From NCBI GenBank assembly GCA_036273515.1, contig DASUHM010000042.1, positions 1-38,271 of the forward strand: a stretch of 38,271 nt of DNA, given 5' to 3'. Below are positions 1 through 38,271 of the stretch, piece after piece; within the stretch, counting starts at the first letter, position 1; every line of letters starts with the position of its first letter. Under the pieces are notes generated by a model. It was not told where the DNA came from and made no database searches. It saw nothing but the letters and a program-made list of their open reading frames with translations. Position numbers and translations under genes: made by a program. This stretch comes from Gaiellales bacterium. GTDB taxonomy: Bacteria > Actinomycetota > Thermoleophilia > Gaiellales > JAICJC01.

Positions 1-966
1 GAGGGGCTGCGAAAGCGGTTCGGGCCCACCGTCGCGCTCGCCGGGCTCGACCTGGAGGTGCCCCGCGGCGCCATTCTGGGCGTGCTCGGCCCCAACGGCG
101 CGGGCAAGACGACCGCCGTTCGCATCCTGACGACGCTGACCCGGCCCGACGCCGGCTCGGCCCGCGTGGCCGGCCACGACGTCGTCCGCGCGGCCCGGGC
201 GGTCCAGCGCCAGATCGGCGTCACCGCCCAGGACGCCACCCTCGACGAGGTGCTGACCGGCCGCCAGAACCTGGTGATGATCGGGCGCCTCAGCGGCCTG
301 CGCCGCGCCGACGCCCGCGCCCGGGCGACCGAGCTTCTGCGCCAGTTCGACCTGGTCGACGCCGCCGACCGCATCCTGCGGGAGTACTCGGGCGGCATGC
401 GCCGCCGGCTCGACCTCGCCGCCGGGCTCGTCACCCGCCCGCCCGTGCTCTTCCTGGACGAGCCCACGACCGGCCTCGACCCGACCAGCCGGGTGCGGAT
501 GTGGGGCGTGATCCGCGAGCTCGTGGGCGACGGCGCCACGCTCCTGCTCACCACCCAGTACCTGGACGAGGCCGACGAGCTGGCCGACCGGATCGTCGTC
601 GTCGACCACGGCCGCGGGATCGCCAACGGCACCGCGAGCGAGCTGAAGGCCCAGACCGGCGGCGCCCGCCTCGAGGTGACCCTGACCGAACCCGATGCGT
701 CCGCCGCGGGCGCGCTGGCCGCGTTCGCCGAGGGCGCCGTGCACGGGAGCCACGACGGCCGCCGCCTGCGGGCGCCGGTCAGAACCGGCGCCGGCCTCGC
801 CACGCAGGTCGTGCGCGCCCTCGACGACGCAGGCGTCACGGTCGACGACGTCCAGGTGCACCAGCCCTCTCTCGACGACGTCTTCTTCGCGCTCACCGGC
901 CATGCCGTCGAGGCCGACGACGACGCCGTCTCCCTCGATGCACCTCAGGAGGTGATCCACTCGTGA
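1..966 (+). CDS. ABC exporter ATP-binding protein, DrrA-type (5' partial)
   Basis: ATPase subunit of an ABC-2 type exporter of the daunorubicin-resistance (DrrA) family; it would energise the permease encoded next. Frame 1 is open from the first base of the window, so the true start lies upstream; the GTG at 58 is internal because conserved N-terminal sequence precedes it. Visible motifs are Walker A GPNGAGKTT, the signature YSGGMRRRL, Walker B VLFLDEPTTGLDP and an H-loop region (LLTTQYLDEAD). The C-terminal ~90 residues match the DrrA-specific extension ending in a SLDDVFFALTG motif. The stop overlaps the permease start (GTGA), so the two are translationally coupled. The substrate cannot be told from sequence; lipid, antibiotic or polyketide export are all known for the family. 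Confidence 0.93.
   Translation, partial: EGLRKRFGPTVALAGLDLEVPRGAILGVLGPNGAGKTTAVRILTTLTRPDAGSARVAGHDVVRAARAVQRQIGVTAQDATLDEVLTGRQNLVMIGRLSGLRRADARARATELLRQFDLVDAADRILREYSGGMRRRLDLAAGLVTRPPVLFLDEPTTGLDPTSRVRMWGVIRELVGDGATLLLTTQYLDEADELADRIVVVDHGRGIANGTASELKAQTGGARLEVTLTEPDASAAGALAAFAEGAVHGSHDGRRLRAPVRTGAGLATQVVRALDDAGVTVDDVQVHQPSLDDVFFALTGHAVEADDDAVSLDAPQEVIHS
947..956 (+). promoter_or_regulatory. full-length Shine-Dalgarno of the ABC permease
   Basis: AGGAGGTGAT is complementary to the entire 10-nt anti-SD tail of 16S rRNA and sits 6 nt before the GTG at 963. It decides the permease start inside the end of the ATPase gene and rules out longer in-frame starts. Confidence 0.8.
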
Positions 967-1754
967 GCCGCCTGCGAGACATCGCCGTGCTCACCGGGCG
1001 CAACCTCGTCCACATCGGCCGCGAGCCGCTCCAGCTCTCCGACGTGACCGTCCAGCCCGTCCTCTTCACCGCGCTCTTCGTGTACGTGTTCGGCGCGGGC
1101 GTCGTGCTCCCGGACGGCGGCAGCTACACCGACTACGCCATCGCCGGCCTGCTGGCGCTCAACCTGACGACGTCGTCGATGGGGACGGCCGTCGGGCTCA
1201 GCACCGACCTCTCGACCGGCGTCATCGAGCGGTTCCGGACGCTGCCGATGTGGCGTCCCGCCGTGCTCGTCGGCCGGTCCCTGGCCGACCTGATGACCGC
1301 CGTGCTCTGCACCGTGATCGTCGCGCTCACCGGCCTTGCGATCGGCTGGCGGCCCGACGACGGCCTGCTCTCGGCGCTCGCCGGGTTCGGCATCTTCCTG
1401 TTCTTCAGCTACGCCATGTCCTGGGCGTGCGCCTGCCTGGGCATCCTGAGCAAGGGCCCGGAGTCGGCCCAGAGCACGGGGCTCGTGATCCTGTTCCCGC
1501 TCGCGTTCGTCTCGAACGCCCTCGTCCCGACGCAGCGGATGCCCGAGGTGTTGCGCACGATCGCCGACTGGAACCCGGTCAGCGCGGTCGCGGCCGCCGC
1601 CCGGGAGCTCTTCGGCAACCCGAATCCGTCCGCCTCGATCGGCGCCTGGCCGATGCAGCACCCCGTGGCCGCGTCGCTGATGTGGTCGATCGCGCTCCTG
1701 GTCGCGTTCGCGCCGCTCGCGACGACGCTCTACCGCCGCCGCACGACTGCGTAG
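963..1754 (+). CDS. ABC-2 type exporter permease, DrrB-type
   Basis: Membrane subunit (263 aa) of the exporter whose ATPase is just upstream. About six hydrophobic segments are seen (for example near residues 25-45, 58-80, 105-130, 140-165, 170-190 and 230-255), which is the ABC2_membrane/DrrB layout. The GTG start at 963 overlaps the ATPase stop and follows a perfect Shine-Dalgarno. The stretch around ERFRTLPMWRPAVLVGRSLAD is typical of the cytoplasmic loop in DrrB-like permeases. ATPase and permease very likely form a homodimeric-pair exporter. Substrate unknown. Confidence 0.9.
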   Translation: MSRLRDIAVLTGRNLVHIGREPLQLSDVTVQPVLFTALFVYVFGAGVVLPDGGSYTDYAIAGLLALNLTTSSMGTAVGLSTDLSTGVIERFRTLPMWRPAVLVGRSLADLMTAVLCTVIVALTGLAIGWRPDDGLLSALAGFGIFLFFSYAMSWACACLGILSKGPESAQSTGLVILFPLAFVSNALVPTQRMPEVLRTIADWNPVSAVAAAARELFGNPNPSASIGAWPMQHPVAASLMWSIALLVAFAPLATTLYRRRTTA

Positions 1755-1761
1755 CGCGGGC

Positions 1762-2118
1762 TCAGAACCGCCCGCGAGCGGTGTACGCCCCTCGCGGGCT
1801 GCCGACGGAGACGAACGACATCCCCTCCGGGCCGGCGACCGGGCAGCGGGTCGAGCCCGGGTCGAAGCGGATGAACGACCCCTCGCGGACGGCCACCTCC
1901 TCGCCGTCCACGCGCCAGTGCCCACTCCCGCGGATCACGACCGACACCTCCTCCTGATCGCTGGCCGTCTCGTCGTGCTCGACGCCCTCGGCACCGGGAG
2001 GCAGGTCGAAGCGGTTGATCCCGAACGCCTCGACGCCGAGCTCGCGGCGGACGAAGCGGACGCCGCCGCCGGGGCCTGTCCGCTCGATGTCGTCGACATG
2101 GACGAGGGAATACGCCAT
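1762..2118 (-). CDS. cupin-domain protein
   Basis: Small (118 aa) single-domain cupin. The core has a histidine-rich strand (GVEHDETASDQEEVSVVIRG) followed by the second cupin motif (GSFIRFDPGSTRCPVAGPEG), consistent with a conserved beta barrel that may bind a metal. It has no signal peptide and is probably cytoplasmic. It is convergent with the ABC permease (7 bp apart) and divergent from the amino-acid permease. No substrate or pathway can be inferred; such proteins range from small enzymes to sensors. Confidence 0.8.
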   Translation of the reverse strand: MAYSLVHVDDIERTGPGGGVRFVRRELGVEAFGINRFDLPPGAEGVEHDETASDQEEVSVVIRGSGHWRVDGEEVAVREGSFIRFDPGSTRCPVAGPEGMSFVSVGSPRGAYTARGRF

Positions 2119-2163
2119 CGCACGGGCAGCCTACTTGCTCGTGCTCTCGCAAGCCGTTCGTGG

Positions 2164-2172
2164 TGCGATAAT
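2164..2172 (+). promoter_or_regulatory. extended -10 promoter of the permease/GS-like operon
   Basis: TGCGATAAT is an extended -10 (TGn plus GATAAT, -10 at 2167-2172). A transcription start near 2179 would leave a ~26-nt leader with the Shine-Dalgarno GGGAGGGG just before the ATG at 2205. No good -35 is present, as expected for extended -10 promoters. Confidence 0.5.
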
Positions 2173-2204
2173 CAGCCGGAGAACCACGATCTGGGAGGGG
2201 TCCC

Positions 2205-3686
2205 ATGGCGCAGGTGACGGAAGGCTCGAAGGGAGAGGTGCGCAGTCTGCGACGCGGCAGCCTCTCGCTCTGGGAGGCGGTGGGCATCTCGATCGCCCTG
2301 ATGGCGCCGTCGATGGCGGCGAACATCAACCCGCAGGGCACCGTCGGCCTGGTCGGCCGGGCCGTCCCGCTGGCGTTCGTCTTCGCCACGGTCGGCATCC
2401 TGCTCGTGTCGTACACGTTCGTCCGGCTGTGCCAGATCTACAACCATGCCGGGTCGGTCTTCGGCTTCGTCGGCGCCACGCTCGGGCCCCGCATGGGGGT
2501 GCTCGCGGGCTGGTCGCTGATGGGCACCTACACGTTCTACGCCTGCGTCACGAGCGCGGCCGCGGGCATCTTCGGCGCCACGTTCCTCGACGAGGTCGGG
2601 ATCTGGAACAACCATCCGCTCTGGTCGGAGTTCCTGATCGCGTTCATCGCCCTCGGCGGCGCGTTCGTGCTGGCGAGCTTCCCCGCCCATCGCGCCACCC
2701 GGATCCTGCTCTCGATCGAGGGCGTGACCGTGCTCCTCATCATCGTGGTCGCGACGGTCGTCCTGGCCAAGATCATCGGCGGCAGCGCCCCGGGCAACCA
2801 ATCGTTCACCCTCAAGGTGTTCTCGCCGCCGTCCGGCGTCAGCGTCGGCGACATCTTCAAGGGCGCCGTCTTCGGGTTCCTGTCGTTCGCCGGGTTCGAG
2901 GCCGCCTCGACGCTGGGCGAGGAGACGAGGGAGCCGAAGCGGGCGATCCCGCGCGCGATCCTCGGCACCGCGATCTTCGGCGGCATCTACTTCATCTATG
3001 TGACCTCGGTCGAGATGATGGGCTTCGGCACCGACGCGAAGGGCGTCGCCGCGTTCGGCTCGTCCGGCTCGCTGCTGGGCGACCTCGGCTCGCAGTACAT
3101 CACGTCCTCGGTCGGGGACATCATCACGCTCGGCACCGCCATCAGCGCGTTCGGCTGCACGCTCGCCTGCGTCGTCGGCGCGACCCGGATCCTGTTCGCG
3201 CTCAGCCGCGACGGCCTGGGCACGTCGGCGCTCGGCAGCGTCCGCAGCCAGACCGGCGAGCCGGTGCGGGCGCTCGCCGTGATCACGTTCACCGCGGCCG
3301 CGATCATCCTGATCTGCCGCATCTTCTTCACGGACACGGCCTTCGACATCTTCGTGTGGTCGGGCGTGATCGGTACGCTGATCCTGCTCGTCGCCTACGT
3401 GCTGGCGACGCTCGGCGCCATGCGGATGCTGTGGTTCCGTGGCCGCGCCCGGGTCGCCCAGTGGCAGATGATCATCCCGATCGCGGCGCTGCTCGTGCTG
3501 CTCGCGACGCTGTACTACAACGTCGATCCCGACGCGGCCAAGGCCACCCGCTGGAACTACTACACGGCGGGCGCCTGGGTGATCGCGGGCGCGATCCTCG
3601 TGATCGTCCTGCCCGGCCTCGCCAACCGCGTCGGCGCCGGGCTGGCACGCCACGAAGGGCTGGCCGACACCGCATCGGGAGACTGA
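2205..3686 (+). CDS. APC-superfamily amino acid permease
   Basis: Cytoplasmic-membrane transporter of 493 aa with about 12 hydrophobic segments, the usual size and topology of the APC superfamily. The first helix region (GISIALMAPSMAANINPQG) matches the unwound TM1 of APC carriers, and GFEAASTLGEETREPKRAIP at about residue 232 is the family's hallmark loop between TM6 and TM7. The ATG follows a strong GGGAGGGG. The next gene starts 3 bp after the stop and encodes a glutamine-synthetase-like enzyme, so the pair probably imports and gamma-glutamylates an amine or amino acid (polyamine, ethanolamine or similar). The substrate is inference only. Confidence 0.9.
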   Translation: MAQVTEGSKGEVRSLRRGSLSLWEAVGISIALMAPSMAANINPQGTVGLVGRAVPLAFVFATVGILLVSYTFVRLCQIYNHAGSVFGFVGATLGPRMGVLAGWSLMGTYTFYACVTSAAAGIFGATFLDEVGIWNNHPLWSEFLIAFIALGGAFVLASFPAHRATRILLSIEGVTVLLIIVVATVVLAKIIGGSAPGNQSFTLKVFSPPSGVSVGDIFKGAVFGFLSFAGFEAASTLGEETREPKRAIPRAILGTAIFGGIYFIYVTSVEMMGFGTDAKGVAAFGSSGSLLGDLGSQYITSSVGDIITLGTAISAFGCTLACVVGATRILFALSRDGLGTSALGSVRSQTGEPVRALAVITFTAAAIILICRIFFTDTAFDIFVWSGVIGTLILLVAYVLATLGAMRMLWFRGRARVAQWQMIIPIAALLVLLATLYYNVDPDAAKATRWNYYTAGAWVIAGAILVIVLPGLANRVGAGLARHEGLADTASGD

Positions 3687-3689
3687 GCC

Positions 3690-5012
3690 GTGCCCGATCT
3701 CGGGGGCGTGCACGGCCTGACGATCGTCTTCTGCGACAACAACGGGATCCCGCGCTCGCGTACCGTCCCGGCGGCGCGGCTCGACGACGCCTGCGAGCGC
3801 GGGGTCGGGATCACGACGCTCTTCCCGGTGTTCCTCACGAACGACATGATCACGTTCGCCCACGGGCCGCTCTCGAACGCCTCCGGCGACGTGCGCCTGC
3901 TGGCGACCCCGGAGCGGGTCGTGCCGCTGGCCGGCCAGCCCGGCTTCGCATGGACGCCCGGGCGGCAGTTCCTGGTCGACGGCGAGCGCTCGCCCTACTG
4001 CCCGCGCGGCGTGCTCGAGCGGACGGTCGAGCGGGCGGCCGCCGCCGGCCTCGAGGTGAAGGCCGGCTACGAGCTCGAGTGGTTCATCGGCCACGCCGGC
4101 GAGGAGCTCGCGCCGGCCCACTCCGGGCCGGTGTACTCGCCGCACGCCGTGCTGGCGGTCGACGAGTTCGCCGCCCAGCTGCTGGCCGACCTGGCGGCGA
4201 ACGGGATCTCCGTCGGCCAGCTGCACGCCGAGTACGGCCTCGCCCAGATGGAGGTGTCGATCGGCGTCTCCGACCCGGTCGCCGCCGCCGACCTCCAGAT
4301 GCTGACCCGGCAGACGATCCACGCCGCCGCCCGGCGCCACGGCCTGCGGGCGTCGTTCGCGCCGCTGGTCGACCTCGCCGCAGCCGGGAACGGCTGGCAC
4401 ATCCACAGCTCCGTCTCGCGCGACGGCCGCAACCTGCTCGCGGGCGGCGACCGCCAGTCGGGCCTCACGGCCGAGGGCGAGGCGTGGGTGGCGGGGCTCC
4501 TGCGCGAGCTGCCGGCGCTCGCGAGCGTCGCGGCGCCGAGCGTCCCGTCGCTCCTGCGCCGGCGGCCGGGGTACTTCGCGAGCGCGTTCGCGTTCTGGGG
4601 CGTGCAGAACCGCGAGGCGGCCCTGCGGCTGGTTCCGGCGGGCGCCCTTGTCCCCGAGGGGGCCGCGAACGTCGAGCTGAAGGCGTCCGACGCGTCCGGC
4701 AACCCCTACCTGGCGGTGGCGGCCGTCATCGCCGCCGGCCTGGCCGGGATCGAGGACGGGCTGACGCTGCCCGAGCCGATCCAGGACGAGCCCGGCTCGT
4801 GGCCCGACGACGAGCGCGAGCGCCGCGGCGTCCATCGCCTGCCGCAGACGGCCGACGAGGCCATCGCCGCCCTCGAGCGGTCGGCCTCGGTGCGCGCGGC
4901 GCTGGGCGACGAGCTCGTGGGCGCCTGGACGGCCGTGCGCCGCGGCGACGCCGACGCGACGAAGGACATGTCGCCGGAGGACGTCGTCGCCGCCCACCGC
5001 TACCGCTACTGA
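3690..5012 (+). CDS. glutamine-synthetase-family ligase (amine gamma-glutamylation type)
   Basis: ATP-dependent ligase (440 aa) of the type I glutamine-synthetase fold, probably acting on an amine brought in by the preceding permease. The N-terminal beta-grasp domain runs to about residue 100. The catalytic domain shows the metal-binding glutamates of GYELEWF, the NGWHIHSSV loop with the glutamate-binding histidine, NREAALRL, and the C-terminal VELKASDASGNPYL element. In true glutamine synthetases that last element reads ExRxxD; here the arginine is lysine. Together with the divergent N-terminus this argues for a GlnA-like gamma-glutamyl-polyamine/ethanolamine synthetase or GlnT-like enzyme rather than the housekeeping GlnA. 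The GTG start at 3690 has GGGAGA upstream. Confidence 0.85.
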   Translation: MPDLGGVHGLTIVFCDNNGIPRSRTVPAARLDDACERGVGITTLFPVFLTNDMITFAHGPLSNASGDVRLLATPERVVPLAGQPGFAWTPGRQFLVDGERSPYCPRGVLERTVERAAAAGLEVKAGYELEWFIGHAGEELAPAHSGPVYSPHAVLAVDEFAAQLLADLAANGISVGQLHAEYGLAQMEVSIGVSDPVAAADLQMLTRQTIHAAARRHGLRASFAPLVDLAAAGNGWHIHSSVSRDGRNLLAGGDRQSGLTAEGEAWVAGLLRELPALASVAAPSVPSLLRRRPGYFASAFAFWGVQNREAALRLVPAGALVPEGAANVELKASDASGNPYLAVAAVIAAGLAGIEDGLTLPEPIQDEPGSWPDDERERRGVHRLPQTADEAIAALERSASVRAALGDELVGAWTAVRRGDADATKDMSPEDVVAAHRYRY

Positions 5013-5014
5013 GC

Positions 5015-5078
5015 GGGGTCAGACCCCACGCAAAAAGCGTCACGGATGTGTCACGGCCGCCGTTCGGGGTCTGACCCC
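5015..5078. repeat. REP-like palindrome pair, GGGGTCAGACCCC type
   Basis: Two 13-bp near-palindromes, GGGGTCAGACCCC at 5015-5027 and its reverse complement GGGGTCTGACCCC at 5066-5078, form an inverted pair with a 38-bp spacer directly after the GS-like stop. Each unit can fold alone or the two can pair. The second unit runs into CCCCGGTTTGGCGGGCGG. A related element with the same downstream flank occurs at 34504-34552. This layout is that of REP/BIME elements. It may also act as a transcription terminator for the permease operon. Confidence 0.6.
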
Positions 5079-5114
5079 GGTTTGGCGGGCGGCCGGTGCG
5101 GGCAGGGGGATGGC

Positions 5115-5273
5115 ATGGTCGAGCGACCACAACCGGACCAGCCGGGTCCCACCACTCCGACGCCCGAGCCGCCGACGCCGCGGCCGGAGCAGCCGGTCGA
5201 GCCGCCGGTGACGCCGCCCAAGGAGCCGCCGCCCGTGCCCGACGAGCCGCCGGACCAGCCGCTGACCTTCTAG
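5115..5273 (+). CDS. small proline-rich protein
   Basis: 52-aa ORF of unknown function made almost entirely of Pro/Glu/Thr-rich sequence (for example PTPEPPTPRPEQPVEPPVT). The ATG at 5115 has GGGGGA 4 nt upstream, which is why it is preferred over an earlier in-frame start at 5046 lying in the repeat. It has no membrane segment or signal peptide. It ends in a 4-bp convergent overlap with the cyclase-USP gene. Low complexity makes homology useless; it could be a real small protein or chance coding. Confidence 0.45.
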   Translation: MVERPQPDQPGPTTPTPEPPTPRPEQPVEPPVTPPKEPPPVPDEPPDQPLTF

Positions 5274-6781
5274 CTGCTCGTCCCCGTCCAGGAGAAACGG
5301 GTCACGTCGCGGTCGGCCGAGATGACGCCGCTGCGCGCCCCCCGGCGGACCAGAGTGACCGTCGTCCCGACCCGGCGGGCGACCTCGCGGCGGGTGCTGC
5401 CGATGCCGCGCAGCTCGTAGTCGGCGGGCACGCCGGTGATGACGTGCGACGCGCTCGCGGCCGCCTCGACGACGGCGTCGGCGCCGCGCGGGATCAGCAG
5501 CGGCTCGGCGATCAGACCGCCGATCTGCTGCACGATCAGCGACGCCGCAGCGAGCAGGCGGCTGGCGTCACCGTCGTCGCCGCCACCGGGGGCGTTGCTC
5601 CCGGTGAGGACGAGCGACGAGCCGTTCGACGCCGCGATCGTCGTCGCCAGCTCGAGCGCGGCCCAGTCGTGCTCGGTACCGGCGAACGGCACCATCACCG
5701 GTCCCTCCGCGTGGCCGTCGCCACGGGCGAGGTGCAGCGCGACGTCGCACGGGGCCGAGCGCAGGATGCCGGTGGCAAGCTCGTCGGCCTCTCCCTCGAC
5801 CAGCCCGGCGGCGCCGGCGACCACCAGGCCGACCTCCTGCCGCAGCGCCAGCTTCTCGATGGCGGCGCCCGCGTTGGCGGCCCGGAACGCGGCCACCCGG
5901 CTCGCCACGCCCGTCCCGGCCAGCCGGTCGCGGAAGCCGGCCAGCATGCGGGTGGCCGGCAGCACGTCCTCCTGGTCGTCGACGACGCAGGTCAGGATCA
6001 TCCCGCCGGCGTGGTCGGGGGAGGCAGCGGCCGAGGCGAACGCGAGCAGTCCCTGGATCCCGGTCGCCGAGTCGGAGACGAGCAGGATCTCGCGGTCGCC
6101 GGTCTCCGCAGTATGCGGTCGCGGCGGCTGCCGGGCCTCGGCGACCCGCCGCCCGAGCGCCTCGTGCGCGCCGCGGAACGGCTCGGCCGAGACGACGTCG
6201 GGCGCCGGCGCAACATCGTCCGCACCCGGCATCGCGAGCCGGAAGACGCGGGTCGCGCCGGGGAAGTCCTTCAGCTCGACGGTGCCCTTCTCGACCAGCG
6301 AGGCATCGCCCGGCAGCTGCTCCTTGACGAGCGATGCGGCCAGGTCGGAGAGCACCACCTCGCCGCCGCGGGCGGTCGCGCACAGCCGCGCGGTGCGGTG
6401 CACCTCGAGGCCGTAGTAGCGGCGGTCGGCCAGCTCGGGCTCACCCGTGTGGATCGCGATCCGGATCCGGACGGGCACGCCCTCGGGCCAGTCGTGCTCG
6501 GCGATCGCGTTCTGCACGGAGGCGGCGAAGGCGACGGCGTTGCCGGCGCGGCCGAAGACGCAGAAGAAGGCATCGCCCTGCGTGTCGATCTCCCAGCCGC
6601 CGTGCTCGCCGAGCGCGGTTCGGATCAGGCGGCCGTGCGCCCCGATCATCTCCCCGTAGCGCCCACGCAGGCGGCGCAGGTGGCTCGTCGACCCCTCGAT
6701 GTCGGTGAAGACGAAGGTGACGGTGCCCTCCGGGAGCGGCCGCCGATCGTGGACGGCCGTGATCTGGCGGTTGTCAGACAT
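5270..6781 (-). CDS. class III nucleotide cyclase fused to universal stress protein domains
   Basis: Soluble 503-aa fusion. Residues ~15-190 are a class III adenylate/guanylate cyclase domain: FVFTDIEGST carries the first metal aspartate, DTQGDAFFCVF the second, and GLEVHRTARLCA is the helix with the transition-state arginine, where the usual Asn is His, a variant common in actinobacterial cyclases. Residues ~230-500 look like two USP (UspA-like) alpha/beta domains. The ATG at 6781 begins at the first residues before the cyclase fold; an in-frame GTG at 6838 would add 19 residues. The kinase genes lie just upstream on the same strand (stop at 6842), so it may be in their operon. Whether it makes cAMP or cGMP, or is active, is open. 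Confidence 0.85.
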   Translation of the reverse strand: MSDNRQITAVHDRRPLPEGTVTFVFTDIEGSTSHLRRLRGRYGEMIGAHGRLIRTALGEHGGWEIDTQGDAFFCVFGRAGNAVAFAASVQNAIAEHDWPEGVPVRIRIAIHTGEPELADRRYYGLEVHRTARLCATARGGEVVLSDLAASLVKEQLPGDASLVEKGTVELKDFPGATRVFRLAMPGADDVAPAPDVVSAEPFRGAHEALGRRVAEARQPPRPHTAETGDREILLVSDSATGIQGLLAFASAAASPDHAGGMILTCVVDDQEDVLPATRMLAGFRDRLAGTGVASRVAAFRAANAGAAIEKLALRQEVGLVVAGAAGLVEGEADELATGILRSAPCDVALHLARGDGHAEGPVMVPFAGTEHDWAALELATTIAASNGSSLVLTGSNAPGGGDDGDASRLLAAASLIVQQIGGLIAEPLLIPRGADAVVEAAASASHVITGVPADYELRGIGSTRREVARRVGTTVTLVRRGARSGVISADRDVTRFSWTGTSS

Positions 6782-6841
6782 CTTTGGAGTGTGGCAGACG
6801 CGCGCCGTCTTTGCATATGGCGAGGTGTGCCGGGCCACAGC

Positions 6842-7687
6842 TCATGCCGCCTCGCCGTAGTGCCGGTTGACGACCCGCACCATGCCCGCGTAGGCGCCGG
6901 CCAGGTGCGGACGCCGCCTCGGCTCCTTCTCGAGCCCGCGCAGGAGCGCGCGGTCGAGCTCGGCCGACACCCCTGGGACGCGGCCGTGCAGCGCCGGCGG
7001 CGTGTCGTTCAGGTGCGCGTAGCCGATCTCGAACATCGACCGCGAGCTGAACGGCGGCGCCCCGGCCAGGCACTCGTAGACGAGGCAGGCGAACGCGTAC
7101 ACGTCCGAGGCCGGCGTGGCCGGCTCGCCCCGGATCAGCTCCGGCGCCAGGTAGTCGAGCGTGCCGACCATGAGGCCGGTGCGGGTGAGCACGGTGTAGC
7201 CGGCTCCCTTCGCGACGCCGAAGTCGGACAGCACAGGGGAGCCGTCCGCGTCTGCGAGCAGGATGTTGGACGACTTGATGTCGCGGTGCACGAGCCCGCG
7301 CTCGTGGATCGCGTCGAGCGCCGATCCGAGCCGCTCGGCCATCGCGAGCGCCCGCTCGAGCCGCACGCGGCCCTCGGCGCGGATCAGCGCCTTCAGCGTC
7401 CGCGAGCCGACGAAGGGCATCGCCAGGTAGTGGTAGCCGTCGGCCTCGCCCGCGTCGACGATCGGGACGAGGCCGGGATGCCCCACCTCGCCGGCGGCGC
7501 GCACCTCGTGCTGGAAGCGGCGCCGGTAGCCGTCGTTCTGGGCCAGCTCGGGCCGCAGGAGCTTGACGGCGACGGCCCGCGTGGAGCCGTCCTGGGTGCA
7601 CTCGTAGACGACGCCCATGCCGCCCTCGCCGATCCGGCGGACGAGCGTGTAGCGGCCGATCCGCGCCCCCAGCGCGAGCTCGCTCAT
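6842..7687 (-). CDS. soluble Ser/Thr protein kinase
   Basis: 281-aa Hanks-type kinase consisting of the catalytic domain only, with no membrane segment or sensor. All key motifs are intact: glycine loop GEGGMGVVYE, VAVKLL lysine, catalytic HRDIKSSN, DFGVAK metal loop and APEL in the activation segment. The ATG at 7687 overlaps the stop of the upstream membrane kinase (ATGA), so the two kinases are translationally coupled. A longer in-frame reading upstream is only the antisense-like extension through the other kinase gene. A soluble catalytic kinase next to a membrane one with an altered glycine loop suggests the pair could work as partners. Confidence 0.9.
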   Translation of the reverse strand: MSELALGARIGRYTLVRRIGEGGMGVVYECTQDGSTRAVAVKLLRPELAQNDGYRRRFQHEVRAAGEVGHPGLVPIVDAGEADGYHYLAMPFVGSRTLKALIRAEGRVRLERALAMAERLGSALDAIHERGLVHRDIKSSNILLADADGSPVLSDFGVAKGAGYTVLTRTGLMVGTLDYLAPELIRGEPATPASDVYAFACLVYECLAGAPPFSSRSMFEIGYAHLNDTPPALHGRVPGVSAELDRALLRGLEKEPRRRPHLAGAYAGMVRVVNRHYGEAA

Positions 7688-9546
7688 GCCGAGAGCGGCG
7701 GCAGGTCGGAGCTGTCGAGCGACTTGCCGATGGGCGTGCGCAGCGTGCCCACGTACCGCCAGAAGTCGCGCAGATCGCTCGGGAGGGTGCCGCTGTTCGA
7801 GGTCGTCGCCACCACGAGCGTGTCGTAGTGGTCGGGCTGGAGCTCGCCGTTGTTGCGCATGTGCGTCCACACCATGAGCGGCGCCGGCGAGGCGTTGTAG
7901 CAGGCGCGGTAGCCGGCCAGGGCGGCGGGCTTGGGCGGGTTGGCGGGGTGCAGCCACTTCACCGGACCGCCGGAGAACACCTTGCCGGCCCCGGAGGCGC
8001 ACGCGCGATTGGCGCGGATCCACTGGCCCGTGGTCTGCCACGCCTTCAGGATCGAGTTGAACTCGCGCGTGAGCGTCGGCGTGTCCGCGTAGAGCAGGAC
8101 GTCATAGGTGATCGTCGGGAACTGGTTCTCCGGGGCGTGGCAGCGCACCATCTCGACGGCGGGGATGCTGATCGACGCCGGCACGCCGGGCAGGGTCGAG
8201 CGCGTGTCCTCGCACTGGTCGTGGCCGAGCACGCGCGGATCCATCACGAGCTGGAGTGAGCTCGAGTTGGCGGGGAAGCCCTTCGCGGCAGCGGTCGTTC
8301 CGGTCGTGCCGGTGGTGCCCTGGCCGGTCGCCCCGCCGTCGGCGAGCGTGCTGACGACGGTGGTCGTGCCGCCGCTGCCGCGGGTGGCGAGGAAGACGAT
8401 GCTCGCGAGCGCCGCCCCCAGCGCGAGCGCGACCAGGGCGACGAGGGCGGGCGTGAGCCAGCCCCGCCGGGGCGGCGGCTGCCACGACGGTGGCCCCGAC
8501 CACGACGGCTGGGCCGGCGGCGGTGGCGTCGGCGTGGCGGCCGCCTGCGACTCGGGCGGCGTCTGCCAGGGCACGTGGGCCGGCGGCGGCGTCGAGGGCG
8601 GCGGCGTCGAGGGAGGCGGGGTGGTCGGGTAGGGCGGCGGGGTCGTCTGGGCGGGCTTGTCGGAGATGACCGTGGCGACGCGGATCGGGCGGCTGTCCGC
8701 CAGCCCGAACGCCGCGGCGGCCGCGTCCATCATCGCCCGGCAGGACGGGTAGCGGTCGTCGGGGTTCTTCGCGGTGGCGCGGGCGATGACATCGTCGATC
8801 GCCTCGCCGAGCTCGGGCCGCAGCTGGCTTGCCCGCGGGGTGGCATCGTGCTGGTGCGAGTAGACGATCGCCTGGTCGTACTCCTTGACGAACGGCACGC
8901 TGCCGACGAGGCATTCGTACAGCACGCAGCCGAGCGAGTAGATGTCGGCGCGGGCGTCGACGTGGCCGCCGGCGATCTGCTCCGGGGCGACGTAGTCGAC
9001 CGTGCCGACGAACTGGCCGGTCGAGGTGAGGCCGGTGTGGGTCAGCGCCCGCTTGGTGATGCCGAAGTCGGACAGGTAGACGTGGTCCGGATCCTGGTCC
9101 TCCCCGCGCTCGACGAGGATGTTGCCGGGCTTCACGTCGCGGTGGACGAGGCTCTGGCGGTGGGCCGCGTCGAGGCCGCGGCCGGCCTGGCCGAGCAGGA
9201 GCACCGCCTGGTCGGGGGAGAGGCGGCCGCGCTCCTTCAGGATCGCGCGCAGATCGGCGCCGGCGACGTAGAGCATGGCGATGTAGAGGAGGCCGTCGCT
9301 CGGCCCGGCGTCGTAGATCGGGATGACGTTCGGGTGGCGGATGCCGGCGGCCATGCGCGACTCGCTCACGAACCGCTCGCGGAAGCGGTCGTTCGACGCG
9401 AGGTCCGGCGCGAGCACCTTGAGCGCGACGGCGTGGCCGAGGCGCGGGTGCTCGGCCGTGTAGACGACGCTCATGTTCGTGCGGCTGATGACCGCGTTCA
9501 GGCGGTAGCCCGCGAACTCCGTGCCGACCATGGGCTCTGCCGGCAT
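7684..9546 (-). CDS. membrane Ser/Thr kinase with Pro-rich linker, extracellular domain and atypical glycine loop
   Basis: 620-aa PknB-like receptor kinase. The kinase domain (residues ~10-270) has VALKVL, HRDVKPGN, DFGITK and APEQ, but the nucleotide-binding glycine loop reads VISRTNMSVVYTAEH, lacking all consensus GxGxxG glycines. A Pro/Thr/Ser linker (~285-360) leads to one transmembrane helix (~372-395), then a ~220-aa extracellular domain with four cysteines (QCED, RCHA, ACAS, ACYN) and no known sensor motif such as PASTA. The start is ATG 9546 with GAGG 7 nt upstream; an in-frame GTG at 9570 is possible. First gene of the leftward operon. Activity may be low or conditional. Confidence 0.88.
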   Translation of the reverse strand: MPAEPMVGTEFAGYRLNAVISRTNMSVVYTAEHPRLGHAVALKVLAPDLASNDRFRERFVSESRMAAGIRHPNVIPIYDAGPSDGLLYIAMLYVAGADLRAILKERGRLSPDQAVLLLGQAGRGLDAAHRQSLVHRDVKPGNILVERGEDQDPDHVYLSDFGITKRALTHTGLTSTGQFVGTVDYVAPEQIAGGHVDARADIYSLGCVLYECLVGSVPFVKEYDQAIVYSHQHDATPRASQLRPELGEAIDDVIARATAKNPDDRYPSCRAMMDAAAAAFGLADSRPIRVATVISDKPAQTTPPPYPTTPPPSTPPPSTPPPAHVPWQTPPESQAAATPTPPPPAQPSWSGPPSWQPPPRRGWLTPALVALVALALGAALASIVFLATRGSGGTTTVVSTLADGGATGQGTTGTTGTTAAAKGFPANSSSLQLVMDPRVLGHDQCEDTRSTLPGVPASISIPAVEMVRCHAPENQFPTITYDVLLYADTPTLTREFNSILKAWQTTGQWIRANRACASGAGKVFSGGPVKWLHPANPPKPAALAGYRACYNASPAPLMVWTHMRNNGELQPDHYDTLVVATTSNSGTLPSDLRDFWRYVGTLRTPIGKSLDSSDLPPLSA

Positions 9547-9645
9547 CAGGCGGCCTCGCTCCGCGCGCACGTCGATCCGAACTCGATTGCGTGCACAACT
9601 ACCGCCACCGCGACCAACCTCCCGTCCTTCCCAAGACGGCGTTCA

Positions 9646-9662
9646 CCGGGAAATCTTCCCGG
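9646..9662. promoter_or_regulatory. inverted repeat between kinase operon and FHA gene
   Basis: CCGGGAA-ATC-TTCCCGG is a perfect 7-bp inverted repeat with a 3-bp centre, in the 227-bp divergent intergenic region between the kinase (start 9546) and FHA (start 9774) genes. It could be an operator serving both directions. It is immediately followed by GGGTAG (9661-9666), a weak SigB-like -10. Confidence 0.35.
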
Positions 9663-9773
9663 GTAGGGGTCGGCAATGCCTCCCGCCAGGCGCCATCGAT
9701 GCTGTCAGATCCCGGAATACGTTGCAACCGCGATTGCGGATCGGACCGCGGCCGCGGAGTACGATCGGCGGCC

Positions 9774-10067
9774 GTGACCCTCGGGCTCGTCATCGTCCGC
9801 GGCGGCCCGCCCGGGGCCCGCTTCGACCTGCGCGAGGACGCGATCATCGGCCGCGTCGACGCCGGGATCCTGCTGGACGACGACGAGGTCAGCCGCTACC
9901 ACGCGATCGTCCGGGTGGGCGACGGGGGCGCGGACATCACCGATCTCGGATCGACGAACGGCACATTCGTGGACGGCCGCCGGCTGACGGGGCGGGCGCA
10001 GCTCGTCGACGGCTCGCTGATCAGGGTCGGGCAGACGGAGCTGCGGGTGGTGACGGCGGACCGGTGA
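9774..10067 (+). CDS. FHA-domain phosphothreonine-binding protein
   Basis: 97-aa protein made of a single FHA domain, expected to bind phospho-Thr made by the adjacent kinases. The signature residues are present: IIGR near residue 25, DEVSRYHA (family usual SRxHA), and the loop DLGSTNGTFVDG. The GTG at 9774 fits the fold's first strand; the upstream in-frame extension to 9591 has no FHA similarity. A TACGAT hexamer 8 nt before the GTG suggests a leaderless transcript. Divergent from the kinase operon, a usual kinase-reader pairing. Confidence 0.88.
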   Translation: MTLGLVIVRGGPPGARFDLREDAIIGRVDAGILLDDDEVSRYHAIVRVGDGGADITDLGSTNGTFVDGRRLTGRAQLVDGSLIRVGQTELRVVTADR

Positions 10068-10126
10068 ACCACCAGGGCGCGTTCTCCGTACCCACGTCAT
10101 CTCACTCGAGCCTTGAGAGGACTCCC

Positions 10127-10390
10127 ATGCACGCAGTCGTCGTCAATCTCACCATCACCGATCCCGACGCCGCCGGCCAGGCGCTCCACGAGCACCTCGT
10201 TCCCCGGGTCTCGCGCGCGCCGGGCTTCGTCGCCGGGTACTGGACCGTCAAGGGCGACAGCGCCCTTTCGATGTTCATGTTCGAGTCGCGAGAAGCCGCC
10301 AGCCAGATGAGCAACCAGGCCGTCGCCGGGGTGCCCGACGGCGTCGTGCTCGACGGCATCGAGGTGCGCGAGGTGGTGGCGCACGCATGA
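10127..10390 (+). CDS. small dimeric alpha/beta-barrel-like protein
   Basis: 87-aa protein with the pattern of an antibiotic-biosynthesis-monooxygenase/YdhR-like ferredoxin fold: a first strand (MHAVVVNLTI), a helix (AGQALHEHLVPRVS), a central strand with FVAGYWTVKGD, and MFMFESREAAS before the last helix. Such proteins are mostly dimers of unknown substrate. The ATG at 10127 has GAGAGG 6 nt upstream. No catalytic residue is clear. It precedes the YrdB-like and VUT genes by 10 bp and may be co-transcribed. Confidence 0.7.
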   Translation: MHAVVVNLTITDPDAAGQALHEHLVPRVSRAPGFVAGYWTVKGDSALSMFMFESREAASQMSNQAVAGVPDGVVLDGIEVREVVAHA

Positions 10391-10400
10391 GCGCGGCCCC

Positions 10401-10736
10401 TTGAAGCAGCTCAACCTGGTGGTCAAGTTCCTGCTCGAGCTGGCCGCGCTCGCGGCGTTCGGGCTGTGGGGGGCATCGATCGCGAGCGGTGTTTGGGCGG
10501 TGCTGCTCGCGATCGGGCTCCCCGTCGTCGTCGCGATCCTGTGGGGCAGGTTCGCCGCGCCGAGGGCCCGGCGCCGTCTGCCGCTGCGCCTGCGGGCGCC
10601 CTTCGAGCTGGGGGTGTTCGCGCTCGCGGCGCTCGCGCTCTGGCAAGCCGCGTCGCCGGCGTTGGGCGCGGCGTTCGCCGTCATCGCGGTCGTGAACGCG
10701 GCCCTTCTGTCAGTCTTCCATCAGTGGGAGGCATGA
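10401..10736 (+). CDS. YrdB/DUF2568-family membrane protein
   Basis: 111-aa membrane protein with four hydrophobic stretches (about residues 6-25, 28-47, 68-85, 88-105). The pattern fits the DUF2568 (YrdB) family, including the central WGRFAAPRARRRL loop. It starts with TTG at 10401; no better start precedes the first helix. Its stop overlaps the start of the VUT transporter (ATGA). Function is unknown in the family. Confidence 0.75.
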   Translation: MKQLNLVVKFLLELAALAAFGLWGASIASGVWAVLLAIGLPVVVAILWGRFAAPRARRRLPLRLRAPFELGVFALAALALWQAASPALGAAFAVIAVVNAALLSVFHQWEA

Positions 10737-11263
10737 GAACCGCTCTCGGCGCGACGGCGCTCGCGCTCTACATCGCCACGATCTGGCTCGCGAACTACCT
10801 CGTGCAGCACGTCGGGTTCGTGTCGGTCGGCTTCGGGCTGGAGGCTCCGGCGGGCGTCTACTGCGCGGGCGCCGCGCTCGTGCTGCGCAACATCGTCCAG
10901 CGAATGATGGGCCGGCCGGTGTCGGTGGCCGCGATCCTCGTCGGCGCCGGCCTCTCGTACTGGATCAGTCCCAGCCTGGCGTTCGCGAGCGCCGCGGCGT
11001 TCCTCTTCTCCGAGACGGCGGACTTCCTCGTCTACACGCCGCTTGCCCGGCGCGGCTGGACGATCGCGGCGACATGCGGCGCGGTCGTGGGCGCGGCGAT
11101 CGACAGCCTGATCTTCCTGCAGCTCGCGTTCCACGACCTCTCGTTCTGGAAGGGCCAGTTCGTCGGCAAGCTCGAGATGGCGCTCGTCGCGATCGTGATC
11201 TGGGCGCTCGTCGAGCGCTGGGTGCGCGGCAGCGGCGGGCAGATCCTGGCCGAGGCCGGCTAG
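10733..11263 (+). CDS. VUT-family (queuosine precursor-type) transporter
   Basis: 176-aa integral membrane protein with five to six helices, resembling the VUT_1/YhhQ family that imports 7-cyano-7-deazaguanine (preQ0) or related queuosine precursors. Recognisable parts are the APAGVYCAGAALVLRNIVQ segment and the FLFSETADFLVYTPLARRGW loop with conserved acidic and Tyr residues. It is short for the family (usually ~210-230). It ends in a 4-bp convergent overlap with queF, whose enzyme consumes preQ0; this context supports a queuosine-pathway role. Start ATG 10733 is coupled to the upstream stop. Confidence 0.75.
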   Translation: MRTALGATALALYIATIWLANYLVQHVGFVSVGFGLEAPAGVYCAGAALVLRNIVQRMMGRPVSVAAILVGAGLSYWISPSLAFASAAAFLFSETADFLVYTPLARRGWTIAATCGAVVGAAIDSLIFLQLAFHDLSFWKGQFVGKLEMALVAIVIWALVERWVRGSGGQILAEAG

Positions 11264-11655
11264 CGGGCGTCGCCGTCGCGGTCGTACGCGCTCTGCGCGG
11301 AGATCGCGATGCCGCCGCGCGAGTTGAAGTCGACCGTGACCTCGAGCGACCGCGGCTCGAGCGCCGCCACGAAGTCGTCGCGGATCGTCGTCGCCAGGTG
11401 CTCGTGGAAGATGCCCTCCTCGCGGAAGGTCTCCATGTAGAGCTTCACGCTCTTGCTCTCGACGATCCGCCCGGCCGGCACGTAGCTGATCGTGATGGTC
11501 GCCCAGTCCGGCTGGCCCGTGATCGGGCAGCGGCAGGTGAACTCGGCGCAGCTCAGGGTGACGCGGAGCGCCGGGTCGCGCGTCTCGAAGACCTCCAGCC
11601 GGCGGTCGGCGCGCGCCTCCGGGTTGCCGAGCTTGGTCAGCGTCGAGTCGGCCAT
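11260..11655 (-). CDS. queF: preQ1 synthase (NADPH-dependent 7-cyano-7-deazaguanine reductase)
   Basis: Reduces preQ0 to preQ1, the last free-base step of queuosine biosynthesis, in the cytoplasm. The 131-aa length is that of unimodal type I QueF. Diagnostic motifs are the catalytic cysteine in EFTCRCPITGQPD (Cys43, with Asp50) and the QueF motif ESKSVKLY (residues 66-73), plus GIFHEHLATTIRDD. It overlaps the VUT transporter gene tail to tail by 4 bp. No queC, queD or queE is in the window, so precursor supply would depend on import or on genes elsewhere. Confidence 0.93.
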   Translation of the reverse strand: MADSTLTKLGNPEARADRRLEVFETRDPALRVTLSCAEFTCRCPITGQPDWATITISYVPAGRIVESKSVKLYMETFREEGIFHEHLATTIRDDFVAALEPRSLEVTVDFNSRGGIAISAQSAYDRDGDAR

Positions 11656-11700
11656 GGCGACCCAGGATAGCCGTCGGGCCGCGCCGCGAGCCGGACGTCG

Positions 11701-11940
11701 TTACGGGTTCGGCCGCCTGGTCGGGGCCTGGAGCACGACCTCGATCGGCGAGCGCTTCTGCGCCTCCAGCGACGCCGCGGGCGGCCCCCAGGACGTCGCG
11801 CGCCCCACCCCGGTGGGTGGGCCGGCGAAGCCCGCGAGGGTCGCGCCCGCGGCGAGCGCCGGTCCGCCGCCCTTGCGGACGGCCTGACCGGTGCGCTCGC
11901 CCGCCGCCGGTCGTTCGTCCGGGCCGAGCTGGTCTGGGTC
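11701..11940 (-). pseudogene. frame-displaced small membrane protein, related to the product of 12199-12774
   Basis: An open frame of 79 codons ending at TAA 11701-11703 has good G/C third-position bias and a hydrophobic core, GPALAAGATLAGFAG, that resembles KPALAVGATAVGIAGG in the divergent 12199 gene. It has no ATG, GTG or TTG start. The GTG at 11942 that overlaps the upstream TGA and has GGAGGG 6 nt before it opens a different frame, whose product is Arg-rich and unlike a protein. A one-base loss in the G-rich run near 11900 (or programmed shifting) would join the good start to the good frame. Either a sequence error, a recent pseudogene or frameshift expression. Confidence 0.4.
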
Positions 11941-12097
11941 ACGACCGGCCCTCCATGGAGAGCGACGACAGGAGGTCGCCGAGGAACTTCTGGCGCGCGT
12001 TTCGGAGCATCTTCTCCTGCTCCCCGGAGCCGCGCACCGCGTCGAGGGCGTCTGCGCCAGCGGCCTTCGCCTTGCCGACGACGTCCTGCACGCCCAT
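11939..12097 (-). CDS. small helical protein, unknown
   Basis: 52-aa charged, helix-forming protein of unknown function (starts MGVQDVVGKAKAAGADALD, ends in QKFLGDLLSSLSMEGRS). The ATG at 12097 has GAAGG 5 nt upstream; the in-frame extension further upstream runs through the divergent promoter. Codon use is typical of the region. The downstream frame-displaced membrane ORF overlaps its stop, suggesting a former two-gene operon. Divergent from the 12199 gene. Confidence 0.55.
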   Translation of the reverse strand: MGVQDVVGKAKAAGADALDAVRGSGEQEKMLRNARQKFLGDLLSSLSMEGRS

Positions 12098-12127
12098 GGT
12101 GGCCTTCGTCAGACCCTCGGGGTCGGC

Positions 12128-12154
12128 GGTTAGAAACGGGCTCCCCCGGGGTAG
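12128..12154 (+). promoter_or_regulatory. SigB/SigF-like promoter of the 12199 gene
   Basis: GGTT (12128-12131), a 17-bp spacer and GGGTAG (12149-12154) fit the actinobacterial general-stress sigma pattern GTTT-N14-17-GGGTAT/C. The ATG is 44 nt downstream. Confidence 0.4.
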
Positions 12155-12198
12155 CCGAGGCAGGCAGGTGGAACAACGCTTCAGGATGGGGGAACCCG

Positions 12199-12774
12199 AT
12201 GGCCACCACCAAGAGATCCAGGCCGGCGACCCGGCGGAAGACCACGACCTCCGACTCGGAGCCGAGCACGAAGACCACGAACCGGTCGACCGCGCGCAGC
12301 GGCGGCGCGAGCCAGAAGCGGCGCACGACCACGGCCAAGGGCTCGACGTCGGCCCAGCGCTCGACGTCCGCCAAGCGGACGACATCGGCGAAGCGGACGA
12401 CGTCGCCGGGGATGAGCGCCTCCGGGAACGGCGCCTCCCGGAACGGGAGCTCCGGGTCGGCGTCCGACAGCCTGGCCGCGAGCCTGAAGAGCATGGGCGG
12501 CACCGTCGTCCACGGCATGGACCGGGCCGCGAAGCCGGCTCTCGCGGTCGGTGCGACCGCGGTGGGGATCGCCGGGGGCATCGCCCTGCGGCGGCGGCAC
12601 CGCAGCACGCTGCCGTTCGGGCTGCCGCGGAACGGCGACGGCATCGACATCATCGCCATCTCCAAGGCCGTCGGAAAGGCCAGCGCCCGGTTCGGGCAGA
12701 CGGCCAAGAGCGTCTCGAAGGACATCGACACGGCCGCCGATCGGGCGGAGAGGATCGGCAGGATCCTGTCCTGA
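12199..12774 (+). CDS. Lys/Ser/Thr-rich protein with hydrophobic segment
   Basis: 191-aa protein of unknown function. Residues 1-75 are a basic Ser/Thr-rich tail with 6-residue repeats (STSAQR, STSAKR, TTSAKR) reminiscent of histone-H1-like tails. Residues ~105-135 hold a hydrophobic stretch (PALAVGATAVGIAGGIAL) followed by RRRHR, a likely membrane anchor. The C-terminal ~45 residues are helical (SKAVGKASARFGQTAKSVSK). ATG 12199 with a GGGGGAA upstream. A basic tail next to a membrane anchor could bind nucleic acid or acidic polymers; that is inference. The same hydrophobic core appears in the opposite-strand ORF at 11701-11940. Confidence 0.75.
   Translation: MATTKRSRPATRRKTTTSDSEPSTKTTNRSTARSGGASQKRRTTTAKGSTSAQRSTSAKRTTSAKRTTSPGMSASGNGASRNGSSGSASDSLAASLKSMGGTVVHGMDRAAKPALAVGATAVGIAGGIALRRRHRSTLPFGLPRNGDGIDIIAISKAVGKASARFGQTAKSVSKDIDTAADRAERIGRILS
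12343..12408 (+). repeat. 18-bp tandem coding repeat (3.7 copies)
   Basis: Units at 12343, 12361, 12379 and a partial one at 12397 encode the six-residue repeats STSAQR/STSAKR/TTSAKR/TTSP of the basic tail. Divergence at synonymous sites suggests old duplication rather than recent slippage. Confidence 0.7.
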
Positions 12775-12789
12775 CGGTAGAGTGCGGCC

Positions 12790-13125
12790 ATGTCGGCTGC
12801 GCTGATCGCCCTGATCGTGATCGTGCTGCTGCTGGCGTTCGGGTTCGGGGCGCTCGGGTTCGCGCTCTCCGTGCTCTGGTCGCTCGTCTGGTACGGCCTG
12901 GTCGGCCTGATCATCGGCGGCCTCGCCCGCCTCGTCGTCTCCGGCCGTCAGGACCTGACGGTGTTCGAGACGGCGCTCTTCGGCATCGCCGGTTCGCTGC
13001 TCGGCGGCATCGTCGCGAACGACTTCCTGGACGTCGGCTGGATCGGCCAGTTCCTGACCGCGGTGATCATCGCCGCCCTGCTCGTGATCGCGGTGGGCGG
13101 GATGCGGTCGCGCGGCACTGCCTGA
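12790..13125 (+). CDS. GlsB/YeaQ/YmgE-type small membrane protein
   Basis: 111-aa membrane protein with four hydrophobic segments. The pair LVGLIIGGLARLVV and FETALFGIAGSLLGGIVAND are the hallmark glycine-rich motifs of the transglycosylase-associated (GlsB/YeaQ/YmgE, DUF-type) family, induced by general or envelope stress in other bacteria. It has an extra N-terminal helix compared with the usual ~80-aa members. TAGAGT lies 6 nt before the ATG, hinting at a leaderless transcript. No enzymatic role is established for the family. Confidence 0.8.
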   Translation: MSAALIALIVIVLLLAFGFGALGFALSVLWSLVWYGLVGLIIGGLARLVVSGRQDLTVFETALFGIAGSLLGGIVANDFLDVGWIGQFLTAVIIAALLVIAVGGMRSRGTA

Positions 13126-13166
13126 CCCCGGATTGACGCAGGATTGGGGCGTCGCGCCGGGCGGTT

Positions 13167-13196
13167 TGACCGGCCGCGCCCGGCGGGTGTAGCGTC
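13167..13196 (+). promoter_or_regulatory. housekeeping-type promoter of the beta-propeller gene
   Basis: TTGACC (13167-13172), 18-bp spacer, TAGCGT (13191-13196). A start near 13203 leaves a ~19-nt leader before the GTG at 13222, with GGGGG as Shine-Dalgarno. Confidence 0.55.
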
Positions 13197-13221
13197 CTCG
13201 CACTTCGACCGGGGGTACGCG

Positions 13222-14475
13222 GTGGGCACTCGGGTGATCCGTTTGGCCGGGGCGATCGGCGCGCTGGCCGCCGTCTTCGTGAGCGCGGCGAGCGGGGCGA
13301 CGAACGCCAACCCGCCCGACGCGACGTGCCAGACGAACGCCGTGGTGCGCTCGATCATGTACATGAACGGCGTCGCCTACCTTGCCGGCGACTTCACCCA
13401 GGTTGCTCCCGCCGGCGTCACCATGGGCGGGGCCGGCACGGTCACGCGTCACGGCCTGGCGGCGTGCAACGAGACGACGGGGGCGATCACGGCGTGGAAC
13501 CCCGGGGCGACCGGGGGCACCGGCCGCGCGTACTCGCTCGCCCACCTCGGCAACACGATCTACGTCGGCGGCAACTTCACGACCCTGGGCGGCAAGCCGC
13601 GCCACGACATCGGTGCTGTCACGACGGCGGGCGTCGCCACCGCGTTCAATCCCGGCGCGAACGACAGCGTCTACGTGGTGCGCGTCGCCCCCAACGGCAA
13701 CATCTTCGCCGGCGGCACGTTCGGCACCCTCGCGGGGAAGACGCACGGCAGGATCGGCGAGCTGACGCCCGCGGGCAGGTCGGTCGCGTGGAACCCGACG
13801 GTCGGCCAGGTGACCGGCTTCGCGTGCCCGCCGCGCTGCCACCCGGTCGTGTTCACGATCGCGTTCTCCGGGACGACCGTCTACTTCGGCGGCCACTTCG
13901 GCCTCGTCGACGGCGTGTCGCGCAACTCGGCCGCGGCGGTCAGCACCGCCGGGACGCTGCTGCAGTGGAACCCGAACGTCTTCGCCGCCGCCAACTGCCC
14001 GACGTGCCAGACGGTCGAGACGGAGCGCGTCTACACGCTCATCCCCGACGCGACGACGGGCGAGGTGTATGCCTGCGGCGGGTTCTGGCAGGTGAACGGC
14101 AACAAGCGCTCGTTCAACCTGGCGGCGTTCAACCCCGTCACCGGTGCGCTCGACCCGGGCTTCACCGTGCAGGACGATGGCGACACGCCGGGCTGCGCGC
14201 TGCACGACGGCATCCTCTACTTCGGGGGCCACTTCAACTACGTCGGCGTGGGCTGCCAGCACTCGACGGCCGCGCCGTGCTTCGTCTACCACCACGTCGC
14301 GGCCGCCAACGTCGCGAACAACACGGTGCTCGCCTGGAACCCGGGCGCGAACTCGAACCACGGCATCTACACGGTGCGCCAGGACGGCACGCACGTCGGC
14401 TTCGGCGGCTATCAGACCCGGTTCGGCGGGAGGCAGCAGGAGGGGTACGCTGCCTACTCGAAGACGCTCCCGTAG
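13222..14475 (+). CDS. secreted beta-propeller protein
   Basis: 417-aa exported protein. The GTG start puts a classic signal peptide at the N-terminus (RVIRLAGAIGALAAVFVSAASGATNA, cleavage likely after ATNA or ASGA). The rest is repeats of ~50 residues with a GxxxYxGGxF pattern (YLAGDF, YVGGNFTTLGG, FAGGTFGTLAG, YFGGHFGLVDG, YACGGFWQVNG, YFGGHFNYVG), each ending in W/FNP; this is a delta-60-type or PQQ-like propeller. Six cysteines suggest disulfides. An in-frame start at 13144 would lie in the promoter. Followed by a second secreted propeller protein. Binding partner unknown. Confidence 0.82.
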   Translation: MGTRVIRLAGAIGALAAVFVSAASGATNANPPDATCQTNAVVRSIMYMNGVAYLAGDFTQVAPAGVTMGGAGTVTRHGLAACNETTGAITAWNPGATGGTGRAYSLAHLGNTIYVGGNFTTLGGKPRHDIGAVTTAGVATAFNPGANDSVYVVRVAPNGNIFAGGTFGTLAGKTHGRIGELTPAGRSVAWNPTVGQVTGFACPPRCHPVVFTIAFSGTTVYFGGHFGLVDGVSRNSAAAVSTAGTLLQWNPNVFAAANCPTCQTVETERVYTLIPDATTGEVYACGGFWQVNGNKRSFNLAAFNPVTGALDPGFTVQDDGDTPGCALHDGILYFGGHFNYVGVGCQHSTAAPCFVYHHVAAANVANNTVLAWNPGANSNHGIYTVRQDGTHVGFGGYQTRFGGRQQEGYAAYSKTLP

Positions 14476-14492
14476 CGTCCTCCCGGATCCCG

Positions 14493-15605
14493 ATGCTGCT
14501 TCACATGCGCTTCTCCGCTCTCTTGGCCGTCGCCGCCCTGGCGCTCCTCCTGGCGCCGGCGGCCGGCGATGCCCGCCCGGTCACGGCTTCCACGAGCGGC
14601 GCAGTCCTCTACGTGGCCACCGATGACGGCACCCTCCACGCCTACCAGGAGGGCTCGTGGACGCCGGCCGGGAGCTGGAGTGGCCTGCCGCTCTCCGGCG
14701 GGATCCGGGGCACGGCCTTCGACGGCACCGACCTCTACTTCGCCGTCGGCGGCGACGGCGGCCCGCGCGGGAACGGCAGCCTCGTCAAGTGGGATCTCAC
14801 CACGGACTCGGTCGTCTACGACGTCTCCTATCCGTTCGGCGTGGATCAGCTGAACGCGTGTGGAGGGAGCCTCTACATCCCGGTCGGGGAGAACGCGAAG
14901 ACCTCGCGGACGTGGGAGCAGATCGACGAGGCCACCGGCGCCGTGATCGGCAGCGTGCAGGAGGGCCTCGGGCCCCACAACACGCTCTGCGCCGACGGCC
15001 ACTGGTACTTCGGCGGGCGCTACGACGACTACCTGTACCAGCGCGCCGGGCCGAAGATCGGCCCGTCCCCGTCGAGTGCCGCGGGCGTCCGCCCGTTCAC
15101 GGTCGGCTTCGGGAACACGCGGGCGTGGATCACGTGGACGGACTACCGCGGCTTCTCGGTCGCCGACACCGCCACGGGACGGATCCTCGACTCCGTCAAC
15201 TTCGGCCCGCTGCCGCCGGGTTGGGCACAGACCACCGCCAGCCACGGCATCAGCGTCGACCCGGCGAACTCCGCGGTCTACGTGCTCGACATGACCCAGA
15301 ACGCGGTGCGGGCCTACACGACGGCCGACTCGCCGAGCCTGCTCGCGACCATCCCGCTCGACCACCCGATCTACCGGGGCGTCGACGCAGGCTGCGCCTA
15401 CGACTGCACCAAGGTCGGCTGGCTACAGCACTCGGTCGACGGCGCCTACGTGTTCGTCGGTGAGAGCGGCGACGTGATCAGCACCGCCACGAACGGCATC
15501 GCGACGTTCATCCCGCCGCTCGCGAACACCCGCCACGGGTTCATCGACGTGCTCTGGCAGAACGGGGTGCCGGTGGCAGGGAATCACTTCGGGTTCGGGC
15601 GGTGA
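14493..15605 (+). CDS. secreted beta-propeller-like protein
   Basis: 370-aa exported protein with signal peptide (FSALLAVAALALLLAPAAGDA). The mature part shows repeated blade-like strands (VLYVATDDGTLHAY, DLYFAVGGDGG, GSLYIPVGENAKTS, WYFGGRYDDYLY, AVYVLDMTQNAVRAY, AYVFVGESGDVIS), consistent with a YVTN/SMP-30-like propeller. ATG 14493 or 14505 are both possible. It begins 17 bp after the preceding propeller gene and is unlike it in repeat motif. No catalytic residue can be named. Confidence 0.8.
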   Translation: MLLHMRFSALLAVAALALLLAPAAGDARPVTASTSGAVLYVATDDGTLHAYQEGSWTPAGSWSGLPLSGGIRGTAFDGTDLYFAVGGDGGPRGNGSLVKWDLTTDSVVYDVSYPFGVDQLNACGGSLYIPVGENAKTSRTWEQIDEATGAVIGSVQEGLGPHNTLCADGHWYFGGRYDDYLYQRAGPKIGPSPSSAAGVRPFTVGFGNTRAWITWTDYRGFSVADTATGRILDSVNFGPLPPGWAQTTASHGISVDPANSAVYVLDMTQNAVRAYTTADSPSLLATIPLDHPIYRGVDAGCAYDCTKVGWLQHSVDGAYVFVGESGDVISTATNGIATFIPPLANTRHGFIDVLWQNGVPVAGNHFGFGR

Positions 15606-15631
15606 ACACGCCTTAGCTCGCCACGGGGCCC

Positions 15632-15660
15632 TTGAATTGGGGCGGAGCGGTTGTTAGTGT
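15632..15660 (+). promoter_or_regulatory. housekeeping-type promoter of the TPR gene
   Basis: TTGAAT (15632-15637), 17-bp spacer, TAGTGT (15655-15660). The predicted start near 15667 makes the TTG at 15632 an unlikely translation start. Confidence 0.5.
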
Positions 15661-15661
15661 C

Positions 15662-17524
15662 GTGTGGCACAATTTGCGATTGGGGCTGGGCAGCACGATC
15701 GACACCATCTCCCACCTCCTTGGACTCATCGCGCTCTCGGCTGCGCTGGGGCTCGCCGCGCTCGCCGTCATCGGCCTGGTCGTCTCCGTCGCGCAGGTGA
15801 CCGTCCGTGGACGCGTCTTCGTGATCCCATTTCGGGCCGCCGACATGCAGCGCGTGGACATCACCGTCCTGTTCGCGAACCGCCTCGTCGACATGGAACG
15901 TCATTGGCGCTCGCTCGCACACGAGATCCAGATGCTGCGCAGCAGCGTCGGGGCGACCTCCCGGGATGCAAGCCTGAACGAGAACGCCGTGATCCGGGAG
16001 CACGCGGATGAGGGGGGAGGTCCGAGGGGACACGCGACCACGCTGGAGCTGGCGGGATCACCCATCACGTCGGGCCAAGGGCTGCTGGAGTCACTCCCCC
16101 GGCGTGGAGACTCGCCCTTCAAGGACGTTGCCGCCGGCCCGCGAACGACGGGCGACGAGATCCTGGATGACGTGCTTCTCATCGCGGAAGAGAACTCCAT
16201 GGCGGACATCGATTTCGGGAGCATGACGGTGTCGGGCGTGTCGTTCTCACTGCAAGCGTTCGTTGCGCTCTTTCGTCGACTGCCCGGCGTATTCGCACGC
16301 CGGGTGCTGCACGGCGCGATCTCGCCCATGGGTGACGGCTCGGTTCTGTCGGTGACACTCGATCAACGCCCGCTCCCGGGGCGCTTCCCGCGGTACCGAG
16401 CTTCATGCACGGTTCGCGTCATCGGGGAAGACTGGATCCACGGCGTCGACGGCGCGGCGTTCGGGCTGGCCAAGGCGCGAATCGACCAACTACGGGATGC
16501 CGGTCTGGCAACGCCTGGCGCCGGCACTGCGAAACCGACCAAGTCGGAGACCGTTGCCGGGGCGGAGATCGAGGCCGAGAGCTGGAACGCGTGCGAGGCC
16601 TTTCTCGAAGGCTACGCCGCGCAGCTTCGCCACTATCTCTCAGGTCGCGGGGCTGATCGCGATGCTGCGCTGGACCACTACGAGAACGCGCTCAAGTTTC
16701 AACGTGGATACACACGTGCTGCATACAACCGGGCGACGCTTCTCTATAACAAGTATCTCCCGGCGGCCAACCGTGAAGCGATCGTGCGGTTCGGCGAGGC
16801 GACATCGAGCACCGACCCACGGGTGCGGGCCCTCGCATACTCAGGGCTGGCGATGGCGTATTGTCAGGCCCGGCACCGGTTCGACGGCGCCGACGACCGT
16901 TTCGTCTCAAAGGCCGTGGATGCGAGTCAGGACGCGCTGAGTCTCGATCGTGACCTCGAGGAGGCTCGGTTTGCTGTCGGGTGGGCGTACCAGGCGCTCG
17001 ATGATCCCGAGCGAGCGGTGTCACAGTATGAATCCGTGGTCAGTCTGCCCACGGACACGAGCGCGGGCCGACGAATCAAATCGTTCGCTCTGAACAACGC
17101 GGGCTGGATCTGGATGCACGAGTTCGAAAGGCGCAAAGGAGCGGTGGCGCGCGCGGAAGCGTACTTCTGGACAGCGCTCCGGTACTACCCCAACAAGATC
17201 GCGTACGCCAACCTCGCCGAAGTCGCGCGCCGAGCTCATCGGTACGACGATGCGATCGGACTCTTCGAGCGTGCCCTCGATCTTGACCCGTCCTATGTGA
17301 ACGCCTGGAATGAGTGGGCGATGCTCGAGGTCGAGATGGCCCGCGAGGCCGCCCGTAGCAGGAGACGGAAGCATGCCGACGCTCTTGCCGCTGACGCGAA
17401 GCTTCACCACCAACGCGCCGTTCATCTAGCCTCCGACGACGCATACGAGCAGCGCCTGCGGCGAGAGTTCGAGGCCGCGGAAGCGCAGTACACACAAAGC
17501 CTGGCACGGGGTGCGGCGGGCTAG
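15662..17524 (+). CDS. membrane-anchored TPR protein
   Basis: 620-aa protein. One strong transmembrane segment near residues 20-45 (LIALSAALGLAALAVIGLVV), then a ~250-residue middle region of unknown fold, then TPR-like helices from about residue 320 to 600 (AALDHYENALKFQRGYTRA, DASQDALSLDRDLEEARFAVG, AIGLFERALDLDPSYVNAWN). TPRs usually scaffold protein contacts. The start is uncertain: GTG 15662, TTG 15632 or TTG 15671. Base composition is noticeably less G/C-rich, with codons such as AAG TTT CAA and TCT CTA TAT rare elsewhere in the window, a sign of transfer or different history. It precedes the peroxidase cluster on the same strand (61 bp gap). Confidence 0.8.
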   Translation: MWHNLRLGLGSTIDTISHLLGLIALSAALGLAALAVIGLVVSVAQVTVRGRVFVIPFRAADMQRVDITVLFANRLVDMERHWRSLAHEIQMLRSSVGATSRDASLNENAVIREHADEGGGPRGHATTLELAGSPITSGQGLLESLPRRGDSPFKDVAAGPRTTGDEILDDVLLIAEENSMADIDFGSMTVSGVSFSLQAFVALFRRLPGVFARRVLHGAISPMGDGSVLSVTLDQRPLPGRFPRYRASCTVRVIGEDWIHGVDGAAFGLAKARIDQLRDAGLATPGAGTAKPTKSETVAGAEIEAESWNACEAFLEGYAAQLRHYLSGRGADRDAALDHYENALKFQRGYTRAAYNRATLLYNKYLPAANREAIVRFGEATSSTDPRVRALAYSGLAMAYCQARHRFDGADDRFVSKAVDASQDALSLDRDLEEARFAVGWAYQALDDPERAVSQYESVVSLPTDTSAGRRIKSFALNNAGWIWMHEFERRKGAVARAEAYFWTALRYYPNKIAYANLAEVARRAHRYDDAIGLFERALDLDPSYVNAWNEWAMLEVEMAREAARSRRRKHADALAADAKLHHQRAVHLASDDAYEQRLRREFEAAEAQYTQSLARGAAG

Positions 17525-17585
17525 CCGGTGTCGCGTCGACGCCGCTTCTCCGTGATCGCGCCGGCCATCCAGCGAAGGAGTGCCC

Positions 17586-18047
17586 ATGAGCACGGGAATG
17601 AAGCGGGACGGAACTCTCGACGTTGACACCCTGCTGTCGATGTCGGCGCGCGAGCTGGACGAGCTCTTCACGCGCAGCCCCGCCGGAGGGATGCCGGACG
17701 GAGAGTACGACGGCACGGCGATCACCGCCCCGGGGACGGAGTTCGCCGAGATCGCCGCGAAGATCACGCACCTGTTGGCGTGGAAAGGCAAGGTGTTCAA
17801 CGCCGAGCGCGGGGTGCTCGAGAACCGGGTCACCCCTTTCGACCTGCACGCCGTCGTCGCGACGGTCTACCGGGCAGCGAGCTGGTTCGACAACCGGGAG
17901 TGCATCGTCCTCGACTACTCGGAGACGTCACTCATCGCACATTGGATTCGCGACGAGATCCGTGAAGTCGCGGACGGCCTGTATCTCGGACTCGTCTACT
18001 GGCAGCGCACGCGCATCCTGTATTTCACCCTGAAAGCCCAGACCTAG
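17586..18047 (+). CDS. conserved protein of unnamed family, peroxidase cluster
   Basis: 153-aa soluble protein with no named domain that I can assign. Conserved-looking blocks are LLAWKGKVFNAERG, VYRAASWFDNRECIVLDYSETS, and IRDEIREVADGLYLG; the Trp/Gly/Lys and Asp-Tyr-Ser-x-Thr-Ser patterns look like a lipocalin-like barrel, but that is only impression. ATG 17586 with a perfect AAGGAG 5 nt upstream (the in-frame GTG at 17580 overlaps that site). First gene of a tight rightward cluster with the tandem-domain membrane protein (12 bp gap) and DyP peroxidase. Confidence 0.75.
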   Translation: MSTGMKRDGTLDVDTLLSMSARELDELFTRSPAGGMPDGEYDGTAITAPGTEFAEIAAKITHLLAWKGKVFNAERGVLENRVTPFDLHAVVATVYRAASWFDNRECIVLDYSETSLIAHWIRDEIREVADGLYLGLVYWQRTRILYFTLKAQT

Positions 18048-18059
18048 GCGACCGGGTCG

Positions 18060-19331
18060 ATGCCCCACCAGGTTGCGCTCACCGTCGTCGCGCCGATCCG
18101 GCCGGGTAGCCGGGACGCGGTCGAGCGCGCACTTCACGCCGCAGGTGCGGGCGGCCCTCCACAAGCCTCGGTGCCGTTCGCGCAGATGACGGGCGTGCAC
18201 TTCGCCCGCCTCTTCCTGCTTCGCGCCGACGTCTCCGGCGCGGGTGACCCGCTCCCCGAGCGGCTGATCCTGATGAGCGACGTCGACGCGCCGCTCGAGC
18301 GTCACGTCTCGGAGCTGTGCGACATCGGCGGACCGTCGCTTGACGCGATCCTTCGCCATTGCGAGGGGTATCCAGAGGCACCGGATCCGGCGAACCGGCG
18401 GGCATACCTGGAGCGACACGCGGTGTCGGCGGCCACGGCCTACGTCAATACCGTGGGGCGCGGGCTCGCCCAGGTACTGCTGGAGCAGCGCCTCCGCGAT
18501 GAGATCGAGCGCTATCTCGACGAGCATCGCGACGAGCTCGCCGGCCGCCCGGCGCTCGAGATCAGAGAGCGGATCCAGGAGTTCGTCGCGGCCGATGCAG
18601 ATCTCCGTCCAGCACTCCAACCGGCGGCGCCGCCCGACCTCGGTTTCCGGATCGGCGAGGCGATTCACCTCGTGCTCGTCCCGGTCGGGCTGCTCGCGTT
18701 GTCCCCGATCCTGCTCGTCGCGCTGCCGGTAGGAGTCGTCGTCCTGCGCATCCACGAAGAACGCGACCGGGAGGACACCCGGCGCCCGGACGACGCCTGG
18801 GTCGACATGCTGGCGAGCCGCGAGGACCACTCGATCCAGAACCCGTTCGTGGCTGCCGGCCCGCTCAAGCCGGGGCCGTTCCGCCGCGGGCTCACCACCA
18901 CCGTCCTCTGGGTCGCCGGCTACGCCGTACGCCACATCTTCAACCACGCGAACCTGGCGGGGGTGAAGACGATCCACTTCGCCCGCTGGGTGTTCCTCGA
19001 CGACAAGCGACGGGTGGTGTTTGCGAGCAACTACGACGGCAGCGTCGAGAGCTACATGGACGACTTCATCGACAAGGTCGCCTGGGGTCTGAACGCGACG
19101 TTCTCGAACGGCGTCGGCTATCCGAAGACCCGGTGGCTCTTCTTCGGTGGTGCCCGGAACGAGCGCGTGTTCAAGGACGTCCTGCGGCGCCATCAGCAGC
19201 CGGTGCAGGTCTGGTACTCCGCCTACCCGGACCTCACCGCGAGAAATGTGAACCAGAACGAACAGTTCCGGGCCGGCCTCTCTGGTTCGATGAGCGCGAA
19301 GGAGGCGGCCGCGTGGCTGCAGCTTCTGTGA
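18060..19331 (+). CDS. tandem-repeat membrane protein of the peroxidase cluster
   Basis: 423-aa protein of unknown function. Two similar ~110-aa modules flank a hydrophobic segment: the first has GVHFARLFLL, SDVDAPLERHVSEL and HCEGYP (residues ~40-105); the second has TIHFARWVFL, SNYDGSVESYMDDF and NGVGYP (residues ~300-360) followed by VQVWYSAYPDLT. The hydrophobic part (LVLVPVGLLALSPILLVALP, ~205-230) is one hairpin or one helix. The HFAR and GYP signatures recall ferredoxin-like domains of DyP/chlorite-dismutase-type proteins, but heme residues are not evident. The DyP gene starts within its last 19 bp, so both are made together and probably interact. Confidence 0.78.
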   Translation: MPHQVALTVVAPIRPGSRDAVERALHAAGAGGPPQASVPFAQMTGVHFARLFLLRADVSGAGDPLPERLILMSDVDAPLERHVSELCDIGGPSLDAILRHCEGYPEAPDPANRRAYLERHAVSAATAYVNTVGRGLAQVLLEQRLRDEIERYLDEHRDELAGRPALEIRERIQEFVAADADLRPALQPAAPPDLGFRIGEAIHLVLVPVGLLALSPILLVALPVGVVVLRIHEERDREDTRRPDDAWVDMLASREDHSIQNPFVAAGPLKPGPFRRGLTTTVLWVAGYAVRHIFNHANLAGVKTIHFARWVFLDDKRRVVFASNYDGSVESYMDDFIDKVAWGLNATFSNGVGYPKTRWLFFGGARNERVFKDVLRRHQQPVQVWYSAYPDLTARNVNQNEQFRAGLSGSMSAKEAAAWLQLL

Positions 19332-20782
19332 CCGCGACGGGACAGCTGGAGCTCGACGACATGCAGGGGCTGCTCCTGCGCGGCTACCCGCATCTCCGAG
19401 CCGCCTGCTTCCTGCTCTACGGGGTCGAGCAGCCCGCCGCCGCGCGGGAGCTCCTCGCCACCCTCGCCGACCGGATGACGCCGGCAAGCCAGAAGCCGGA
19501 CCAGCACGCGCTTCACGTCGCCATGACGGTTCCAGGACTCCGCCGGCTGGGGTTGCCGGACGCCGTGCTGAACGGGTTCCCGCTGGAGATGCGAGAGGGG
19601 ATGGTGACCGCCCACCGAAGCCGGATCCTCGGAGACGTGGAGGAGAGTGCGCCGGACCGGTGGGCGTTCGGCGGTCCCGCGACGCCCGAGGTGCACCTGA
19701 TGCTCCTCGTGTACGGCTTGGATAGCTCGTTGCTCACCCCGATCGTTCGCACGCTCGACGGTGAGGCGAAGAAGCGCGGCCTGCGAGAGATCGTCCGGCT
19801 GACGACGACGGACATCGGCCGGGCCGAGCACTTCGGATTCCACGACGGCATCTCGCAGCCGCGGCTGGAGGGGATCGGCGCTTCCACCCACGACCATGAC
19901 CAGACGCTACGCGCCGGAGAGCTCGTGCTCGGCTACCGCGACGAGTACGGGCTGTACGCCCTTCGCCCCACGGTTGCACCCGGCGACGACCCCGCCGGAA
20001 CGCTGCCGACCGACGCCGACGGCGGCCCCAACCACGACCTCGGCCGCAACGGGAGCTACCTCGTCTTCCGTCAGCTCGAGCAGGACGTGCACGGTTTCTG
20101 GCGCTACGTCGACAGGGCTGCCCGTGACCACGCCGGGCACGCCGGCTCGCAGGGGCGCGTCGAGCTGGCATCGAAGCTGGTCGGCCGCTGGCCCGGCGGG
20201 GCGCCGCTCGTCCTCTCGCCCCACTCCGACGACCCTGCCCGGGCCGACTCGAACGACTTCCGATACCACACCGAGGACGCGTACGGACAGCGCTGCCCGG
20301 TGGGGGCACATATTCGTCGCACGAACCCGCGTGACTCGCTCGACCCCCGGCCGGGCACGGCGAGATCGATCGAGGTGGCAAACCACCACCGGCTGCTGCG
20401 GCGGGGCCGCTCGTACGGCCCGCGACTCCCGATCGACGATGCACTTGCCGACGAGGGCGACGACACGCCGCGTGGCCTCTATTTCATCTGCCTCAACACC
20501 AACCTGTCACGCCAGTTCGAGTTCGTCCAGCAGACCTGGGTGAGAAGCCCGAAGTTCGCCGGTCTGTACGACGAGCCGGACCCGATCCTCGCCGGGGGGT
20601 CGTTCTCGATACCGACCGAGACGGTCCGGCGCAGGCTGCCGACCGTCCCCCGGTTTGTCACCGTGCGCGGCGGCGCCTACTTCTTCCTGCCGGGCATACG
20701 GGCGGTGCGCTATCTCGCCGAGCTCGGTGGGGACGGCAGCGGCGGTGAGCCGGGAAACTCCTCACGGCCCGTCGGCTCGTAA
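19313..20782 (+). CDS. DyP-type heme peroxidase
   Basis: 489-aa peroxidase of the dye-decolorizing superfamily: oxidises organic substrates with hydrogen peroxide using heme. The distal GxxDG motif is GFHDG with catalytic Asp178; the proximal heme ligand is His333 in CPVGAHIRRTNPRDS. The C-terminal FVTVRGGAYFFLPGIRAVR segment is also typical. No Tat or Sec signal is present, so it should be cytoplasmic or held at the membrane by its partner. GTG 19313 has AAGGAGG 7 nt upstream and overlaps the preceding gene by 19 bp; GTG 19328 is an alternative. Length and inserts suggest the class C/D branch. The 3' end overlaps the convergent catalase-like gene by 73 bp. Confidence 0.92.
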   Translation: MAAASVTATGQLELDDMQGLLLRGYPHLRAACFLLYGVEQPAAARELLATLADRMTPASQKPDQHALHVAMTVPGLRRLGLPDAVLNGFPLEMREGMVTAHRSRILGDVEESAPDRWAFGGPATPEVHLMLLVYGLDSSLLTPIVRTLDGEAKKRGLREIVRLTTTDIGRAEHFGFHDGISQPRLEGIGASTHDHDQTLRAGELVLGYRDEYGLYALRPTVAPGDDPAGTLPTDADGGPNHDLGRNGSYLVFRQLEQDVHGFWRYVDRAARDHAGHAGSQGRVELASKLVGRWPGGAPLVLSPHSDDPARADSNDFRYHTEDAYGQRCPVGAHIRRTNPRDSLDPRPGTARSIEVANHHRLLRRGRSYGPRLPIDDALADEGDDTPRGLYFICLNTNLSRQFEFVQQTWVRSPKFAGLYDEPDPILAGGSFSIPTETVRRRLPTVPRFVTVRGGAYFFLPGIRAVRYLAELGGDGSGGEPGNSSRPVGS

Positions 20783-21981
20783 TGCTCCACGTCGTTCATC
20801 TCCTGGCGCAGGCGCGAGAGCGCCCAGTACATCTTGCGCCGGGCGCGGCTCTGGTTTCCCAGCGGTCGATGCTCAGGCAGACAGTGCCAGGGGTTGTACG
20901 TGAGCACGCGCGCGAACGCCATCTGCTCGGGTGAGTCGAACGTCTGCCGGGGGATCCGCAGCACCGCCGCCGGGATGCGCGGTGAGAGCCGCGTCGGCCA
21001 CAGCACGGCGTTGTTCTCGATCGGCATCAGGAACGGGTCGGTCTGGAGCTGGAGCAGGATGTCGAACTCGACATCCTGCACCGCGAGCGTGGCCGCCATG
21101 GCGTCACGCAGGTAGTTGTCCGGCGGCCGGAGCGGGAGCCGGGGCACCCGCGAGCGCGTCCGAAGCCGCGGTTGGAACGAGTACTGCATCGCCTCGCCTT
21201 CGCCGAGCAGATACGGCACGCAGCTGAAGTACGCGCCCTCGAGCGGGCTCGATTGCGTCTTCGTCCAGAGGAACTGCATGATCGAGTCGAGGACGTGCGA
21301 CTCGGTGAAGTTGTAGAAGTAGAAGATCGAGGCGTTCTTGTAGCTCCACTGCTGGAGCTGGACATTGGCACGGGTATCCGGCGTCACGAAGGTCGGCGTG
21401 GAGACGCCGAGCATGTCCTGCGTGTGCTTCTCATCGTCGAGGAGCTTGGGGCCGGGGACGCCCATGACCTTCATCCCGATGCTCATGAACCCGACGTCGT
21501 CGATGTCGGTCGTGACGTACGGCCCGGGGCCGGCGAAGCGCACCCATGCGGGATACGTGCGCGGCTCGGCGAAGATGCCGCGGCGCATGTCCGGCGGCAC
21601 GTCGTCGCGGATCGTGAACTCGGCCCGGACGACGCCGTGCGTCTTCGTATTCCCTCCCCGCTCGAAGTAGCCCGGGTTCCAGAGCGCGCGCATCTGAGCC
21701 GTGAACGCCGCGATGATCGCGTTCACGTGCGCGTCCTCGTCGGGCTGGATCCGCTCCTCCGCGATTCCGAGGCCGTCGTCGTCGCGGCGCCGGTTGATGA
21801 GCCCCGTCGTCACGTTCGAGAGGGCCGTGCGGAAGACGGCGTCGAACGCGGGCCGGAAGTACGGATCGACCCGCCGCTCCGCATGCAGGATGACCGTCAG
21901 GACGCTGTTCAGCCGGTCGAGAAACGGGTTTCCCGTATCGGCCGGCGGCAGCCCGAAGCCGGGACCTGGGTTGGGGCGCAA
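20710..21981 (-). CDS. catalase-like heme protein (y4iL/AOS-related type)
   Basis: 423-aa protein of the catalase-related superfamily rather than classical catalase. Supporting parts: the distal-side strand THGVVRAEFTIRDDVP with the presumed distal His, FAEPRTYPAWVRFAG, the MSIGMKVMGVPG stretch, and the C-terminal YNPWHCLPEHRPLGNQSRARRKMYW block that corresponds to the Arg-rich end of the catalase core. Relatives include allene oxide synthase-like enzymes that act on lipid hydroperoxides. Start is TTG 21981 with GGAGGAG about 8 nt upstream. Convergent with, and overlapping, the DyP gene, so the two messages would be antisense over 73 nt. Confidence 0.8.
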   Translation of the reverse strand: MRPNPGPGFGLPPADTGNPFLDRLNSVLTVILHAERRVDPYFRPAFDAVFRTALSNVTTGLINRRRDDDGLGIAEERIQPDEDAHVNAIIAAFTAQMRALWNPGYFERGGNTKTHGVVRAEFTIRDDVPPDMRRGIFAEPRTYPAWVRFAGPGPYVTTDIDDVGFMSIGMKVMGVPGPKLLDDEKHTQDMLGVSTPTFVTPDTRANVQLQQWSYKNASIFYFYNFTESHVLDSIMQFLWTKTQSSPLEGAYFSCVPYLLGEGEAMQYSFQPRLRTRSRVPRLPLRPPDNYLRDAMAATLAVQDVEFDILLQLQTDPFLMPIENNAVLWPTRLSPRIPAAVLRIPRQTFDSPEQMAFARVLTYNPWHCLPEHRPLGNQSRARRKMYWALSRLRQEMNDVEHYEPTGREEFPGSPPLPSPPSSAR

Positions 21982-22069
21982 GGCTCGTGCTCCTCCCCTT
22001 TCGCGAGCCGCGAACGTATCACGATGGTCCTCGGGAGGGAAGCCCGGAAGCGCACTCGAGCCGGGGCCG

Positions 22070-22297
22070 TTAGCGGAGGCGCGTCCTCAGCAGCTGCTTC
22101 CCCTGATCGGCGCCCTTCTTGCTCTCATGCTGGGCCCTACGGAAGAACTCCGCGAGCTCCGTATCGCCCTCGCGCTCGGCGTCCTGGATGTACGTCTCGA
22201 GCCGGAGTGCGTTGGAAAGACACGCCTCGGTGAACCAGATGATGTTGTAATCCCTGTCCTTGGTGCCGGTTGTCTCGCCGGTCTCGCTCGCGCTCAT
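22070..22297 (-). CDS. small helical protein, ferritin-like in pattern
   Basis: 75-aa predominantly helical protein of unknown function (DYNIIWFTEACLSNALRLET, then DTELAEFFRRAQHESKKGAD). The spacing of acidic and histidine residues resembles a half ferritin/rubrerythrin bundle, but no complete metal site is visible. ATG 22297 follows GGGAGGA; an in-frame ATG at 22309 lies within that ribosome site. It is the next gene upstream of the catalase-like gene on the same strand (88 bp) and has its own stress-type promoter. Confidence 0.7.
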   Translation of the reverse strand: MSASETGETTGTKDRDYNIIWFTEACLSNALRLETYIQDAEREGDTELAEFFRRAQHESKKGADQGKQLLRTRLR

Positions 22298-22334
22298 CGG
22301 TCCTCCCATACGGATCGTCGAAGGTACGCGGTTG

Positions 22335-22360
22335 GTACCCCCGTTCCGGATAATGGAACC
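22335..22360 (-). promoter_or_regulatory. SigB/SigF-like promoter of the 22297 gene
   Basis: On the minus strand, GGTT (22360-22357), 16-bp spacer, GGGTAC (22340-22335), 37 nt before the ATG. The spacer itself contains GGTTCC-ATTATCC-GGAAC, an inverted repeat that could be an operator. Confidence 0.45.
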
Positions 22361-22480
22361 CGCATGTGCGGGCGAGGGCTCGCAGCGGTTTGCGGCTGCC
22401 CCTGACCGGGACGCCCGGCGTCGGGACCTCTGTCGCCGACGTCCGCATGTCCAAGGGCGTTCCGGACCCGTCGCCGTGTC

Positions 22481-22907
22481 TTGCGGCGTCTGGTCATCCC
22501 GCCCGCTCTGGCCGCGATCGGCGCCGCCGCCGGGCCGTCCACCACCCCGGCTCGCCCACCCAGGACAGCGCCGACGAGCCCATCGACGATGAGTCGAGGG
22601 GCCGCGGCGTCCGCAACGGCGACCGGCGGCGCGGTCCTGAACGACCACGGCTATGCGCTCATCCAGCACGGTGAGTACGCCGCCGCCATCCCCCTGCTGC
22701 AGCGGGCGGTCGCGGCGCTACGCGGGCTCGGCCCCACCGATCCGCACGAGGCGTACGCGAACTACAACCTCGGCTACGCACTCCTCGAAGTGGGCGACTT
22801 GCGACGCCGCGATCGCGCCGCTCGAGCTCGCCAACCGCCTTGAGACGAGCACGCTGGTCGACGTCGCGATCCGGCGCGCTACGGCGTGCGCCAGACAGGG
22901 AAGCTGA
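22481..22907 (+). pseudogene. frameshifted TPR fragment, kinase C-terminal type
   Basis: A TTG-start frame (22481) encodes LNDHGYALIQHGEYAAAIPLLQRA and AYANYNLGYALLEVGD, then goes out of frame; the continuation CDAAIAPLELANRLETSTL to RQGS lies in the next frame and ends at TGA 22905-22907. One extra T near 22798-22800 would explain it. The TPR pair resembles the extracellular C-terminal region of actinobacterial Ser/Thr kinases; LVIPPALAAIGAAAG could be the remnant of the transmembrane helix and the Pro/Thr region its linker. No kinase domain precedes it. Either a relic or a sequencing indel in a small exported TPR protein. Confidence 0.6.
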
Positions 22908-22964
22908 GCGTTACGCCGATAGCGAGCGGTTCCGGGGTCTCCAACCACGCCCCAGACCGGGCGA

Positions 22965-23037
<73 letters not shown>

Positions 23038-23040
23038 GGG

Positions 23041-23080
23041 GCGGCTCCCTGACCCGTGCGGAGCCGCGCGCGCCATTGTA
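23041..23080 (-). promoter_or_regulatory. tRNA-Thr promoter -10 and leader hairpin
   Basis: TACAAT (minus strand, 23080-23075) is a good -10 about 38 nt before the tRNA. Between them GCGGCTCC (23067-23060) pairs with GGAGCCGC (23048-23041), an 8-bp leader hairpin ending 3 nt before the mature 5' end. No strong -35. Confidence 0.45.
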
Positions 23081-23122
23081 GGCGATCCCCGGGCGCTCGC
23101 ATCGAATCTCGCGCTGCGACGA

Positions 23123-24568
23123 TCAGGAGGCGAGCCAGCCGGCGATCCGCAGCGCCGCCACGACGATCGGGATGTTTGTCGTCGCCCGCGGGGTCTGCGG
23201 GAAGAGCGAGCCATCCGCGACGACCAGGCCCTCGACGCCGTGCACGCGGCCGCGCTCGTCGCAGGCGATGCCGAGGGCGCACGATCCGACGGGATGCCAG
23301 TAGTGGATGATCTCCCGGCGGATCGCGTCGGGCGTGCGGAGCGGCGCGCCGACCTCGTCGCCGAGCAATCCACCGAGCTCGGGGCGCGCGATCATGTCGT
23401 GCGCGAGCTCGATGCCCTCGGCGAGCACGGCCAGGTCGCGCTCGTCGGGATCGGTCAGGAACCGGTGATCGAGTAGCGGCGCCGCGTCGGGGTCTGCGCT
23501 GGCCAGCTTGACGGTGCCGCGCGAGCGGGGATCGACGTTCGCGATCAGCACCTCGACACAGCCGTCCTCCTCGGGCGCGGGGATCAGGTGAAGGTCGAAC
23601 GTGCCGTTCTCGCTGAAGGACGAAGCGACCTTCGCCAGCGACTGCTCGTCCGGCACCGGCCGGCCCGTGGCGGCGAACGCCTCCGTCCGCGCAACCAGCT
23701 CGTCTCCGGCGCGGATCTTGATCCGGGAGGTGGGGTGGTCGTGCAGGTTGGCGCCGACGCCGGGGTTGTCCGCGACGACATCGATCCCGACCTCGCGGAG
23801 GTGCTCCGCCGGGCCGATCCCGGAGCGCAGCAGCACCGCCGGCGTGCCGTAGGCGCCGGCCGCGAGCACCACCGTGTCCGCCCTCACCTCGAGCGGCTGC
23901 CCGTCGACGATCGCGCGCACGCCAATCGCCCGGCTGCCCTCGACGAGCACGCGGTCGACGAGGGCGTGACTCCGCACCTCGAGCTCCGGACGTGAGCGGA
24001 CGGGGTCGAGGAACGCGAAGGCCGTATTCCAGCGGATGCCGTCCGGCGAGTTGGAGGGCTCGGCGCCGATGCCGGGGACGCCGTCGAGCGTGTCCAGGTC
24101 GTCGACGCGCGGCAGGCCGAGGGCGAGCCCCGCATCGATGAATCCGCGGTGCAGCGGGGTCAGGTCGTCGTCGGCGAACCGGCGCACGCGCATCTGCTGC
24201 GACGTCCGCTCGAACAGCGGCAGCAGCTCATCGGCCGACCAGCCCGCGAGCCCCCACCCGTCGTAGTCGGCGCGGTGTCCCCAGCACACCGTGCACCCGT
24301 TGTGGGCCGAGCAGCCGCCGATCACCAGGGCGCGCTCGTAGGGCAGGTCGCGCCCGGGCAGGTCGGCGCCTGCGCGGTAGCCCCAGTCGTGCGTCTCCGG
24401 GATCGTCGCCGAGCTGACCAGCTCCTCAGGCCAGCGCCCGGAGTCGAACGCCCCGTAGTCCGGGCCGGCCTCTAGCACGACAACACGGTGCCCGGCGGCG
24501 ACCAGTTCCGCCGCGACCACGGCGCCGGCCGTCCCTCCACCGCACACGACCACGTCGGTCCGGATCAC
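23123..24568 (-). CDS. GMC-family FAD oxidoreductase
   Basis: 481-aa flavoprotein of the glucose-methanol-choline family, oxidising an alcohol or sugar. N-terminal dinucleotide-binding fold CGGGTAGAVVAAELVAAGH with the acidic end of strand 2 (VVVLEAGPD); GMC signature 1 region GGCSAHNGCTVCWGHRADYDGW; substrate half with the active-site His425 (YWHPVGSCALG) and Asn465 (TTNIP) where many members have a second His. No signal peptide. GTG start at 24568 lies 6 nt after TAGACT on the minus strand, so the mRNA may be leaderless. Substrate unknown; the His/Asn pair is typical of choline- and alcohol-oxidase-type members. Confidence 0.9.
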   Translation of the reverse strand: MIRTDVVVCGGGTAGAVVAAELVAAGHRVVVLEAGPDYGAFDSGRWPEELVSSATIPETHDWGYRAGADLPGRDLPYERALVIGGCSAHNGCTVCWGHRADYDGWGLAGWSADELLPLFERTSQQMRVRRFADDDLTPLHRGFIDAGLALGLPRVDDLDTLDGVPGIGAEPSNSPDGIRWNTAFAFLDPVRSRPELEVRSHALVDRVLVEGSRAIGVRAIVDGQPLEVRADTVVLAAGAYGTPAVLLRSGIGPAEHLREVGIDVVADNPGVGANLHDHPTSRIKIRAGDELVARTEAFAATGRPVPDEQSLAKVASSFSENGTFDLHLIPAPEEDGCVEVLIANVDPRSRGTVKLASADPDAAPLLDHRFLTDPDERDLAVLAEGIELAHDMIARPELGGLLGDEVGAPLRTPDAIRREIIHYWHPVGSCALGIACDERGRVHGVEGLVVADGSLFPQTPRATTNIPIVVAALRIAGWLAS

Positions 24569-24672
24569 GCGGCGAGTCTACGTGCTCGCACCCTCGGTGC
24601 GGACGCCTTCCACCATCGGTGGCTGCGCCGCCGGATCGGCCCGGGAGCGGCTGTGGGTTTGCTGGGAGGCCG

Positions 24673-24690
24673 CTCTCAGCGGTCTCTCAG
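24673..24690 (+). promoter_or_regulatory. 11-bp-spaced direct repeats upstream of the two-component operon
   Basis: CTCTCAG occurs at 24673-24679 and 24684-24690, exactly 11 bp apart, the spacing of OmpR/PhoB-family head-to-tail binding sites. Likely autoregulation by the response regulator encoded downstream. Confidence 0.5.
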
Positions 24691-24764
24691 GGAATCCCCA
24701 CGCCCTCCGGAGGTGTGGCGCCGACCCTTCGAATCAACCAAGCAACTCGTTCGGAGGTACGTCG

Positions 24765-24935
24765 ATGACCATCACCGTGATCCTCAGCCTGCTCGTCTGC
24801 ATCGCCGGCCTCGGCCTCGTCGCCACTGCGATGGCCCTGCCGCTGCTCCTGCTCCCCGACGAGCCGGGCCGCTCACCTGGCTCACAGTCCGTTCACAGGA
24901 GATTCCCAGGTACGGTTGTCACCGTGAGGGCATGA
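24765..24935 (+). CDS. small single-span membrane protein, coupled to two-component genes
   Basis: 56-aa protein: one transmembrane helix (VILSLLVCIAGLGLVATAMALPLLLL, residues ~5-30) and a short polar tail. ATG 24765 has GGAGG 7 nt upstream; its TGA overlaps the response-regulator ATG (ATGA). Not recognised as a named family. Position and coupling suggest a small accessory or feedback protein for the histidine kinase, but it might be no more than a leader peptide. Its 3' part overlaps a second set of 11-bp repeats. Confidence 0.55.
   Translation: MTITVILSLLVCIAGLGLVATAMALPLLLLPDEPGRSPGSQSVHRRFPGTVVTVRA
24882..24909 (+). promoter_or_regulatory. second set of 11-bp-spaced direct repeats
   Basis: TCACAG (24882-24887), TCACAG (24893-24898) and TCCCAG (24904-24909) lie in a strict 11-bp period, 23 bp before the response-regulator start. 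Same motif type as the CTCTCAG repeats upstream. Confidence 0.5.
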
Positions 24936-25633
24936 GCACGGACGACTCGCGCGACTCGCGGCGGATCCTGGTCGTCGACGACGAGCCCTCGATCGTCGAC
25001 GCGGTGGCGACGGCGCTGCGCTACGAGGGCTTCGTCGTCCGCGAGGAGGGCACCGGCCGCGGCGCGATCTCGGCGGTCGTCGAGTTCGAGCCCGACCTGA
25101 TCGTTCTCGACTGGATGCTGCCCGACCTGGCCGGCATCGATGTCGGCCGGCGCCTGCGCGAGCGCGGGTTCAAGACCGCCATCCTCTTCCTCACCGCCAA
25201 GGACGGCGTGGCCGACAAGGTCGAGGCGCTGCGGGCCGGCGGCGACGACTACGTGACGAAGCCGTTCAGCCTGGCCGAGGTGGTCGCGCGCGTCGACGCG
25301 ATCCTGCGCCGGACGGACTCCCAGGAGCCGGCCGACGTCCTCCGCTTCGCCGACGTCACCCTCGACGAGACCCGGCACGAGGTGCACCGCGGCGACACCC
25401 GCGTCGACCTGACGGCCACCGAGTACGCGCTCCTGCGGTACTTCCTGCACAACCCGCGGCGGGTGCTTTCGAAAGGGCAGATCCTGCAGAACGTGTGGAA
25501 GTACGACTTCGCCGGCAACTCGAACGTCGTCCAGACCTACGTCAGCTACCTGCGCCGGAAGCTCGATGCGCTCGGCCCGCCGCTGATCCGCACGATCCGC
25601 CAGGTCGGATACATGCTCGACACCGAGCGCTGA
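24932..25633 (+). CDS. OmpR/PhoB-family response regulator
   Basis: 233-aa DNA-binding response regulator. Receiver domain (residues ~12-125): acidic pair VVDDEPS, phospho-acceptor Asp60 in LIVLDWMLPD, conserved Thr in FLTAKD and Lys in DYVTKPF. The C-terminal winged helix (~135-230) shows TATEYALLRYFLHNPRRVLSK and VQTYVSYLRRKLD recognition helix ending in RTIRQVGYML. Overlaps the small membrane protein and is followed 1 bp later by its kinase. Close in type to TcrX/MprA regulators of actinobacteria. Target genes unknown apart from the likely self-sites upstream. Confidence 0.95.
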   Translation: MSTDDSRDSRRILVVDDEPSIVDAVATALRYEGFVVREEGTGRGAISAVVEFEPDLIVLDWMLPDLAGIDVGRRLRERGFKTAILFLTAKDGVADKVEALRAGGDDYVTKPFSLAEVVARVDAILRRTDSQEPADVLRFADVTLDETRHEVHRGDTRVDLTATEYALLRYFLHNPRRVLSKGQILQNVWKYDFAGNSNVVQTYVSYLRRKLDALGPPLIRTIRQVGYMLDTER

Positions 25634-25634
25634 C

Positions 25635-27086
25635 GTGCTCGGGCGCTTCTCGCTGCGGGCGCGGCTCCTGTTCGGCGTCGTCCTCCTGGCCGCGGTCGGC
25701 CTGGCGGTTGCGGACGCGGCCACCTACGTCTCGCTGCGGTCGTTCCAGCTCGACCAGGTCGACGCCGCGCTCGATGCGGGCCATGTCCATGTCGAGCACA
25801 TGGCGTATCCGCCGACGCATGGCTTCGGGGGCAGCGGCGAGTCGACCGAGCCGACTGGCGACGGGCCGCCGGCCCAGGGGATCGACTGGTATGCCCTGAC
25901 CACCCTCGGCGGGCGGGTCGTCCTCGGGCACTTTCTCGTGCGCAGCGATGATCCGCCGCCGAAGCTGCCCAGCCACGTGAGCATTCCCGCGAAGCCGTCG
26001 CGGGGCTCCGAGCGGGTGGCGTACTTCACCGTGCACGCTGCGTCGGGCGACGACAGCTATCGCGTCCGGGCGTCGATCGACCCGCTCCGGCCCGGCCGCA
26101 TCCTGTTCGTCGCCGCGTCGCTGAACGGCGTGAACGACACGCTTCACCGCCTGATGCTGGTGGAGCTTCTGGTGTCGGGCGCCGTCCTCATCGCGATCGC
26201 GGCGCTCGGGCTGTGGGTGGTGCGCCTCGGCCTGCGGCCGCTGCGCGAGATCGAGGCGACCGCGGCGACGATCGCCTCCGGCGACCTCTCCCGGCGAGTC
26301 GAGCGGGCCGAGCCGAGGACCGAAGTGGGCCGCCTCGGCCTCTCCCTGAACGCGATGCTGGCCCAGATCGAGTCGGCGTTCAAGGCCCGCGAGGAGTCGG
26401 AGGGGCGGCTGCGCCGGTTCATCGCCGACGCGTCCCACGAGCTGCGCACGCCGCTGGCGGCGATCCGCGCCTACGCGGAGCTCTTCGGCCGCGGGGCTGC
26501 CGAGCGCCCCGACGATCTGGAGCGATCGATGTCAGGGATCAGCCGCGAGTCGGAGCGGATGAGCGTGCTCGTCGACGACCTGCTGCTGCTCGCCCGGCTC
26601 GACGAGGGCCGTCCGCTCGAGCGCGCGCCGGTCGACCTCGCGGAGATCGCCGGCGAGGCGGTCGACGCGGCCCGCGTGGTCGACCGCGACCGCCCGATCG
26701 AGGCATCGCTCGAGCCCGCCGTCGTCCTGGGCGACCGCGACCGTCTCCGCCAGGTGGTCGACAACCTGCTCGCCAACGTCCGCTCGCACACGCCGCCGGG
26801 CACCGAGGTGGAGGTCGGCGTCCATTCGATCGACGGCAAGGCGGTGCTCCGCGTCAGCGACGCGGGGCCGGGCTTCACGGAGGAGGAGGCCACCCAGGTG
26901 TTCCAGCGCTTCTACCGCGTCGACAGCTCGCGGGCGCGCGCGAGCGGCGGTGTCGGCCTGGGCCTCTCGATCGTGGCAGCCGTGGCGCAGGCGCATGGCG
27001 GCGATGCGACCGCGCGTCCGGCGCTCGGCGGTGGGGCGACGTTCGTCGTCACGATTCCCGCTCTTCTTGACACGACCATCGCGTAA
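25635..27086 (+). CDS. sensor histidine kinase
   Basis: 483-aa membrane kinase, partner of the preceding regulator. Two transmembrane helices (~residues 10-30 and ~172-195) enclose a ~140-aa extracytoplasmic sensor region that is Pro/Gly-rich and matches no named sensor fold I recognise. HAMP follows (~196-248), then HisKA with phospho-His268 in FIADASHELRTPLAAIRA, and HATPase_c with N box QVVDNLLANVRSH, G1 SDAGPGF, F box FQRFYRVD and G2 GVGLGLSIV. GTG 25635 starts 1 bp after the regulator stop. The 3' end contains the -35 of the next gene's promoter. Confidence 0.94.
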   Translation: MLGRFSLRARLLFGVVLLAAVGLAVADAATYVSLRSFQLDQVDAALDAGHVHVEHMAYPPTHGFGGSGESTEPTGDGPPAQGIDWYALTTLGGRVVLGHFLVRSDDPPPKLPSHVSIPAKPSRGSERVAYFTVHAASGDDSYRVRASIDPLRPGRILFVAASLNGVNDTLHRLMLVELLVSGAVLIAIAALGLWVVRLGLRPLREIEATAATIASGDLSRRVERAEPRTEVGRLGLSLNAMLAQIESAFKAREESEGRLRRFIADASHELRTPLAAIRAYAELFGRGAAERPDDLERSMSGISRESERMSVLVDDLLLLARLDEGRPLERAPVDLAEIAGEAVDAARVVDRDRPIEASLEPAVVLGDRDRLRQVVDNLLANVRSHTPPGTEVEVGVHSIDGKAVLRVSDAGPGFTEEEATQVFQRFYRVDSSRARASGGVGLGLSIVAAVAQAHGGDATARPALGGGATFVVTIPALLDTTIA

Positions 27087-27119
27087 GCCTATTCTTACGC
27101 GTTAGTGGAGGCTTACGCG
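27067..27119 (+). promoter_or_regulatory. promoter and self-overlapping operator of the ArsR-type gene
   Basis: TTGACA (27067-27072), 17-bp spacer, TATTCT (27090-27095): a near-consensus housekeeping promoter with start expected at 27102-27104, so the GTG at 27105 is leaderless or nearly so. The inverted repeat CGCGTAAG (27080-27087) / CTTACGCG (27094-27101) covers the -10, and a third half-site CTTACGCG lies at 27112-27119, 18 bp on, inside the gene. An ArsR-type repressor bound here would block its own transcription. Confidence 0.7.
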
Positions 27120-27425
27120 TACGACGGGTGGACGGCGCTCGGGGATCCCACCAGGAGGGCGATCTTCGAGCGGCTCGTCGAGCGTCCGTACGCCGTGGGC
27201 GAGCTTGCGGCCGAGCTGCCCGTCACGCGCCCGGCCGTGTCGCAGCACCTGAAGGTGCTGAAGGGCGCCGGCCTCGTGGCCGACCGCCAGTCCGGCAAGC
27301 AGCGGATCTACCGCGTCGATCCCGCAGGCCTGGCGCAGCTGCGGGGCGAGCTGGAGGCGTTCTGGACGAAGAGCCTCGCCGCCTACAAGGTCATCGTCGA
27401 GCAACCCGAGGAGGGAACCGAATGA
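27105..27425 (+). CDS. ArsR-type winged-helix repressor
   Basis: 106-aa transcription regulator of the metalloregulator-like/ArsR fold without metal-site cysteines. The motif ALGDPTRRAIFERLVERPYAVGELA and recognition helix TRPAVSQHLKVLKGAGLV are characteristic, followed by the wing RQSGKQRIYRVDP. The C-terminal helix (AFWTKSLAAYK) is that of the subclass always coupled to SRPBCC/AHSA1 genes, as here (ATGA overlap with the next gene). GTG start supported by the promoter geometry; a GGAGG within the first codons is coincidental. Very likely autoregulated. Inducing signal unknown. Confidence 0.92.
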   Translation: MEAYAYDGWTALGDPTRRAIFERLVERPYAVGELAAELPVTRPAVSQHLKVLKGAGLVADRQSGKQRIYRVDPAGLAQLRGELEAFWTKSLAAYKVIVEQPEEGTE

Positions 27426-27916
27426 GCACCGAGACGACCGGAACCACCGACACGGCCGTGCGCATGTCGATCGTCGTCGACGCGCCGATCGAGCGCGCCT
27501 TCGACGTCTTCACCACGCGCTTTGGCAGCTTCAAGCCGCGCGACCACAACCTGCTGGGCGACGTCGACATCGCCGAGACCGTGTTCGAGCCGCGAGTCGG
27601 CGGCTATCTCTACGACCGCGGGGTCGACGGCAGTGAGTGCCGCTTCGCGCGCGTGCTCGCCTACGAGCCGCCGCACCGCGTGCTCATGAGCTGGCAGATC
27701 AGCCCGCAGTGGCAGCTCGAGAGCGATCCCGAGAAGGCGAGCGAATGGGAGGTGCGCTTCGTCGCCGAGGCGCCCGAGCGTACCCGGGTCGAGCTCGAGC
27801 ACCGCCATCTCGACCGCCACGGCGACGGCTGGGAGCATGTCCGCGACGGCGTCAACGGCGCCGAGGGCTGGCCGCTCTACCTGCGGCGCTACGGCGACCT
27901 CTTCGCGCAGGGCTAG
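27422..27916 (+). CDS. SRPBCC/AHSA1-type ligand-binding protein
   Basis: 164-aa soluble START-like domain protein: RMSIVVDAPIERAFDVFT at the first strand-helix, GGYLYDRGVDGSECRFARVLAYEPPHRVLMSW mid-domain split over strands, and a C-terminal helix (EGWPLYLRRYGDLF). The fold binds hydrophobic ligands or acts as an Hsp90-activator-like module. Translationally coupled to the ArsR-type repressor (ATGA), the usual pairing, suggesting that it senses or removes the inducer. The stop is 6 bp before a strong hairpin. Confidence 0.9.
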   Translation: MSTETTGTTDTAVRMSIVVDAPIERAFDVFTTRFGSFKPRDHNLLGDVDIAETVFEPRVGGYLYDRGVDGSECRFARVLAYEPPHRVLMSWQISPQWQLESDPEKASEWEVRFVAEAPERTRVELEHRHLDRHGDGWEHVRDGVNGAEGWPLYLRRYGDLFAQG

Positions 27917-27921
27917 CGGTT

Positions 27922-28248
27922 CGCCCGGGGCCGGCCGCCATCCCGGCGGCCGGCCCCGGGCGCCGTCGGGCTGCGGCTCCTCGGCGACGAAGAGATCGTC
28001 GCCCGTCTCCGGATGCGGGCCGTTGAACACGGCGCCGGACTCGAGGAACGCGTCCCGCGAGAAGCGGTAGAGGTGCTCGCCCGTGCCCGTCAGCGCCCGC
28101 GCCGCCGGGTGCTCGACCATCTCGTACACCTTCAGCTTGTTGTTCCGCGCGTGCCGCCGAGACGCTCCTGGACCGCGGCCGCGCCGGCCGGATCCGGGCC
28201 GGGCGGGGGCGGCAGCGAGGTCTGCAGGCTGTCGACGCGAAGGATCAT
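27922..28248 (-). pseudogene. internally deleted manganese catalase
   Basis: Relic of a Mn-catalase. The intact start (AGGAGG then ATG at 28248) encodes MILRVDSLQTSLP and PDPAGAAAVQERLGG, the normal N-terminus of the family. It then jumps into another frame at RNNKLKVYEMVEHPAARALTG, which in intact Mn-catalases lies past residue ~160, and jumps again to GEHLYRFSRDAFLESGAVFNGPHPETG, the C-terminal tail. The four-helix di-manganese core is gone, so it cannot be a catalase. The first frame ends after 38 codons at 28132-28134. Two separate deletions are needed. The C-terminal frame no longer stops at a family-like position and runs through the terminator hairpin. Confidence 0.75.
27923..27961. 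terminator. perfect 17-bp hairpin
   Basis: A 17-bp perfect stem (arms 27923-27939 and 27945-27961) with a 5-base loop starts 6 bp after the SRPBCC stop. No T tract follows, as is common in high-GC genomes. It lies between convergent units and could stop transcription from both sides. Confidence 0.6.
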
Positions 28249-28317
28249 GGTGCCTCCTCTGGTGGGTACTTGGGGAGGCCTAACTGGCCGCCGGCCGCGC
28301 CCGGGAACCACGGATCG

Positions 28318-29478
28318 TCAGGTGCGGTCGCGCCCGAGCTCGGCCTCGAGCGCGTCGAGCAGCCGCTCGAGGTCGCGAGGCCCGTTGTATCCGGCGAACG
28401 ACGGCCGGATCAGGGCCCGGTCGCCGAAGGCGAACACCGGCACCTCGATCCCGTGCTCCCCGATCAGCCGGTCGTGGAGCTCGTCCGGATCGTCGCAGGG
28501 GATCGGGCAGGCGACGAACTGGCCGACCATCTCCTCCGCCAGGAGCGGCGGGCATCCGAATCGCTCCGCGATCCGGGCACGGGCGTCCAGGGCGAGCTGC
28601 CCACAGGCGCCGCGGCGCGGCTCGAGATACGTGCCATGGAACGAGAGGGCCGCCGGCACGGACAGATATGCGGCCGGGTCGGACGTGCCCTGCCAGCTGC
28701 TGCGATGGACGAACGAGCAGTCGGAGTGATCGAGCAGGTCGGCGCACTCGGACCAGCCCCACGAGATGATGGTCGAGCCCATCCAGCGCTGGTGATCCGG
28801 GTGGACGTACAGGAAGGCCGCGCCCTTGGGCGCGACCAGCCACTTGTGCGCGTTCCCCGTGTAGATGTCGGCCCCGAGCCCGCGCACGTCGACGGGCACC
28901 TGGCCCGGGGCGTGGGCGCCGTCGACGACCGTCAGGACGCCCCGCTCCGACGCCGCCGCGCAGAGCCGGTCGACCGGCAGGATCGCGGCGGTCGGCGACG
29001 TGATGTGGCTCATGGTCAGCGCCCGCGTTCGCTCGGAGAAGCCGGCGGTGATCGCCTCGACGACGCCGTCGGGCGTGAGCGGCACCGGCAGCTCGACCTT
29101 GCGGTAGGCGGCGCCCTGCGCCTCGCACGCCGCCCGCCAGGCCAGGTCGCACGCGCCGTACTCGTGGTCGCAGCTCAGGATCTCGTCGCCCGGCTCCAGG
29201 CGCAGCGACCGCGCCACCACGTTGATGCCCGTCGTCGCGTTGGGGACGAGGGTCAGGTCGTCCGCGCTCGCACCGACGTAGCCGGCGAGCTCCCGCCGCG
29301 CGTCGGCCAGCGCCGGCTCGAGGGTGCGCGTGAGGAAGCCGGTCGGCTGGCGCTCGAGCTCGCGCTGCCACCGCTGATACGTCTCGAACACCGGAATCGG
29401 TGCGGCGCCGAACGCGCCATGGTTCAGATAGCAGACATCGGGATCGAGCAGGAAGCGGCGTCGCAGCTCGGTGCTCAC
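28318..29478 (-). CDS. class V aminotransferase, isopenicillin-N-epimerase-like
   Basis: 386-aa PLP enzyme of fold type I. The N-terminal DVCYLNHGAFGAAPIPVFE is typical of the isopenicillin N epimerase/cysteine desulfurase-like group; the PLP Asp lies in VVDGAHAPG and the Schiff-base Lys in GNAHKWLVAPKG; NATTGINVV binds phosphate. The C-terminal domain is complete. Despite the family name it is more likely a racemase, lyase or hercynylcysteine-lyase-type enzyme; no pathway genes are adjacent to decide. GTG start at 29478. The Mn-catalase relic lies 69 bp downstream. Confidence 0.88.
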   Translation of the reverse strand: MSTELRRRFLLDPDVCYLNHGAFGAAPIPVFETYQRWQRELERQPTGFLTRTLEPALADARRELAGYVGASADDLTLVPNATTGINVVARSLRLEPGDEILSCDHEYGACDLAWRAACEAQGAAYRKVELPVPLTPDGVVEAITAGFSERTRALTMSHITSPTAAILPVDRLCAAASERGVLTVVDGAHAPGQVPVDVRGLGADIYTGNAHKWLVAPKGAAFLYVHPDHQRWMGSTIISWGWSECADLLDHSDCSFVHRSSWQGTSDPAAYLSVPAALSFHGTYLEPRRGACGQLALDARARIAERFGCPPLLAEEMVGQFVACPIPCDDPDELHDRLIGEHGIEVPVFAFGDRALIRPSFAGYNGPRDLERLLDALEAELGRDRT

Positions 29479-29485
29479 TCCCGCA

Positions 29486-29713
29486 TCATGACGCGAGCGA
29501 GCGCGATGCGCGCAGCAGCCCGAGGACGCCGTCGTTGACCGGATCGTCGACGCTGACCCCGCGGCCGGCGGAGCGCTTCGCCATCCGCCGGATCATGGGC
29601 AGAGGCTGCTCGACCAGATCAGACCGTGCGCGGGCGTCGTCGCGAGCGCGGCTCGCAAGGGAGTCCAGGCCGCTGTTCTGCCGGCGCGGCGGGCTCGCGG
29701 TCGCGATCTGCAC
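29486..29713 (-). CDS. candidate small protein, unknown
   Basis: 75-codon frame (GTG 29713) with good G/C third-position bias, ending 7 bp before the aminotransferase start in the same direction. The last 36 residues, from an internal ATG (MIRRMAKRSAGRG, then VNDGVLGLLRASRSLAS), look most protein-like. No Shine-Dalgarno is evident at either start and no family is recognised. It fills the otherwise empty 300-bp gap before 29782. Confidence 0.35.
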   Translation of the reverse strand: MQIATASPPRRQNSGLDSLASRARDDARARSDLVEQPLPMIRRMAKRSAGRGVSVDDPVNDGVLGLLRASRSLAS

Positions 29714-29781
29714 GGCCGCATTTCATGCGCGCAGCCTGGCGCCGTGTTTAGCGTCTCCCTTCGTCGGGGCACGCTTCCGCC

Positions 29782-29970
29782 ATGCGTCCCGCAGACCTTG
29801 CCAGCGGCATTGCGCGTCCGGCCCTCAGCGGCAGCATGCGCGCCCGCCAGACGAAGAAGGAGCAGGAGCGCGTCACCGTGAAGCAGTGGCTCGGGTTCGT
29901 CGCGGTCGCCGCATTCACGACCTGGCTGACCAAGCAGCTCGACGACGTGGTCGAGCGCCATCTCGCCTAG
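29782..29970 (+). CDS. small membrane protein, unknown
   Basis: Up to 62 aa; the last 30 residues (KQWLGFVAVAAFTTWLTKQLDDVVERHLA) form one membrane helix with an acidic tail. Three starts compete: ATG 29782, ATG 29836 and GTG 29878, the last with GGAG 10 nt upstream. GTTT-N16-17-GGGCAC upstream (from 29746) is a weak match to the stress promoter pattern. It overlaps the hydrolase relic tail to tail by 4 bp. Confidence 0.45.
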   Translation: MRPADLASGIARPALSGSMRARQTKKEQERVTVKQWLGFVAVAAFTTWLTKQLDDVVERHLA

Positions 29971-30290
29971 GTCCGACGAGCATCCACGCCCGACTCCACG
30001 CGCGCCCCGACGACGTGCTCGAGGTAGCGCAGCGCGACCTCCGCGTTGCCCGCATCGACGGCTGAGCAGGCGTCCGCCAGCACGGTGATCTGGTAGCCCA
30101 TCTCCCGCCTGTCGTTCGCGTAGATGACGGGCACCCCCGCCGACCGCGCCGAGGCGATCGCCGCCTCGAGGCTCGGGGCGGCCTCGCGGAACGCCGCGAA
30201 GAGCACCTCGCCGTCCGAATGCCCGAAGTCGGCGAGGACGTCCACGAGCACGAGCGCGTCGCCGTCTCTCACACACGCCAGTTTCCCCAT
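29967..30290 (-). pseudogene. internally deleted cysteine hydrolase (isochorismatase-like)
   Basis: 107-aa open frame. The first half (ALVLVDVLADFGHSDGE, SAGVPVIYANDR) is the normal N-terminus of the isochorismatase-like cysteine hydrolase family, with the catalytic Asp of VDVLADF. It joins directly to REMGYQITVLADACSAVDA and ALRYLEHVVGARV, the C-terminal end. The roughly 90-100 residues that carry the catalytic Lys and Cys are missing, yet the frame is kept. It cannot be an active hydrolase; a truncated folded product is possible. ATG 30290 has no Shine-Dalgarno; a GTG further in is an alternative. Confidence 0.7.
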
Positions 30291-30304
30291 GTCGGATCTG
30301 GGGA
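30284..30304. promoter_or_regulatory. inverted repeat at the head of the Mrp operon
   Basis: TCCCCA (30284-30289), 9 bp, TGGGGA (30299-30304) lies between the divergent hydrolase relic and mrpE. It overlaps a CATG that is an ATG on both strands. Possible operator for the antiporter operon. Confidence 0.35.
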
Positions 30305-30315
30305 ATCGACTTCTC

Positions 30316-30795
30316 GTGCGACGGGCCAACGCTGCCGCTGCATGGATCTGCTGGTGGGTCGGCTGCTTCTGGCTGTGGATGCTGCTCGTCGGCACGTGGG
30401 GCCGCACCGTCGGCGTCGCCGGCGCGATCGTCGCGATCGTGGCCGCCGCCTTGGCCGAGCGAGCCCGGCGGGCGGCCGGAGTGCATCCCCGGGTCGGGCT
30501 CGAGCCGCTGCGGAACGGCCTGACCGTCCCGCTCGTCGTCTTCGCGGATTTCGGGATCGTCATGTATGCGCTTCTGGCGTCGCTCTGGCGGCGGCGCGTC
30601 GTGCGCGGCCGCTTCATGGCCCGCGAGTTCGCCGCCGGGCCGAAGACGACGCCCGAGGGTGCCGCCCACCGGGCCTGGACGGTGCTCGTCGCCGGGTACA
30701 GCCCGAACGCGTACGTCGTCGACATCGACCCCGAGGAGGACGTCGTGCTCGTCCACGACCTGGTGCCGTGGCGCCGGTCCGAGGAGCCGGCGTGA
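30316..30795 (+). CDS. mrpE: cation antiporter subunit MrpE
   Basis: 159-aa membrane subunit E of the multi-subunit cation/proton antiporter (Mrp/Mnh). Two to three N-terminal helices (WICWWVGCFWLWMLLVG, GVAGAIVAIVAAALAER), then the soluble part with PKTTPEGAAHRAWTVLVAGYSPNAYVVDIDPEEDVVLVHDL, the hallmark MnhE end. GTG 30316 is chosen because the in-frame ATG at 30289 lies in an inverted repeat and has no ribosome site. First gene of a seven-gene run in which every junction overlaps (ATGA, GTGA or ATAG). Confidence 0.85.
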   Translation: MRRANAAAAWICWWVGCFWLWMLLVGTWGRTVGVAGAIVAIVAAALAERARRAAGVHPRVGLEPLRNGLTVPLVVFADFGIVMYALLASLWRRRVVRGRFMAREFAAGPKTTPEGAAHRAWTVLVAGYSPNAYVVDIDPEEDVVLVHDLVPWRRSEEPA

Positions 30796-31043
30796 ACGAG
30801 TTCCTGCTCGCGGCGACCGTCATGCTCGCGGGCTTCGTCCCGATCGGCATCGTCTGCCTGCGCGAGGCGCCGATCGACGCGCTCGCGGCGCTCGAGCTGG
30901 CCGGCGCGCTTGCGACGACCATCCTGCTTTGCCTGTCCGAGGGCTTCGGCCGGTCGTTCTACTTCGACGTCCCCGTCGTCTGCGCCGCCCTGACCTGGGT
31001 GAGCGGCCTCGTGTTCGCCCGGTTCCTGGGGCGGCACATATGA
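30792..31043 (+). CDS. mrpF: cation antiporter subunit MrpF
   Basis: 83-aa subunit with three hydrophobic helices. CLREAPIDALAALELAGALATTILLCL matches the conserved MrpF stretch containing its key acidic residues. GTG 30792 overlaps the mrpE stop (GTGA). Length is normal for MnhF/MbhB. Confidence 0.88.
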   Translation: MNEFLLAATVMLAGFVPIGIVCLREAPIDALAALELAGALATTILLCLSEGFGRSFYFDVPVVCAALTWVSGLVFARFLGRHI

Positions 31044-31354
31044 GCGCCCTGGCCGTCCACGTGCTGCTCGTGATCGCGGTCGTCGCGCAGCTCCTCTCGG
31101 CGCTCGGCCTCGTGGTCATGCGCACCGCCGCCGACCGGCTGCACTACACCTCCGCCGCGTTCACCGTCGGCCCGTTCTGCGTGCTCGCCGCCGTGCTGCT
31201 CCACACCGGCATGACCACCGCGGGCTACGACACGATCGCCACGGTCGGCCTGCTGTTCCTGGCCGGGCCGGTCGTCGTCCACGCGACCGCGCGCGCGGGG
31301 CGCCGGCGCGAGCTCGGCGATCCGCGACCGCGCCCCGAGGAGCGAGTCCGATAG
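31040..31354 (+). CDS. mrpG: cation antiporter subunit MrpG
   Basis: 104-aa subunit of three helices. GLVVMRTAADRLHYTSAAFTVGPFCVL is the MnhG/PhaG signature, and the tail is polar and Arg-rich. ATG 31040 overlaps the mrpF stop. Its stop TAG overlaps the proposed AUA start of the next subunit. Confidence 0.9.
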   Translation: MSALAVHVLLVIAVVAQLLSALGLVVMRTAADRLHYTSAAFTVGPFCVLAAVLLHTGMTTAGYDTIATVGLLFLAGPVVVHATARAGRRRELGDPRPRPEERVR

Positions 31355-31611
31355 TCCTCGACTCCATCGCACCGCTCCAGGCCGCGACGCTCATCCTCGT
31401 CGCCTGCGCCGCCACGGCCGTCGCGCTCTGTCTCGACCCGCTGCGCCAGATCTTCCTGAGCGGCGTCTACGGCCTCCTCCTGGTGCTGCTCTTCGTCGTG
31501 CTCCAGGCGCCTGACGTGGCGCTCTCGATGCTCGTCGTGACCACCGTCGCCTACCCGCTGATCGTCCTCATCGCGATCAGCCGCACCCGGCGGGAGGACG
31601 GGAAGGAATGA
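31351..31611 (+). CDS. DUF4040-type antiporter subunit (MbhD-like), AUA start proposed
   Basis: 86-codon frame encoding three helices: APLQAATLILVACAATAVAL, IFLSGVYGLLLVLLFVVLQ and the conserved APDVALSMLVVTTVAYPLIVL, which is the MbhD/DUF4040 module (the piece corresponding to the C-terminal part of MrpA). The frame has no ATG, GTG or TTG before the first helix. ATA at 31351 overlaps the mrpG stop (ATAG) and has GAGGAG 8 nt upstream, the same geometry as the other junctions. The end overlaps the next start (ATGA). Gene finders that need standard starts will miss it. Confidence 0.75.
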   Translation: MVLDSIAPLQAATLILVACAATAVALCLDPLRQIFLSGVYGLLLVLLFVVLQAPDVALSMLVVTTVAYPLIVLIAISRTRREDGKE

Positions 31612-32348
31612 GCTCGCGGCAGCGCCTGAGGGGACTCATCGCAGCGCCGGTGCTCGCGGTGCTCGGGGGCATCCTGCTGTGGGGACTCTCCGGCGCCCCC
31701 GCGTTCGGCGACTTCCACGGGGCCTACGGCGACCTCCTGAACCGGATCGCGGTCCCACAGCGGCACACGACGAACGTGGTGACGGCCATCGTCTTCGACT
31801 ACCGCGGGTTCGACACCATGGGCGAGGAGTTCATCCTCTTCGCGTCGGTCGTGGGCGTCGTCCTGCTCCTGCGCGACATCCGCAAGCCGGCCGGCAGCAA
31901 GGACGATGCGGTTCAGAGCGATGCCATCCGCCTCTTCGGCGTGCTCATGGTCGGCGTCGTCGTGGTCGTCGGGCTGTGGCTGGCGGCGTTCGGGCTCGTC
32001 ACGCCGGGAGGCGGGTTCCAGGGCGGCGTCGCCATCGCCGGAGGGATCGTCCTCGTCTTCCTCGCCGCCGGCTACCGGCCGTGGCGGGCGTTCGGCCGCG
32101 AGGCCCTGCTCGACCCGTTCGAGGGCGGAGGAGCCGCGAGCTACGTCGCCCTCGGCCTGGCGGCGCTGATTGCCGGGACGCCGTTCCTGCACAACCTGCT
32201 CGGGAACGGCACGACCGGCACGCTCCTCTCCGGCGGCAGCATGAGCCTCCTGAACTGGGCGGTTGCGATCGAGGTGGCGGCGGCGAATCTCGTGCTCTAC
32301 ACCGAGTTCCTCGAGAGCTACCTCGTCCCCCACCTGTCCGGGCGATGA
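31608..32348 (+). CDS. mrpB: MbhE-MnhB fusion antiporter subunit
   Basis: 246-aa membrane protein of two modules. The first ~95 residues (GDFHGAYGDLLNRIAVPQRH, TAIVFDYRGFDTMGEEFILFAS) are the MbhE-like part with the motif VFDYRGFDTMGEE. The rest is MnhB/MbhF: RLFGVLMVGVVVVVGLWLAAFGL, LVTPGGGFQGGVAIAGGIVLV. In many bacteria the first module is the end of MrpA; here it is fused to MrpB. ATG 31608 with GGAAGGA upstream and stop overlapping mrpC. Confidence 0.88.
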   Translation: MSSRQRLRGLIAAPVLAVLGGILLWGLSGAPAFGDFHGAYGDLLNRIAVPQRHTTNVVTAIVFDYRGFDTMGEEFILFASVVGVVLLLRDIRKPAGSKDDAVQSDAIRLFGVLMVGVVVVVGLWLAAFGLVTPGGGFQGGVAIAGGIVLVFLAAGYRPWRAFGREALLDPFEGGGAASYVALGLAALIAGTPFLHNLLGNGTTGTLLSGGSMSLLNWAVAIEVAAANLVLYTEFLESYLVPHLSGR

Positions 32349-32689
32349 CCTACCTCGCCTACGGAGTCGTCGCATGGGTGTTCGCGGTCGGGGTGTACGG
32401 CGCCATCGTCAGCCGCAACCTGATCCACCTCGCCCTGTGCCTGACGGTCACCCAGTCGTCGACCTACATCCTGCTGCTCACGCTCGGCTACCGCCACGGC
32501 GGGCGGGCACCGATCTTCAAGGGCGTCAAGCTCGGCACCGCGGCGGTCGACCCGGTCGTCCAGTCGCTCACGCTCACCGACGTGGTGGTCAGCGTGACCG
32601 TGATCGCGCTCATCCTGGCGCTCGCGCTCGACGTGCACCGCCAGTCCGGCAGCGTCGACCCGGACGAGATCTCGACGCTCAACGGATGA
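32345..32689 (+). CDS. mrpC: cation antiporter subunit MrpC (NuoK-like)
   Basis: 114-aa NuoK-like subunit with three helices: VVAWVFAVGVYGAIVSRNLIHLALCL, TQSSTYILLLTLGY, and VVQSLTLTDVVVSVTVIALILALAL. VDPVVQSLTLTDVVVS is diagnostic for MnhC. ATG 32345 overlaps the mrpB stop; its own stop overlaps mrpD. Confidence 0.92.
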   Translation: MTYLAYGVVAWVFAVGVYGAIVSRNLIHLALCLTVTQSSTYILLLTLGYRHGGRAPIFKGVKLGTAAVDPVVQSLTLTDVVVSVTVIALILALALDVHRQSGSVDPDEISTLNG

Positions 32690-34503
32690 GCTGGGCGCTG
32701 CCGCTCCCCGTGGCGATCCCGTTGATCGCGGCGGCCCTGCTCGTCGTGGGCGGCGAGGTGCTGCCGCGGCGCGTGTACGACGCGATCGGCATCGCCGCAG
32801 CGGCGGCCGCCACGGCCTTCGCGCTCCTGATCCTCCAGGCGTCTGAGCGGCACGACGTCCTGCACTGGTTCGGCGGCTGGCACCCGCACAACGGCATCGC
32901 CCTGGGGATCTCGTTCACGGTCGACCCGCTCGGCGCCGGGATGGCCGCGCTGGCATGCGGGCTCGACCTGCTCGCCCTCGTCTACTCGTGGACGTTCATG
33001 CGCTGGCAGTCGCAGGCGTTCGACGTCCTCATGCTCACCTTCGGCGGGGCGATGGCGGGGTTCGCGCTCACCGGCGACATCTTCAACATGTTCGTGTGGT
33101 TCGAGCTCATGGGCGTCTCCGCATACGCGCTTGCCGGCTTCATGGTCGAGGAGCTCGGGCCGCTCCAGGGGGCGATCAACTTCGCCGTCACGAACACGGT
33201 CGGCGCGTACCTGATCCTCATGGGGATCGCGCTCCTCTACGCCCGCACGGACGCGCTCAACCTGGCCCAGATCGGGCGCACGCTCGAGCGCCGGCCGGCC
33301 GACCGGCTCGTCATCGTCGCCTTCGTCCTGATCGTCACCGGGCTGATGGTCAAGGCGGCGATCGTGCCGTTCCACTTCTGGCTCGCCGACGCGCACGCGG
33401 CGTCGCCCGCGCCGGTGTGCATGCTGCTCTCGGGCGCGATGGTCGAGCTCGGGATCTTCTTCATCGCCCGCGTCTACTGGACGGTCTTCGCCGGTCCGCT
33501 CGGGGTGCACGAGGCCGGGGTGCGGGACGTGCTCGTGGGGCTCGGCGTCACGACAGCCCTGGTCGGGGCGGCGATGTGCTTCCTGCAGCGCCACCTGAAG
33601 CGGCTCCTGGCCTACTCCACGATCTCGCACGCGGGGGTGATGCTCGCCGGCGTCGCGCTGCTCGACCCGCACTCCCTCGCGGGCGTCGCCGATCTCGTGC
33701 TCGCCCACGGGCTGCTCAAGGGCGGCCTGTTCCTGATCTGCGGCATCATCCTCGTCGAGCTGCGCCACATCGACGAGCTCGAGGTGCACGGAGCGGGCCG
33801 GCGGCTGCCGGTCACGGGGGTGCTCTGGCTCGTCGGCACGGTCGGTCTCATCGGGATCCCGCCCCTCGGCGTGTTCCTGGCCCACCAGCTGCTCGACGAG
33901 GGTGGCCGCGCGCACGGATTCGGGTGGCTGGCGGCGGTCGGAGCGGTCGCGAGCGGGGTGTGCGCCGGAGCGATGCTGCGGGCGGGCGCGCGGATCTTCC
34001 TCGGCTGGGGCGCCCACGAGGACCACTTGCTCACTCCCGAACCCGACGAGGATGCGCCCGAGCGCGACGTCAGCCTGCGGCTGATGGCGACCGTCGCCGG
34101 CGTCGCGATCGTCCTCGGCCTGGTGGTCCCTCTCGTCCCCGGCCTCGAGGCCCGCACCCAGCTCGCGGCGGAGCGGTTCGCCGACACCTCGGCCTACCGT
34201 GCGGTCGTGCTGCACGGCGCGGCCCACGGCGACCGGGCGGCGCACCTGTCGTTCTCGGTGCTGAGCGTCGACACCGCGTCGGCCCTCTACGGCCTCGCCG
34301 CGCTCGCGATCGCGGCCGCGACGGCCGCGTTCGGGCTCTGGCACCGGCGGCTGCCGGGCGGCCTGCGGCGGGCCGGCGCCCGCACGCTCTGGCCTCCCGC
34401 CACGGTCGTGCGTGACGCGCACAGCGGCATCGTCGGCGACTACCTGCTCTGGCTGAGCGCGGGCGCGCTGGCGGTCGCGGCCCTCTGGGCGCTGACGCTC
34501 TAG
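32686..34503 (+). CDS. mrpD: cation antiporter subunit MrpD (NuoN/M-like)
   Basis: 605-aa proton-pumping-type subunit of about 14-15 helices, longer than the usual ~500. Key residues of the proton path are present: Glu in FVWFELMGVSAYALAG, Lys in VKAAIVPFHFWLADAHAASP, and Lys/His in RHLKRLLAYSTISHAG. The extra length lies in a C-terminal ~120 residues with a loop and one or two more helices, perhaps replacing contacts otherwise made by MrpA. It is the only NuoL/M/N-like subunit in the operon. Followed at once by a hairpin. Confidence 0.92.
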   Translation: MSWALPLPVAIPLIAAALLVVGGEVLPRRVYDAIGIAAAAAATAFALLILQASERHDVLHWFGGWHPHNGIALGISFTVDPLGAGMAALACGLDLLALVYSWTFMRWQSQAFDVLMLTFGGAMAGFALTGDIFNMFVWFELMGVSAYALAGFMVEELGPLQGAINFAVTNTVGAYLILMGIALLYARTDALNLAQIGRTLERRPADRLVIVAFVLIVTGLMVKAAIVPFHFWLADAHAASPAPVCMLLSGAMVELGIFFIARVYWTVFAGPLGVHEAGVRDVLVGLGVTTALVGAAMCFLQRHLKRLLAYSTISHAGVMLAGVALLDPHSLAGVADLVLAHGLLKGGLFLICGIILVELRHIDELEVHGAGRRLPVTGVLWLVGTVGLIGIPPLGVFLAHQLLDEGGRAHGFGWLAAVGAVASGVCAGAMLRAGARIFLGWGAHEDHLLTPEPDEDAPERDVSLRLMATVAGVAIVLGLVVPLVPGLEARTQLAAERFADTSAYRAVVLHGAAHGDRAAHLSFSVLSVDTASALYGLAALAIAAATAAFGLWHRRLPGGLRRAGARTLWPPATVVRDAHSGIVGDYLLWLSAGALAVAALWALTL

Positions 34504-34539
34504 TCGGGGCCAGGCCCTACAAGCGGGGCCTGGCCCCGA
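34504..34539. terminator. hairpin/REP-like palindrome after mrpD
   Basis: A 14-bp perfect stem (34504-34517 with 34526-34539, 8-base loop) begins at the base after the stop codon. Each arm is a GGGGCCTGGCCCC-type near-palindrome, a variant of the GGGGTCTGACCCC units at 5015-5078, and both elements continue as CCCC(C)GTTTTGG/GGTTTGG. It can act as terminator of the Mrp operon. Confidence 0.65.
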
Positions 34540-34544
34540 CCCCC

Positions 34545-34569
34545 GTTTTGGTGGCGGCGCACCGGGTAT
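34545..34569 (+). promoter_or_regulatory. SigB/SigF-like promoter of the DUF892 gene
   Basis: GTTT (34545-34548), 15-bp spacer, GGGTAT (34564-34569): an exact match to the actinobacterial general-stress sigma consensus. The ATG is 29 nt downstream with GAGGAGGGG before it. The -35 is part of the REP-like element's flank. Confidence 0.65.
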
Positions 34570-34598
34570 CGGAACTGCAGCACACGAGGAGGGGAACA

Positions 34599-35573
34599 AT
34601 GTCGGAGAGAGACGTCAGCGGCCAGCTTCTGCGGTATCTGGCCGACGCGCATTCGATCGAGGAACAGGCGCTCGCCCAGCTGCGGACGGCGCCGGACATC
34701 GCCGGCGAGGATCGCCTGGCGGGCGCGCTCGGGGCGCATCTGCTCGAGACCGAGGAGCACGAGCGGCTCGTGCGCGAGCGCATGAACGCGCTCGGCGAGG
34801 CGCCCTCCCGGCTGAAGGACATGATCATGGCGGTCGGCGGCAAGGGCTTCGTCGTCTTCGCGCGCTCGCAGCCCGACACGCCGGGCAAGCTCGCCGCACA
34901 CGCGTACTCCTACGAGCACCTCGAGGTCGCCGCCTACGAGCTGCTCGCGCGCGTGGCCCGCTCGGCCGGGGATGCCGAGACCGAGGCCATGGCCGAGCGG
35001 ATCCGGGGCGATGAGGAGCGGATGGCCACGCGCATCGCCGACGTCTTCGACGAGACCGTGCGCGCGTCCGTGGCCGGGCTCGACGCCAAGGAGCTGCAAA
35101 GCCGGCTCGTGAGCTATCTGGCCGACGCCCACGCGCTGGAGCACCAGTCGATCGGCCTGCTGGAGCGCGCGATCGACGTCGCCGGAGCATCGGTTCTCGA
35201 GGCCGCATACCGGACGCACCTCGAGGAGAGCCAGGCGCACATGCGGTCGATCGAGCAGCGGCTCGACCAGCTCGATGCGGGTCCGTCGGCGGTGAAGGAC
35301 GCCGCCATGCGTCTCGGCGCCATGAACTGGGTCATGTTCTTCAAGGCCCACCCGGACACGCCGGGCAAGGTCGCCGCCTTCGCCTATGCGTTCGAGCACC
35401 TGGAGACCGCGGGCTACGAGCAGCTCCTGCGGGTGGCCGAGCTCGCCGGCGACGACGACACCGCGATGCTGGCCCAGACGACGCTCGCCGAGGAGCGGGC
35501 GGCCGCCGCGGCGATCGCCGCCGAGTGGGATGCCGCCGCCCGCGCGTCGCTCGCAGCGGTGAAGGCGCTCTGA
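34599..35573 (+). CDS. tandem DUF892 ferritin-like protein
   Basis: 324-aa soluble helical protein made of two ~155-residue DUF892 (YciF-type) domains. Parallel landmarks: LLRYLADAHSIEEQALAQL versus LVSYLADAHALEHQSIGLL; HLLETEEHERLV versus HLEESQAHMRSI; PDTPGKLAAHAYSYEHLEVAAYE versus PDTPGKVAAFAYAFEHLETAGYE. Each keeps Glu/His positions of a di-metal ferritin-like site. Single-domain DUF892 proteins are stress induced in other bacteria; a tandem form may fold as an internal dimer. The ATG follows a strong ribosome site and a stress-type promoter. The stop overlaps the next gene (TGATG). Confidence 0.88.
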   Translation: MSERDVSGQLLRYLADAHSIEEQALAQLRTAPDIAGEDRLAGALGAHLLETEEHERLVRERMNALGEAPSRLKDMIMAVGGKGFVVFARSQPDTPGKLAAHAYSYEHLEVAAYELLARVARSAGDAETEAMAERIRGDEERMATRIADVFDETVRASVAGLDAKELQSRLVSYLADAHALEHQSIGLLERAIDVAGASVLEAAYRTHLEESQAHMRSIEQRLDQLDAGPSAVKDAAMRLGAMNWVMFFKAHPDTPGKVAAFAYAFEHLETAGYEQLLRVAELAGDDDTAMLAQTTLAEERAAAAAIAAEWDAAARASLAAVKAL

Positions 35574-36571
35574 TGCGCGTCGTCGTCGTGGGAGCCACCG
35601 GCAACGTCGGCACGAGCGTCGTCTCGGCGCTGGCCGCCGACGAGGCGGTCGAGTCGATCGTCGGCCTCGCCCGCCGGCCGCGCGGCCCGGCCCACCCGAA
35701 GGTGCGCTGGGAACGGGCGGACGTGCGGCTGACCGACCTGACCTCCGCGTTCGCAGGCGCCGACGCGGTCGTCCACCTGGCCTGGCTGCTCCAGCCGTCC
35801 CACCGGGAGCCGCACATGCGGGCCGTGAACGTGGACGGGAGCGCGCGCGTGTTCGCAGCCGCCGCCGAGGCGGGCACAAAGACGCTCGTCTACGCGTCCT
35901 CCGTGGGAGCGTACGCCGCCGCCCCGACGGGCGACCGCCCGCTCGGCGAGTCGTGGCCGGCGACGGGAATCCCGAGCGCGTTCTACGGCCGCCACAAGGC
36001 GCTCGTCGAGGCCATGCTCGACCGGTTCGAGGCGGATCACCCCGAGATGCGCGTCGTCCGGCTGCGACCGGCGCTGATCTTCAAGCGGGAGGCGGCGACG
36101 GCGATCAGGCGCTACTTCGTCGGCCCGGTCGTGCCGCCGTGGGCCATCCGTCCAGGCGCGCTCCCCGCCGTACCCTGGCCCTCGGGGTTGAGCTTCCAGG
36201 CCGTCCACTCGGACGACATCGGCGAGGCCTACCGCCTGGCCGTGACCGACGACAGGGCACGGGGCGCCTACAACATCGCCGCCGACCCGCTGATCGGCCC
36301 GGCCGAGTTCGCCGGGCTCGTGGACGCGCGCATCGTCGAAGTGCCGCGCCGGGCGGTGCGGGCGGCGCTCGACGTCTCGTGGCGGGCCCGGCTGCAGGCG
36401 ACGGAGCCTGGCTGGCTCGATCTCGCCTTCGGCGTCCCGGTCATGGACACGTCGCGCGCCCGGGAGGAGCTCGGCTGGGCTCCCAGGGTGAGCGCGATCG
36501 ACGCGCTCGCGGAACTGCTCGGCGGCATCCCCGCCCGGTCGGGCGGCGCGACGCCGGTTCTGGCTGCCTAA
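35573..36571 (+). CDS. NAD-dependent epimerase/dehydratase
   Basis: 332-aa extended short-chain dehydrogenase. N-terminal Rossmann fold VVVVGATGNVGTSVVSAL, acceptor strand and ADAVVHLAWLLQPSH, active-site region VYASSVGAYAAAP and the YxxxK motif in FYGRHKALVE. The C-terminal substrate domain (FQAVHSDDIGEAYRLAV) is normal. ATG 35573 overlaps the DUF892 stop by 1 bp. Substrate is probably a nucleotide sugar or similar; not determinable. Convergent 4-bp overlap with the SDR gene. Confidence 0.9.
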   Translation: MRVVVVGATGNVGTSVVSALAADEAVESIVGLARRPRGPAHPKVRWERADVRLTDLTSAFAGADAVVHLAWLLQPSHREPHMRAVNVDGSARVFAAAAEAGTKTLVYASSVGAYAAAPTGDRPLGESWPATGIPSAFYGRHKALVEAMLDRFEADHPEMRVVRLRPALIFKREAATAIRRYFVGPVVPPWAIRPGALPAVPWPSGLSFQAVHSDDIGEAYRLAVTDDRARGAYNIAADPLIGPAEFAGLVDARIVEVPRRAVRAALDVSWRARLQATEPGWLDLAFGVPVMDTSRAREELGWAPRVSAIDALAELLGGIPARSGGATPVLAA

Positions 36572-37326
36572 CCGGCTTCGACGAACCGGCGCGAGACGGC
36601 CGTGTACAGCCGGATCGGGGCGAGGCGGACGAGCTTCATCCCGATCCGGTAGGGCAGCGGGAACACCGCCTCGGCCTTGCCCTGCGCGATGGCGTCGGCG
36701 ATGCGGCGGGCGGCGTCGGGCGCCTCGATCATGAACGGCATCGGGAAGTCGTTGCGCTCGGTGAGGGGCGTGCGCACGAAGCCGGGGTTCACGAGCTGGA
36801 CATCGATGCCCAGAGGCGCGAGATCGATGCGCAGCGATTCGAGCAGGTTGATCTCGGCGGCCTTGGACGGCCCGTAGGCCTCGGCGCGCGTGTAGCCGCG
36901 GTATCCGGCCACGCTCGCGACGCCGACGATGGTGCCGCCGCGGCGGGCGATCATGCCCGGGAGGATCGCGTCGAGCGAGTTGACCATCCCCATGAAGTTG
37001 GACTCGACGTGGTCGCGGATGAGCGCCGAGTCCCAGTCGCGGACATCCACCTGGGCCCAGATGCCGGCGTTCAGCACCGCGAGGTCGATCGGGCCGGCGT
37101 CGGCCTCGACGGCGGCGACGGCCGCCTTCAGCGCCCCGGGCTCGCGAACGTCACCGGGGATCGCCCGCACCTCTCCCGGCGCCGACGCCGCGACCTGCTC
37201 GAGCAGCTCGGCGCGCCGCGCGGTGACGGCCACCCGGGCGCCGCGCCGCGAGAGCTCGTGGGCGAGCGCCGCACCGATCCCGCTCGAGCCGCCCGTGATC
37301 CACGTGACGCTGCCGCGGATCCTCAT
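36568..37326 (-). CDS. short-chain dehydrogenase/reductase
   Basis: 252-aa classical SDR with cofactor motif TGGSSGIGAALAHEL, NAG motif (VLNAGIWA), catalytic Ser in VGVASVAGYRG and YGPSK (Tyr-x3-Lys). The C-terminal ~40 residues end in a basic amphipathic tail (GMKLVRLAPIRLYTAVSRRFV), as in SDRs acting on lipidic substrates. ATG 37326 overlaps the stop of the DUF1360 gene (ATGA), so the two are coupled. Confidence 0.92.
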   Translation of the reverse strand: MRIRGSVTWITGGSSGIGAALAHELSRRGARVAVTARRAELLEQVAASAPGEVRAIPGDVREPGALKAAVAAVEADAGPIDLAVLNAGIWAQVDVRDWDSALIRDHVESNFMGMVNSLDAILPGMIARRGGTIVGVASVAGYRGYTRAEAYGPSKAAEINLLESLRIDLAPLGIDVQLVNPGFVRTPLTERNDFPMPFMIEAPDAARRIADAIAQGKAEAVFPLPYRIGMKLVRLAPIRLYTAVSRRFVEAG

Positions 37327-37781
37327 TCCGGCGACGCAGCCGCGTGCGCGAGGTGCAGGAAGTCGGCGAGCGCGAGGGCGGTGCCCACGCCGGCGACGAA
37401 CCGGGTGACGCGCGGCGCGGCCACGAACCCGAGGCCGAGCCCGGACGCCACCCACATGCCGATGCAGAACGGGCACGCGATCAGCTCGCCGATCGCCCGC
37501 TGTGCGCCCTCGCCGCGGGCGGTCTCCTCGACCTCGCTCGGCCCGGCCTCGCCCTGGTAGCGGACGAACGGCGCCCGGATGAACGCTGTCACGCGGTCCT
37601 TCGCGACCAGGCGGCTGTACTTGTGCGTCGCAACGCCGAGCAGGACGATGTCGGCCGCCGAGAACCGCTTCGGCAGATCGTCCTTCGTCGCGGCGATGCC
37701 GGTCGCGAGCGCGACGTTGAACGCCGCTGCGAGCGCGGCATATGTCTTCAGCGGGATCGGCTTGTCTGAATACCCCGACAT
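37323..37781 (-). CDS. DUF1360 membrane protein
   Basis: 152-aa protein with two to three membrane segments (about residues 10-30, 108-130, 130-145). The motif LIACPFCIGMWV is the defining DUF1360 signature, and THKYSRLVAKDRVTAFIRAPFVRY the conserved cytoplasmic part. Function unknown; members often accompany stress and dehydrogenase genes. Coupled to the SDR downstream. Confidence 0.88.
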   Translation of the reverse strand: MSGYSDKPIPLKTYAALAAAFNVALATGIAATKDDLPKRFSAADIVLLGVATHKYSRLVAKDRVTAFIRAPFVRYQGEAGPSEVEETARGEGAQRAIGELIACPFCIGMWVASGLGLGFVAAPRVTRFVAGVGTALALADFLHLAHAAASPE

Positions 37782-37784
37782 GCG

Positions 37785-38009
37785 CTAGCCCTGGCTCCCG
37801 TCATCGTCGGGGAGCTCGTCCTTCCGGAGGCGCCGCTCGCTGGTCGACGGGCTGCTCGTCTTCGTGCGGTAGTCCGGCGGGCGGATCGCGTCGGCAACCG
37901 CCTCGCCGACGCCCTCCTGGTCGGGCTGCGCCGCCTCGCGGACGGCTTCGTCCGGCTCCGTGCCTTCCCGCTTCTCGCGCTCGCGCTCGTGCTCTCGCTT
38001 CTCCGGCAT
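37785..38009 (-). CDS. small highly charged protein, unknown
   Basis: 74-aa protein with a Glu/Arg/Lys-rich start (PEKREHEREREKREGTEPDE) and no hydrophobic stretch; probably disordered. ATG 38009 has GAGG 8 nt upstream; a GTG at 38018 is the alternative. It sits between DUF1360 and the DUF7218-like gene, all on the minus strand, probably one operon. Confidence 0.6.
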   Translation of the reverse strand: MPEKREHEREREKREGTEPDEAVREAAQPDQEGVGEAVADAIRPPDYRTKTSSPSTSERRLRKDELPDDDGSQG

Positions 38010-38022
38010 CTGGCTCACCTCG

Positions 38023-38235
38023 CTAGGACGACTTCTTGGCGGTCGCCTTGCCGCCTTTGCGGCCGGCGGCCTTCTTCTGGGCGGTCGTCCCGCCCTGCTT
38101 CGACGAGCTGCCGGAGCCCGAGCTCTTGCCGCCCCGCTTGGACGCGCCCGGCGAGTTGGCGATCCGGGCCGCCCGCTCCTTCGACATGCCCTTGTCCTTC
38201 AGGGCCTCGTACTGCTTCTCGTTCTTCACCGCCAT
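38023..38235 (-). CDS. small basic KGG/DUF7218-like protein
   Basis: 70-aa protein. The N-terminal NEKQYEALKDKGMSKERAARIANSPGASKRGG is a widespread conserved stretch (DUF7218-type); the rest is a Lys/Ser/Gly tail that could bind nucleic acid. ATG 38235 has GAGAGGAGG upstream. Function unknown; related proteins are found with general-stress genes. Confidence 0.78.
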   Translation of the reverse strand: MAVKNEKQYEALKDKGMSKERAARIANSPGASKRGGKSSGSGSSSKQGGTTAQKKAAGRKGGKATAKKSS

Positions 38236-38271
38236 CGCTGGCCTCCTCTCGATCAGTCGTCGCCCGAACCT

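Follow-up and report, generated by a model that had tools for sequence, protein, structure and literature searches.

Start region of mbhD

The locus studied here lies in a window of 38,271 nucleotides, the whole stretch of DNA that was analysed, from a Gaiellales bacterium. It contains an antiporter subunit gene, mbhD, that lacks the usual start codons ahead of its first helix, and thereby raises the question of where the translation of this gene begins. The mbhD frame (DUF4040/MbhD) was located on the forward strand at 31351-31611, with 86 codons and a TGA stop at 31609-31611. The frame is open from 31003 up to this stop and contains no ATG, GTG or TTG between 31003 and 31483, in agreement with an earlier sequence-only reading of this DNA. 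The first such codon is a GTG at 31483, at +132 nt from the ATA at 31351-31353, and lies beyond helix 1 and also beyond the conserved DPLRQ motif of MbhD.

At the junction with the preceding gene mnhG the sequence is ...CCCCGAGGAGCGAGTCCG ATA GTC CTC GAC TCC ATC GCA CCG CTC CAG... The ATA is the sole start candidate at this junction and forms a 4-nt overlap, ATAG, with the mnhG stop TAG (31352-31354). A Shine-Dalgarno-like motif GAGGAG (31337-31342) precedes it with a spacer of 8 nt, and equivalents of this motif are present in two sister species. Both the overlap and the motif had been pointed out in the sequence-only reading, in which the upstream gene was called mrpG, and both were confirmed.

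The predicted product matched Pfam family PF13244 with an E-value of 1e-13 and a score of 51.7 bits (cut-off 27.2), covering positions 1-67 of the 67 in the profile and residues 15-81 of the protein. A profile made from six relatives matched the solved MBH subunit MbhD (6cfw_D) and the DUF4040 protein 6u8y_D, as well as the C-terminal part of MrpA (7qru_A, 6z16_A), all of which share the MbhD protein family with the gene described here. According to a codon-usage gene model derived from the genome itself, which makes no use of homology, the coding signal begins directly after the ATA.

Organisation of the operon

The mbh gene order is E-F-G-MbhD-MbhE/B-C-D, and this order was also found in the operon at 30289-34503, which corresponds to an MBH antiporter module with one large antiporter subunit. 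The first gene (30289-30795) is probably mnhE, based on gene order and coding signal, and gave no Pfam match. It is followed by mnhF (30792-31043; MrpF_PhaF, PF04066, E = 4e-8), mnhG (31040-31354; PhaG_MnhG_YufB, PF03334, E = 5e-10) and mbhD, and then by a fused mbhE-mnhB (31608-32348; PF20501 and PF04039), mnhC (32345-32689; PF00420) and an mnhD-like gene for the large antiporter subunit (32686-34503; PF00361, E = 4.5e-52), all on the forward strand. No MrpA-type N-terminal subunit was recognised adjoining the operon.

The remaining five junctions are all overlaps of 4 nt, with GTGA between mnhE and mnhF and ATGA between mnhF and mnhG, mbhD and mnhB, mnhB and mnhC, and mnhC and mnhD. The suggestion that ATAG copies an ATGA overlap in use at the other junctions holds for the 4-nt geometry, which is common to all five, but not for the letters, given the GTGA at mnhE/mnhF.

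Conservation within the genus

The genus was represented by three species, the window genome (G000) and the sisters G001 and G002, whose assemblies (L014 and L007) are separate from that of the window. All three carry ATAG at the same mbhD codon, the junctions reading GGTCCG-ATAG-CGCTCGAG in G001 and ATCGCG-ATAG-CTCTCGAG in G002. Identity to the window across the aligned operon amounts to 85% of residues for G002 and 69% for G001, and to 60% and 56%, respectively, at four-fold degenerate third positions. A sequence or assembly error masking an ATG or GTG could be suspected in a draft assembly of 98 contigs, and the earlier reading had named ATGA in relatives as the sign of such an error. As the identical codon is present in two separately assembled species with about 60% four-fold-site identity, ATAG is no sequencing error, and the probability left to this explanation is next to nil.

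The mbhD frame of G002 is without ATG, GTG or TTG from -357 to +48, and in G001 the upstream GTG codons are confined to -252 to -126, deep within mnhG. Internal GTG codons do occur, at +132 in the window genome, +48 in G002 and +36 in G001, from which a shortened MbhD might be made. Their positions are not conserved among the three species, and a start at +132 would delete helix 1 and the invariant residues D29 and R32 in this genome, which makes an internal start extremely improbable.

A side observation concerns mnhG of G002, where the codon aligned with the start (L007:3690-3701) is CTG, versus ATG in the window genome and GTG in G001. An ATG is present three codons downstream, and either a CUG start or a start shifted to this ATG may apply.

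If the AUA is used, the predicted N-terminus of MbhD is VLDSIAPLQAATL... in the window genome and ALETIAPLQ... in the sisters. Codons 2-5 after the ATA vary in the manner of coding sequence (VLDS, ALET and ALET in the three species). The dN/dS ratio of mbhD was about 0.15 against G002 and about 0.28 against G001. This purifying selection indicates that the protein is kept and nothing beyond that, such as the essential role suggested in the sequence-only reading.

The conservation of the ATA was compared with that of other codons ending in A, using 709 aligned codon columns from mnhF to mnhD in the three species. A third-position A was present in at least one species in 46 of the 709 columns and was conserved in all three in 4 of these 46, namely the ATA of mbhD together with the final codons of mnhG, mnhB and mnhC, all located at start/stop overlaps. 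The A of the last mnhG codon is that of ATAG, and those of mnhB and mnhC are the A of the mnhC and mnhD ATGA overlaps. Codons ending in A are rare in the gene calls of this genome, which has a G+C content of 72%; ATA makes up 0.44% of the Ile codons and CGA 2.4% of the Arg codons. No other third-position A was shared by all three species, and the A at this junction is thus held like the bases of a start codon. This is strong evidence from a small set of columns, in which the last A of ATA is shared with the mnhG stop and thus not independent of it.

AUC is a near-cognate start codon as well, and an in-frame ATC at 31366-31368 is the sole other near-cognate candidate near the junction. Were translation to begin there, the AUA would be merely part of the end of mnhG. 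All three species retain this ATC, and the GTG or ATG of relatives is frequently located one codon ahead of its position. Against this, the codon lies 23 nt past the Shine-Dalgarno motif and 12 nt past the mnhG stop, while coupling drops steeply with distance (PMC10666635). An AUC start would account neither for the conservation of ATA, at 0.44% of Ile codons, nor for the evolution of codons 2-5 as coding sequence, and it is considered improbable.

The mbhD frame is -1 relative to mnhG and open upstream, hence a -1 frameshift where mnhG ends could yield a MnhG-MbhD fusion. No slippery heptamer of the type X XXY YYZ was found at the frame change in CGAGTCCGATAG, CGGGTCCGATAG or GCATCGCGATAG of the three species; the heptamers CCGATAG and GCGATAG are not of this type, and the P-site tRNA would be unable to re-pair with CCG or GCG. 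Upstream of the ATA, the mbhD frame has a non-coding score (-25 across 20 codons), and in nearly all relatives the genes are separate and meet in start/stop overlaps. A frameshift is therefore very improbable. The comparative data are left unexplained by an AUC start, a frameshift and an internal GTG alike.

The junction in more distant relatives

In total, 101 distinct mbhD junctions were gathered across the order, its class and more remotely related bacteria, 98 of them outside the genus. Overlaps with a canonical start accounted for 82 (41 GTGA, 37 ATGA and 4 TTGA), all outside the genus, and ATAG for three, every one within it. The remaining junctions, leaving aside L068 and L071, have ATG, GTG or TTG at or beside the stop, for example CTGATG and CTAGTG. 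In two sister lineages (L008 and L102), the GTG of a GTGA overlap occupies the alignment column of the ATA, as seen from GTG ATG CTT GCG ACG CTC GTG CCG CTT CAG aligned with ATA GCG CTC GAG ACC ATC GCC CCG CTG CAG, which places the ATA in the homologous start-codon column. It had been proposed earlier to look for ATG or GTG at this position in close relatives; the two congeners thus have ATAG, and the GTG appears in these sister lineages.

Shine-Dalgarno strength

The energy of the duplex with the anti-Shine-Dalgarno sequence at mbhD was calculated at -7.9 kcal/mol in the window genome and at -9.1 and -8.5 kcal/mol in the sister species. For this genome, the median over 226 canonical 4-nt overlaps was -6.4 kcal/mol, and 25-33% of the canonical junctions have a Shine-Dalgarno sequence as strong as that of mbhD or stronger. 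The motif kept at mbhD in the three species is good but not exceptional. The gene after mbhD has a good Shine-Dalgarno sequence of its own (-11.6, -11.1 and -9.0 kcal/mol in the three species), and the strengths at both genes are matched among relatives that have canonical starts. An unusual Shine-Dalgarno sequence or fold was rejected as the cause, both the duplex energy and the local fold being ordinary.

Search for similar starts in the genome

A scan for 4-nt overlap geometries followed by a coding signal covered 2.11 of the genome's 4.07 Mb (52%). Canonical overlaps numbered 378, consisting of 218 GTGA, 154 ATGA and 6 TTGA. ATAG was not enriched in this part of the genome, with 9 occurrences versus 24 of CTAG, 22 of GTAG and 2 of TTAG, and the 2.11 Mb held no second case like mbhD, where the coding signal is clear and the interval from -60 to +45 nt lacks a canonical start. 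A genome-wide habit of ATA starts was rejected on these grounds, and the AUA start of mbhD would be specific to this gene.

A classic gene with weak starts is infC. It appears to begin with a conserved TTG (TTG AGG/AGA CC...), a weak canonical start, in the genus and in most of the order, with ATG in L173 (loci L173-L184). A lax initiation system signalled by infC was likewise rejected, the N-terminus having TTG or ATG and not AUA or AUU in the genus and the relatives examined.

Four CTGA overlaps with a coding signal and no ATG, GTG or TTG from -60 to +45 nt were observed in L256 (reverse strand, 14485), L213:4096, L248:15571 and L115 (reverse strand, 17519), and are candidate CUG starts. TAG represents about 36% of the stops in the gene calls (763/2143), which looks high at this G+C content and may be inflated by wrong calls.

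Proposed initiation and origin of the AUA start

Taken over the species compared, it is very probable that mbhD starts at the AUA at 31351 by termination-reinitiation at the mnhG stop, and that this start is gene-specific and ancestral to the genus. Coupling of AUA initiation to mnhG termination had been put forward in the sequence-only reading and is well supported by the comparison, with ATAG throughout the genus and in the homologous start column. We infer initiation at the AUA, the use of termination-reinitiation and Met as the residue it gives. A ribosome would end mnhG at the UAG, be kept near the junction by GAGGAG, step back by one base and, using fMet-tRNA, reinitiate on the overlapping AUA. 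The translation of mbhD would in this way stay in step with that of mnhG, in line with the 4-nt overlaps elsewhere in the operon. The weakness of AUA elsewhere counts against such a start, as a subunit present in one copy and produced at about 10% would be expected to limit the complex.

Probably, an ancestral GTGA or ATGA turned into ATAG. A return to ATG by one base would be closed, because ATGG loses the mnhG stop and the route to ATGA needs an ATAA intermediate. The persistence of ATAG could follow from this mutational trap alone. ATAG is limited to three species, all uncultured and known from metagenome-type assemblies, so that it possibly reflects a single event.

The sequence-only reading had further suggested that AUA initiation could throttle subunit stoichiometry. 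That the AUA is not merely tolerated but selected to lower the output of MbhD is possible, though doubtful. It is kept across the genus, its Shine-Dalgarno sequence is conserved as at other non-canonical starts (PMC13009471), and the good Shine-Dalgarno sequence of the following gene could decouple that gene from mbhD. On the other hand, relatives with canonical starts span the Shine-Dalgarno values seen here, and the mutational trap accounts for persistence without selection for low output.

Comparison with known systems

AUA start codons have been described in Staphylococcus aureus for infC, ccpN and citZ (Kohl et al. 2026, PMC13009471). In reporters, AUA is weaker than AUG, giving about 10% of its output in poor medium and, with ccpN in rich medium, as much as 30% (PMC13009471). 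For ccpN, the use of a non-canonical start and the Shine-Dalgarno sequence are conserved in B. subtilis also (PMC13009471). These genes resemble mbhD in having the AUA behind a Shine-Dalgarno sequence. They differ in that their start was shown experimentally and no stop/start overlap is described, whereas the mbhD start is deduced and belongs to a subunit of a membrane complex.

Coupling by 4-nt overlaps is typical of subunits of one complex (Huber et al. 2023, PMC10666635). In that survey, the -4 overlaps are ATGA or GTGA and all start codons have G in the third position (PMC10666635). The geometry at mbhD is the same and also concerns subunits of one complex, but ATAG requires a start codon ending in A. 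In MrpA, the MbhD-like region and the large subunit form one fused protein, while at mbhD the start codon alone is unusual.

No earlier report of an AUA start inside a 4-nt stop/start overlap was found in the open-access literature searched. AUA starts and 4-nt overlaps are each known; a genus-conserved AUA start within an overlap is, to our knowledge, undescribed. Since ATAG is kept in all three known species, it would be a genuine though modest departure from the AUGA/GUGA overlap rule. A wider reading, put forward tentatively, is that a selectively kept, genus-wide AUA in AUAG might set the output of one membrane-complex subunit, that ATAG/ATAA might form a third class of 4-nt overlap beside ATGA and GTGA, and that reinitiation might enable a start too weak for free initiation.

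Statements on coupled genes presume start codons ending in G, and the conserved ATAG indicates that A-ending starts can become fixed in a coupled operon. Gene finders restricted to ATG, GTG and TTG lose or truncate such genes; mbhD would keep about 42 codons. The mbhD junction would also offer a clean system for asking whether reinitiation relaxes the proofreading of the start codon.
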